From Candidatus Zixiibacteriota bacterium (GTDB lineage Bacteria > Zixibacteria > MSB-5A5 > JAABVY01), in assembly GCA_014728145.1 (NCBI GenBank), contig WJMC01000105.1, forward strand, positions 1 to 42,916: a stretch of 42,916 nucleotides of DNA. Direction: 5' to 3'. The notes below the pieces were generated by a model that saw only the letters and a program-made list of their open reading frames with translations, ran no database searches and was not told the origin of the DNA. Position 1 is the stretch's first letter. Each line of letters begins with the position of its first letter. Both the position numbers and the translations under genes were made by a program. Below, one piece after another: positions 1 to 42,916 of this stretch.

Positions 1-425
1 ATCGGTATAAACTGCTCCGGCGTACCCGCAGGCACAGTGAACCAGAGCGTACTTAAAAGGCTATCGCCAGGAATCACACCCTGCGGTTCCATCAGCTTGA
101 CAAAGCCTATCACACCCAGATTACTATCTGGCTCTGCAAAACTGTTGTAAATGTTGATATGAGCACAGGAAGCGCCTACCTTGGATACCGAGTCGATCGT
201 GATGTCATCGGAACCATAGTAGAAGCCCAGAGAAGCACCCACTACTTCAAATGTGTTTACCAGCCTGATTTTGACAGGAATGAGCGTGTCCACAGACGGC
301 GGACCATCCAGTACGACAGTTTCCACAAAGACAGTGTCGTTTTCACCGGATTGCGCATAGGCCTGTACAAAAGACAGCGTAAACAGCATGAGTAATGCAG
401 TGATCAGGAAGCGTTTTTTCAACAT
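1..425 (-). CDS. Secreted cohesin-like domain protein, partial (3' end outside window)
   Basis: An open frame reads without a stop from an ATG at 425 to the left edge (141 codons). A strong Shine-Dalgarno GGGAGG lies just upstream of the ATG. The protein begins with a positively charged start (MLKKR), a hydrophobic stretch and a likely signal-peptidase site after AYA (residue about 24), so it is exported. The mature part alternates short hydrophobic strands with phrases such as VDTLIPVKI, VGASLGFYYGSDDI and GDSLLSTLWFTVP. This resembles cohesin-type and related beta-sandwich modules common in secreted multi-domain proteins of FCB-group bacteria. The domain name is inference from pattern only. 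The frame is transcribed away from the neighbouring PTS gene. The C-terminal architecture cannot be seen. Confidence 0.72.
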   Translation of the reverse strand, partial: MLKKRFLITALLMLFTLSFVQAYAQSGENDTVFVETVVLDGPPSVDTLIPVKIRLVNTFEVVGASLGFYYGSDDITIDSVSKVGASCAHINIYNSFAEPDSNLGVIGFVKLMEPQGVIPGDSLLSTLWFTVPAGTPEQFIP

Positions 426-848
426 GCTACCTCCCTAATGGAATTAATGGTTTGTTAGTAGTTATCTTCAATTCAGGAAAAATGAATGTAATTACCTCTA
501 GTAAACAGCTAAAAAAGAAGAAAGTTAGTATACTGCCCTTTGCCAAAAGTAATAAGCCGTAAGCAGACTCACCCCACCAAATTGATCTGCAGGTAAATCG
601 ATAGAAATATAAAGAATTACCTATGGATGTCAAGTTAAATTCACGTAAGGCATACATATTGTAAATACATCTCCTAAATATTTTTCCGAGCTATTTTTTG
701 CAAATATCAGACCGGAAATGCGAGTTTTTCATAAAAACCTCTAACCTATTAAAAAAACACGGCTTAGCGATTATTTTCTTTGACAAACAAACGTACAGAG
801 GTTAAATTAGACAGCAAAAATGCGTAAACTTTTGCATACTGAAACAAA
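426..848. other. AT-rich divergent intergenic region
   Basis: 423 bases separate the secreted-protein gene on the minus strand from the EIIA gene on the plus strand. The region is clearly richer in A and T than its flanks. It holds the Shine-Dalgarno of the left gene, a candidate sigma70-type promoter for the right gene (780-808), and a 7-bp inverted repeat, AACCTCT at 736-742 and AGAGGTT at 797-803, whose right arm overlaps the promoter spacer and -10. A minus-strand frame at 427-657 has no ribosome binding site and looks non-coding. I see no RNA gene here. Confidence 0.5.
780..808 (+). promoter_or_regulatory. Candidate sigma70 promoter of the EIIA gene
   Basis: A perfect TTGACA at 780-785 is followed after 17 bases by TAAATT at 803-808 (4 of 6 match to TATAAT). 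The predicted start near 815 leaves a leader of about 34 bases before the ATG at 849. One arm of an AACCTCT/AGAGGTT inverted repeat (797-803) touches the -10 element and could bind a regulator. This is a motif match only. Confidence 0.45.
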
Positions 849-1355
849 ATGAACATTTCACGCTACCTCGATGTCGACCTGATCAAACTCGAGATGGAAT
901 CGGAAGTTGATCCCCCTGAAGAGGGCGAATACTCTCAACGCCAACTACTTGAGGTCAAAGAAACGATCCTTTCGGAACTTGTCGATCTGATGGAGAAGTC
1001 TGGCAAGGTATCCAACAAGAACAAGCTCTTTATCGACCTGATGAACCGCGAAAAAAAGGCTTCGACAGGGATCGGGGAAGGTATAGCCATACCCCATGTG
1101 CGTACCATGCAGGCCCGCGAATTCATCGTCGTAATCGGAAGAAACCTTAAGGGTTACGAGTTTGATTCAATGGACGGTGAACCAGTCAGGCTGTTTTTCT
1201 GCATGGCTGCGCCACCCTACGATGACAACCTGTATCTAAAAGTCTTCAAAGAACTTGCCGAGAGATTCGAATACCCCGGGTTTATCGATAACCTGCTGTC
1301 CGCCAGCGATGGACATGAGATTATCAGGGCATTTAAAATTACTGAGCAGGGTTAA
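849..1355 (+). CDS. PTS EIIA type-2 (PtsN/fructose-like) domain protein
   Basis: This 168-residue protein is a single EIIA domain of the mannitol/fructose/PtsN superfamily. The motif GEGIAIPHVRT places the phospho-accepting histidine at residue 83, and the segment GEPVRLFFCMAAP matches a conserved core strand. About 25 acidic residues precede the usual domain start. In the family the histidine takes phosphate from HPr and passes it to an EIIB, or the protein acts as a nitrogen/stress regulator (PtsN). No EIIB, EIIC, HPr, EI or HPr kinase gene is in this window, so a regulatory role is more likely than sugar transport; that is inference. No clear Shine-Dalgarno precedes the ATG. A hairpin with flanking A and T runs follows the stop. 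Confidence 0.82.
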   Translation: MNISRYLDVDLIKLEMESEVDPPEEGEYSQRQLLEVKETILSELVDLMEKSGKVSNKNKLFIDLMNREKKASTGIGEGIAIPHVRTMQAREFIVVIGRNLKGYEFDSMDGEPVRLFFCMAAPPYDDNLYLKVFKELAERFEYPGFIDNLLSASDGHEIIRAFKITEQG

Positions 1356-1362
1356 ACAAAAA

Positions 1363-1393
1363 AAGCCGGCTGTCGAAACCGGCTTGAATTTTC
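1363..1393. terminator. Bidirectional intrinsic terminator
   Basis: A 7-bp GC-rich stem, AAGCCGG at 1363-1369 and CCGGCTT at 1379-1385, encloses a 9-base loop. It is followed on the plus strand by GAATTTTCTC and preceded by a run of A, which reads as a T tract on the minus strand. It sits between the convergent EIIA and iscU genes and can serve both. Confidence 0.72.
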
Positions 1394-1414
1394 TCTATTA
1401 AGTTGAAACAGGGC

Positions 1415-1819
1415 TCAGGAACCACCGTTTCCACTGTTATTGCGTTTATCGTAATCCTTCAAAGCCGCCGCCAGGGCCTCCTCGGCCATAACCGAACAGT
1501 GAATCTTGACTGCCGGAAGTCCGTCTAAAGCTTCGGCCACCGCCTTGTTGGAAATCTTTTTGGCCTCATCCAGTGAGATCCCCTTGATCAACTCGGTCAG
1601 CATGGAGGAGGTGGCAATCGCCGCCCCGCATCCGAAGGTCTTGAACTTGGCATCGACTATCTTCTCATCCTGAATTTTCAAATACAGACGCATCATATCC
1701 CCGCAGGCCGGGTTGCCGACATCACCGATCGCGTTGGCATCCTCGATCTCGCCCATGTTGCGAGGATTCATGAAATGGTCCATGACCTTATCCGAATATG
1801 GAAATACCTTTTCGCTCAT
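1415..1819 (-). CDS. iscU: IscU/NifU-type iron-sulfur cluster scaffold
   Basis: This 134-residue protein has the three cluster-ligating cysteines of the IscU family: Cys39 in GNPACGD with Asp41 beside it, Cys64 in FGCGAAIA, and Cys108 in [12 protein letters not shown]. Family members assemble 2Fe-2S and 4Fe-4S clusters from sulfur supplied by a cysteine desulfurase and hand them to target proteins in the cytoplasm. It is a stand-alone scaffold without the NifU C-terminal domain. The LPPVK motif near the third cysteine, recognised by HscA chaperones, is LPAVK here. GGAG lies five bases before TTGAG-free spacing to the ATG, supporting this start. The gene follows nifS on the same strand with a 144-base gap. 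Its partner lacks the PLP lysine. Confidence 0.93.
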
Positions 1820-1963
1820 CTCAACTCCAGATGTTTAACCTATCACTAAAGTTTAACCGGCCATTATATAAACCTGACATAATATAAAAAGTTTCCCGGA
1901 AAACAAGACTTTTTTGAAGCTGTTTTATAATTTTTACATCTAACGAGTACTCAGGAGCACCGC

Positions 1964-3187
1964 TTATTGCGAATAGGGATCATTTCCACGCAGCTTATCT
2001 GCGTACAATGGCGACATCATGAGCAATTTCTCGACGATCTCCGGCATCTCCCCGAGCAGGTAATCGACCTCCTCAACGGTGTTGTCCTTGCCCAGCGAGA
2101 GCGTGAGCGAGCCGCTACAGTATTCGACCGGCACCCCTATCGCGGTAAGCACATGCGAGGCCGCCAGATCCTCCTCATCATGACCTCGTAAGTTGGAAGA
2201 GCAGGCTGAACCTGAGGCGGACATAATCCCCTTGATGTTGAGCATCAGCAAAAGCGATTCCCCCTCCACATATTTGATCCAGAAAGAGACATGACCCGGC
2301 AAACGATGCTGTGGATCGCCGGTGAAACTGAGATATTCTACTTTTTCCCGGAGGCCCTCGCGAAGACGTTGGGTCAGAAAATTGAGATGCTCGATCCGTT
2401 GCGACATCTCTTTCTGCGCCAGAACTGAAGCCTCGCCCATCCCGACTATCCCGGGCAGGTTTTCGGTTCCGGAACGGTATCCGCTTTCCTGGAAACCGCC
2501 CTCGAAGAGTTGCCTGAGATTTACTCCGGACCTGCGGTAAAGGACACCTACCCCCTTGGGACCATAGTAGTTATGAGCTGAGATGGTCAGTAAATCGACG
2601 CCCAGTTGAGTGACATCAACAGGGATATTGCCGACAGCCGCGGCACCGTCGACATGGAAACAGACACCTTTTTCGCGCGCGACTTTGGCTATTTCAGCAA
2701 TCGGCTGAATGGTTCCGATCTCCGAACTTGCCAGGTTGATCGAAATCAACGCCGTATCCTCCCGGACAGCCCCGTCCACATGGGTGGGATCGACACGGCC
2801 ATTCTGGTCGACTTTCAAAATCGTAACCTCATAGCCTTGATTTTTTAACTCGTACATCTGGTTCAGTATCGAATAATGCTCGACCTCGGAGATAATCAGA
2901 TGCTTTCCGCGCGCTTCTCCAGATCTCAAAAATCCCTTAACAGCCAGGTTGTTGGCTTCGGTTGCGCCGGAAGTAAAAATAATCTCATCCGGTTTAGCTC
3001 CAATCAGGTCAGCCACCTGGCTACGTGCCAGATCGAGCGCCTGGTTGGCGGTTACTCCTTGTTTGTGAATATGCGATGACGGGTTGCCGAACTTCTCACA
3101 AAAATACGGTTTCATCGCCTCGAATACGCGCTTATCGAGTGGTGTGGTGGCCTGGTGATCAAAATATATGTTTTTTTCTGACTGCAT
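1964..3187 (-). CDS. nifS: NifS/IscS-type cysteine desulfurase homologue lacking the PLP lysine
   Basis: A 407-residue class V aminotransferase-fold protein. It keeps the N-terminal IYFDHQATTP motif, Thr76 in SGATEANN, His104, Asp180, Ser203, His205 and the mobile-loop cysteine (Cys329 in SGSACSS). The residue that should form the PLP Schiff base is Asn206 (ISAHNYYGPKG, normally SAHK); the codon is AAC. Two other cofactor contacts are also changed: Ser155 for the usual Asn, and Ala183 for the usual Gln. A lysine-less IscS from Archaeoglobus fulgidus is known to complex with IscU, so this protein may act on the iscU product downstream without being a normal desulfurase. The longest frame starts at a TTG (3250), but that codon lies in the -35 element. 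The ATG at 3187 is the better start. Confidence 0.88.
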   Translation of the reverse strand: MQSEKNIYFDHQATTPLDKRVFEAMKPYFCEKFGNPSSHIHKQGVTANQALDLARSQVADLIGAKPDEIIFTSGATEANNLAVKGFLRSGEARGKHLIISEVEHYSILNQMYELKNQGYEVTILKVDQNGRVDPTHVDGAVREDTALISINLASSEIGTIQPIAEIAKVAREKGVCFHVDGAAAVGNIPVDVTQLGVDLLTISAHNYYGPKGVGVLYRRSGVNLRQLFEGGFQESGYRSGTENLPGIVGMGEASVLAQKEMSQRIEHLNFLTQRLREGLREKVEYLSFTGDPQHRLPGHVSFWIKYVEGESLLLMLNIKGIMSASGSACSSNLRGHDEEDLAASHVLTAIGVPVEYCSGSLTLSLGKDNTVEEVDYLLGEMPEIVEKLLMMSPLYADKLRGNDPYSQ

Positions 3188-3221
3188 CTCAATACCTTTC
3201 CGAATTTGTCCTGAATTGGAA

Positions 3222-3250
3222 TTTATAACTCTTAAACCGGAATAATTCAA
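3222..3250 (-). promoter_or_regulatory. Candidate promoter of nifS-iscU
   Basis: On the minus strand TTGAAT (3250-3245) and TATAAA (3227-3222) are separated by 17 bases. The predicted start near 3215 leaves a leader of about 28 bases to the nifS ATG at 3187. A 13-base palindrome, AATTATTATAATT at 3255-3267, lies just upstream of the -35 and could bind a regulator; its AT composition makes this uncertain. Confidence 0.5.
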
Positions 3251-3334
3251 GCGAAATTATTATAATTGCCGAATATACTAAAGACGAGAGTATATTTATT
3301 TTGATTTATTCACTCAAGATTTTATTATTATCCC

Positions 3335-4690
3335 ATGAGTAACTTATACGAAAGAGCCAGAGGCTTTATTTTCCGCTTTCTGCCTTTACCCTGGTACTAC
3401 GGCAGGGAGTTCAGCCAGATCAGGTCATTTCTCGAAAGCTCCCGCCATTGGTCTCGTGAGCAGATGCAGTCATACAAGCTCAGTAAACTGCGTGAACTTG
3501 TCAGGTTCGCAGGAAAACATGTTCCTTACTACCGCGAACTGTTTAAAAGCGAAGATATTGATTATCGCGACCTTAAGTCTTTAGAGGAATTTGACCAGAT
3601 ACCGCCCCTAACCAAGGACATTCTTTTCGATCGGCAGGATGATTTGAAAGCTGATGATTTCGAGCGCCACAGACCGATTTCAACTAAAACCTCCGGTACA
3701 ACCGGCCGGGTGACACACCTCTACCGCAGTCACTACCAGGAAGCTTTCCGCAATGCGGTTGTCTGGCGCATCTACAATAACTGGGGTGTCGGTTTTCGCG
3801 ACCGGATCGCTCAGATTACAAATCCCACAGCTTATTCGCTGGATTCACCATTGTTTGAAATTGATCGACTGGAGAACCGTCTGGTAGTCAATTCTTATCA
3901 TATTATCCATGAGCAAATCACTGAAATAATGCATGAGCTGATACGTTTCAAGCCTAAAATGATCTGGACTCATCCAAGTATTCTTGGTATGCTGGCCGAG
4001 CATGCCCAGATAGAAAACTTCGCTCCGCTCGAAATACCGGTGGTGGCAACATACGCCGCCAAAGCCTTTGAAAATGTAAAAAGAATCATCAACAAGTCAT
4101 TTCCAACCACATTTAAAGAGTATTACGGCAACCGCGAAAATACGATCTCCGCCTGGGGTGACAGCGACGCTACCTTCTACGAAGTCTCGGAATACTGTCA
4201 CCTTGAAGTCGATGCCAGAGCAGAGGCCGAAAGCGGAGAAATCGTCTCCACCAGCCTGCACAATTACGCCATGCCCATGATTCGCTACTGTCCCGGCGAT
4301 ATCGGACGTAATCTCGGCTTCGAGAATGAGGACAGCCCATATCCGAAAATCGAGTTGATCGGCGGACGGGGTAAAAACCTGCTGATGGGTACGGAGGGCA
4401 TTATTTCGCCGGCTTACTTCTATATCTACCTGGAAAAGATCAATTTCAACGGCTTGCTCAAGTACCAGATGGTGCAGGAAGAACTTGACCGGGTGGTGAT
4501 CAAAATCGTCCCCAAAATAAATTATATCCCTGAAACTGATGAGCCCATTCTTTTGGAAGCGGCAAAAAAAACAATCTCAGAAAATATTCACTTTCGTATC
4601 GAATACGTAAGCGACATCCCGTTTACCAAAAGCGGCAAATTCAGGCAGGTGATATCACCGTTTGTCGAACCGCATCTTAATCGCGACTGA
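3335..4690 (+). CDS. CapK/PaaK-like adenylate-forming protein, copy 1
   Basis: This 451-residue protein belongs to the phenylacetate-CoA ligase/CapK branch of the adenylate-forming superfamily. TSGTTG at residues 119-124 is the ATP-phosphate loop. EYYGNREN near residue 265 corresponds to the YG-x-x-E adenylate motif. SLHNYAMPMIRYCPGD corresponds to the conserved RY-x-x-GD region. SGKFRQV near the C-terminus matches the A10 region with its lysine. Such enzymes activate a carboxylic acid as an adenylate and usually pass it to CoA or another acceptor; CapK members are often in polysaccharide loci. The substrate cannot be read from sequence. A paralogue follows 123 bases downstream on the same strand with nearly collinear motifs. 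No strong Shine-Dalgarno is visible before the ATG. Confidence 0.8.
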   Translation: MSNLYERARGFIFRFLPLPWYYGREFSQIRSFLESSRHWSREQMQSYKLSKLRELVRFAGKHVPYYRELFKSEDIDYRDLKSLEEFDQIPPLTKDILFDRQDDLKADDFERHRPISTKTSGTTGRVTHLYRSHYQEAFRNAVVWRIYNNWGVGFRDRIAQITNPTAYSLDSPLFEIDRLENRLVVNSYHIIHEQITEIMHELIRFKPKMIWTHPSILGMLAEHAQIENFAPLEIPVVATYAAKAFENVKRIINKSFPTTFKEYYGNRENTISAWGDSDATFYEVSEYCHLEVDARAEAESGEIVSTSLHNYAMPMIRYCPGDIGRNLGFENEDSPYPKIELIGGRGKNLLMGTEGIISPAYFYIYLEKINFNGLLKYQMVQEELDRVVIKIVPKINYIPETDEPILLEAAKKTISENIHFRIEYVSDIPFTKSGKFRQVISPFVEPHLNRD

Positions 4691-4813
4691 TACAGTAAGG
4701 TATAATAATATACTTGACAATCTCGTTTTTTTTGATATTGATACCTGTATGAGACCGGTTTAATACACAAACCGATTTAGTTACGTCATGGTTCTGACCG
4801 ATAGTCATACTGT

Positions 4814-6214
4814 ATGGGGAATCTTACATCTAAATTCAAAAACATCATGTATCGTTTTCTGCCGTTACCGTACTTTTACGGCAGAGATTTCAGGGAAATA
4901 TTCGGTTTTTTACTGGAAAGCCAGAACTGGAGTTTTGAACGCCTGCTGGACTATAAACTTGCCAGATTGCGTGCCCTGGTTAAGCATGCTCAGCACAATG
5001 TCCCTTACTATCGCCGTCTGTTCAAGAAAATGAATATAGACTACCGTGATATTGACAATTTTCAGGCTTTCGAACAATTACCGATTCTCGAAAAAGAGAC
5101 GATTCAAAACTGTTTTGAAGACTTTAAAGCGGATGATTTTGAAAGCTATCAGCCGATTAAAACTGTGACGTCCGGCACCAGTGGTAGCCGGACTACCATC
5201 TTTCGAAGCAGTTACCAGGAAGCATTTCGCCAGGCGGTATACTGGAGGTTTCTGCATTCACGGGGGATCGCTTTTCGTGATCCGACTGCAACTTTGACCC
5301 GCCCGTTAGGCTTCGATCTTAACTCACCCGCGTGTGAACTGGACCGCATTGACAATACCCTGGTATTGAACACTTATTACATCAGCAAACACAAATTTGA
5401 CAGGATATTGAATCCATTGCGCGAATTTAAACCCAGGCTGATCTGGGGCCATCCCAACACCCTGTTTGTTCTTGCTGAACATATCCTCGTAAATGATCTG
5501 CCCCCGATAGAAACCGGCCTGGTAGCCACTTTTGGTGAAAAGATGTATTCCCCTATCCGGGAGACCCTGAAACGCGCTCTCATAGGCGAATATGTAGAAT
5601 ACTATGGAAACCGTGAGAACACCATTGCCGCCTTTAGTCCCGGCAACGATCATTTCAATGAAGTCAGCGAATACTGCCACCTCGAGTTACAGCCCACAAC
5701 TGACTCCAATCTGATCCGCAATCATTGCGGTGCGGGTAACCTGCTGACGACCAGCCTGCATAATTACGCCTTTCCCCTGATACGGTATCAATCAGAGGAC
5801 CTGGTGGAGTACTGCAATGATCCTGACTGCCGGCAAAGGTCTCCCTATTTCCGTATCCTGGGAGGCAAAAACAGGGATCTGCTTCTGACCCGCAAGGGAC
5901 TGATTCTGCCATTTTTTTTGACAAATCTGGAAAAGCGGGGATTCAACAAGATCAGGCAATATCAACTCGAGCAGTTAGACCTGAACAATGTAATCCTGCG
6001 TGTAGTCGTCAGCCCGGATTTCAAGATCGATAGCGATGAAAAAATGCTTCTCGATTATACTTCTGAAGCGCTGGCAAACAGCTTCAAAATCAAGGTTGAA
6101 TATCACGATAAAATCGAGTTTACCGAAGCGGGAAAATTTCGCCCGGTTATTTCAGATCTGGCTTCAGCCTTTATGGAGAAACGTCTCAGAAGCGGTGTAC
6201 AGCAAGCCGGCTAA
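4814..6214 (+). CDS. CapK/PaaK-like adenylate-forming protein, copy 2
   Basis: This 466-residue paralogue of the upstream gene has TSGTSG at the same residues, 119-124. It shares FKADDFE, YYGNRENTI, EVSEYCHLE, TTSLHNYAFPLIRY and AGKFRPV, showing a tandem duplication that has since diverged. Unlike copy 1 it keeps a Cys pair after the RYQSEDL region (EYCNDPDC), a position where many PaaK/CapK proteins carry a cysteine-containing CGR segment, and it has a short insert with a third cysteine (NHCGAG). The likely activity is again carboxylate activation with unknown substrate. A TTGACA at 4714-4719 with a weak -10 lies upstream, so the gene may have its own promoter. The stop is 11 bases from the convergent pdxT stop. 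Confidence 0.78.
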   Translation: MGNLTSKFKNIMYRFLPLPYFYGRDFREIFGFLLESQNWSFERLLDYKLARLRALVKHAQHNVPYYRRLFKKMNIDYRDIDNFQAFEQLPILEKETIQNCFEDFKADDFESYQPIKTVTSGTSGSRTTIFRSSYQEAFRQAVYWRFLHSRGIAFRDPTATLTRPLGFDLNSPACELDRIDNTLVLNTYYISKHKFDRILNPLREFKPRLIWGHPNTLFVLAEHILVNDLPPIETGLVATFGEKMYSPIRETLKRALIGEYVEYYGNRENTIAAFSPGNDHFNEVSEYCHLELQPTTDSNLIRNHCGAGNLLTTSLHNYAFPLIRYQSEDLVEYCNDPDCRQRSPYFRILGGKNRDLLLTRKGLILPFFLTNLEKRGFNKIRQYQLEQLDLNNVILRVVVSPDFKIDSDEKMLLDYTSEALANSFKIKVEYHDKIEFTEAGKFRPVISDLASAFMEKRLRSGVQQAG

Positions 6215-6225
6215 AATCTTTCCCG

Positions 6226-6846
6226 CTATCTTTTGGGGGGTTCCATTTTCAAGAAGTATTCATGGATACGCAGATCGTCGGTGAGTTCAGGATGAAACGA
6301 GGTCACCAGCAGATGTCCCTGGCGAGCCATGACGGTATCACCTTTCATCTTACCCAGGCTTTCAACCTTATCGCCCAGCCTGGTTATCTTTGGCGCCCTG
6401 ATAAAAACCATTTTGAATCGATCAGTTTTGCCGTCCAGCTGGATATCACCCACCTCGGAAAAGGAGTCGATCTGCCGGCCATAGGCATTACGGGCGGAAT
6501 CGATATCGACCAGCTTGAGCGGATTGATCCGCTCGTCACCTGAATCGCGTGAGAGCATAATCAGTCCGGCACAGGTTCCCCAGACAGGCTTGGCCCGGCC
6601 GAAATCGATCAGAGGCTGGCGGAGGTCATACTGGTCAATCAGCTTGTTGATCGTGGTCGATTCCCCGCCGGGAATAACCAGTCGGTCGATCTGATTTAAA
6701 TCGGAGACATTTTTCACCAGGCAGACGGAACATCCCAGTTTCTCGAAGGCTTTGCGATGCAGGTCGAAATCTCCCTGGAGAGCGAGAATACCGACCTGGT
6801 ATGCCTTTTCCTCGTTTTTTTTCAGGTGAATTCTGCTTTCAGCCAT
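6226..6846 (-). CDS. pdxT: Pyridoxal 5'-phosphate synthase glutaminase subunit PdxT
   Basis: A 206-residue class I glutamine amidotransferase. The nucleophile is Cys92 in GTCAGLI, with His185 and Glu187 in SFHPEL completing the triad. PGGEST at residues 59-64 is the PdxT signature loop. It hydrolyses glutamine and channels ammonia to PdxS for vitamin B6 synthesis. The N-terminus is about 15 residues longer than usual before VGILALQGDF, and no good Shine-Dalgarno or internal ATG offers an alternative. It lies 72 bases downstream of pdxS, and the gap contains a hairpin that may tune expression. Confidence 0.95.
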   Translation of the reverse strand: MAESRIHLKKNEEKAYQVGILALQGDFDLHRKAFEKLGCSVCLVKNVSDLNQIDRLVIPGGESTTINKLIDQYDLRQPLIDFGRAKPVWGTCAGLIMLSRDSGDERINPLKLVDIDSARNAYGRQIDSFSEVGDIQLDGKTDRFKMVFIRAPKITRLGDKVESLGKMKGDTVMARQGHLLVTSFHPELTDDLRIHEYFLKMEPPKR

Positions 6847-6866
6847 AGAAACTGACCCAATTAAAG

Positions 6867-6892
6867 AACGCCGAATCTTTCAATCCGGCGTT
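6867..6892 (-). terminator. Hairpin between pdxS and pdxT
   Basis: AACGCCG at 6867-6873 and CGGCGTT at 6886-6892 form a 7-bp stem, which two inner A-T pairs can extend past one mismatch. Read on the minus strand it is followed by CTTTAATT, a weak U tract. It may be a partial terminator or an RNA-stability element that lowers pdxT relative to pdxS. It ends about 20 bases before the pdxT ATG. Confidence 0.45.
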
Positions 6893-6918
6893 AAATACAT
6901 CTCTACCTGTATCGAAAT

Positions 6919-7803
6919 CTATCGAACCTGCAATAGTTCATCCTCGGGGATATCATTCAGGTCGAGACCTTTCATAGCGATACCGATATTGCGTGAGACC
7001 TCGATCAAAACTTTCGGGTCCTGGTAATTCGTCGTCGCTTTTACGATTGCCTTGGCACGCACTTCCGGGTTATCCGACTTGAAAATACCTGAGCCGACAA
7101 AAACGGCTTCAGCGCCGAGCTGCATCATCAGCGATGAATCAGCCGGTGTGGCAATACCGCCGGCGGCGAAATTCGGCACCGGAATTTTGCCCAGCTGAGC
7201 AACTTTGGCTACCAGCTCGGGAGCGACTTTCATCTCCTGAGCTTCGCTGTGCAGTTCCTCCGGTGACATACCCTGCAGGCGTCGAATATGGCTCATGACC
7301 ATTCTCATGTGGCGGACTGCCTCGATGATGTTACCGGAGCCGGCTTCGCCCTTGGTACGGATCATAGCCGCGCCCTCGGAAATACGCCGGAGAGCTTCGC
7401 CCAGGTTCCGACATCCACATACGAACGGCACCTTGTACTGCCATTTGTCGATATGGTACTTCTCATCGGCCGGAGTAAGCACCTCGGATTCATCGATAAA
7501 ATCGACTTCCAGTGCCTCAAGTATCTGAGCCTCGGCGAAATGGCCGATACGAACCTTGGCCATAACCGGGATAGAGACCGCTTCTTTGATTTTTTCTATA
7601 ACCTCGATCGCGGCCATTCGCGCTACCCCGCCCTCGGCGCGGATATCGGCCGGAACCTTCTCCAGGGCCATAACCGCGGCCGCGCCGGCATCCTCGGCTA
7701 TTTTGGCCTGCTCGACGGTGGTCACATCCATAATCACGCCACCTTTGAGCATCTCGGCCAGGCCGACTTTAATTTTGTAGTTTTCAGTTTCGTATCTGTG
7801 CAT
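6919..7803 (-). CDS. pdxS: Pyridoxal 5'-phosphate synthase subunit PdxS
   Basis: This 294-residue TIM-barrel enzyme makes pyridoxal 5'-phosphate from ribose 5-phosphate, glyceraldehyde 3-phosphate and PdxT-derived ammonia. The two catalytic lysines are Lys83 ([10 protein letters not shown]) and Lys151 ([11 protein letters not shown]), with Asp26 in the GGVIMDV strand. The length is typical for the family. GAGGT lies seven bases before the ATG. It is followed by pdxT, as in the deoxyxylulose-independent B6 pathway of many bacteria. An AT-rich gap of 139 bases separates it from the thioredoxin-like gene upstream, so it may have its own promoter, though no clear one was found. Confidence 0.97.
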
Positions 7804-7942
7804 ATTTTACCTCGCTTCTTATACTAACCTGACCGCGACAATATAATAAAACCTTCATAAAAAAGAAACACTGCTGTTATAAATATTGATTCAATTTTTT
7901 ACCAAAAATCAGCGGTTTAAACTAAACCTGGTGACGGGATAT

Positions 7943-8428
7943 TCACCCCGGTTTGACATTCGGAACATCATCATCTACGGCGAACAGCGGCAGTTCTTTA
8001 GCGCTCAGGCCGGGCAGGATGTAATTCAGTTTTTCCAGCTCCCCCTTTTGAAATCCCATGAAACGTGAAATCTCGGCACCGTCAGAATTGATCAGGATTA
8101 CCGTCGGTACGGAGCCCAATTCGTAGCGGCGACTGACATCATAGGGTGGCGGTTCCATTACGATTTTGAAATCGAGGTCGAGTTCCGAAACCATGTTCAC
8201 GGTGTCCTGTCGATTATCCTGCGCAATTCCGAGAAAACAGGCGTAATCATCAGAATAGCGGTCATACAACCTTTGGATAAACGGCAATGTAAAACGACAG
8301 GTCGGACAGTCGTGCTTGAAAAAGACCAGCAACACCGGTTTTTCCGCCAGCAGTTCAGAGAGTTTGACGGTTACATTTTCCATGTCCCGCAGTTCAAAAT
8401 CATAAATGTCGAAAACATAATTTGTCAT
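7943..8428 (-). CDS. Thioredoxin-like (TlpA/AhpC-TSA type) protein
   Basis: This 161-residue protein has a thioredoxin fold. The redox motif is CPTC at residues 41-44 (FFKHDCPTC), and the cis-proline is Pro108 in GSVPTVILI. The long first helix and the strand order match the TlpA/peroxiredoxin-like group. There is no signal peptide or membrane anchor, so it should act in the cytoplasm, unlike classical TlpA. It begins five bases after the ABC permease stop with no clear Shine-Dalgarno, suggesting translational coupling. The substrate is unknown; in a bacillithiol-producing cell it could be a disulfide reductase for low-molecular-weight or protein thiols, but that is a guess. Confidence 0.8.
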   Translation of the reverse strand: MTNYVFDIYDFELRDMENVTVKLSELLAEKPVLLVFFKHDCPTCRFTLPFIQRLYDRYSDDYACFLGIAQDNRQDTVNMVSELDLDFKIVMEPPPYDVSRRYELGSVPTVILINSDGAEISRFMGFQKGELEKLNYILPGLSAKELPLFAVDDDVPNVKPG

Positions 8429-8433
8429 ACATA

Positions 8434-9708
8434 CTATTTATAGCGCAACCACTTGATAAGTTCCGAAACCGAGGGCCGTTTTCCATACATCAGAATTCCA
8501 ATCCTGAATATTTTTGCGGTCAGCCATCCCAGCACCGCAATCGAAACTACCAGAACAGCCATGCCGATAATGATTTGCGCGGGTGGCACAAACCCGAACG
8601 AGGCCCGTAATATCATCATGGTCGGAGTAAAAAACGGCACCATCGAGATCGCCACAACCCAGGGAGCATCCGGATTCTGCACAATTGCCATGGCAACCAT
8701 GATCGGCAATATCAGGGTAATCGTGATCGGCCCGATAACCTGCTGAGCATCGCGCTCGGAGTTTATAATCGATCCCAACAGGGCGAATATCGTGGCGTAG
8801 AAAAAGTATCCCAGCACGAAAAAGATGGCGAAACTTACGAAGAAGTTTACTGACAATGATTTGGCATTGTCAATCAGGTCGCTGATGAAGCCCGTGTTGG
8901 AACCCAAAAAGAATACCGCCGCCCCCATCAGTCCCCACAGGATCATCTGCGTCACCGAAGCGGCCCCGAGACCGAGAATCTTGCCCATCATCAGGTCATA
9001 AGGTTTGAGCGATGAGATCAACACTTCTATGATGCGGTTAGATTTTTCCTCGCGCACTGCACGCAAAAGATGCTGGCCATAGCCCATGATCGAACCGAAC
9101 AGAATCATTACGAAAGCAATACCTGAAAGATACTGGGTTAAAAACTCCGCCCGGCTCTCCTGTCCTTCCGGCCCGACCTGCTTGAACTCCAGGTTTACAT
9201 CGCGAGTCAGCTCATGGACCTGTTCGACCGGAACGTCGTAATCGGCCAGCTTTTCACGCACTACAACCTGGCTCATGACCTGTTCGATCATCGCCATATC
9301 CGCGAATTTTCCGTACTTGCGGGCGTAGCGCTCCACCTGCTTGGTTTTCAGAACATCCTCTGGAACGACCACGTAGGCTTCGATCTCTCCGGCTTCAATT
9401 TTGTTATTCAGCTCCTCTTTGAGGGCATCGAACTCTTCCGGCCTGGTTTGCATATATTCGATTACGAAAATCGAGCGCCCGTCGGGTAGCTGACCGACAA
9501 AGGCCGATTTGAACTCATCCATCAGTCCGGAACCGAGATCAACCAGGGTAAATTCGATCGGATCTTTGGTTTCCCTGTCGATCAATAGTGACGGCAAAAA
9601 TATGATAGCGAACATAAACAGCGGGGTCAAAAGCGTCCCGATCAGAAACGATTTCTTTTTTACCACTTCGCCGTACTCATGCCTGATGACAATCCCCAGC
9701 TTACCCAT
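8434..9708 (-). CDS. ABC-2 type exporter permease (NatB-like)
   Basis: A 424-residue membrane protein with one N-terminal transmembrane helix (SFLIGTLLTPLFMFAIIFL), an extracytoplasmic domain of about 150 residues, and a cluster of about five further helices from residue 200 on. This is the NatB/ABC-2 layout. The motif AVREEKSNRIIEVLISS is the conserved coupling region facing the ATPase. The longest frame reaches 9813, but ATG 9708 has an excellent Shine-Dalgarno (AGGAGGT) and overlaps the ATPase stop by eight bases, so it is the true start. With the upstream ATPase it forms an exporter, possibly for sodium, a peptide or a lipid-like substrate; the substrate is not evident. Confidence 0.88.
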   Translation of the reverse strand: MGKLGIVIRHEYGEVVKKKSFLIGTLLTPLFMFAIIFLPSLLIDRETKDPIEFTLVDLGSGLMDEFKSAFVGQLPDGRSIFVIEYMQTRPEEFDALKEELNNKIEAGEIEAYVVVPEDVLKTKQVERYARKYGKFADMAMIEQVMSQVVVREKLADYDVPVEQVHELTRDVNLEFKQVGPEGQESRAEFLTQYLSGIAFVMILFGSIMGYGQHLLRAVREEKSNRIIEVLISSLKPYDLMMGKILGLGAASVTQMILWGLMGAAVFFLGSNTGFISDLIDNAKSLSVNFFVSFAIFFVLGYFFYATIFALLGSIINSERDAQQVIGPITITLILPIMVAMAIVQNPDAPWVVAISMVPFFTPTMMILRASFGFVPPAQIIIGMAVLVVSIAVLGWLTAKIFRIGILMYGKRPSVSELIKWLRYK

Positions 9709-10624
9709 TGCCGACCTCCTTTTCATCCTCCTTATCGCGAACCATCTCGACAAAGATATCATGCAGGGAGGGTTCCATGTATTCGAAACGGTTGATCGAA
9801 ACCTGCGGCACAAGCGCGGAAAGGATTTTCTGCGGTTCAGTATCCCGCATCAGTTTCAACTCGACATACTTGTTGAAATCGTAGATTTTTTCGATTCCTT
9901 CGAGCTTCTTTAATACGGCATTGTCGCCTTCGAATTCCAAAACGACCGTATTTTTTCCGAAACGCTTTTTCACTTCGAACAGGGGACCGTCCAGGATTTT
10001 TCGCCCTTTGTTTATAAGGCAGATCGAATCGCACATCTTTTCGGCCTGCTCCATAATATGAGTCGAGAAGATAATCGTTTTGCCGCGACGCTTTTCCTCC
10101 AGAACTATACCCTTGATTAACTCCAGGTTGACTGGATCCAGCCCGGAAAACGGTTCATCCAGAATAATCAGCTGAGGATCGTGGATCAGGGTTGTAACAA
10201 ACTGCAATTTCTGCTGCATTCCCTTGGAAAGCTCCTCCACCTTGCTATCGGCGTAATCCTCGAGCTTCACCCGCTTCAGCCAGTTCGAAATAGCCTCTTT
10301 GAGGCTGGATTTGTCCATCCCCTTAATCTGTCCCAGGTATAGCATAACGTCCGCGATCGTCATTTTCTGGTAGAGACCGCGCTCTTCCGGCAGAAATCCG
10401 ATCTTGTCCTTGAGCTCGTCGGTGAGCTGATCTCCCATAATCCTGATTTCACCGCTGTCGGGCGCGATGATATTCATAATCATCCGGATCGTGGTAGTTT
10501 TTCCGGCCCCGTTGGGCCCCAGAAGGCCGTAGATTGCCCCCTCCGGTACAGCCAGCGAGAAATCATCGACCGCTGTTTTCTGACCAAATGTTTTGGTTAC
10601 ATTTTCGAGCTTGAGCATGTCCAT
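9701..10624 (-). CDS. ABC transporter ATP-binding protein (NatA-like)
   Basis: A 307-residue ABC ATPase with Walker A GPNGAGKTT at residues 36-44, signature ELSKGMQQ near 131-138, Walker B LIILDEP at 152-158, and the switch histidine in FSTHIMEQ. The C-terminal 80 residues form the DUF4162-type tail found in NatA/YhaQ-like ATPases. It powers the permease encoded directly downstream (8-base overlap). GGGA lies seven bases before the ATG at 10624; a second ATG two codons on is possible. The gene heads a run that continues into the thioredoxin-like gene. Confidence 0.93.
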   Translation of the reverse strand: MDMLKLENVTKTFGQKTAVDDFSLAVPEGAIYGLLGPNGAGKTTTIRMIMNIIAPDSGEIRIMGDQLTDELKDKIGFLPEERGLYQKMTIADVMLYLGQIKGMDKSSLKEAISNWLKRVKLEDYADSKVEELSKGMQQKLQFVTTLIHDPQLIILDEPFSGLDPVNLELIKGIVLEEKRRGKTIIFSTHIMEQAEKMCDSICLINKGRKILDGPLFEVKKRFGKNTVVLEFEGDNAVLKKLEGIEKIYDFNKYVELKLMRDTEPQKILSALVPQVSINRFEYMEPSLHDIFVEMVRDKEDEKEVGNG

Positions 10625-10912
10625 ATATTTATCCCATTCAGTTTATGATGTTCTCACAGCTTACCACTGAACTTGCAATTTATTCTTATAAAAATCAACA
10701 ACTTATCTACGCATCCGGCTATTTGAAAGTTCGCATAAAATGTGGGAAAAATCCCATAATATAAGCGCGCGATCAATTATTCAAAACTGGACAGGCAGTG
10801 CTATTCCATTGTACAGCAACACCTTACATGAAACGCCAGAGTTCCATAAACATGGCATGGATTTTGTATTTTATAGCTCTCAGAAAGGGATTTTTTGGCA
10901 GGGAGGATAAAA
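10625..10912. other. Divergent intergenic region, ABC exporter versus hypothetical gene
   Basis: 288 AT-rich bases between two divergent genes. A small perfect hairpin (TGGGA, loop AAAA, TCCCA) lies at 10743-10756. A GGGAGG ribosome binding site at 10901-10906 serves the rightward gene. No convincing paired -35/-10 was found on either strand, and no RNA gene is apparent. Confidence 0.4.
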
Positions 10913-11644
10913 ATGAGTTTAGATGTTCAGGGAAGTCATCAGGTATCCAGCCATAAGCCTCTGATGCCCCAGAAGTCTCAGGTAGCGGTCAAGTTGAAAC
11001 AGAACCCGTTACCTGACTCCGAAGAGGACCTCAGAAATCCGTTCGAGGCTGACAAGCTGGAACTCTCCTTGAATTCATTCAAGGAAGAACGAGCGCTCCT
11101 GAAATCCAAAGAACAGAACCATGTTCAAACCAGGTCCTCGCTCGACATCATACGCACCAACCTGCTTCGGGCGGAGTCGCTTCTGTACCAGGTGATGGCG
11201 ACCGGGGCTTTCGACCAGGATTCTCTGGAGGCTGTACAGAGGCGCATCGCGCGGGAGCTTTCAGGTGTCGACGTACATTTTAAAAAGGTTGATCTGCCCG
11301 GCCTGACAGCTCGGGATGTACCACAACAACTTCGCGAACCGGAGAAGATCGAGCTCGAGAGTTACAGCGATGTAAAACAGCTTTCGGAAGATATAAAGTC
11401 TGCCTCTGAGAAGGTCGACAAAGCTGAAAGCGAGTTGCAGAATTCCTCTGAAGATGATGTCCGGGTCGGCAAACTTCTGGAGGTAGCGGAGCAGAATACG
11501 GCCGCCGCGATCTCGAATTACGATCCGACAGACATTTTTAAGCGGGCGGAGAATGTCTCCCAGGCTCTCAAGCAACAGCATCCGGCCATGCTGGACGCGC
11601 ATCTGCCGATCAACCAGCAGGCCGTGGTCGATCTGCTGGCCTAA
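10913..11644 (+). CDS. Hypothetical alpha-helical protein
   Basis: I do not recognise this 243-residue protein. It has no signal peptide or membrane segment. After a polar N-terminal 50 residues it is strongly helical with heptad-like stretches: residues about 55-110 (including RTNLLRAESLLYQVMATGAF) and 150-200 (DVKQLSEDIKSASEKVDKAESEL). Helical segments at both ends around a short middle part recall flagellin- or hook-associated-like coiled coils, but no specific motif supports that. A TTG at 10895 would add six residues, but ATG 10913 has GGGAGG six bases upstream and is preferred. Its stop overlaps the stop of the convergent propeller gene in the shared bases CTAA. Confidence 0.72.
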   Translation: MSLDVQGSHQVSSHKPLMPQKSQVAVKLKQNPLPDSEEDLRNPFEADKLELSLNSFKEERALLKSKEQNHVQTRSSLDIIRTNLLRAESLLYQVMATGAFDQDSLEAVQRRIARELSGVDVHFKKVDLPGLTARDVPQQLREPEKIELESYSDVKQLSEDIKSASEKVDKAESELQNSSEDDVRVGKLLEVAEQNTAAAISNYDPTDIFKRAENVSQALKQQHPAMLDAHLPINQQAVVDLLA

Positions 11645-13935
11645 TCGAATTTAAGTATACCCAGCATACGGTAGTCGCGGTCGCCCTCGATTGAACTGGC
11701 GGGGGCGACCCAGCCCATGATCTTGACCGGGTTACCGGTCTGGTCATTATCGACATCCCACAATTCCAGACCATAGCCGATCGTTTCGCGCTGTTTCGGA
11801 TCGAAGTTATTGAGATAAACCAGGGGAATCTGAACTTCTAACGAATACCCGGTTTCGGTTTTGCGAGCCGCAAAAATCGGACTTACACCCTCGGGACTGC
11901 TAAACGAAAAAGTGCTGTCCTCGCCCTCGGGCGGTATTATTTCAAACACAAACAGGTTGTCTCCCGCCAGCCTCTCGCGGTTGATAAATTCACCTGATCT
12001 GTCGCGCAGATCGAGATACAACCGCAGTTGATCGCGTTTTTTATCGGTATCCGCGAAAAGCATATTGTCATAAACAATCGCCCCCAGGTAGAGATTATCG
12101 CGGTCGAAAGCTACCCGTGTGTCGATCGACAGGTCGCGTTCATCAGCCCAGCGCATCTCGTTGACCAGCAGGTTCTCGCGGCGGTCCAAATATAGCGAGG
12201 TTTTATCATCCCACTCGGACAATTTACCATCGATCAGCGGAGATTTCTTCAGCTTCCTGGCCTTGGCCACCACCCGGCTGTTTTCGCTCAACAAATCGAT
12301 CTTGTTTTTCAGCTGGTTATAGCGCGAGCGGTCGGTGAAATGGATCAATTGCCGTTCCGCTTCATCGAGGGCGCGCCGGGAGGCCCGGGTTTCGCCCTGT
12401 TTTTTGAGGTAATATGCCAGCAGAAAATACATTTCTGCCAGCTGGTAACCGGATTGTGAAAGAGCTTCCATCTCGGAAAAAACTTTCTCCAGATGATCCT
12501 GCTTCAATTCCAGAGAAACCCGTCCCAGGTTGTCCATTGACTCACGCAGGAGGCCCATCGGAATCGAATCCGGATCTCCGGATCGATTCAGGTACGAGGC
12601 GTAGGCCTTGAAACCACGTGTATAAAAATCTGCGCTGTTGGCATATAACAGGTCATGATAGCATAGATCACCCAGCCTCAGCCATGACAGGATTTCGGTT
12701 TTGGTGCCCGAGAAAGCCTCGGCCAGATCGGTGTAGATTTTGACCTCGGAGTTTTTGTCTCCACGGCATCGATATAAATAAGCTTTCTCAAAATACGCCT
12801 GCCGGGCTGATTCACCTTCCGGATTCTGATCGATAATCGAATCACGGGCCGCGATCTGACTGGCAAAATCGACCGACACGAGCGCAATCTGTCCCATGCT
12901 TTTATGCCCCAGCTTTTCGAACTTCCCGACTTCTCCGAAACCGACCAGGTCGATTTTTCGTACCGTCCCCGTCTCCGCATCAGTCGCCAGCAGGAACTGC
13001 CTGTTCGGTGTTACCGTCAGGTGAGTTACCTTGCCGGCCAGCGGGATCTTACGTACAAGAGCCAGGCGGGCGCTGTTTTTATCCGCGATCAGGTCATAAA
13101 TCAGGGCACTGTATCCCGGTTCGTCATTTATCAGACAAATCAGCCGGTTATCGGCCACAGTCAGTAACTGCATGATATCGCCATCGGTCCGGACCAGTTC
13201 CGAAACCGATTCGGTTCCCAGATTCACGAGCGCGATTCCACCTCCCGTTTTATCCTGCCCGTTCAAAGAGGCAGAAGCGGTGATGAGGTAGCGCCCGTCC
13301 CAGGAAAGCTCCAGGTCGGTTGGATTCACACCGGCGTAAAATGAGCGCAGTACCTGATAATTAACGACATCGATCACATTGACCACGCCGGCAAACCGAT
13401 CAGCGACATACAGAAGTTTACCATCCGGCGAGACTTCAACAGCAACCGGATTGCGTCCTACTGTCAACGAGTACAGCTGGGCACCATCGGCCATAGAAAT
13501 CAACTGTACACTGTTATCATAATCGTCGTCATAACTGCCGTTAGCGACATACATTGTCCTGCCGGAAGGGGAAAAAGCGATATCGGCCACTCTACCGCCG
13601 GTACTGAAATCGTACAGTTTCCTGTCGACCACCGGATCGTAAACTTCACAAATCCCCTGCGAGCTCGAAATCACAAACAAACGCTTCAATTTTTCATGAT
13701 ATCGTAGAAGATCACACCCGGGGTTTGTATAAAGCAGGTCGACCAGCAAACTGCTGTCGAAATTCATCACACTCACCGACGCCTTGTTGTCGCGGAAGTA
13801 TTCCGGATGGCTGACATACAGTTTGTAGCCTTCCTCAGCAACAAGCGATCCGCATAACAGCGGCACAAACATGACAATCGCAAGCACGCTGGCGACCGTG
13901 CGAATTTTACCATATTTCAAAATTTTCATCTCCAT
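11641..13935 (-). CDS. Secreted YVTN beta-propeller / TPR-like / CBM9-like protein
   Basis: A 764-residue exported protein with a signal peptide at residues 1-34 (hydrophobic core VASVLAIVMFVPLLCGSLVA). Residues about 40-350 contain propeller blades with YVTN-like phrases: FSPSGRTMYVANGS, VSPDGKLLYVADR, LSWDGRYLITAS, VTPNRQFLLATD. Residues about 370-560 are helical repeats of TPR type. The C-terminal 190 residues begin KSPLIDGKLSEWDD and continue VAFDRDNLYLGAIVYD, the signature start of CBM9/DOMON-like sandwich domains that bind sugar or heme-like ligands. The combination suggests an extracellular or periplasmic recognition protein; the ligand is unknown. The start at ATG 13935 has GGGGGAG seven bases upstream; the longer TTG start does not. 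It overlaps the upstream amidohydrolase by 29 bases. Confidence 0.82.
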   Translation of the reverse strand: MEMKILKYGKIRTVASVLAIVMFVPLLCGSLVAEEGYKLYVSHPEYFRDNKASVSVMNFDSSLLVDLLYTNPGCDLLRYHEKLKRLFVISSSQGICEVYDPVVDRKLYDFSTGGRVADIAFSPSGRTMYVANGSYDDDYDNSVQLISMADGAQLYSLTVGRNPVAVEVSPDGKLLYVADRFAGVVNVIDVVNYQVLRSFYAGVNPTDLELSWDGRYLITASASLNGQDKTGGGIALVNLGTESVSELVRTDGDIMQLLTVADNRLICLINDEPGYSALIYDLIADKNSARLALVRKIPLAGKVTHLTVTPNRQFLLATDAETGTVRKIDLVGFGEVGKFEKLGHKSMGQIALVSVDFASQIAARDSIIDQNPEGESARQAYFEKAYLYRCRGDKNSEVKIYTDLAEAFSGTKTEILSWLRLGDLCYHDLLYANSADFYTRGFKAYASYLNRSGDPDSIPMGLLRESMDNLGRVSLELKQDHLEKVFSEMEALSQSGYQLAEMYFLLAYYLKKQGETRASRRALDEAERQLIHFTDRSRYNQLKNKIDLLSENSRVVAKARKLKKSPLIDGKLSEWDDKTSLYLDRRENLLVNEMRWADERDLSIDTRVAFDRDNLYLGAIVYDNMLFADTDKKRDQLRLYLDLRDRSGEFINRERLAGDNLFVFEIIPPEGEDSTFSFSSPEGVSPIFAARKTETGYSLEVQIPLVYLNNFDPKQRETIGYGLELWDVDNDQTGNPVKIMGWVAPASSIEGDRDYRMLGILKFD

Positions 13936-15502
13936 AGACAAACTCCCCCTCGGCCAGAGTCGCGATTACTTTTACAAATGGAATCTTCTCCGGCTCGATT
14001 TGATAAGGATCTTCTTCCAGTATAACAATATCGGCATATTTTCCCACGGATATACTCCCCAGCTCATCTTCTCTGCCCACGGCATAGGCGGAATCGATAG
14101 TTGTGGCCCGAATCGCTTCCGCGACATTCAATCTCTCGATCGGATATAACTTACATCCATCAGCGGGACGCTTACGGGTAACCGCGCAATAAATGTTCCA
14201 GAGCGGATCGATACGATCGATGGGGCCATCCGAACCGAAAGCCAGCACCGCGCCACTTTTCAGCAAAGAGCTGTACGGGTACGAGTAGCGCGCGCGCCTG
14301 CCCCAGTATTTGACCACCAGGTCGAGATCGGAAACCAGGTGGCAGGGTTGCACCGAGGCGATGACATTGTGCCGGGCGAAGAGTTCGATATCCCGCTTTC
14401 TAAGTAACTGGCAATGTTCCACCCGATGACGGTAACCATGTTTGCGGCGTCCCATAGCGGAAGCGATCGCTTTCAGGGCATTGTAGTTGGCTTTATCGCC
14501 TATGGCGTGTACAGCGACGCTGAGGCCTCCCCGGATGGCCCGCCTGATTTCAGTTTCGAGCTGTTCGTACTCCATCTGTGCGATTCCGCGATTTGTCCTG
14601 CTGTCGGAATAGGGAGCAAACATCAGGGCGGTCTTGGAACCGAGGGCGCCATCGGCAAAAAACTTGACCCCGCATATCTTTAAAAACCGATCGCCGTAGC
14701 GATCCTTAATATGCAAATCAAGGAGTGAATCCAGATGCTCTGAGCGCACATAGTGATGCACTCGAATTTTGAGGCCATGCTTCCTGTGGTACTCCTGCAA
14801 CACACCGAATCCGTCAGCGCCGTCAAAACTGCAGACGGAAGTTATTCCCAGGCTGTGAGCGTTTTTCTGGGCGGATGATACCGCTTTAAGTGACTGACCG
14901 AGACGGGGAATCGGTATCTGTGAGTAAACTTCAAAAGCCGCCTTCTCGAGCAGAACCCCGGTTGGATCGCCACTTCTATCACGCACGATCTCACCTCCCT
15001 GGGGATCAGGAGTATCTCTGTCGATATCCAGCTTTTTCAAAGTCAGGCTGTTGACCCAGGCCGAGTGTTCGTCGCGGGAAAACATGACAACCGGATTGCG
15101 GGGGACGATTTTGTCCAGATCCGATGCATGCGGTTCGACCGGATCTCGCCAGTTATCAGACTGCCAGCCATGTCCCACCAGCCAGTCATTTTTTTTCAGT
15201 TTTTTGGCCTGCTTTTTTATAAGTTCGAGGACTTCGGAATAGCTTTTACATTTCTCGATATCGAGCATCGCCAGGCTCCAGGCCCAGAAGACAAAATGCA
15301 GGTGTGAATCCCAGAAACCGGGCAAAACAGTCTTGCCCTCCAGATCGACTATCTGGTATTCATCGGAAGGTATGGCGTACAAATCGGAGTTCTGCCCCAT
15401 CCATTCGATTTTCCCACCGGCGATAATCACAGCCTGGCAATACGGCACGCGGTCGTCCTGGGTGTAAATACGACCGGAATGAAACAGCAGTTTTCTTGTC
15501 AT
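13907..15502 (-). CDS. Metal-dependent amidohydrolase, YtcJ-like (amidohydrolase 3 family)
   Basis: This 531-residue enzyme has the YtcJ/amidohydrolase-3 layout. The N-terminal strand domain ends in VLPGFWDSHLHF, whose two histidines are metal ligands. KFFADGALGSKTA, VAVHAIGDKAN, RVEHCQLL and LAFGSDGPID supply the remaining barrel-end motifs, and the C-terminus closes the beta domain (GSISVGKYADIVILEEDP). Such enzymes hydrolyse amide or similar C-N bonds; the substrate is unknown. No signal peptide is seen. It starts seven bases after the selB stop and overlaps the downstream propeller gene, so it appears to be transcribed with the selenocysteine genes, although no functional link is known. 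Confidence 0.9.
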   Translation of the reverse strand: MTRKLLFHSGRIYTQDDRVPYCQAVIIAGGKIEWMGQNSDLYAIPSDEYQIVDLEGKTVLPGFWDSHLHFVFWAWSLAMLDIEKCKSYSEVLELIKKQAKKLKKNDWLVGHGWQSDNWRDPVEPHASDLDKIVPRNPVVMFSRDEHSAWVNSLTLKKLDIDRDTPDPQGGEIVRDRSGDPTGVLLEKAAFEVYSQIPIPRLGQSLKAVSSAQKNAHSLGITSVCSFDGADGFGVLQEYHRKHGLKIRVHHYVRSEHLDSLLDLHIKDRYGDRFLKICGVKFFADGALGSKTALMFAPYSDSRTNRGIAQMEYEQLETEIRRAIRGGLSVAVHAIGDKANYNALKAIASAMGRRKHGYRHRVEHCQLLRKRDIELFARHNVIASVQPCHLVSDLDLVVKYWGRRARYSYPYSSLLKSGAVLAFGSDGPIDRIDPLWNIYCAVTRKRPADGCKLYPIERLNVAEAIRATTIDSAYAVGREDELGSISVGKYADIVILEEDPYQIEPEKIPFVKVIATLAEGEFVYGDENFEIW

Positions 15503-15508
15503 CCTGAC

Positions 15509-17380
15509 TTATTCGGCCAGAACCCGTCGATCTCCCTCGCGCCGGGTAACTCCCTGACGATCGAGATATTCCAGAATAGGAATCGTATATTTGCGGGTCA
15601 GCCCCAGCTTCTCCTTGAGCTGTTTGACCTCGAGATTTCCCTGCGATTTTATAGTGTCTATTACCGTATCCTTGATTTTATCAAAATCTTCCGCTTTGAA
15701 GAGGATTCCGCCGGAGAGCTCGATAACTTCACCAGAGCGAACCAGGAAGTTCAGCACCTGTCTTGTAACATGATGACCGCGTTCGATCTCGCGACGAGTC
15801 GGAGTCAACAGGTCGGGTGCTGTCAGTCTTGACAGTATATCCTTTCTAACATCGCGGTGTTCCGGTTTGAGACCCGCGCGGTAGCCGGCCAGGCGGATAA
15901 ATTTCCTGTCCGCTTCGACCTGTTTTTCGGATTCCAGAATACTGAGCGCGAATTCGAGTTCCTCTTCAGACAGTTTCAATTTAGACATCAACTCAGCTTT
16001 GCCTACACCCGGAAGCATCGGATTACGTCCGTGAAAATCCTCCAGATGCGATAACACTTTTTTTATAAGCCGATCCTTGTATTCGGCACCGACCAGCAAA
16101 TTGCCATAACGAATCACCCGGCCGTCGTCAATCAGAGTATTTAAATTCCGTTCGACATCCTCCCGATTGAAATTGGACGCCCTCAGAAGCTCGCCTGAGG
16201 CGCGGGTTTTATACTTCCGCAGTTCAGTCAAAATAAGACTGTCGATATGAGCGAGGTCCCGCTCGAGATAAAACTTGCGCAGGCTCTTGTCGTTTCTGCG
16301 AAAACCGGTCAGGTCAACATCGACTATTTCACCGCCTGCCGCCAAAAGATCGGGGGTTGGGTAACGCAGAATCACACGATCACCCAGACGAGCCATGATC
16401 CGCTCTTGTGCATGGCAGACAATCACACCCTCATCACCCGCTAAAAATCTGTCATCCTTAAACATTTTTATGCGCACATCGAATTCACTGGTACCGACTT
16501 TGAGGCTCAGGATTCGGTTGTGGTTGAGCGGGATACGTGCAAATGAAGACATCTCAACCCGCACAGCCAGAGACGATGATCCATCGTAATCATCAGGACC
16601 GACCAGGCAGTCACCGCGTGAAATCTCTTCTTTCGAAACACCGGTCAGGGACAGGGCTGTTCGTGCCCCCTGGAAAGCTTCATCCCGTTTCTGTTTGAAC
16701 GTCTGAATCGATTTGACGCGTGCAGTTTTTCGGCTGGAAACGATCCGGAGTTCATCTCCCGACATAATACTGCCGTCACGCATCGTACCGGTCACAACTG
16801 TACCGATCCCGGGCAGGCTGAAAGCGCGGTCGATATAAAGCCTCGGCTTGTGAGGATTGTATCTCTCGGGAAGTTTGCTCAATGATTCAGCCAGGTGTTT
16901 CTGAATCAGGTCTAAACCCCGGTTGCCTTTCGCAGAAAAAGGTAGAATCGGTGCATTATATAAAAATGTATGTTTGACTTTCTCACGGATATCCTCTTCT
17001 ACAAGCAGAAGCCAATCCTCCTCAACCAGGTCTGTTTTAGTTAAAACAATTGCGCCGTGCCTATGGTTGAGAAACTGCAGAATCTCGAGATGTTCCTGCG
17101 ACTGGGGCATCCAGCCGTCATCGGCCGCCACCACAAACAGGACATAATCGATTCCACCCACACCGGCGATCATATTGCGGATAAAGCGTTCATGACCGGG
17201 AACATCGACAATCCCGACCTCGTCGCCGGATTTTAGCGCGAACCAGGCGAACCCGAGATCGATCGTCATCTCCCGTGACAGTTCCTCGGGCAGACGGTCC
17301 GGGTTGATACCGGTCAGAGCCCGGATCAGAGTCGATTTGCCGTGGTCGATATGGCCTGCTGTGGCGAGAGTGTAAATCAT
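15509..17380 (-). CDS. selB: Selenocysteine-specific elongation factor SelB
   Basis: A 623-residue GTPase that carries Sec-tRNA-Sec to UGA codons followed by a SECIS element. Motifs are G1 GHIDHGKST (residues 9-17), G3 DVPGHE and G4 TKTD. The LTGINPDRLPEELSREMTIDLGFAW switch region is typical of SelB rather than EF-Tu. EF-Tu-like beta domains follow, and the C-terminal 250 residues contain winged-helix repeats (for example EDVERNLNTLIDDGRVIRYG and LEVKQLKEKLGLTRKYTIPILEYLD) that bind the SECIS hairpin. The length is normal. It begins one base after the selA stop. Confidence 0.97.
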   Translation of the reverse strand: MIYTLATAGHIDHGKSTLIRALTGINPDRLPEELSREMTIDLGFAWFALKSGDEVGIVDVPGHERFIRNMIAGVGGIDYVLFVVAADDGWMPQSQEHLEILQFLNHRHGAIVLTKTDLVEEDWLLLVEEDIREKVKHTFLYNAPILPFSAKGNRGLDLIQKHLAESLSKLPERYNPHKPRLYIDRAFSLPGIGTVVTGTMRDGSIMSGDELRIVSSRKTARVKSIQTFKQKRDEAFQGARTALSLTGVSKEEISRGDCLVGPDDYDGSSSLAVRVEMSSFARIPLNHNRILSLKVGTSEFDVRIKMFKDDRFLAGDEGVIVCHAQERIMARLGDRVILRYPTPDLLAAGGEIVDVDLTGFRRNDKSLRKFYLERDLAHIDSLILTELRKYKTRASGELLRASNFNREDVERNLNTLIDDGRVIRYGNLLVGAEYKDRLIKKVLSHLEDFHGRNPMLPGVGKAELMSKLKLSEEELEFALSILESEKQVEADRKFIRLAGYRAGLKPEHRDVRKDILSRLTAPDLLTPTRREIERGHHVTRQVLNFLVRSGEVIELSGGILFKAEDFDKIKDTVIDTIKSQGNLEVKQLKEKLGLTRKYTIPILEYLDRQGVTRREGDRRVLAE

Positions 17381-17381
17381 T

Positions 17382-18758
17382 TTATTTTATAAATGCCTGC
17401 CTGACAGCCGAAATCAGGAGCGCATCTTCATCGGCGAAAACGGTGCGCAAATCCAGAACCAGGTTGTCATCCTTGATACGCCCGATAAGCGGTGGGTCAT
17501 GCTGTCGAAGACGGGCTGAAAACTTCTGCGGACTGCCTTCGATTGCGAGTTTGAGCCCCAGCGATGGGAAAGACTCTTCGGGTAGTGATCCGCCCCCGCA
17601 GAAAGCCTCGGTGTCCAAGATTTCGGATTCGATTTGTAAAGCAGACAGCTCCTGCTGAATTCTTTCCGCACGGTTTCTAAGTTCCGAATTTGATGTTGAA
17701 AGCAGTTGGAAAAGGGGAATGTCGTTTAAATCAGCGCGCATATACTTCAGCACCAGTTCTTCCAGCATCGCGATAATTATTTTGTCAAGCCGGCAGGCAC
17801 GATAGAGCGGATTTTTCTTGACCGCCTGGACCTTTTCTTTTTTTCCAAGAATTATACCGGCCTGCGGACCGCCCAGGAGTTTATCGCCTGAGAAACATAC
17901 CAGGTCGACTCCGGCTGAGAGCGAATCATGGATGGTCGGTTCACGGGTCAGGCCGAATTCGGAAGTATCCACATATGCGCCTGATCCGAGGTCGTGAACA
18001 ACAGTCAGGTTTTTACGCTTGCCAAGTTCGACCAGCTCCCTGACCGGGGTTTCCTCGGTAAAACCGATCTGTTTGAAATTGGAAAGATGCACTTTAAACA
18101 GCACGGTCGTAAGATCATCAATTGCGTTTTCATAATCTGAAATCACCGTCCGGTTGGTAGCGCCGACTTCTTCAAGTTTAACACCGCTCCTGGTAGCGAC
18201 CTCATGCATCCTGAAGCCACCGCCGATCTGCACCTGTTCGCCTCTGGATACGATCACTTTTTTGTTGAGCCCGAAGGTATTTAAGATCAACATCACAGAG
18301 GAAGCATTATTATTGACGGCGATCCCTGCTTCAGCGCCGGTCAGGGCGGACAGCAGTTCAAACAGAAAAGACCCCCGGCTTCCGCGCGAACCCCTTAGGA
18401 GATCGAATTCCAGGGAGGAATATCCGCCGATTTTTGATTTCAAGCGGTCGAACATATCTTTTCCCAGTGGTGTTCGTCCAAGGTTGGTATGAACTACAAT
18501 ACCGGTGGCATTGATCACTCGGCTGGTCAGCTCATAGCGCAGATTATTGAGATCGGATATGATTTTACTAAAAAACGCTGACCGCATCTCGGATCGCCCG
18601 GATTTAATCTTTTCACGCAGTCTTTCAATATGCTTGCGAACATAGCGGCCTACCAGCGGACGGGAATATCTCTCGATAAATTCACGAAGAGAATCATCAG
18701 CAAGGATTTTCTCTACCTGCGGTATATCACGGAACTGTTTTATCTCGATATCATTCAT
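17382..18758 (-). CDS. selA: L-seryl-tRNA(Sec) selenium transferase SelA
   Basis: This 458-residue PLP enzyme converts Ser-tRNA-Sec to Sec-tRNA-Sec using selenophosphate. The PLP lysine is Lys293 in CFSGDKLLGGPQAGI. INATGIVVHTNLGR near residue 82 and NNNASSVMLIL near 149 are conserved active-site and oligomer segments, and the N-terminal helical domain that grips the tRNA is present. It lies 59 bases downstream of the tRNA-Sec gene and one base upstream of selB, so the three are almost certainly one transcription unit. selD, needed for selenophosphate, is not in this window. Confidence 0.97.
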   Translation of the reverse strand: MNDIEIKQFRDIPQVEKILADDSLREFIERYSRPLVGRYVRKHIERLREKIKSGRSEMRSAFFSKIISDLNNLRYELTSRVINATGIVVHTNLGRTPLGKDMFDRLKSKIGGYSSLEFDLLRGSRGSRGSFLFELLSALTGAEAGIAVNNNASSVMLILNTFGLNKKVIVSRGEQVQIGGGFRMHEVATRSGVKLEEVGATNRTVISDYENAIDDLTTVLFKVHLSNFKQIGFTEETPVRELVELGKRKNLTVVHDLGSGAYVDTSEFGLTREPTIHDSLSAGVDLVCFSGDKLLGGPQAGIILGKKEKVQAVKKNPLYRACRLDKIIIAMLEELVLKYMRADLNDIPLFQLLSTSNSELRNRAERIQQELSALQIESEILDTEAFCGGGSLPEESFPSLGLKLAIEGSPQKFSARLRQHDPPLIGRIKDDNLVLDLRTVFADEDALLISAVRQAFIK

Positions 18759-18817
18759 TTTGATGAATATAGTTTTTTGGATAAAATCCTACAAGCATAA
18801 ACAACGTGCAATAAAAA

Positions 18818-18907
18818 CGGAAGGGGAAGGAATCGAACCCTCCGCCGCCTTGTGGGGCGGCCAACGGGTTTGAAGCCCGCGGGGGCCACCAGGCCCCATC
18901 CTCTTCC
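18818..18907 (-). tRNA. selC: tRNA-Sec (anticodon UCA)
   Basis: 90 bases fold as a selenocysteine tRNA. The D arm has a 6-bp stem GGGGCC/GGCCCC with a 4-base loop (18897-18882), the anticodon loop is CTTCAAA with TCA at 18873-18871, the long variable arm is GCCGCC/GGCGGC with a 6-base loop, and the T loop is TTCGATT. The discriminator is G at 18818. CCA is not encoded; T-rich sequence follows and could end transcription. I count only 12 base pairs in the stacked acceptor plus T stems (8+4 or 7+5) with an A-C mismatch at position 6, against the usual bacterial 13. A C just before the first base could pair with G73 and restore 13. Confidence 0.95.
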
Positions 18908-18913
18908 GACCGG

Positions 18914-18941
18914 AATATAAACATTCACCCGCTTTTGTCAA
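18914..18941 (-). promoter_or_regulatory. Promoter of the tRNA-Sec/selA/selB unit
   Basis: Read on the minus strand, TTGACA (18941-18936) and TATATT (18919-18914) are 16 bases apart, close to consensus. The expected start, seven bases beyond the -10, is 18907, which is the first base of the mature tRNA. This implies a transcript with little or no 5' leader. The elements are seen directly; the exact start is inferred. Confidence 0.75.
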
Positions 18942-19024
18942 TTCGGATGTAAACGGTCAGGAAAATTGCATTCCTTCAACCTGACTTTATATTAAAACTA
19001 ATTCTACTAAAACTCATAAAATAC

Positions 19025-19052
19025 TTGCTTTTTTACGAAACAGGACTATATT
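19025..19052 (+). promoter_or_regulatory. Candidate promoter of the VOC gene
   Basis: TTGCTT at 19025-19030 and TATATT at 19047-19052 are 16 bases apart. A start near 19059 would give a leader of about 130 bases, which contains a small hairpin (AGGCA at 19136-19140, TGCCT at 19143-19147). Motif match only. Confidence 0.4.
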
Positions 19053-19188
19053 TATCTCGTATACAGAAATAAACCTCACGATTTGTCAATGAGTCAAAAA
19101 ACAGGCTGATGATAAAAGGCGACTACAACTATTTCAGGCAAGTGCCTTATTGAGTTTACAACATTAGATCTCTGAAAGGAGAAACGGA

Positions 19189-19557
19189 ATGCCCCGACCC
19201 GTTCATTTCGAGATTCCGGCCGATGATCCCGAACGTGCCGGTAAGTTTTATGAGGATGTATTTGGCTGGCAGATATCCAAGTGGGATGGCCCGGAGGATT
19301 ACTGGCTGATCAAATCCGGCGACAAGGAACAGCCGGGTATCGATGGTGGCATCGCCCGTAAAAACGATATGCTGTCATCGGTGACAAATACTATCGACGT
19401 TCCCGACGTGGATCAGTTCACTGACAAGATCAAATCCAAAGGTGGTACTGTTCTGATGCCGAAGATGGCTGTGCCCGAGGTAGGCTGGATGGCTTACTGC
19501 AAGGACACGGAGGGGAACATCTTTGGTTTGATGCAGATGGATCCAACCGCCAAATAA
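19189..19557 (+). CDS. VOC superfamily (glyoxalase/bleomycin-resistance-like) protein
   Basis: A 122-residue protein that opens VHFEIPADDPERAGKFYEDVFGWQI and ends DTEGNIFGLMQMDP, the two halves of a vicinal-oxygen-chelate fold. VOC proteins are usually metal-dependent lyases, dioxygenases or thiol transferases, including fosfomycin and glyoxalase enzymes. The subgroup resembles many uncharacterised small VOC proteins, and the reaction cannot be assigned. AAAGGAG eight bases before the ATG supports the start. It is divergent from tRNA-Sec and convergent with the bacillithiol genes. A role with bacillithiol is conceivable but not shown by sequence. Confidence 0.85.
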   Translation: MPRPVHFEIPADDPERAGKFYEDVFGWQISKWDGPEDYWLIKSGDKEQPGIDGGIARKNDMLSSVTNTIDVPDVDQFTDKIKSKGGTVLMPKMAVPEVGWMAYCKDTEGNIFGLMQMDPTAK

Positions 19558-19621
19558 CACAAATTGCGACTGGCTGGTAACCCTCCCCGGATATCAGCCG
19601 TTCCATACCCCATCATTCGAC

Positions 19622-19674
19622 ACGCGGCGGGTTGTCATACGACAATACCCACGAGGCAGCCCCCGCGTTTTTTT
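19622..19674 (+). terminator. Intrinsic terminator after the VOC gene
   Basis: An outer stem, ACGCGG at 19622-19627 with CCGCGT at 19663-19668, encloses a smaller hairpin (TTGTC, loop ATAC, GACAA, 19632-19645). It is followed by an unbroken T run to 19674. The T run overlaps the last bases of the convergent bshB gene. There is no T run on the minus-strand side, so it serves the plus strand. Confidence 0.6.
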
Positions 19675-20392
19675 ATATCGATTTTACGGGAAGTTTCATC
19701 GGGTCGTCGATCGCGATCGGTTCCTTGATGAAGTACGGTTCGGCATACTCGGACTTTATATTCAATCCCAGATTGCGGTCGCGGGTTTTGATATATTCAA
19801 TTATATCCGCTCCCGGATGAAATATCTGTTTCGAACCGGGGGTACCGTCGAATTGAGACTTATAGGCTCGTACCGCTTCCAGCTTGCGCTTATGCTGATT
19901 CGAGACATCTACTAAAAATGAAGGTCTGATTTCGCGATAGTAGGTCGAAAACAGGATCTTGAAGGGCCGATGCGGTTCGCCCTGTAAATCTATTTTTTTC
20001 AGTCCGGCGAAATAGCATGCATCCTGAAGAAGCAAAGAACATACGCGATGGTCGGGGTGACGCTGTTCCCAGTAAGGCAGAATCGCCAGGCGGGGCTGAT
20101 AGTCACGGATGATCTGAGCCAGGCGCAGGATATTGTCGCGATTGAACTCGAGTGCCCCATCGGGCATACCCAGGTTGATACGATTGGCCAGGCCCATAAT
20201 CCGACCGGCTTCACTCGCTTCCGCCAGGCGATCTTCCGAGGCCCCTTTGGTTCCCATCTCACCGGCGGTCAGATCGCAGGCTCCTGTTTTATAGCCCATT
20301 TCAGCCAGCTTGATCATCAGCCCGCCGGAGGTGATCTCGATATCATCGCAATGTGCCGCAAAAGCCATTACATCGAGTTTTTCCGAGCCCAT
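19673..20392 (-). CDS. bshB1: Bacillithiol biosynthesis deacetylase BshB1
   Basis: A 239-residue PIG-L/LmbE-family zinc deacetylase that removes the acetyl group from GlcNAc-malate, the second step of bacillithiol synthesis. Predicted zinc ligands are His14 and Asp17 (AAHCDDIE) and His115 (HPDH). Asp16 is the likely general base. The usual HPDD motif reads HCDD here, with Cys15 in place of proline. LTAGEMGTKG and LGMPDGAL match BshB1. The ATG at 20392 shares its A with the bshA stop (TGATG), so a TTG one codon earlier is unlikely. It is the last gene of the efflux-bacillithiol unit. Confidence 0.92.
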   Translation of the reverse strand: MGSEKLDVMAFAAHCDDIEITSGGLMIKLAEMGYKTGACDLTAGEMGTKGASEDRLAEASEAGRIMGLANRINLGMPDGALEFNRDNILRLAQIIRDYQPRLAILPYWEQRHPDHRVCSLLLQDACYFAGLKKIDLQGEPHRPFKILFSTYYREIRPSFLVDVSNQHKRKLEAVRAYKSQFDGTPGSKQIFHPGADIIEYIKTRDRNLGLNIKSEYAEPYFIKEPIAIDDPMKLPVKSI

Positions 20393-21510
20393 CAACCCAC
20401 CGTCCTTTCATACAGATTCTCATATTGACCCACGATTTTATCGTAGTGAAATTTTTCGATTACCGACTGACGGGCATATTTCGAGAAACTCTGCCATTTT
20501 TCGTTATCTGTCAGGATTTCGACCGCTTTTTGTGCCATCGTATCGGTATCCCCCAGATCGCAGACATAGCCTGATTTGCCATCGCTTATTAACTCCTTCA
20601 GGCCGGTCGTATGAGTTCCGATCGAGGGCACCCCGCAACAGAGCGCTTCCATCGCCGCCAATCCGAAAGATTCATGTTCCGACGGCAAAAGGAACAGGTC
20701 GCCGGCAGGAAGGATATCTTCGATATTATGGCGACTTCCCATAAAGAAGACATCACCAGAAAGATTGTGCTCATTGACGAATTTTGTGGCGGTAGCAATC
20801 TCCGGACCTTCGCCGATCAGGATCAGCTTGCTTTTCACTTTCTCATTTAACTTCAGGAAGACTTCCATTACGTCACCGATCCGCTTGAGGGGACGGAAAT
20901 TGGACATATGGATCACCAATTTCTCGCCGGCGGGCGCGTACTTGCACTTGAGGTTGTATGGATCACCCGGTTTATATCTTTCCGGATCGATAAAATTATA
21001 AATCACCTCGATATCGTCACAGATATTGAAGGTCCGGCAGACCTCGTCCTTGAGATGACTGCTGACCGCGGTGACCGCATCAGATACCTCGATCGAAAAG
21101 CGTGTGATATCCACAAATGATTTATCCGAACCCACCAGGGTAACATCGGTGCCATGCACTGTAGTAATCAGCTTCAAATCACATTCAGTGACCATCTGTT
21201 TGGCCAGATGACCACAGATAGCGTGCGGGATGGCATAATGGGCATGGATAAGATCGAGTTTATGCTTGCAGGCTACTTCCGCGATTCGCGCCGCCAGGGT
21301 CAGGGTGTAGGGCGGGTATTTGAAAAGCGGATAATTCGAAGTTTCGACCTGGTGATAGAAAAGGTTGCGTCCATTGGGATCCAGACGAAACGGCATGGCA
21401 TACGAGAAGAAATGTACCTGGTGGCCCCTGTGAGCGAGGCATTTTCCTATCTCGGTGGCGACCACTCCGGATCCGCCGATGACCGGGTAGCAGGCGATGC
21501 CGATGTTCAT
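20392..21510 (-). CDS. bshA: N-acetyl-alpha-D-glucosaminyl L-malate synthase BshA
   Basis: A 372-residue GT4-family glycosyltransferase catalysing the first bacillithiol step, transfer of GlcNAc from UDP-GlcNAc to L-malate. The opening MNIGIACYPVIGGSGVVATEIGK is diagnostic of BshA. HAHYAIPHA, TTVHGTDVTLVG, HMSNFRPLKR and the sugar-nucleotide motif PSEHESFGLAAMEAL are present. Its start is one base after the bshC stop, and it overlaps bshB, so all three bacillithiol genes are translated as a coupled block. Confidence 0.96.
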   Translation of the reverse strand: MNIGIACYPVIGGSGVVATEIGKCLAHRGHQVHFFSYAMPFRLDPNGRNLFYHQVETSNYPLFKYPPYTLTLAARIAEVACKHKLDLIHAHYAIPHAICGHLAKQMVTECDLKLITTVHGTDVTLVGSDKSFVDITRFSIEVSDAVTAVSSHLKDEVCRTFNICDDIEVIYNFIDPERYKPGDPYNLKCKYAPAGEKLVIHMSNFRPLKRIGDVMEVFLKLNEKVKSKLILIGEGPEIATATKFVNEHNLSGDVFFMGSRHNIEDILPAGDLFLLPSEHESFGLAAMEALCCGVPSIGTHTTGLKELISDGKSGYVCDLGDTDTMAQKAVEILTDNEKWQSFSKYARQSVIEKFHYDKIVGQYENLYERTVG

Positions 21511-21511
21511 C

Positions 21512-23164
21512 TCAGTATCCCATGTCCTCCAGGTAGATCACCTGGTGATCGTAGCAGTCGAGTTTCAGGTGCTGATCGATTTTATCCATGAATTCAGGAC
21601 CGTACCTGACAATGAAATTGAAGATATTAAAATGCCGTTCCTGGAGGGACTGCTCCGGATATAAAAACTCCGATGCACGCTCGATACCATCGACAATCCC
21701 TTTGTTACGTTTCTTATAGGCCTTGATAATTTTTTCACGCAGTTGCTTGATCTCATATTCGACTTTGCCCTTGGTTTTCCGGACAGTGCGCTGTACCCCC
21801 TCGTCGAAGTCGGCCAGGTATTTTTCCAGGCTGAGAATTCTCTGGTTGATTTCGTCGCAATCCTGCTCAATTTTTTGATCGAGTTCAGCAGGTATCTTTT
21901 CCTCGACTATATCCTTGATTTTGGCCTGCAGGTGTTTTTCATCGATGAAGTCGGTCATTGTAAGTTCGTGCTTCTCCATCACCCGGCAGGCGAATTTGTC
22001 CATAACAGTGGCGGATATCCGCGGATAGACTATTGGGCACTGCACCTTGAAATGATTGTGCAGATCCTTGATCTGCGCGAAATACGCGACTTCTGCCGGA
22101 CCACCGATATAGGCCAGAGTCGGGAAAAGGTGGTCCTGCATGACCGGCCTCAGAAGCACATTGGGTGAGAAATGATTAGGAAACTGATCCAGTTTATCGA
22201 GCAACTCCTCACGGCTGAACTTCTGATCCTCGCCGTCAATAAAGTACGAGTCGCCGTCGTAACCAATTCGAGACCTTTCACCATTACAATAGAACAGGTT
22301 GGTGTAGTTCTCCAGATGATGCACCTGGAGATGATAACCCAGTTGCTTCAATTCTGTATTGGCCAGATTGATTATCTGGTTGGAGGATTCGAACTCGGCG
22401 ATCTCTTTTTCGAAGACCGGCTTGGCCATCCTCTTGATACGGTCATCGGCCGGATTGACCAGCACTAAACCGGAATCGGTAAACAGCTTTGCCAGGAGCC
22501 GTCCGAAGGCTTCACCAATCGGCTGGCCGGGTTGATACGAATCGGAAATCATCTCGCGGATATCGGAATGATAATCCGAGGGAGGCAGGCTGTTTAACAC
22601 TTCCTGGTTGAACAGGTCTATATTGTCATCCAGATTAAAAAACGCCATCGGCCTGTCACCGGGAGGCTCATTTGGCTCATAGTCGATTTTGTGCAGGTTG
22701 TAAAGTTTGTCGAGGATATGCACATGACGAACTTCCTCGAAATCATGATCGTCGGTGGCCATCCAGAAAATCGGCACGACCGGAACATCCAGTTTATCTT
22801 CCATCTCCTGCGCCAGTTTCAGCGCTGTCAGCGTTTTATAGACCGTGTACATCGGACCGGTCAGCAGGCCAACCTGCTGGCCTGTGAAGACTACGCAGGA
22901 TTTCGTGTCCCTCAGTTTTTCAATATTATCAAAAGTCTTCCCGGCAAACCCGTAAGACTTGTTCTGCTCGGTTAAAATTGCAACCAGCTCTTCGCGTTTA
23001 TAGTCGCGTTTGGCCATATTGGAGGCGTTTTTCTCGAAACGATCGATTCGTCGGAAATTTGCGCAGTAATATGGCGCCACTTTCTCAAAATCATTGAGAA
23101 AATCCCAGAACAGCTTGCTGGTGGACTTGAGGTCCTTATAGCTAAGCTTCATGCGGTTGTCCAT
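21512..23164 (-). CDS. bshC: Bacillithiol biosynthesis cysteine-adding enzyme BshC
   Basis: A protein of about 550 residues of the BshC (YllA) family, which adds cysteine to GlcN-malate to finish bacillithiol. Visible family features are CVVFTGQQVGLLTGPMYTVYKTLTALKLA, PVVPIFWMATDDHDFEEVRHVHI and a coiled-coil segment near residues 430-500. The longest frame runs to 23212, deep into the RND gene. ATG 23164 has GGGGAG close upstream, and ATG 23152 (MKLSYKDLKS) aligns best with known N-termini; either is possible. Both overlap the end of the RND pump gene, so translation is probably coupled to it. Confidence 0.93.
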   Translation of the reverse strand: MDNRMKLSYKDLKSTSKLFWDFLNDFEKVAPYYCANFRRIDRFEKNASNMAKRDYKREELVAILTEQNKSYGFAGKTFDNIEKLRDTKSCVVFTGQQVGLLTGPMYTVYKTLTALKLAQEMEDKLDVPVVPIFWMATDDHDFEEVRHVHILDKLYNLHKIDYEPNEPPGDRPMAFFNLDDNIDLFNQEVLNSLPPSDYHSDIREMISDSYQPGQPIGEAFGRLLAKLFTDSGLVLVNPADDRIKRMAKPVFEKEIAEFESSNQIINLANTELKQLGYHLQVHHLENYTNLFYCNGERSRIGYDGDSYFIDGEDQKFSREELLDKLDQFPNHFSPNVLLRPVMQDHLFPTLAYIGGPAEVAYFAQIKDLHNHFKVQCPIVYPRISATVMDKFACRVMEKHELTMTDFIDEKHLQAKIKDIVEEKIPAELDQKIEQDCDEINQRILSLEKYLADFDEGVQRTVRKTKGKVEYEIKQLREKIIKAYKKRNKGIVDGIERASEFLYPEQSLQERHFNIFNFIVRYGPEFMDKIDQHLKLDCYDHQVIYLEDMGY

Positions 23165-26100
23165 CTCTCCCCGCTTGATCTTGTGCATCTCGGTCGTCAG
23201 ACTCATAACCAATTATCTTTTTGAAAATCCTCTTTATCCAGTTTAATATGTCTTCAATAACAGTATAAACAACAGGAACGACGATAAGTGTCAGAAAAGT
23301 TGAAGAAAGCATACCGCCTATCACCGCCTGGGCGATCGGAGCGCGCAACTCGGCACCCGGGCCGATCGCCAGAGCCAGGGGAAGCATTCCGAAGATAAGA
23401 GACAACGCGGTCATCATGATCGGACGCAACCTGATCGGGCCGGCTTCCAGGATCGCCTCGGTACGATCAGAGCCCTTGTCACGTCTCTGTTTGACGAAAT
23501 CGATCAAAAGAATCGCGTTTTTTGTAACCAGCCCCATTAACATGATGACACCGATCAGCGACATGATAGAAATCGCCGAATTGAAGATCAGAAGTCCCAG
23601 AAACGCGCCGATCATGGATAACGGCAGGGTGGTCATGATCGTGACCGGATCGAAGAAACTGTTCAACTGCGACGCCAGCACGAGATAAATGAACACGATT
23701 GCCAGAATCAGCGCTTCTGTCAAATATTCAAAAGATTCTTTTTGCCACTCTGCTTCACCGATTGCACCGATCGAATAGCCGGGCGCCACCTTGACTGAAT
23801 CGAGTTTGGCCTGAATTTCAGACCGTACTGTACCGGTAAACCTTCCAGCCGTATTCCCGGTCACTGTGTAGATTCGCTGGCGATCATAGCGATTGATCTC
23901 AGGCGGGGCACCGCCCTGGTCGAAACTGGCCACCCGTGAAAGCGGAAAGGCCGGATTATCCTCGCCCGCAACATCTTTATATGAAGGGATCATGAAGCGC
24001 TCTAAATCGTCGACCTCATCGCGTTGATCAGGTCTCAGCCTGAGCAGGATATTGTATTCTTCATCTTCATCGCGCAGTCGTGAGACTTCCTCGCCCTCGA
24101 CAAACATCCTGACAGCTGAAGCCAGGTTTTGCAAATTCACACCAAGATCGGCCGCCTTTTCACGGTCGACATGGATCTGCACCTCCGGCTTGACCTTTGT
24201 CAGCGAGTTATCAATATCTACCGCGCCGGGTACCGAACGTACGATCGAGTCGGTGATCATGGTATAGTATTCGAGCAGTTCTTCCCGTTCACCACGGACA
24301 GCATATTCGATCGGAGCCTGTCCGCCCTCGGACTGCTCAGAGGCCACAGCCAGCTTAATTCCGGCGATATCTTTCATATTTTCTCGAACAGCCATCATCA
24401 CGTCTGAGACCGATCTCTCGCGCTCGTCCATGGGTACCAGCTGGACATAGATATATCCCTCATTGATGCCCCGCTCACCTGAACCGATTACCGTGTACAT
24501 ATTGATAATTTCAGGATATGTTTTCAGTCTTTTCTCTACTATGTTTGCCAGAGACTCAGTCTTTTCTAAACTGCTTGATGGCGCGGTCTGGAAACTGAGA
24601 TAGAACTCGCTTTCGTCTGTCTGAGGAATGAATTCACTACCGAGCTGAGTGGCAATAAAAATTGCCAGTACAAAAGATACTGTCGCGACTAAAAGAACTA
24701 AAAAGCGATGATGAAGCGACCAGGTTAGCATCCGTTTGTACAGGTTTCCAAAGCGAGTGAAGAGATTATTCCAGGCATTGGTCAGCATCAGGAATGGATT
24801 TTTGGTACCTTTATGGGATTTCTCTTTAGTCAGAAAGCGCGATGACAGCATCGGCGTAAGTGTAAAGGCCACAAAAAGCGACACCAGAACAGAAAACGCC
24901 ACAGTCATGCCAAAGGAGAAGAAGAATCGTCCGACGATCCCCTTCATGAACGCCACCGGCAGAAACACTACCATAATAGCAAAAGTGGTGGCGGTCACCG
25001 CCAGCCCGATTTCAGCAGTTCCGTCCGAGGCCGCCTGGTCACCCTTTTTGCCCATATCCAGGTGGCGATAGATATTTTCAATCACCACAATTGCATCGTC
25101 GATTAACAACCCCACCGCCAGGGAAAGTCCCAGAAGAGTCATGAAGTTCAGGGTAAATCCCAAAAAGTTCATGAACGTGAATGTGGAAATAATTGAAACC
25201 GGGATAGCGATTGCGGTGATCAATGTCGAACGCCAGTTCGCTAAAAAGAGAAAGACCACAATCACTGCCAGAGTACCACCGTAGATCAGGTTAACCACGA
25301 CGTCATGGACAGCATTGCGGGTAAAATCGGATTGATCCTCGACAATGGTATAAGTAATATCCGGCGGAAGCTCCGACTTGAGCTTATGAAGTTCCTCTCC
25401 GACACGGTCAGCGACATCGACAACATTGGCACCGGACTGCGTAATCACGGCCAGCGATATCGCGCGACTGATTTCGAAATCATTGACCTCCTTCTGGCCC
25501 AGCCGAGCAAGGGAAGTCTGCTCCTTGACACCGTCATAAACATGGGCGACATCGGTGAGCTTGACGAAATGCCCTTTGGGGGTGGCGATAATCAATTTTT
25601 TGAGTTCATCTATCGTTTCGACCTTGCCCATAGTACGAACCAGCATCTCGGTACGGCCTTTTTTGAGACGGCCTCCGGGAAGTTCGAAGTTCGATGAGGC
25701 TATCGCATCGGAGACGTCGAACGGTGTCAGATCATAAGAACTGAGCAAGTCCAGATCGAGTTCGACCTGGATTTCCCGCTCGAACCCGCCGATCAGGTCG
25801 ACCGAGCCGACACCCTGTATATTTTCAAGTCTTTTCTTTACCTGCTCTTTAACGATATATGTCAGATCCTTTGCGGAACGATCGCCTGAAACAACCACTG
25901 AAAGAACCGGTTGTGATGACGGATCAAATCGCTGAACGATCGGATCCTCAATATCGAGGGGCAGTTCGCCCCGGATCGCGGAGACTTTGTCACGCACCTC
26001 GCTGGCCGCATCGAGGGCGTCAACCTCCAGCTCGAACTGCACCATCACCCGTGAATACCCTTCCATTGAGACTGATTCGATCCTGTCCACACCCGAGATC

Positions 26101-26318
26101 GGGTTGACCGCGTCTTCGATCTCCCGCGTCACCTCGATTTCGACTGATTCCGCGCTGGCTCCGGGATATACTGTCGTTACCACCACGAAGGGAAAGTCGA
26201 TCTCCGGAAAAAGTTCCATTGAAAGACGATTGAATGACGTATAGCCCAGAACCAGGAGGGCTACGATCATCATGGTCGCGAAGACCGGCCTTTTGATGGA
26301 TACATCTGCTAAAATCAC
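23142..26318 (-). CDS. RND multidrug efflux transporter (HAE1/AcrB-like)
   Basis: A 1058-residue inner-membrane proton-driven pump. The N-terminus SIKRPVFATMMIVALLVLGYTSF is the first helix. GLSLAVGLLIDDAIVVIENIYRH in helix 4 carries the paired aspartates needed for proton flow. Two large periplasmic loops and twelve predicted helices complete the usual layout. The family exports drugs, bile salts, solvents or lipids through a TolC-type channel. It overlaps the adaptor stop by four bases (ATGA) and runs into bshC. The substrate range cannot be read from sequence. Confidence 0.95.
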   Translation of the reverse strand: MILADVSIKRPVFATMMIVALLVLGYTSFNRLSMELFPEIDFPFVVVTTVYPGASAESVEIEVTREIEDAVNPISGVDRIESVSMEGYSRVMVQFELEVDALDAASEVRDKVSAIRGELPLDIEDPIVQRFDPSSQPVLSVVVSGDRSAKDLTYIVKEQVKKRLENIQGVGSVDLIGGFEREIQVELDLDLLSSYDLTPFDVSDAIASSNFELPGGRLKKGRTEMLVRTMGKVETIDELKKLIIATPKGHFVKLTDVAHVYDGVKEQTSLARLGQKEVNDFEISRAISLAVITQSGANVVDVADRVGEELHKLKSELPPDITYTIVEDQSDFTRNAVHDVVVNLIYGGTLAVIVVFLFLANWRSTLITAIAIPVSIISTFTFMNFLGFTLNFMTLLGLSLAVGLLIDDAIVVIENIYRHLDMGKKGDQAASDGTAEIGLAVTATTFAIMVVFLPVAFMKGIVGRFFFSFGMTVAFSVLVSLFVAFTLTPMLSSRFLTKEKSHKGTKNPFLMLTNAWNNLFTRFGNLYKRMLTWSLHHRFLVLLVATVSFVLAIFIATQLGSEFIPQTDESEFYLSFQTAPSSSLEKTESLANIVEKRLKTYPEIINMYTVIGSGERGINEGYIYVQLVPMDERERSVSDVMMAVRENMKDIAGIKLAVASEQSEGGQAPIEYAVRGEREELLEYYTMITDSIVRSVPGAVDIDNSLTKVKPEVQIHVDREKAADLGVNLQNLASAVRMFVEGEEVSRLRDEDEEYNILLRLRPDQRDEVDDLERFMIPSYKDVAGEDNPAFPLSRVASFDQGGAPPEINRYDRQRIYTVTGNTAGRFTGTVRSEIQAKLDSVKVAPGYSIGAIGEAEWQKESFEYLTEALILAIVFIYLVLASQLNSFFDPVTIMTTLPLSMIGAFLGLLIFNSAISIMSLIGVIMLMGLVTKNAILLIDFVKQRRDKGSDRTEAILEAGPIRLRPIMMTALSLIFGMLPLALAIGPGAELRAPIAQAVIGGMLSSTFLTLIVVPVVYTVIEDILNWIKRIFKKIIGYESDDRDAQDQAGRDGQPHEA

Positions 26319-27358
26319 TTGTTATCCGACCTCCTGTTGACCACGTTCACGAGACTGCCGTCATTGAGAAATGACTGCCCCAAAACCACCACGCTCCAGC
26401 CGGATTCAACCCCGGAGAGAATCTGCACGTTTTCCTCGTCCTCGTTGCCCAGCTCGACTTCGACCGACTGGGCGGTGTCGCCTTCGAGAAAGAACAGACG
26501 CGGGATCCCTTTCTGGATACGTACAGCTTCACGCGGGACCAGAAGCGCATCCGTAATAGTGCGAAGTTCGAGTTCGGCAGTCGCCAGCGACCCCACCTTG
26601 AGCCTGCTATCTCGGTTTGCGGCTATAACTTCTACTGCAAACGCGCGCGTTTCCGGATCGGCCGATGCCGAAACCCGTTCGACGACACCGATTACAGGAT
26701 TGTGTTTATCCTGGCCACGCATCCCCATCGTCACCGTGTCGCCAACCTGGACATAATCCACATCATCCGGATCGACTCCGATGGTCACCCGGACGCTGTC
26801 GGTACGGCTGACCGTGGCCAGCTTCTCTCCCTGCAATACCTGATCACCATAGTTGACATCCAGGGCGGTTATCCGTCCATCAAAAGGAGCAACGATTTTG
26901 ACCATCTCGCGGGCGGCATTGAAATCCGCCCGTGAAACCTTGTACTGGGTGCGAATATTATCCAGTTCGTTTTCAGACACAGCTCCTTCTTCGTACAGGT
27001 TTTTGTATTTATTGAGCAACCTGCGGTTGTTTTCATAGACAGCTTCAGCCTGATGATAACTCGAACCGGGACCGCCCGGATCGAGCGTAAGGAGCACCTG
27101 GCCGTTTTCGACCTGGTCACCAAGTCGGACATTTATGGATTCAACGGTTTCGGACAATTTGGCCGACAGGTTAGCATGCTCGATACCTTCCACAGTGCCG
27201 GAATAAGTCTTGGTAATGGTCAGTTCACCATGCTGGGCGGTAGTGACTTCAACAGCAATCCGCTCCGGTTCAGTAACAGTTTCGGGAGCGTTTTGTCCAC
27301 CGCACCCGGCCAGTAAAATCATTGCAACAAGCAGTGTGAGTATTACGATGCGACTCAT
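26315..27358 (-). CDS. RND efflux periplasmic adaptor (membrane fusion) lipoprotein
   Basis: A 347-residue AcrA/MexA-type adaptor. The lipobox LLAGC places the lipid-modified cysteine at residue 19, anchoring it to the inner membrane. Residues 60-100 form the first half of the lipoyl domain, an alpha-helical hairpin follows (residues about 100-145), and IVAPFDGRITALDVNYGDQV closes the lipoyl domain before the beta-barrel. It bridges the pump and the outer-membrane channel encoded on either side. Both gene ends overlap neighbours by four bases. Confidence 0.94.
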   Translation of the reverse strand: MSRIVILTLLVAMILLAGCGGQNAPETVTEPERIAVEVTTAQHGELTITKTYSGTVEGIEHANLSAKLSETVESINVRLGDQVENGQVLLTLDPGGPGSSYHQAEAVYENNRRLLNKYKNLYEEGAVSENELDNIRTQYKVSRADFNAAREMVKIVAPFDGRITALDVNYGDQVLQGEKLATVSRTDSVRVTIGVDPDDVDYVQVGDTVTMGMRGQDKHNPVIGVVERVSASADPETRAFAVEVIAANRDSRLKVGSLATAELELRTITDALLVPREAVRIQKGIPRLFFLEGDTAQSVEVELGNEDEENVQILSGVESGWSVVVLGQSFLNDGSLVNVVNRRSDNK

Positions 27359-28692
27359 TTTCTACTCCTTTTACCCCAGCGATCAAAACCGACCGCTTTC
27401 TCATATTTTGCCAGTGCGATTTCATAGTCGTATATTGCTTCAATGTGATTTGTTCGTGCCGTGGTCAGGGCTTCCTGAGCCGAGAGGATCTCCAGCTGTG
27501 TGCCGATCCCGTTTTTGAAACGCAGATTGGCTACCCTGAGCCCCTCTTCGGCCAGAGCGATCGTTTTCTGGCTGGTCACGAGACGAAGCTTGGACTCCTC
27601 AATTGAGCTGATCGCTTCTTCAACTTCCAGCCGGATAGCATCCTCGATCTGACTTTTGGCCAACTTCGATTTAACATAGTCAGCCTTGGACTGCTTGACT
27701 TTTCCTGATGATTCAAGACCGTCGAAGATCGGAAAGTTCAGAGACAATGAAGCGGAGGTACTGCGATTCCAGTCACCATCCCCCGGAAAAGTTTCGTCGA
27801 CCGTCGCGGCCCATTCCAGTGCGGCCGAAAAATACAGTGACGGCATCCGCCCCGAACGTGATATACCGATCGCTTTTTTGTAAGCTTTGATCAAATAATC
27901 CTGCTGAACATAGTCAGGTCTCTGACGGAAAGCGGTGTCAAGGGCGGCTTCGAGCTCCGGCGTTGTAATCGTGTCAACCAGGTCAAAATCGAAATTGAGT
28001 TCGACTTCGCGCCTGCTCTCATAGCCGATAAAATAGCGCAGGTTGCTCAGGGCAATACTGGCTATATTCTTGGATTTGGTTAATTGAGGTTTCAGATTAG
28101 CCAGCTCAACCTCGGCCCTGAGCCTGTCGAATTCCGAGATCAAGCCCTGGTCGTATAAACTCGTGACCACATCGAGATTTTCCCTGGCCCGTTCGACCGC
28201 ATCCTGCGAAACCTGGACATAATCATGCGCCAGAATCGCGCTGTAAAAGAGGTTGCGGGTATTGAAAATCAAAGCCTGACGGGCGGCCTGGACCGCCTGG
28301 CCAGCGGCTTTGTTATAAAGTCTGGCAATTGCCAGGGCGTTAAAAACCCTTCCTCCTCCGAACAAGGTCTGTTGCAGGTCGAAACGCAGGGAGTAATCGT
28401 TTTTTCCGCCGATCTGGATTTGATCGCCACCGAACACGAATGTCTGCAGTTCGAAATTGCGAGTGTATCCGCCATTGAAGGTCAGCGAGGGCAAAGCGCC
28501 CGCCCAGGCTTCTTTGATCTGTCCCTCGGCCTTGCGTTTATCCTGCAGAGCTGAGAGATAAGCCTCGTTGTTTTTAAGAGCCATCCTGATCGCTTCATCG
28601 ATAGTCAGTTCATCCGCGTGCGCAATACCGGTCAGAAGCAGTAACCCGCACACCCACATGAGAAAAAGCCTGATTAGTTTGGACCGTCTCAA
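27355..28692 (-). CDS. TolC-family outer-membrane efflux protein
   Basis: A 445-residue TolC-type channel subunit with a signal peptide cleaved after AHA (residue about 26). The mature part starts DELTIDEAIRMALKNNEAYLSALQD, a classic OEP opening, and two internal repeats with long helices (for example AVERARENLDVVTSLYDQGLISEFDRLRAEVELANLK and TIALAEEGLRVANLRFKNGIGTQLEILSAQEAL) follow. It forms the outer-membrane exit for the RND pump. Its ATG overlaps the tetR stop (ATGA). Confidence 0.94.
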   Translation of the reverse strand: MRRSKLIRLFLMWVCGLLLLTGIAHADELTIDEAIRMALKNNEAYLSALQDKRKAEGQIKEAWAGALPSLTFNGGYTRNFELQTFVFGGDQIQIGGKNDYSLRFDLQQTLFGGGRVFNALAIARLYNKAAGQAVQAARQALIFNTRNLFYSAILAHDYVQVSQDAVERARENLDVVTSLYDQGLISEFDRLRAEVELANLKPQLTKSKNIASIALSNLRYFIGYESRREVELNFDFDLVDTITTPELEAALDTAFRQRPDYVQQDYLIKAYKKAIGISRSGRMPSLYFSAALEWAATVDETFPGDGDWNRSTSASLSLNFPIFDGLESSGKVKQSKADYVKSKLAKSQIEDAIRLEVEEAISSIEESKLRLVTSQKTIALAEEGLRVANLRFKNGIGTQLEILSAQEALTTARTNHIEAIYDYEIALAKYEKAVGFDRWGKRSRK

Positions 28693-29279
28693 TTCAGTAT
28701 GCCCTCCAGATAGATTGTGTTTATCTGTTCAACTATATGATCGATAGAGATTTCCTTGCCCTCCGCCAATGACCTGAAAAAGACATGATCCACCATCCCG
28801 ATCATACAGGTCGAGGCGATGTAAGAATCAATTGGCTTGATGTTTCCCGTTTTAATAGCTGTCTCCAGTTTATCTTCCAGGTGATACATACGTTGAAAAA
28901 CTTTCTTGTGGATTCGATCCTTAAACTCCAACCTGATTTCGACCTGATTCGAGGAAACAATTTTAAAAATCGGTTTGTGATTTTCAAGAAACTTACAGTA
29001 TATTTCAAGCCCCGACTTTATCTGTTCAAGCGGGTTTTCAGATTGCACGATACCGGATTTCATCATCTCATCGAGCTCATCCAATCCCTCCTCAATCACC
29101 GAAACCAGAATTTCCTCCTTGGTATCGAAATGGTTATACACGGTTCCTTTGGCAACCCCGGCTAATCTGGCTATCTCCGATACTTCTGTGCCATGAAAAC
29201 CGCCCTTTGCGAACAGCTTCTCGGCCGCTTTCAGGATCTTCCGGCGACCCGCTTCTTTTTTGTCAGTTTGCTCAGCCAT
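28689..29279 (-). CDS. TetR-family transcriptional repressor
   Basis: A 196-residue regulator. The N-terminal helix-turn-helix is seen as FHGTEVSEIARLAGVAKGTVYNHFDTKEEIL (residues about 28-58), and the rest is the helical ligand-binding and dimerisation domain. A perfect palindrome lies 18 bases upstream of its ATG, so it very likely represses its own operon and is released by a pump substrate. GAGGA seven bases before the ATG supports the start. It is the first gene of the block tetR, tolC-like, adaptor, pump, bshC, bshA, bshB. Confidence 0.94.
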   Translation of the reverse strand: MAEQTDKKEAGRRKILKAAEKLFAKGGFHGTEVSEIARLAGVAKGTVYNHFDTKEEILVSVIEEGLDELDEMMKSGIVQSENPLEQIKSGLEIYCKFLENHKPIFKIVSSNQVEIRLEFKDRIHKKVFQRMYHLEDKLETAIKTGNIKPIDSYIASTCMIGMVDHVFFRSLAEGKEISIDHIVEQINTIYLEGILN

Positions 29280-29297
29280 AAGTTCATCCTCATTTCA

Positions 29298-29315
29298 TGA
29301 CTGACCAGTCAGTCA
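29298..29315. promoter_or_regulatory. TetR-type operator palindrome
   Basis: TGACTGACCAGTCAGTCA is a perfect inverted repeat of 8-bp arms around a CA centre. Its spacing and its TGAC/GTCA arms are typical of TetR-family operators. It lies between the corA stop and the tetR Shine-Dalgarno, so a bound dimer would block transcription of the whole downstream unit. No convincing -35/-10 pair was found next to it. Confidence 0.8.
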
Positions 29316-29411
29316 CAGTAATCAGTATCTAACGGCTGAGGCTGGATTTTGTTTCGTCTTTTATTGGAAATCCCTGATTATTTTAACAAGACATATAAGA
29401 CGATAATGGTG

Positions 29412-30380
29412 TTATATCCATTTTTTGCGCTTAAAGAACAACAGCAAGCCTACAACTATCAGTATAATTACAATCCAGGTAAAGGTGTAACCGTATTTCC
29501 ATTCGATCCAGGGCATATACTTGAAATTCATTCCAAACAGCCCTGCGATAAACGACGGAGGCAATAATATTGCTGTAAAAATTGTCAGAAACTTGATTAT
29601 CTGGTTGGTTCGATCTGAAACGGAGGAGAAATAAACTTCCAGCGCTGAATTGAGAATATCGCGATTGGAATCCGCCTCGTCCATCATGCGGGAGAGATGA
29701 TCGTGGATATCGGAGAAATAGACCTCCGCTTTTTTCGGAATCAAAGACAGCTTGCCGGTAGTCATCTGGTAAACCACCTCGCGCAGGGGCGCCATAATTC
29801 GCTTAAAATCCAGCGTATCTCGACGAATATTAAAAATCCTCTTGACGATTTCCGCCTGGGGATCCTCGAATACATCATCTTCGATTTTATCGGTTTCGGC
29901 CTCGATAATATCCAGTGGCCGGTCATAGGTATCGACCAGGTAGTCCAGTAAGGCGTGAAACAAAAAACTGGTCCCGCGTGCCACAATACGATCATCGCGT
30001 AGAAACTTCTGAAAAAGCGAATCGAGGATATCGATCTGATGCCTGTGGACGGTTACCACCGCGTTATGAGTAAGGAACAGTCCGATATCGTGGACCGCCA
30101 GTTCATCCTCACCACCCGGACGACCGACCGACTGGAAAATCACGAACAGGTAGTCCTCGTATTCGTCGACTTTTGGACGGGATTCCTCGGAGAGAACGTC
30201 TTCGATAGAAAGGGGGTGAAACTTGAAATCATGGGTCAGGATGTAGGACTCCTCGTCGGTCGGATTGAACAGGTCAATCCACAGGATCGAACGCGGGACC
30301 TGCATCATCTCCCGAAAATCAAGAATTCCTGTCCTGTCGCGTCCCCCTCCATCGGGGGTCCAGTAAAATGATCTAACCAT
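29412..30380 (-). CDS. corA: CorA-family magnesium/cobalt transporter
   Basis: A 322-residue CorA protein. The cytoplasmic funnel domain is followed by a long stalk helix (residues about 150-255) and two C-terminal transmembrane helices. The selectivity signature GMN occurs in GLFGMNFKYMPW after the first of them. It forms a pentameric inner-membrane channel for Mg2+ and related ions. Its ATG overlaps the nth stop by eight bases and has no visible Shine-Dalgarno, suggesting coupling to nth. Confidence 0.95.
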   Translation of the reverse strand: MVRSFYWTPDGGGRDRTGILDFREMMQVPRSILWIDLFNPTDEESYILTHDFKFHPLSIEDVLSEESRPKVDEYEDYLFVIFQSVGRPGGEDELAVHDIGLFLTHNAVVTVHRHQIDILDSLFQKFLRDDRIVARGTSFLFHALLDYLVDTYDRPLDIIEAETDKIEDDVFEDPQAEIVKRIFNIRRDTLDFKRIMAPLREVVYQMTTGKLSLIPKKAEVYFSDIHDHLSRMMDEADSNRDILNSALEVYFSSVSDRTNQIIKFLTIFTAILLPPSFIAGLFGMNFKYMPWIEWKYGYTFTWIVIILIVVGLLLFFKRKKWI

Positions 30381-31050
30381 TTGTTACATTTTCAGTATAA
30401 AATTCACACCAGCTCCGGATAATACAACGATCGCATAATGGACGACCCGCTTTACAGACTCGTCGTCCGTGGTGAATCAGGTTCAGGTGAAAAGTATAAT
30501 AATTATCAATGTTTTGACCAAACCAAAACTGAAAAGATTTGGATCTGTCGTTTGTGTTCTGAACTAACCCGAGTCTCAGGGTAATCCGGTGGATATGCGT
30601 ATCGACCGGCATTACATTCCTGCCGAGTGCGAACAGAAGCACGCAGGCGGCTGTTTTCTCTCCCACCCCGGGAAGTGATAGCAGATACTTCAGCGCTTCT
30701 TTATCGGACATATTTTTCAGATTCGACAATGTATGACGACCTTGATCCGACTTGATTTGTTTTAATGCTGTGGAGATAGATTTGGACTTGCGATCCGCCA
30801 ATCCCCCGGATTTTATCGCCTTGGCGATATCATTCATGTCAGCATTACCGAGAGCCTTGTATGAGGAAAATTTCTTTTTAAGATTTTTATGGGCACGTGA
30901 AGAGTTGGCATCGGAGGTGTTCTGCGACAGAATCGTGCCGATCAGCACATCCATTGCCGAGCCATGAGGGGTAAACTCGCGGGTTCCATATTCTTGTGCG
31001 AGGCTGTTTTCAATCTTTGTGATGAGTTTTGAAATCCGGCGCGGACTCAT
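30373..31050 (-). CDS. nth: Endonuclease III (DNA glycosylase/AP lyase)
   Basis: A 225-residue base-excision repair enzyme for oxidised pyrimidines. The helix-hairpin-helix LPGVGEKTAACVL carries the catalytic lysine, and PVDTHIHR carries the catalytic aspartate. The 4Fe-4S ligands are complete in the C-X6-C-X2-C-X5-C spacing (CKAGRPLC, then C, then C). The longest frame starts at 31140, but ATG 31050 has GGAGGT five bases upstream and matches normal family length. The start lies 41 bases inside the upstream membrane-protein gene. Confidence 0.95.
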   Translation of the reverse strand: MSPRRISKLITKIENSLAQEYGTREFTPHGSAMDVLIGTILSQNTSDANSSRAHKNLKKKFSSYKALGNADMNDIAKAIKSGGLADRKSKSISTALKQIKSDQGRHTLSNLKNMSDKEALKYLLSLPGVGEKTAACVLLFALGRNVMPVDTHIHRITLRLGLVQNTNDRSKSFQFWFGQNIDNYYTFHLNLIHHGRRVCKAGRPLCDRCIIRSWCEFYTENVTNG

Positions 31051-32119
31051 TCTCGACCTCCACAGCAGAACCCAATTGAGCCTCCTCCTTTTCTCGTTTG
31101 ATATCTTCTTCAAGCGATTCTTTGCTGATCTCTTTGACACCTATCCCGAAATGATCCTTGAACAGGAAAAACAATCCGGTAATCCAGATCGGCAGGAGGT
31201 TCATAAAATGGAAGATTATCGAGAATCCAACCGCCACTTCTTTGGGTATAACGCCATATGTCTGCTTTATGATACCGATCACTATCCACTGAAATGTACC
31301 AAGGTTGCCGGGAGTGATCGGAACAACTGTAAAGAAGGTGGTGACAGCCACGAAGATCATGGCCATCCAGTATGGCACCTGCAAGCCAAACGCCTCCCGA
31401 AACGCTGCGATCAAAAGCATCACGATAATAATATTGCAGGCCCACATCAGAACCGAGTAGGCAAATACCAGAAGCGTATGCTTAAACGAGGTCAAAGCGC
31501 TCAATCCCTGTGTAAACGAGCGTGAGACACCCTCGATCCTGCGATAGAAACGCGGAAACCTCCGGCGCAGTTTTTTCTTACCATAATAGCGCAGACCGCG
31601 TTGATTCGCGAGAATCAATATATAGACCGAGATCAGGCCTGCCATGATGATACCCAGAATCAGCGAATTACGCGTCATCCAGCTCGGAAAGACGATGAAA
31701 AACGACGATATCAACAGCATCAGGATCAGGCACAGGCCGTCAAAAGTTGCTTCTACGAGGACTGTTGTAGCGCCGAACGTTTTCGGCAGATTCTCGGTCT
31801 TGTTCAAAAAGACGACGCGAGCCGCCTGTCCGGTCAAAGCCGGAAGCGAGATATTCATTAACTGGCTGACTGCGAATAACGAATAAATGCGACGGATCGA
31901 GATAACTTTGCGCTGATCGATGATTATCTTCCATCTCAAAGACAGCACAAAGACTTTCACCATACCAAGAAACAAGGCTATAAATATATAGGTAAAGCGA
32001 ACCTGCTTGATCGTCTTCCAGAGAAGCCCGAAATCGAGGTCGTAAAAGCAGAGCACCAGAAGCACTGCCGCCAGCAACACTCCAAAGATCCATTTATGGC
32101 GGAAATTCTTAAAAGACAT
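31010..32119 (-). CDS. UPF0104/YbhN-AglD family integral membrane protein
   Basis: A 369-residue protein with about eight transmembrane helices of the lysylphosphatidylglycerol synthase TM-domain/UPF0104 family. Typical pieces are LPALTGQAARVVFLNK (residues about 85-100) and VVPITPGNLGTFQWI (about 275). The C-terminal tail is charged and cytoplasmic. Relatives are proposed lipid-carrier flippases or accessory proteins of glycan synthesis. A TTG at 32155 opens a longer frame, but it overlaps the -35 of a strong promoter, so ATG 32119 is chosen. That ATG falls almost at the predicted transcription start. Confidence 0.82.
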   Translation of the reverse strand: MSFKNFRHKWIFGVLLAAVLLVLCFYDLDFGLLWKTIKQVRFTYIFIALFLGMVKVFVLSLRWKIIIDQRKVISIRRIYSLFAVSQLMNISLPALTGQAARVVFLNKTENLPKTFGATTVLVEATFDGLCLILMLLISSFFIVFPSWMTRNSLILGIIMAGLISVYILILANQRGLRYYGKKKLRRRFPRFYRRIEGVSRSFTQGLSALTSFKHTLLVFAYSVLMWACNIIIVMLLIAAFREAFGLQVPYWMAMIFVAVTTFFTVVPITPGNLGTFQWIVIGIIKQTYGVIPKEVAVGFSIIFHFMNLLPIWITGLFFLFKDHFGIGVKEISKESLEEDIKREKEEAQLGSAVEVENESAPDFKTHHKD

Positions 32120-32126
32120 AAACCTG

Positions 32127-32155
32127 AAAATACAGCCGCAGGCAACGGGTGTCAA
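32127..32155 (-). promoter_or_regulatory. Sigma70-type promoter before the UPF0104 gene
   Basis: On the minus strand, perfect TTGACA (32155-32150), a 17-base spacer, then TATTTT (32132-32127). The predicted start is 32119-32121, at or next to the ATG at 32119, so the mRNA may be leaderless. This separates the UPF0104/nth/corA genes from the Bat operon. Confidence 0.6.
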
Positions 32156-32202
32156 ACATTAACTCGGATCCAGGTGTCAGACTTATCTGGAGAATGAGCA
32201 GA

Positions 32203-32955
32203 TTAAAATTCGTAGACATCCGCGATCGGAACCCAGCCCTTGAGGTTGTTGGCAAACAGTCCCTCGTAATATCCGGATTCCTGATCGAGGATTTTGAACG
32301 TGAGTCCCTCATGAGCGCTGAAGCGGACTTCTCCGATCGCCCCTGGTCCTGCCAGGACCTGAACTTCCGGTGAAGTTATTACTCCACGCGGGGTTTCGTA
32401 ATTCAGCTTAATATTGATTCCCACGATAGTTGCGCTGGTAACTATAAAGAACGAGAGAACGATTACAATGCCAATAAACAGCATCTTCTTCTCACGGTAA
32501 TATATCCAGACAATCAAAATCAGGATCAGGAGAAGAAAACATGCGAACGCAAACCATGTCAGTTCAGATGACCTGAAATACAGTGCGGATCCTTTGACGA
32601 AATTCCAGATCGGATTCTGGAGGCTATCGGTCGGCTTATCGCGCAAAAGGCTCCTGACAAACCGGAGATTGGCTTTTATGTCCTCATCACGCGGATTAAG
32701 TCTCTCGGCCTGCATATACATGGCAACTGCCAGACCACGCTGATCGGTTTTGAAGTAACAGTTGCCGAGGTTGTAATAGAGTTCGGCTGACACGAGGCCA
32801 GAATCCCGGATCGCCTGGAAAACTGTCAGGGCCGAATCGTATTCTCCACGGTTGTAGATCTCGACTGCCTGCTCGAAATCCTCTGTCGGCGTCGCTGACA
32901 GTGCAGTCGATAAAGCGATAATCAGGATCAGGATATACGCGATCAGCTCTTTCAT
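32203..32955 (-). CDS. batE: BatE-like TPR and SH3 protein
   Basis: A 250-residue membrane protein with a signal or anchor sequence at residues 1-20, TPR repeats (EDFEQAVEIYNRGEYDSALTVFQ, ELYYNLGNCYFK), two transmembrane helices at about residues 130-180, and a C-terminal SH3-like domain (VQVLAGPGAIGEVRFSAHEGLTFKIL, GWVPIADV). This is the BatE layout. It overlaps the batD stop by four bases and ends the Bat operon; a promoter lies between it and the next gene. Confidence 0.87.
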   Translation of the reverse strand: MKELIAYILILIIALSTALSATPTEDFEQAVEIYNRGEYDSALTVFQAIRDSGLVSAELYYNLGNCYFKTDQRGLAVAMYMQAERLNPRDEDIKANLRFVRSLLRDKPTDSLQNPIWNFVKGSALYFRSSELTWFAFACFLLLILILIVWIYYREKKMLFIGIVIVLSFFIVTSATIVGINIKLNYETPRGVITSPEVQVLAGPGAIGEVRFSAHEGLTFKILDQESGYYEGLFANNLKGWVPIADVYEF

Positions 32956-34766
32956 TTCTGCTTTTTACCCTCCTGCTCAGCCGATACGATCCATCTTTCG
33001 CCGTTTTCCAGAAGATCCCGGGCCGTATCGGCACTGCTTTCGGCAGGAGCGAAACGGCCGAAATCCGCGGAACGTATAAGCTCTCGAAACTGCTCGAAGA
33101 GGTTGTCATCGTAATTGTGCCGGCGCAGAGTCTTTTGAACCTCGGGTTCGGTCAATCCGGCCGCCGACAGGTTGAATTTATCGCCAATATACTCGTACAG
33201 CGCCCTCGAGATTTCAGCATAGTATGCATCCATATTCCCCTGCTCGAGAAGTTTGCGCGAGGCGGACAGTCTTTTGCGGGCCAGGCTGTGGGCGCGTTTC
33301 AGGCGACGATAGCGCACATCACCTGACAGCCTCTCCTGCCTGCGACGCCAGATTAGTATCCCTGCCAGGGCAAAAACCGGCAGCGCGGGCATAATCCAGA
33401 AGCTTGCGTTGTAAATTAAAGGCTGTATGGGCTCATGCAGTTTTCCATTCAGTTTTTTAGCTCCCAGGATATCGCGCACTTTTATATCGGACGGGAGGTT
33501 CATCATGCCGGCGAAATTATCCCCCGAGGAACCTTTGCCGGGAGCAATTTTTAGCGTATAGGGATCCGACTTGAGCGTCTTATAGGTTCCTTCAATCGGA
33601 TCGAAGTAACTCCAGTGCAATCGAGACAGATCGTAGATTCCCTCCTGTTCGGGTATAATCGAAAACTCAAACTCTTTTGTGCCGATCACTGAACCTCCAG
33701 CCCGGTTAATGATCGTGGTGTCACCCGAAGCACGGATATCCAGGCCGTCAATCTCTGGCAGGCGGGGCGCGGAGACGGTTTTGATATTGCCCTTACCCGA
33801 GATACGGATCTTCATCAGTATGGTCTCATCGACAGAGACATCGGTTCCTGAAAGGTCTACCCGCATGGAAAATGACCCCACCGCGCCTTTGAAATCCGGC
33901 GGACGATTCGCTCTCGGAAGCGGTTTGACATAGATCTTCTGGGGGGTGGTGAAAAGAGTTTCAGGTTCGGAACGACCCAGGCTTCTCGAACGCAAACCGC
34001 GCATACTGAACGGATCGGTTTTGAACATGCTCGAAAACGGGTCAGGAGTAATCACCACACGAGCAGGTTCGATCTCAGTTTCGCCCGGAGTAACCGGAAA
34101 CAGGTAATAATCATGTGCATTTATGGTATAGACATTGCCCTTTATCAGCCGGGTCGCACGATTCCAGCCAAATTCCTCATGCCAGAACCCCGAGAAAGAC
34201 GGCGCCAGGTATACCGGATCGGAAAAAAATGCTGAACCACGTCTCTGGTATGCCCTGAAGGAATAAACTACCTGCTGGCCTTCATATACAGTGTCGCGGT
34301 CGATTTCACACTCAACTAAAAAGTCATCGCGATCTTTATTGTCAGATGGTTGCGTCCTGGTCCCCGGTCTTTTGACCTGTCCCTGGCGGTTCTGAGTGAC
34401 CGTGATTTTAAGCGGTTGGGTTGAATACTCCCGTCCTTTGATTTTGACCGTGATCGGTCCAACCATGAAATTGCCAGCTTTCTGGGCGACCATAGTATAA
34501 TCGTATTTTATCGAGCTGGTCGTTTTGCCATTAATGATAGTCTGCTCGAATGTGTGTCCCGACGAATACACTTTGAAAGCGGGAATACTTGGCAGTCGTG
34601 GTTCGGCTGAGGCCTGGCTGTCCAGAATCTTTACCGAAAGGATAACACGATCACCGACCGCCACACGGTTTGAGCTCAAAGTCGAGACCACATCCACAGC
34701 CGCCGCGGTACTGGCAAATGCCATCAGCGCAAGAAACAATGCTATTTTAAATCTATTTAGTATCAT
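32952..34766 (-). CDS. batD: BatD-like protein
   Basis: A 604-residue BatD family protein with a signal peptide ending near AAA (residue 23). Repeated immunoglobulin-like domains such as SSNRVAVGDRVILSVKI and KGREYSTQPLKITVT follow, then a transmembrane helix (SFWIMPALPVFALAGILIW, about residue 455), then a cytoplasmic helical tail (RRLKRAHSLARKRLSASRKLLEQG). In Bacteroides and Leptospira relatives, Bat proteins are linked to stress and oxygen tolerance. It is the third BatD-like gene in this operon. Confidence 0.88.
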   Translation of the reverse strand: MILNRFKIALFLALMAFASTAAAVDVVSTLSSNRVAVGDRVILSVKILDSQASAEPRLPSIPAFKVYSSGHTFEQTIINGKTTSSIKYDYTMVAQKAGNFMVGPITVKIKGREYSTQPLKITVTQNRQGQVKRPGTRTQPSDNKDRDDFLVECEIDRDTVYEGQQVVYSFRAYQRRGSAFFSDPVYLAPSFSGFWHEEFGWNRATRLIKGNVYTINAHDYYLFPVTPGETEIEPARVVITPDPFSSMFKTDPFSMRGLRSRSLGRSEPETLFTTPQKIYVKPLPRANRPPDFKGAVGSFSMRVDLSGTDVSVDETILMKIRISGKGNIKTVSAPRLPEIDGLDIRASGDTTIINRAGGSVIGTKEFEFSIIPEQEGIYDLSRLHWSYFDPIEGTYKTLKSDPYTLKIAPGKGSSGDNFAGMMNLPSDIKVRDILGAKKLNGKLHEPIQPLIYNASFWIMPALPVFALAGILIWRRRQERLSGDVRYRRLKRAHSLARKRLSASRKLLEQGNMDAYYAEISRALYEYIGDKFNLSAAGLTEPEVQKTLRRHNYDDNLFEQFRELIRSADFGRFAPAESSADTARDLLENGERWIVSAEQEGKKQK

Positions 34767-34774
34767 AGCAGTAC

Positions 34775-35707
34775 TTACCAGCTCTTACCTTTATAACCGG
34801 AAGCATCGATCATATCCTTGATCCTGCCTTTCAGGACTTCCTTTTCCTCCTGGCTGAGACCTTCCAAAAGAGCACGAGCTCGCTGCTGATCGAGCTGGGC
34901 CGGCATCTGCTTCTGGTTTTCTCCTCCCTGAGGCTGGGGCTGGTCCTGCTGTTCCTGCTGGTCTCCCTCAGATTCCTGATTTTCTTGACTTTGATTTTGC
35001 TCCTGATCCTGTTTTTGTTTATCGTCAGATTCAGACTGGTTTTTGTCTTTCTGCTGATCCTTTTCTTGTTCGTCCTGTTGCTTTTGATCCTGTTGTTGAT
35101 CTCTCTGATTTTTATTGCTCTGATCCTGTTTATCCTGCTTGTCGTCTTTTTGCTCGTCCTGGTTCTGGTTTTCTTTATCCTGATTATTCTGATCCTGCTT
35201 ATCTTTTTGATCCTGCTGGTCTTCTTTGTCTTTGTTTTCGTCCTGATCCTGGTTTTGCTGCTGTTGTTGTTTTTGATGTTCTTCCAGCTTTTTTAACGCC
35301 AGTTCGAGATTGAACTTGGCATCCTCGTCTTCGGGGTTGTATTCGAGCGATTTTTTATATGCTTCGATCGCTTTTTCAAGCTGGCCGGAACGGTAATGTG
35401 TGTTGCCGATATTATAAAATGATTCCGCCGCCAACAAGCTGTCCGAGCCGGTCGCGGCGTTTTCATAATAAGCCAGCGCCTGGTCGTACTTGCCCTGCTG
35501 ATGAAATGAATTACCAAGATTGAAATTGATTACCTTTTCATCGGGTCGGGCTTCGAGGGCTTTCTCGAACAGTTGCAATGAGGAATCATATTGATTCTGA
35601 GAATATGCGCGCACACCTTCTTCATTGAGATCTTTATACGACTGCGCGGAGAGCGAAACTGATGCGATCGTCAAAATCATCAGTATTTTTGCCAAACTCC
35701 TTATCAT
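34775..35707 (-). CDS. batC: BatC-like TPR protein with long Gln/Asp/Lys-rich linker
   Basis: A 310-residue protein with a signal peptide at 1-21 and TPR repeats at residues about 25-140 (GVRAYSQNQYDSSLQLFEKALEARPDE, ESFYNIGNTHYRSGQLEKAIEAYKKSLEYNPED). Residues about 143-272 are almost only Gln, Asp, Lys, Glu, Asn and Ser. A conserved-looking C-terminal helix (RARALLEGLSQEEKEVLKGR) ends the protein. BatC proteins typically have this TPR plus charged linker form. GGAGG lies eight bases before the ATG, which overlaps the batB stop. The protein is expected to be exported and to bind Bat partners. Confidence 0.88.
   Translation of the reverse strand: MIRSLAKILMILTIASVSLSAQSYKDLNEEGVRAYSQNQYDSSLQLFEKALEARPDEKVINFNLGNSFHQQGKYDQALAYYENAATGSDSLLAAESFYNIGNTHYRSGQLEKAIEAYKKSLEYNPEDEDAKFNLELALKKLEEHQKQQQQQNQDQDENKDKEDQQDQKDKQDQNNQDKENQNQDEQKDDKQDKQDQSNKNQRDQQQDQKQQDEQEKDQQKDKNQSESDDKQKQDQEQNQSQENQESEGDQQEQQDQPQPQGGENQKQMPAQLDQQRARALLEGLSQEEKEVLKGRIKDMIDASGYKGKSW
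34892..35281 (-). repeat. Low-complexity Gln/Asp/Lys codon tract in batC
   Basis: About 390 bases made almost only of CAG, CAA, GAT, GAC, AAA, AAG, GAA and AAT codons on the minus strand, without a fixed repeat unit. It encodes the polar linker of BatC. Its complement yields a false, extremely Leu/Ile/Phe-rich open frame on the plus strand. Confidence 0.85.
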
Positions 35708-36741
35708 GCGAAAGCCCTCCAGAAAGGTTTTGCCCTGAGGTCGGAAAGTATGAATTCAAACACAAAAAACAAGAAACATATTAGAAGTGGAATCTGAAAA
35801 CGGTCTTCGTAACTCGTAATCAGCTTCCCCTCAAGTTCGGCTTTTTGCAGGCCGGTGATATCTTCTACCAGGTTTCTGAGGACTTTTCCGCCCGATGATG
35901 CCAGGTAGAATTTACCCCCTGTCCTGGAAGCCAGCATTTCAAGTGTGGTCGGGTTCAAGCGCGAGAGAGCGTCAGTCCCGCTCTCGTCCTTGACATAGTC
36001 GACAATCCGACCGGACTTGTTGCGAATCGGAATCAGTCCTCCCCGGGTGCTTCCGACACCTACAGCATAAATCTTCACTTCGAGATCATTGGCTTTTTCG
36101 ATTTCTTCGGACAGCTCTTCATCGAAAGTTTCGCCGTCGGAAAACAAGACGATCAGACGTGACTGTTCCGACTCGGGATCGAAAGCTGACAAGGCGGTAG
36201 CAATCGCCCTGGAAATACGCGTCCCCTGTCCCTCGGCCGGCATCAAATCCGGCTGGACCACATCCAGATACATATCGAAAGCGGAGTGGTCGAGAGTGAG
36301 CGGGCAATGAATAAAGGCGTCGCGATCGAACAACACCAGCCCAAGCCTGTCTCCGGGCAGACGTTTTTTGAGGCGACCAACCTCCAGCTTGGCTTTATCG
36401 AGCCGTGAGAGGTTACCCAGAGATTCATCCTCGACATCCATCGAACGTGATACGTCCAATGCCACCATCACATCCATGCCCTGGCGTTTGATCAATTCCT
36501 GGTGCGTACCCCACTGCGGACGGGCCAGGGCGATCGTGGCGAACACCAGCGCTGCCAGGATAAAAGCGGCTTTGAGTGTCACCCGGCCGGTCGAGAGATC
36601 ATCGGACAGACGCTCGAGGTTCATACCCCGCAGAAATATCTCGCGGTCGCGAATCCTCTGTCGCCAGGACCAGATAAAAAACAGCCCCAACAGCGGTATC
36701 AGCGCCAGGAGAAACCAGTATTCAGGTTGAAAAAATTTCAT
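35704..36741 (-). CDS. batB: BatB-like VWA-domain membrane protein
   Basis: A 345-residue protein with two N-terminal transmembrane helices (residues 8-26 and 58-73), a von Willebrand factor A domain, and a C-terminal helix (IPLLICFLFFVFEFIL). The MIDAS metal site starts DVSRS (Asp96, Ser98, Ser100). It is a paralogue of the upstream BatA gene. Start ATG 36741 has only a weak Shine-Dalgarno. It overlaps batC by four bases. Confidence 0.9.
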   Translation of the reverse strand: MKFFQPEYWFLLALIPLLGLFFIWSWRQRIRDREIFLRGMNLERLSDDLSTGRVTLKAAFILAALVFATIALARPQWGTHQELIKRQGMDVMVALDVSRSMDVEDESLGNLSRLDKAKLEVGRLKKRLPGDRLGLVLFDRDAFIHCPLTLDHSAFDMYLDVVQPDLMPAEGQGTRISRAIATALSAFDPESEQSRLIVLFSDGETFDEELSEEIEKANDLEVKIYAVGVGSTRGGLIPIRNKSGRIVDYVKDESGTDALSRLNPTTLEMLASRTGGKFYLASSGGKVLRNLVEDITGLQKAELEGKLITSYEDRFQIPLLICFLFFVFEFILSDLRAKPFWRAFA

Positions 36742-36795
36742 ATTCGATCACTCTTACAGTCAGTTATACTCCAAAAACCGGCAACTGTTTACAGA

Positions 36796-37791
36796 TCATG
36801 GTATTTTCCGGAAACGCGTGCGGGAGGCCACCGTTTCAAACAATGCCAGTCCCAGCCCGCTCAGAACAAATAATGTGAACAACTCGCGGTACTGTATATA
36901 TCCTTTGGTTTTGATCTCGGTCGTCTCCAGGTCGGAGATCTCGCGATAAACCTCAGTCAAACGTTCGCTCGATTCAGCCCGAAAATAGATTCCCCCGGTC
37001 AGGTCGGCCACCTTGCGCAGAGTTTCCTCATCGAGAGTATTGGGCAAATATTTATAAATCCGTCCCCGGAAGGGATCGTCGACCGGAAACGGTGCCTTGC
37101 CCGGCTTGCCGATCCCGATCGTATAGATCTTGATTTCGAGCGATGCGGCAATTTCGGCCGCCGTAACAGGGTCGATCTTGCCATAGTTGGAGACACCATC
37201 GGTCAGCAGTACAATCACTTTGCTTTTCGAGGGTGAATCCTTGAGACGGTTGCAACTGTTGGCGATAGCGGTGCCGATCGCGGTACCGTCATCGACCATA
37301 CCGAAATCGACATGCTCAAGAAACCTTATCAACACGCTGTGGTCGAGTGTCAACGGGCACTGGGTAAATGACTGCGCGGCGAAGACCACCAGCCCGATGC
37401 GATCCTCGGTGCGTTCCTCCACAAACTCCCTGATAACATCCTTGGCGACATACAAGCGGTTCTGCGGTTTAAAATCCTCCGCTTTCATCGAGCCGGAGAT
37501 ATCCAGTGTCAGGATGATGTCGATGCCCTGGGTTTTGACCTCCTCGAATGTCCGCGCCAGACGGGGTCGCGCGAGCGCCAGGATTACAGCGGTCAGAACC
37601 AGCACCTTGAGTGCCGGAGAAACGTACCTGTACCAGATTCCGCCCCGATGGCTGACCGACTTGATCAGGCCGGTGTCAGAATATCGGATCGGCGCATATT
37701 TCTTTTTGCGCCGCAGATAGCGGTACCAGATCAAAACCGGCAACAACAATAACAGATACAGGTAAACAGGAGACCCGAACTCAAAATTCAT
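36796..37791 (-). CDS. batA: BatA-like VWA-domain membrane protein
   Basis: A 331-residue protein with the same layout as BatB: two N-terminal membrane helices, a VWA domain with MIDAS motif DISGS (Asp97, Ser99, Ser101) and LTDGVSNYG later, and a C-terminal helix (YRELFTLFVLSGLGLALFETV). GGAGGT six bases before the ATG supports the start, and the ATG overlaps the previous stop. VWA domains of this type bind partner proteins through a divalent metal. Confidence 0.92.
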   Translation of the reverse strand: MNFEFGSPVYLYLLLLLPVLIWYRYLRRKKKYAPIRYSDTGLIKSVSHRGGIWYRYVSPALKVLVLTAVILALARPRLARTFEEVKTQGIDIILTLDISGSMKAEDFKPQNRLYVAKDVIREFVEERTEDRIGLVVFAAQSFTQCPLTLDHSVLIRFLEHVDFGMVDDGTAIGTAIANSCNRLKDSPSKSKVIVLLTDGVSNYGKIDPVTAAEIAASLEIKIYTIGIGKPGKAPFPVDDPFRGRIYKYLPNTLDEETLRKVADLTGGIYFRAESSERLTEVYREISDLETTEIKTKGYIQYRELFTLFVLSGLGLALFETVASRTRFRKIP

Positions 37792-38708
37792 GATGCCACC
37801 TCCTGTTTGTCCTCAACCGGAGTGGTCCTGTCCACAAAATCGACTGCCTTGTTGAAATCATCCGTTCGCTTTTCGGAGGTAGGCTCCAGTTTGGCAAATT
37901 TAACCAGGTCGGCATAGTCCAGTAGTTCGATCAGGAGACCGGATATCTCCTCGGACAGATCAAGACCGGGAAGCCTGAGTTTGATTTCATAGGTGGTCAT
38001 ATCCGGGGCGGATAGCCCCCAGCGACGTTCAATATATTCGCGAATTATTTCGCTTATCTCGAAGTAGAACAGCTTTGCTTCAAGGTTGCTGGATTTCAAT
38101 TTTTTCAGTTTCTCACGGGCCGCTTCCCAGGGAGACATCAGAAGTTCCGGTGCTACCGTTTCGGATTCTGGTTGTAATTTCCGACGCAGGATAAACCAGA
38201 GCGCAACCGCAATAACCACGACAGCCGAGATCAGTAGATACAGCCACTGCCTCGAAGCCCGCAGGCTTTTAACATCCTTGAGCGAACGGATGTCCGCAGT
38301 GGAGTCATCCATGACCAGGCTGAGAATATATACGTTCAAAGAATCGGTGAAGATCGTATCGGTGATACCGCTTTTGGGATGATAGATCACCGGCAGTTCA
38401 GGAAATATCAGCTTGCCGGTTTCATAAGCCGTTAAAACAGCACGGTAGAGGATTTTTCTTTTCGTACCTTCGAGCTTATCTTCAACCAAACGCCAGTTTT
38501 TGAGGTCGAACTGCCCCAGATCTTTCGGTTGTTCAAGAGTGTCGACAGCTATCACCGAGTCGGCCGTAATTTTCAGTTCAAACTCAAGCGGATCACCGAT
38601 ATAACCCTTGTTCTGATCGAGAGTAGTCTCAACCGCTATATCAGCACCGGTCAATGCTGATGTGAGAAATAGCAATAAGACAACAGTTTTCGCTAAATAC
38701 CTGATCAT
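37788..38708 (-). CDS. BatD-like single-pass membrane protein
   Basis: A 306-residue protein with a signal peptide (to about residue 21), one beta-sandwich domain (VETTLDQNKGYIGDPLEFELKITAD), a transmembrane helix near residues 155-172 (WLYLLISAVVVIAVALWFIL), and a cytoplasmic helical tail with IIREYIERRWGLSAPDMTTYEI. That tail pattern is shared with BatD-like and DUF4381-type proteins of MoxR operons. It is shorter than BatD and probably a paralogue with a separate partner. Only family-level function can be given. Confidence 0.78.
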   Translation of the reverse strand: MIRYLAKTVVLLLFLTSALTGADIAVETTLDQNKGYIGDPLEFELKITADSVIAVDTLEQPKDLGQFDLKNWRLVEDKLEGTKRKILYRAVLTAYETGKLIFPELPVIYHPKSGITDTIFTDSLNVYILSLVMDDSTADIRSLKDVKSLRASRQWLYLLISAVVVIAVALWFILRRKLQPESETVAPELLMSPWEAAREKLKKLKSSNLEAKLFYFEISEIIREYIERRWGLSAPDMTTYEIKLRLPGLDLSEEISGLLIELLDYADLVKFAKLEPTSEKRTDDFNKAVDFVDRTTPVEDKQEVAS

Positions 38709-38718
38709 ACCAGATTAG

Positions 38719-40218
38719 TTATTCCGACAGACGCTCAAAGATATAGGTCTGCCCAAGGCTATCCTTTAAATTGTAGTTATCGTTAAGCTCCTCTTCCCAT
38801 TCGGGAATCACCCTATTATTAACTACCACTAAACGAGCCGTGCGTTCCCTGAGTATTGCATTAACGTGATCTTCGGTCATCAGGCGATACTTCCCGTGAG
38901 GTATCAGGGCGTTACCGAAATCATACTGAAAGCCTGTAAAATCCTCCGAGTTGACCTGTGGCCTCCGGGAAAAAACATTGTATCCGACCCATTCCGCCAG
39001 AAGCGTATCCGCCGGTTGGGAATATTCCCGGATTAAATCGCTGACCTGGCGCACGTGGTCAAAATGGTAAGTCTTGTGCTCATTTCTTATATCAAATATA
39101 AATTCCGCCGGATAGGGCAGAAATGTCAGAAGATAGACCGCCACCAGGATCGTGGCTGTCTTGCGCCCTCGTTCGAAGAGGTATATTACTGCCGGCAATG
39201 AGGCCATTATGAAATATATCAACGGTTGCTGGAAAAAACGGGTATTGATCGGATGAAAGATCATATAGATCAGGAAATAACCCACGCCCAGCGCGAAGCT
39301 GAGCTGGAAAAAGATCTTCTGCAGGCTGTTATAATCACGCCTGCGCCGAAAAGAATACAACAGAAACTGAGACCATACTGCCAGCGCTATCACGAACAGG
39401 TAATGAGGCTGGATCAGCACCATCGTCAGCACTTCGAGTTTGTTAAGCAATATCTGACCAATCCCCACGCTTCCGCCGCGCAAGAGATGAAACGCAAAAT
39501 TATTGAATACAAATTTATCGGGTGATTGAACCAACAACTTGATCGAATACAATGAAGGTGCTGCCAGCCCGGTTAAGACGGAAGCCAGAAAATTGAGCAG
39601 GCTGTAACCGGGACGGGTGCGAAAAACGAAAAACGTGATAAAAAAGAACAGGGGGACAAACGCGATCGCGATCAGCCTGACATTGACCGCCGCCGCCAGA
39701 AAGAAAAATATGGCGAACACCATCAGATAATTGACCCTGGGCTTGCCGAGTGAATCGAACAGCAGAACAAAAGCTATAAAGAAAAACAGGTTCGAAAAAA
39801 TATACTGTACAGCCAGAACATTGAAAGCCATCAACGGCCCCGACATGGCGACCATGAACATACCTGCCAGCGCGAGCTTAAAATTTTCTAACTGGCGCTT
39901 TAGAAAAAAGTAAGCAATTATGGCTAAAAGCAAATGGCATAACAACGCCAGCCCCCGTGCGGCCCACAGCCCCCCCAGACCCGTCTCTGAAAAAGGCGCA
40001 AGCAATACAGGTAAAATCGGCATCTGCGGGAAGAAAAAGTCAATGTAGGGTGAGGCCCCATTCGCCACCAGCGAGGCGGCCGAGAGATAGAACCCTTCGT
40101 CGACATCGATCACACGAAAAAAAACAAAGGCTAATCCGCTGACCAGGCTAAGACCGAGAAACAAAATGAAATACCTGAAAACGCCCCCGTTTTCATTTTT
40201 ATCAGCCATGTTGTGCAA
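38719..40218 (-). CDS. GT-C-type membrane glycosyltransferase-like protein
   Basis: A 499-residue protein with about ten transmembrane helices and a C-terminal soluble domain. FRVIDVDEGFYLSAASLVANGASPYIDFFFPQMP in the first extracytoplasmic loop has the acidic pair (Asp-Glu) expected of PMT/ArnT-type GT-C enzymes, which use lipid-linked sugars. The reaction and acceptor are unknown. A Shine-Dalgarno GAGGAG sits six bases before a TTG at 40218, but 15 bases before the first ATG at 40209, so TTG is the likely start. The SD overlaps the DUF58 stop. It is unusual to find a glycosyltransferase here, between DUF58 and the Bat genes. Confidence 0.75.
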   Translation of the reverse strand: MHNMADKNENGGVFRYFILFLGLSLVSGLAFVFFRVIDVDEGFYLSAASLVANGASPYIDFFFPQMPILPVLLAPFSETGLGGLWAARGLALLCHLLLAIIAYFFLKRQLENFKLALAGMFMVAMSGPLMAFNVLAVQYIFSNLFFFIAFVLLFDSLGKPRVNYLMVFAIFFFLAAAVNVRLIAIAFVPLFFFITFFVFRTRPGYSLLNFLASVLTGLAAPSLYSIKLLVQSPDKFVFNNFAFHLLRGGSVGIGQILLNKLEVLTMVLIQPHYLFVIALAVWSQFLLYSFRRRRDYNSLQKIFFQLSFALGVGYFLIYMIFHPINTRFFQQPLIYFIMASLPAVIYLFERGRKTATILVAVYLLTFLPYPAEFIFDIRNEHKTYHFDHVRQVSDLIREYSQPADTLLAEWVGYNVFSRRPQVNSEDFTGFQYDFGNALIPHGKYRLMTEDHVNAILRERTARLVVVNNRVIPEWEEELNDNYNLKDSLGQTYIFERLSE

Positions 40219-40228
40219 AGTCAGCTCC

Positions 40229-41113
40229 TCAATGGATTCGTTTTTCTCTCATCTTGAAGAATTTTATCAAAGGTTCGATATAAGATCGGGATGTGTCCAG
40301 GTTAATGAAATCTACATTGTTTTGCTTGAACAGCTTCTCCATTTGTGCCTGACGTTCATAATTACGTTTTTTGAATTCCGCACGAAATCTCGGATCGGTG
40401 CTGTCCAGCCAGAGTGTCTGCCCGCTTTCGGCGTCCTCGAATAGAATCATCCCGCAGGAGGGAATCTCCATCTCGCGCGGATCGGTCAGCTTCAGAGCTA
40501 CAAGGTCATGTTTCTTACCAGCCAGAAGGAGCTGGCGGCTGTAATCATCGGCCTGGAAATCACTGATCAGAAACGCGACCGAACGGCGCTTGATCAGGCG
40601 CAGATAAAATTCCAGCGCTCCGGCAATATCGGTTCCGCGTCCCTCTGGTTTAAAATACAGCACTTCTCGAATCAAGCGAAGCACATGCTTGCGGCCTTTG
40701 GCCGGCGGTACGAATTTTTCGATTCGATCGGTGAAGATAATCATGCCGACCTTGTCGTTGTTTTTAATTGCCGCAAGTGACAGCAACGCTGTCAGCTCGG
40801 CCGCCAGCTCGCTTTTGAGGTTCTTACCGCTGCCGAACTTCTGCGACCCGGAAGCATCGATTAAAAACACTACCGACAGCTCCCGCTCTTCGGTAAATTT
40901 CTTGATATAGGGAACTCCCGACCGGGCGGTCACATTCCAGTCGATCTGGCGCACATCGTCACCGATCTGGTACTCCCGGACCTCATCGAACTCCATACCG
41001 CGTCCCTTGAAACTGGAATGATACTCCCCTGAAAACATATCGTTTACCAGCCTGCGGGTACGTATTTCGATCAGGCGTACCTTTTTAAGAATGTCACGCG
41101 ATACGACAGCCAT
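40229..41113 (-). CDS. DUF58 protein of the MoxR-Bat operon
   Basis: A 294-residue cytoplasmic protein. The DUF58 core GRGMEFDEVREYQIGDDVRQIDWNVTARSG spans residues 38-66. A VWA-like fold follows, with metal motif DASGS at 86-90 and LISDFQ later. DUF58 proteins nearly always follow moxR and are thought to be its clients or adaptors. Its ATG directly follows the moxR stop codon. Confidence 0.93.
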   Translation of the reverse strand: MAVVSRDILKKVRLIEIRTRRLVNDMFSGEYHSSFKGRGMEFDEVREYQIGDDVRQIDWNVTARSGVPYIKKFTEERELSVVFLIDASGSQKFGSGKNLKSELAAELTALLSLAAIKNNDKVGMIIFTDRIEKFVPPAKGRKHVLRLIREVLYFKPEGRGTDIAGALEFYLRLIKRRSVAFLISDFQADDYSRQLLLAGKKHDLVALKLTDPREMEIPSCGMILFEDAESGQTLWLDSTDPRFRAEFKKRNYERQAQMEKLFKQNNVDFINLDTSRSYIEPLIKFFKMREKRIH

Positions 41114-42100
41114 CTACGGAACCTCGATTTCGTTAAAAATCTTCTGGACGATATCCTCTGAAGTCAACTCTTCGGCTTCGGCTTCATAGGTCAAAATTAT
41201 CCGGTGCCGGAGAACATCCATACCGATCTGCTTGACATCTTCGGGCGTTATATATCCGCGTCCCCGTAAAAAGGCATGCGCCTTGGAAGCGAGGTTGAGA
41301 CAGATCGAGGCCCGTGGCGATGCGCCGTAGGCGATATACTGCGATAGGGGAAGATCAAAGGCTTCCGGTTGACGGGTGGCCATGACGATATTGACGATAT
41401 AATCCTTGACCTTTTCATCGACATAGATCTCATTTATAACCTTGCGAGCCTCAAGGATATCGGTCGGTTGAATGACCTTGTCAGCCTTCAGCTCCTGCCC
41501 TACAGTCATCCGGTTCATTATCTCCAGTTCTTCCTCGCGCTGGGGATATGTGATCTTAATTTTGAGCATGAAACGGTCGACCTGGGCCTCGGGCAAAGGA
41601 TAAGTGCCCTCCTGTTCAATCGGGTTTTGGGTGGCCAGCACCATAAAAGGTCTATCGAGCGGGTAAGTCGCCTCACCGATCGTCACCTGCCGTTCCTGCA
41701 TCGCCTCCAGCAGAGCCGACTGCACTTTGGCCGGAGCACGGTTGATCTCGTCCGCCAGGATCAGGTGAGCAAAAATCGGCCCCTTCTTGGCATAAAACTT
41801 TCCCTCCTGAGGGGAAAACACCATTGTTCCGATCAGGTCGGCCGGGAGCAGATCGGGGGTAAATTGAATCCGTTGAAAAGAGGCCGCGATCGAATCCGCG
41901 AGGGTACGGATCGAAAGCGTCTTGGCCAGACCGGGTACCCCCTCGATAAGGATATGACCGTCGGCCAGTAGCCCGATCAAGAGCCGGTCAACCAGATAGT
42001 CCTGCCCGACTATTACCCTGCGAATCTGCGCGGTGAGTTCGCTTAGAAATTTCGATTTCTGTTCGACCTCTGCCTGAATCGCTTCTATATCCTGGTTCAT
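41114..42100 (-). CDS. moxR: MoxR family AAA+ ATPase
   Basis: A 328-residue AAA+ chaperone-like ATPase. Walker A is GVPGLAKT at residues 54-61, Walker B LILADEINRAPAKVQSALLEAM, and sensor 1 LATQNP. MoxR ATPases are proposed to remodel or activate VWA-domain proteins, which matches the DUF58, BatA and BatB genes downstream. A GTG at 42106 overlaps the previous stop, but ATG 42100 has GGAG seven bases upstream and is the better start. Confidence 0.95.
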   Translation of the reverse strand: MNQDIEAIQAEVEQKSKFLSELTAQIRRVIVGQDYLVDRLLIGLLADGHILIEGVPGLAKTLSIRTLADSIAASFQRIQFTPDLLPADLIGTMVFSPQEGKFYAKKGPIFAHLILADEINRAPAKVQSALLEAMQERQVTIGEATYPLDRPFMVLATQNPIEQEGTYPLPEAQVDRFMLKIKITYPQREEELEIMNRMTVGQELKADKVIQPTDILEARKVINEIYVDEKVKDYIVNIVMATRQPEAFDLPLSQYIAYGASPRASICLNLASKAHAFLRGRGYITPEDVKQIGMDVLRHRIILTYEAEAEELTSEDIVQKIFNEIEVP

Positions 42101-42102
42101 AT

Positions 42103-42916
42103 TCACTCTCCTGTATGGCTTGGTTTTACGCGCGAATTGAAATCCTGTTTTATCTCGCGAATCCTATGCAATAATGCCTGCAGTTCCTCAGAGGAACGGA
42201 CTATCCCGCCGAACTTCATCTCCTCCAGGTGTTGATAAGCCTGTCTTAAAAGCTCGACCAGCGCTTGATCGACCTGCTTTTGTTCAATTAACTCGATCCT
42301 CTTTTCGAACTTGCGGCCCTTCAGGCCGAGATGATAATTGTCCTCGATAAACTCGTTTATGAAATTATAGGCCTGTTCGGTAAATGTGTCTTTTGCGCCC
42401 GAGGCCAGATGCCTGCTCAGTTCATTCATCCAGCCGGCAAATTTTTCATCTATATTGTGCTTTTCATCCTCGGCAAACCTGCGCGACCTGACATGCCTGA
42501 GCCAGATAAAAAATCCCCCCACGGACAGTAAAACCACCAGAATAAATACAAGGACGATGTAGATACCATGTTGCGCGCTGATGGAATCCATGGACTGCAA
42601 AACAGTCAACTCCACCTCTGAAGATTCCAGCTCACCCTCATCCTGACTGCTGAGGTCGGTATAGGGTATCACAAATGAAGGGATGGTATAACTGCCCTCT
42701 TCTTCGGCAACCAGCTTAAAGGTGGTGATTCGCTCTTCGAAAGCGAGGCTGTCGCGGGTGCCCTTGCGATGGCGGGGTGAGGTCGCGATAGTCGAGAAAC
42801 CGGGAAGCTCGAGCTTCGACAATGGTTCGGCATCGTAGTTCTCGGGATTACCTGTGACCGAGACAGTCATAGTCAACGTCAACGTATCACCGACATGAAG
42901 AATCTGTGTCGAGGGC
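42103..42916 (-). CDS. BatD-like protein, partial (5' end outside window)
   Basis: The frame stays open to the right edge, giving 271 visible codons. The extra upstream part reads LHVGDTLTLTMTVSVTGNPENYD, a BatD immunoglobulin-like strand pattern, so internal start codons are not real starts. A transmembrane helix lies after SAQHG (IYIVLVFILVVLLSVGGFFIWL), followed by a cytoplasmic helical domain (YNFINEFIEDNYHLGLKGRKFEKRIELI). It is the first visible gene of the MoxR-Bat operon. Confidence 0.85.
   Translation of the reverse strand, partial: PSTQILHVGDTLTLTMTVSVTGNPENYDAEPLSKLELPGFSTIATSPRHRKGTRDSLAFEERITTFKLVAEEEGSYTIPSFVIPYTDLSSQDEGELESSEVELTVLQSMDSISAQHGIYIVLVFILVVLLSVGGFFIWLRHVRSRRFAEDEKHNIDEKFAGWMNELSRHLASGAKDTFTEQAYNFINEFIEDNYHLGLKGRKFEKRIELIEQKQVDQALVELLRQAYQHLEEMKFGGIVRSSEELQALLHRIREIKQDFNSRVKPSHTGE

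Follow-up and report, generated by a model that had tools for sequence, protein, structure and literature searches.

A gene unit, in many families TetR-headed, joining RND efflux and bacillithiol synthesis across a class of Zixiibacteriota

Background

The window analysed here is a stretch of 42,916 nucleotides, contig C105 of a Candidatus Zixiibacteriota genome (code G000) of 3.12 Mb that is 95% complete. In this window, the genes of a tripartite efflux system and those of bacillithiol synthesis follow one another behind a TetR-type regulator. Are the two halves controlled together, and does the pump serve to carry bacillithiol conjugates out of the cell? A preliminary description of the window had proposed the former and suggested the latter. 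The arrangement was compared throughout one Zixiibacteriota class, whose families are coded f1, f2 and so on; the window belongs to f1.

Results and discussion

Composition of the unit

The minus strand carries seven genes between 19673 and 29279, all in one direction and in the order tetR, tolC, adaptor, RND pump, bshC, bshA and bshB1; their order and places are those of the preliminary description. The features of the locus are as follows.

29412..30380, minus strand: corA, conserved upstream neighbour of the unit (TIGR00383; synteny)
29298..29315, no strand assigned: operator-like palindrome TGACTGAC-TG-GTCAGTCA, 8+2+8 bp, 18 bases before the tetR start codon and at the same position in sister genomes
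28689..29279, minus strand: TetR/AcrR-family regulator, 196 aa, presumed autorepressor of the unit (Pfam TetR_N, 1.5e-17)
27355..28692, minus strand: TolC-like outer-membrane channel, TTG start (Pfam OEP, 6.4e-63)
26315..27358, minus strand: RND periplasmic adaptor, membrane fusion protein of RND_mfp type (TIGR01730, 1.5e-55, above cut-off)
23142..26318, minus strand: RND (HAE-1 type) efflux permease, 1058 aa, GTG start (ACR_tran, 1.7e-281, 936.9 bits)
21512..23164, minus strand: bshC, cysteine-adding enzyme (TIGR03998, 3.3e-154, 514.7 bits against a cut-off of 265.8; alignment)
20392..21510, minus strand: bshA, GlcNAc-malate synthase (TIGR03999, 1.2e-156, 521.3 against 273.7)
19673..20392, minus strand: bshB1, GlcNAc-malate deacetylase (TIGR04001, 2.3e-70, 236.8 against 182.5)
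17382..18758, minus strand: selA, downstream neighbour kept in several families (TIGR00474; synteny)

All three bsh products score above the curated equivalog cut-offs, and bacillithiol is the product to be expected from them. The permease, whose nearest solved relative is MdtB, is an ACR_tran protein with the transmembrane DD...K proton relay of the HAE-1 type. Residues D407, D408, K933, R963 and T970 are invariant in an alignment of 12 clade members, and we take them to be equivalent to D407, D408, K940, R971 and T978 of AcrB. Both the adaptor (TIGR01730) and the outer-membrane channel (OEP) lie within the pump's own unit. From these matches, a HAE-1 RND tripartite system exporting drugs or amphiphilic compounds is predicted. 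For the regulator, the best NCBIfam model and nearest curated relative is Bacillus FadR (5.9e-24, below the cut-off of that model); related PDB structures exist, and the palindrome in front of the gene may resemble the FadR box.

Several genes around the unit and elsewhere in the genome were also recorded. A glyoxalase/VOC-fold gene lies on the opposite strand at 19189-19557, between bshB1 and selA, and has no match there in relatives. Five DinB/S-transferase-like (DinB_2) proteins of the genome exceed the cut-off, all of them unlinked to the unit. Also unlinked is a second BshB1-like PIG-L deacetylase (G000:C115:2174-2836), which scores above the TIGR04001 cut-off and is a possible conjugate amidase; deacetylases of this kind are also present in some class members without bshC. 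In the window's genome, YpdA remained below its cut-off and BrxA/B was not found.

Junctions within the unit

Every junction of the window's unit is an overlap or leaves a single base between the genes. The tetR/tolC junction reads TTGA (-4), the tolC/adaptor junction ATGA (-4) and the adaptor/pump junction GTGA (-4), which corrects an earlier count of three ATGA overlaps, since tolC starts with TTG and the pump with GTG. At pump/bshC, the overlap reported previously is present, and its length, given as about 22 bases, was measured as 23 bases with the ATG at 23164 or 11 bases with the in-frame ATG at 23152. The remaining two junctions, a 1-base gap at bshC/bshA and TGATG (-1, one base common to both genes) at bshA/bshB, read as already described.

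Across the class, 68 pump/bshC junctions were measured. The frames overlap in 51 of them, while 0-50 bases separate the genes in 14 and more than that in 3, and the median is -11; start codons were picked by a simple rule, so that single values may be off. Overlapping frames prevail at this junction even in deeply diverged families.

Signals between pump and bsh genes

A strong promoter or terminator between the pump and the bsh genes would separate the two halves. No terminator-like site was found at the pump/bshC junction of the window, and the 11 such sites over the whole stretch are at chance level (9.8 expected). One weak promoter-like site, matching 9 of 12 positions, lies at 23240-23212. 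Promoter scores of at least 10 were reached at no pump/bshC junction, compared with 20 of 33 regions upstream of tetR. Sites of 9 of 12 stand before bshC in 16 of 66 linked loci, against about 10% of windows taken from pump bodies. Additionally, bshC copies that lie behind corA or are free-standing score no higher than the pump/bshC junction; a consensus promoter scan therefore does not exclude an internal promoter and was set aside as proof against one. The sequence thus offers neither of the strong separating signals, with a scan that is weakly informative on this point.

Operator, promoter and TetR

The two 8-bp arms of the palindrome at 29298-29315 match exactly. It had been called perfect; this holds for the arms and for the place in front of tetR, and fails for the two central bases (TG), which do not pair. 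The pattern has its sole exact match in the 3.12-Mb genome at this site. With up to 3 mismatches, 2 matches occur in the window against 0.04 expected by chance. The genome as a whole holds two 2-mismatch sites, and up to 3 mismatches yield 18 sites per strand against 11 with a reversed control. A regulon acting in trans was set aside on these counts and on the lack of a second exact copy in the genome.

Many families have the operator in the corresponding position in front of tetR, in most cases immediately after a promoter of the TTGACA–TATAAT type. In sister genomes, such a promoter with a spacer of 16 or 17 bases directly precedes the palindrome upstream of tetR; in the sister genera of G001 and G002, TTGACA-17-TATACT is followed at once by two GACTGAC-type palindromes. 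TTGACA-16-TATATT precedes ACTGACCGGTCGGTCAGT in G004 (f2), the f6 operators have the form GGACTGACCAGTCC or GGACTGACTAGTCC, and many f8 and f18 genomes have a TTGACA-16-TAnnnT-type promoter and then forms of AGATACCTACCGGTAGGTATCT, with ATACCTACCGGTAGGTAT as an example from f8. The best promoter-like score upstream of tetR averages 9.45 of 12 over 33 loci, compared with 7.05 in pump bodies; the window's own promoter is weak by the sigma-70 consensus.

The half-site changes from TGACTGAC to ATACCTACC together with the recognition helix of TetR. GACTGAC-like half-sites belong to f1, f2 and f6, whose TetRs read [SAG]KG[ST][VI]Y[NR], and ACCTACC-like half-sites to f8 and f18, whose TetRs read TKG[AS][LVF]Y[FHY]H. 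Because the two groups are separate lineages, this coincidence counts as one switch and not as many. That half-site and helix switch together nevertheless supports co-regulation of pump and bsh well. Operator, promoter and helix covariation, together with a TetR_N domain encoded just behind the conserved palindrome, provide good indirect evidence that TetR binds this site and would repress its own unit.

The regulator is not found in every linked family. It is present in f1; in f5 and f15 no TetR lies between corA and tolC, and in f11 and f14 a different gene stands there. These four linked families count against co-induction by a TetR. The different gene, of 159-177 aa, was seen in f11 loci L051, L056, L062, L088 and L089 and in f14 locus L070. 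The f11 protein tested is AhpC/TSA-like by Pfam and apparently lacks the peroxidatic cysteine motif; for the f14 gene, Pfam gave no match. At locus L273, where bsh lies elsewhere, the operator stays with tetR and the pump. Where pump and bsh are apart, an operator before the separated bshC was also considered and rejected, none having been found with the patterns used.

Conservation of the linkage in the class

The surroundings of bshC were taken from nearly every class genome in which bshC was found, and the window genes were located in them. An RND pump lies directly upstream of bshC at 74 of 106 resolvable loci, from 11 families and 50 genera, and is missing there at 32; two contig-split cases were counted as linked, and seven bshC loci could not be resolved, as the contig ends there. 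In one linked genome, G009 (locus L046, f4), the pump is not the orthologous one (35% identity, 942 bits); it lies 459 bases before bshC, together with tetR, tolC and adaptor, and is either a replacement or a strongly diverged copy; the orthologous pump is therefore linked in 73 genomes of ten families. The same order recurs in dozens of independent genomes and records, so that an assembly join or a peculiarity of one contig is rejected. The comparison of gene order thus clearly removes the latter as a ground for dismissing the arrangement, as the linkage is kept across about ten families.

In genomes without the pump at that place, corA often stands directly before bshC. The pump block is therefore a unit that either entered a conserved corA-bsh(-selA-selB) neighbourhood or was lost from it. 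Downstream, selA follows bshB in f1, f2, f3, f10, f12, f13 and f15, often with selB (15509-18758 in the window, and in relatives), and a cation-diffusion-type transporter follows bshB in 18 f8 loci. For the pump genes of three f3 genomes (G031:C61, G046:C37 and G017:C7), one TAG inside the span of the pump came up in the profile search.

Outside Zixiibacteriota, no RND pump was found upstream of bshC at any of 48 named loci with at least 3.3 kb upstream, counted by hand from Acidobacteria, Aminicenantes, Ignavibacteria, Bacteroidetes including Salinibacter, KSB1, Latescibacterota, Gemmatimonadota and others. A spread of the linkage to other phyla was rejected on this count.

History of the linkage

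Pairwise distances of pump and BshC correlate with r = 0.92 over 55 genomes, a value as high being reached in 0 of 999 permutations; the two have one history in common. In the tree of concatenated BshC, BshA and BshB, linked genomes are found on both sides of the midpoint root, and fewest-changes counting requires 15 changes over the states used. The pump tree, whose outgroup is a single row, follows the same families. An old linkage with repeated loss or relocation is the simplest reading; the root is a midpoint and was not inferred, so that the direction of change is not proven.

Can the two halves live apart?

Orthologous pumps were recognised by a clade profile, in which full-length orthologues score at least about 1450 bits and other full-length RND pumps at most about 1210; the pump-absent list was read by hand, and intermediate f13 scores (about 1165-1201 bits) were treated as absent. 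The near-complete genomes of the class divide into 52 with both bshC and the pump orthologue, 21 with bshC but no orthologue, 5 with the orthologue but no bshC, and 1 with neither (Fisher p = 1). The orthologue is therefore about as frequent without bshC (5 of 6) as with it (52 of 73), and the pump is not confined to genomes with the bacillithiol pathway. None of the thirteen bshC-lacking genomes searched has a BshA above the cut-off, and some have a BshB1-like protein. In G100 (L270, 10270-10704), an intact pump directly adjoins a remnant, the last part of bshB, from which it follows that bshC, bshA and the front of bshB were deleted in place. Pump and bsh occupy separate places in f19 and in G017, G021 and G103, where the pump has its own tetR. 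Each half can survive without the other.

Comparison with described systems

In systems of the AcrR/AcrAB and TtgR/TtgABC type, a TetR gene lies beside a full set of genes for adaptor, permease and outer-membrane channel, and the promoter has a palindromic operator. The present unit shares this complete set and the operator, but its tetR gene comes first within the unit itself, and behind the permease an entire thiol pathway follows in overlapping frames.

The bsh genes of Bacillus subtilis encode the same three enzymes with the same expected product, and chemical-stress induction, presumed here, would be common to both. There, bshA-bshB1 lie in a seven-gene operon with mgsA, bshC and bshB2 are in other operons, and control is by Spx (PMC4360819); in contrast to these scattered operons, C-A-B1 stand together here behind a pump and a TetR operator. 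A neighbourhood link of bacillithiol detoxification with efflux is also seen in B. subtilis yfiS-yfiT-yfiU, where the bacillithiol transferase gene yfiT lies between putative efflux genes (PMC4360819, PMC5815605). However, in that case a transferase and not the synthesis pathway is beside the transporters, and the descriptions include no overlapping operon with an RND system. Functionally, the nearest analogue found is MexT/MexEF-OprN of Pseudomonas aeruginosa, an RND pump that is induced by, and protects against, thiol-reactive oxidants (PMC7950407). It is a guide to how the Zixiibacteriota unit may work, although its regulator is of LysR type and no thiol synthesis genes are described in its operon.

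The open-access literature yielded no paper that places bacillithiol synthesis genes together with RND pumps in a single operon, or that describes such genes in Zixibacteria; PMC12817932 mentions both bacillithiol synthesis and RND pumps, but in different organisms. The preliminary description, too, knew of no earlier case of this organisation. The arrangement is a real, class-wide operon arrangement of known parts, and apparently an undescribed one.

What the linkage may mean

Gene identity, order, overlaps, class-wide conservation, and conservation of operator and promoter with helix covariation are directly established. With pump and bsh in one tight unit, in many families behind a self-regulating TetR, co-regulation of the two is likely, and pump and thiol therefore probably rise together under chemical stress. 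The proposal of one TetR-controlled transcription unit is upheld by these features as far as sequence can carry it, and, of the accounts considered, joint induction of efflux and thiol supply through one repressor has the best support. We judge it probable that the unit is a co-induced chemical-stress operon of the class, whose halves are able to work alone.

It had also been suggested that bacillithiol conjugates are possibly what the pump exports. In this account, the pump would carry out bacillithiol S-conjugates, or mercapturic acids derived from them, and synthesis and export would belong to a single route of detoxification. Two points make it attractive: the literature lists the pumps for bacillithiol adducts as unidentified (PMC5815605), and yfiT lies between putative efflux genes (PMC4360819). 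The conserved operon with its overlapping frames would suit it, as would the S-transferase-like proteins and the second deacetylase of the same genome. However, the orthologous pump persists in five near-complete genomes that lack bshC, among them G100 with the scar of the bshCAB deletion, and 21 genomes keep bshC without a pump orthologue. Moreover, a search of the region just downstream of the unit found no recurrent gene for an S-transferase, acetyltransferase or amidase, and the pump is of the general HAE-1 type. Conjugate export as the pump's dedicated role is thus unlikely, and a shared biochemical pathway is not favoured. Equally doubtful is a broader form, in which the linked RND clade would be the missing exporter of bacillithiol adducts, of bacillithiol itself or of its metal complexes, as a Zixiibacteriota specialisation from which the bsh-loss genomes reverted to general efflux.

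Less probable still is a neighbourhood conserved without functional coupling, in which a TetR-controlled pump landed between corA and bshC in an ancestor, rearrangement was slow, and the bsh promoter lies inside the pump gene. Part of the conservation may indeed be slow rearrangement, because the synteny of corA and, in several families, of selA/selB is equally good although no functional link is evident. The co-occurrence of pump and bsh is not beyond chance, and the slight excess of 9-of-12 sites before bshC points the same way. Against this stand the overlapping frames at most pump/bshC junctions of deeply diverged families, and the promoter scores of at least 10, which are frequent upstream of tetR and absent from the junctions.

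Under co-induction, we infer cotranscription, repression, a ligand and a joint physiology of the following kind. TetR on the operator, at the promoter before its own gene, would repress the whole unit until a ligand releases it; a small toxicant of lipophilic or electrophilic nature is the probable candidate. One message would then give rise to the tripartite RND pump and to all three bacillithiol enzymes, with translation of bshC coupled to that of the pump. The pump would lower the concentration of the compound, while bacillithiol would buffer redox and trap the reactive part, both acting in parallel; some thiol adducts may be carried by the pump as well, without its being dedicated to them.

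Zixiibacteriota, an uncultured phylum, are represented here by metagenome-assembled genomes. Genomes that have naturally lost one half or the other indicate a way to make a comparison. The paired operators and recognition helices form a series for the TetR, and the ligand of this TetR would show which stress is at work. As a rule, low-molecular-weight thiols and efflux pumps are regarded as two distinct defences. A class-wide operon making both, in many families behind one TetR, is a concrete and testable case in which one sensor would set thiol supply and efflux together.
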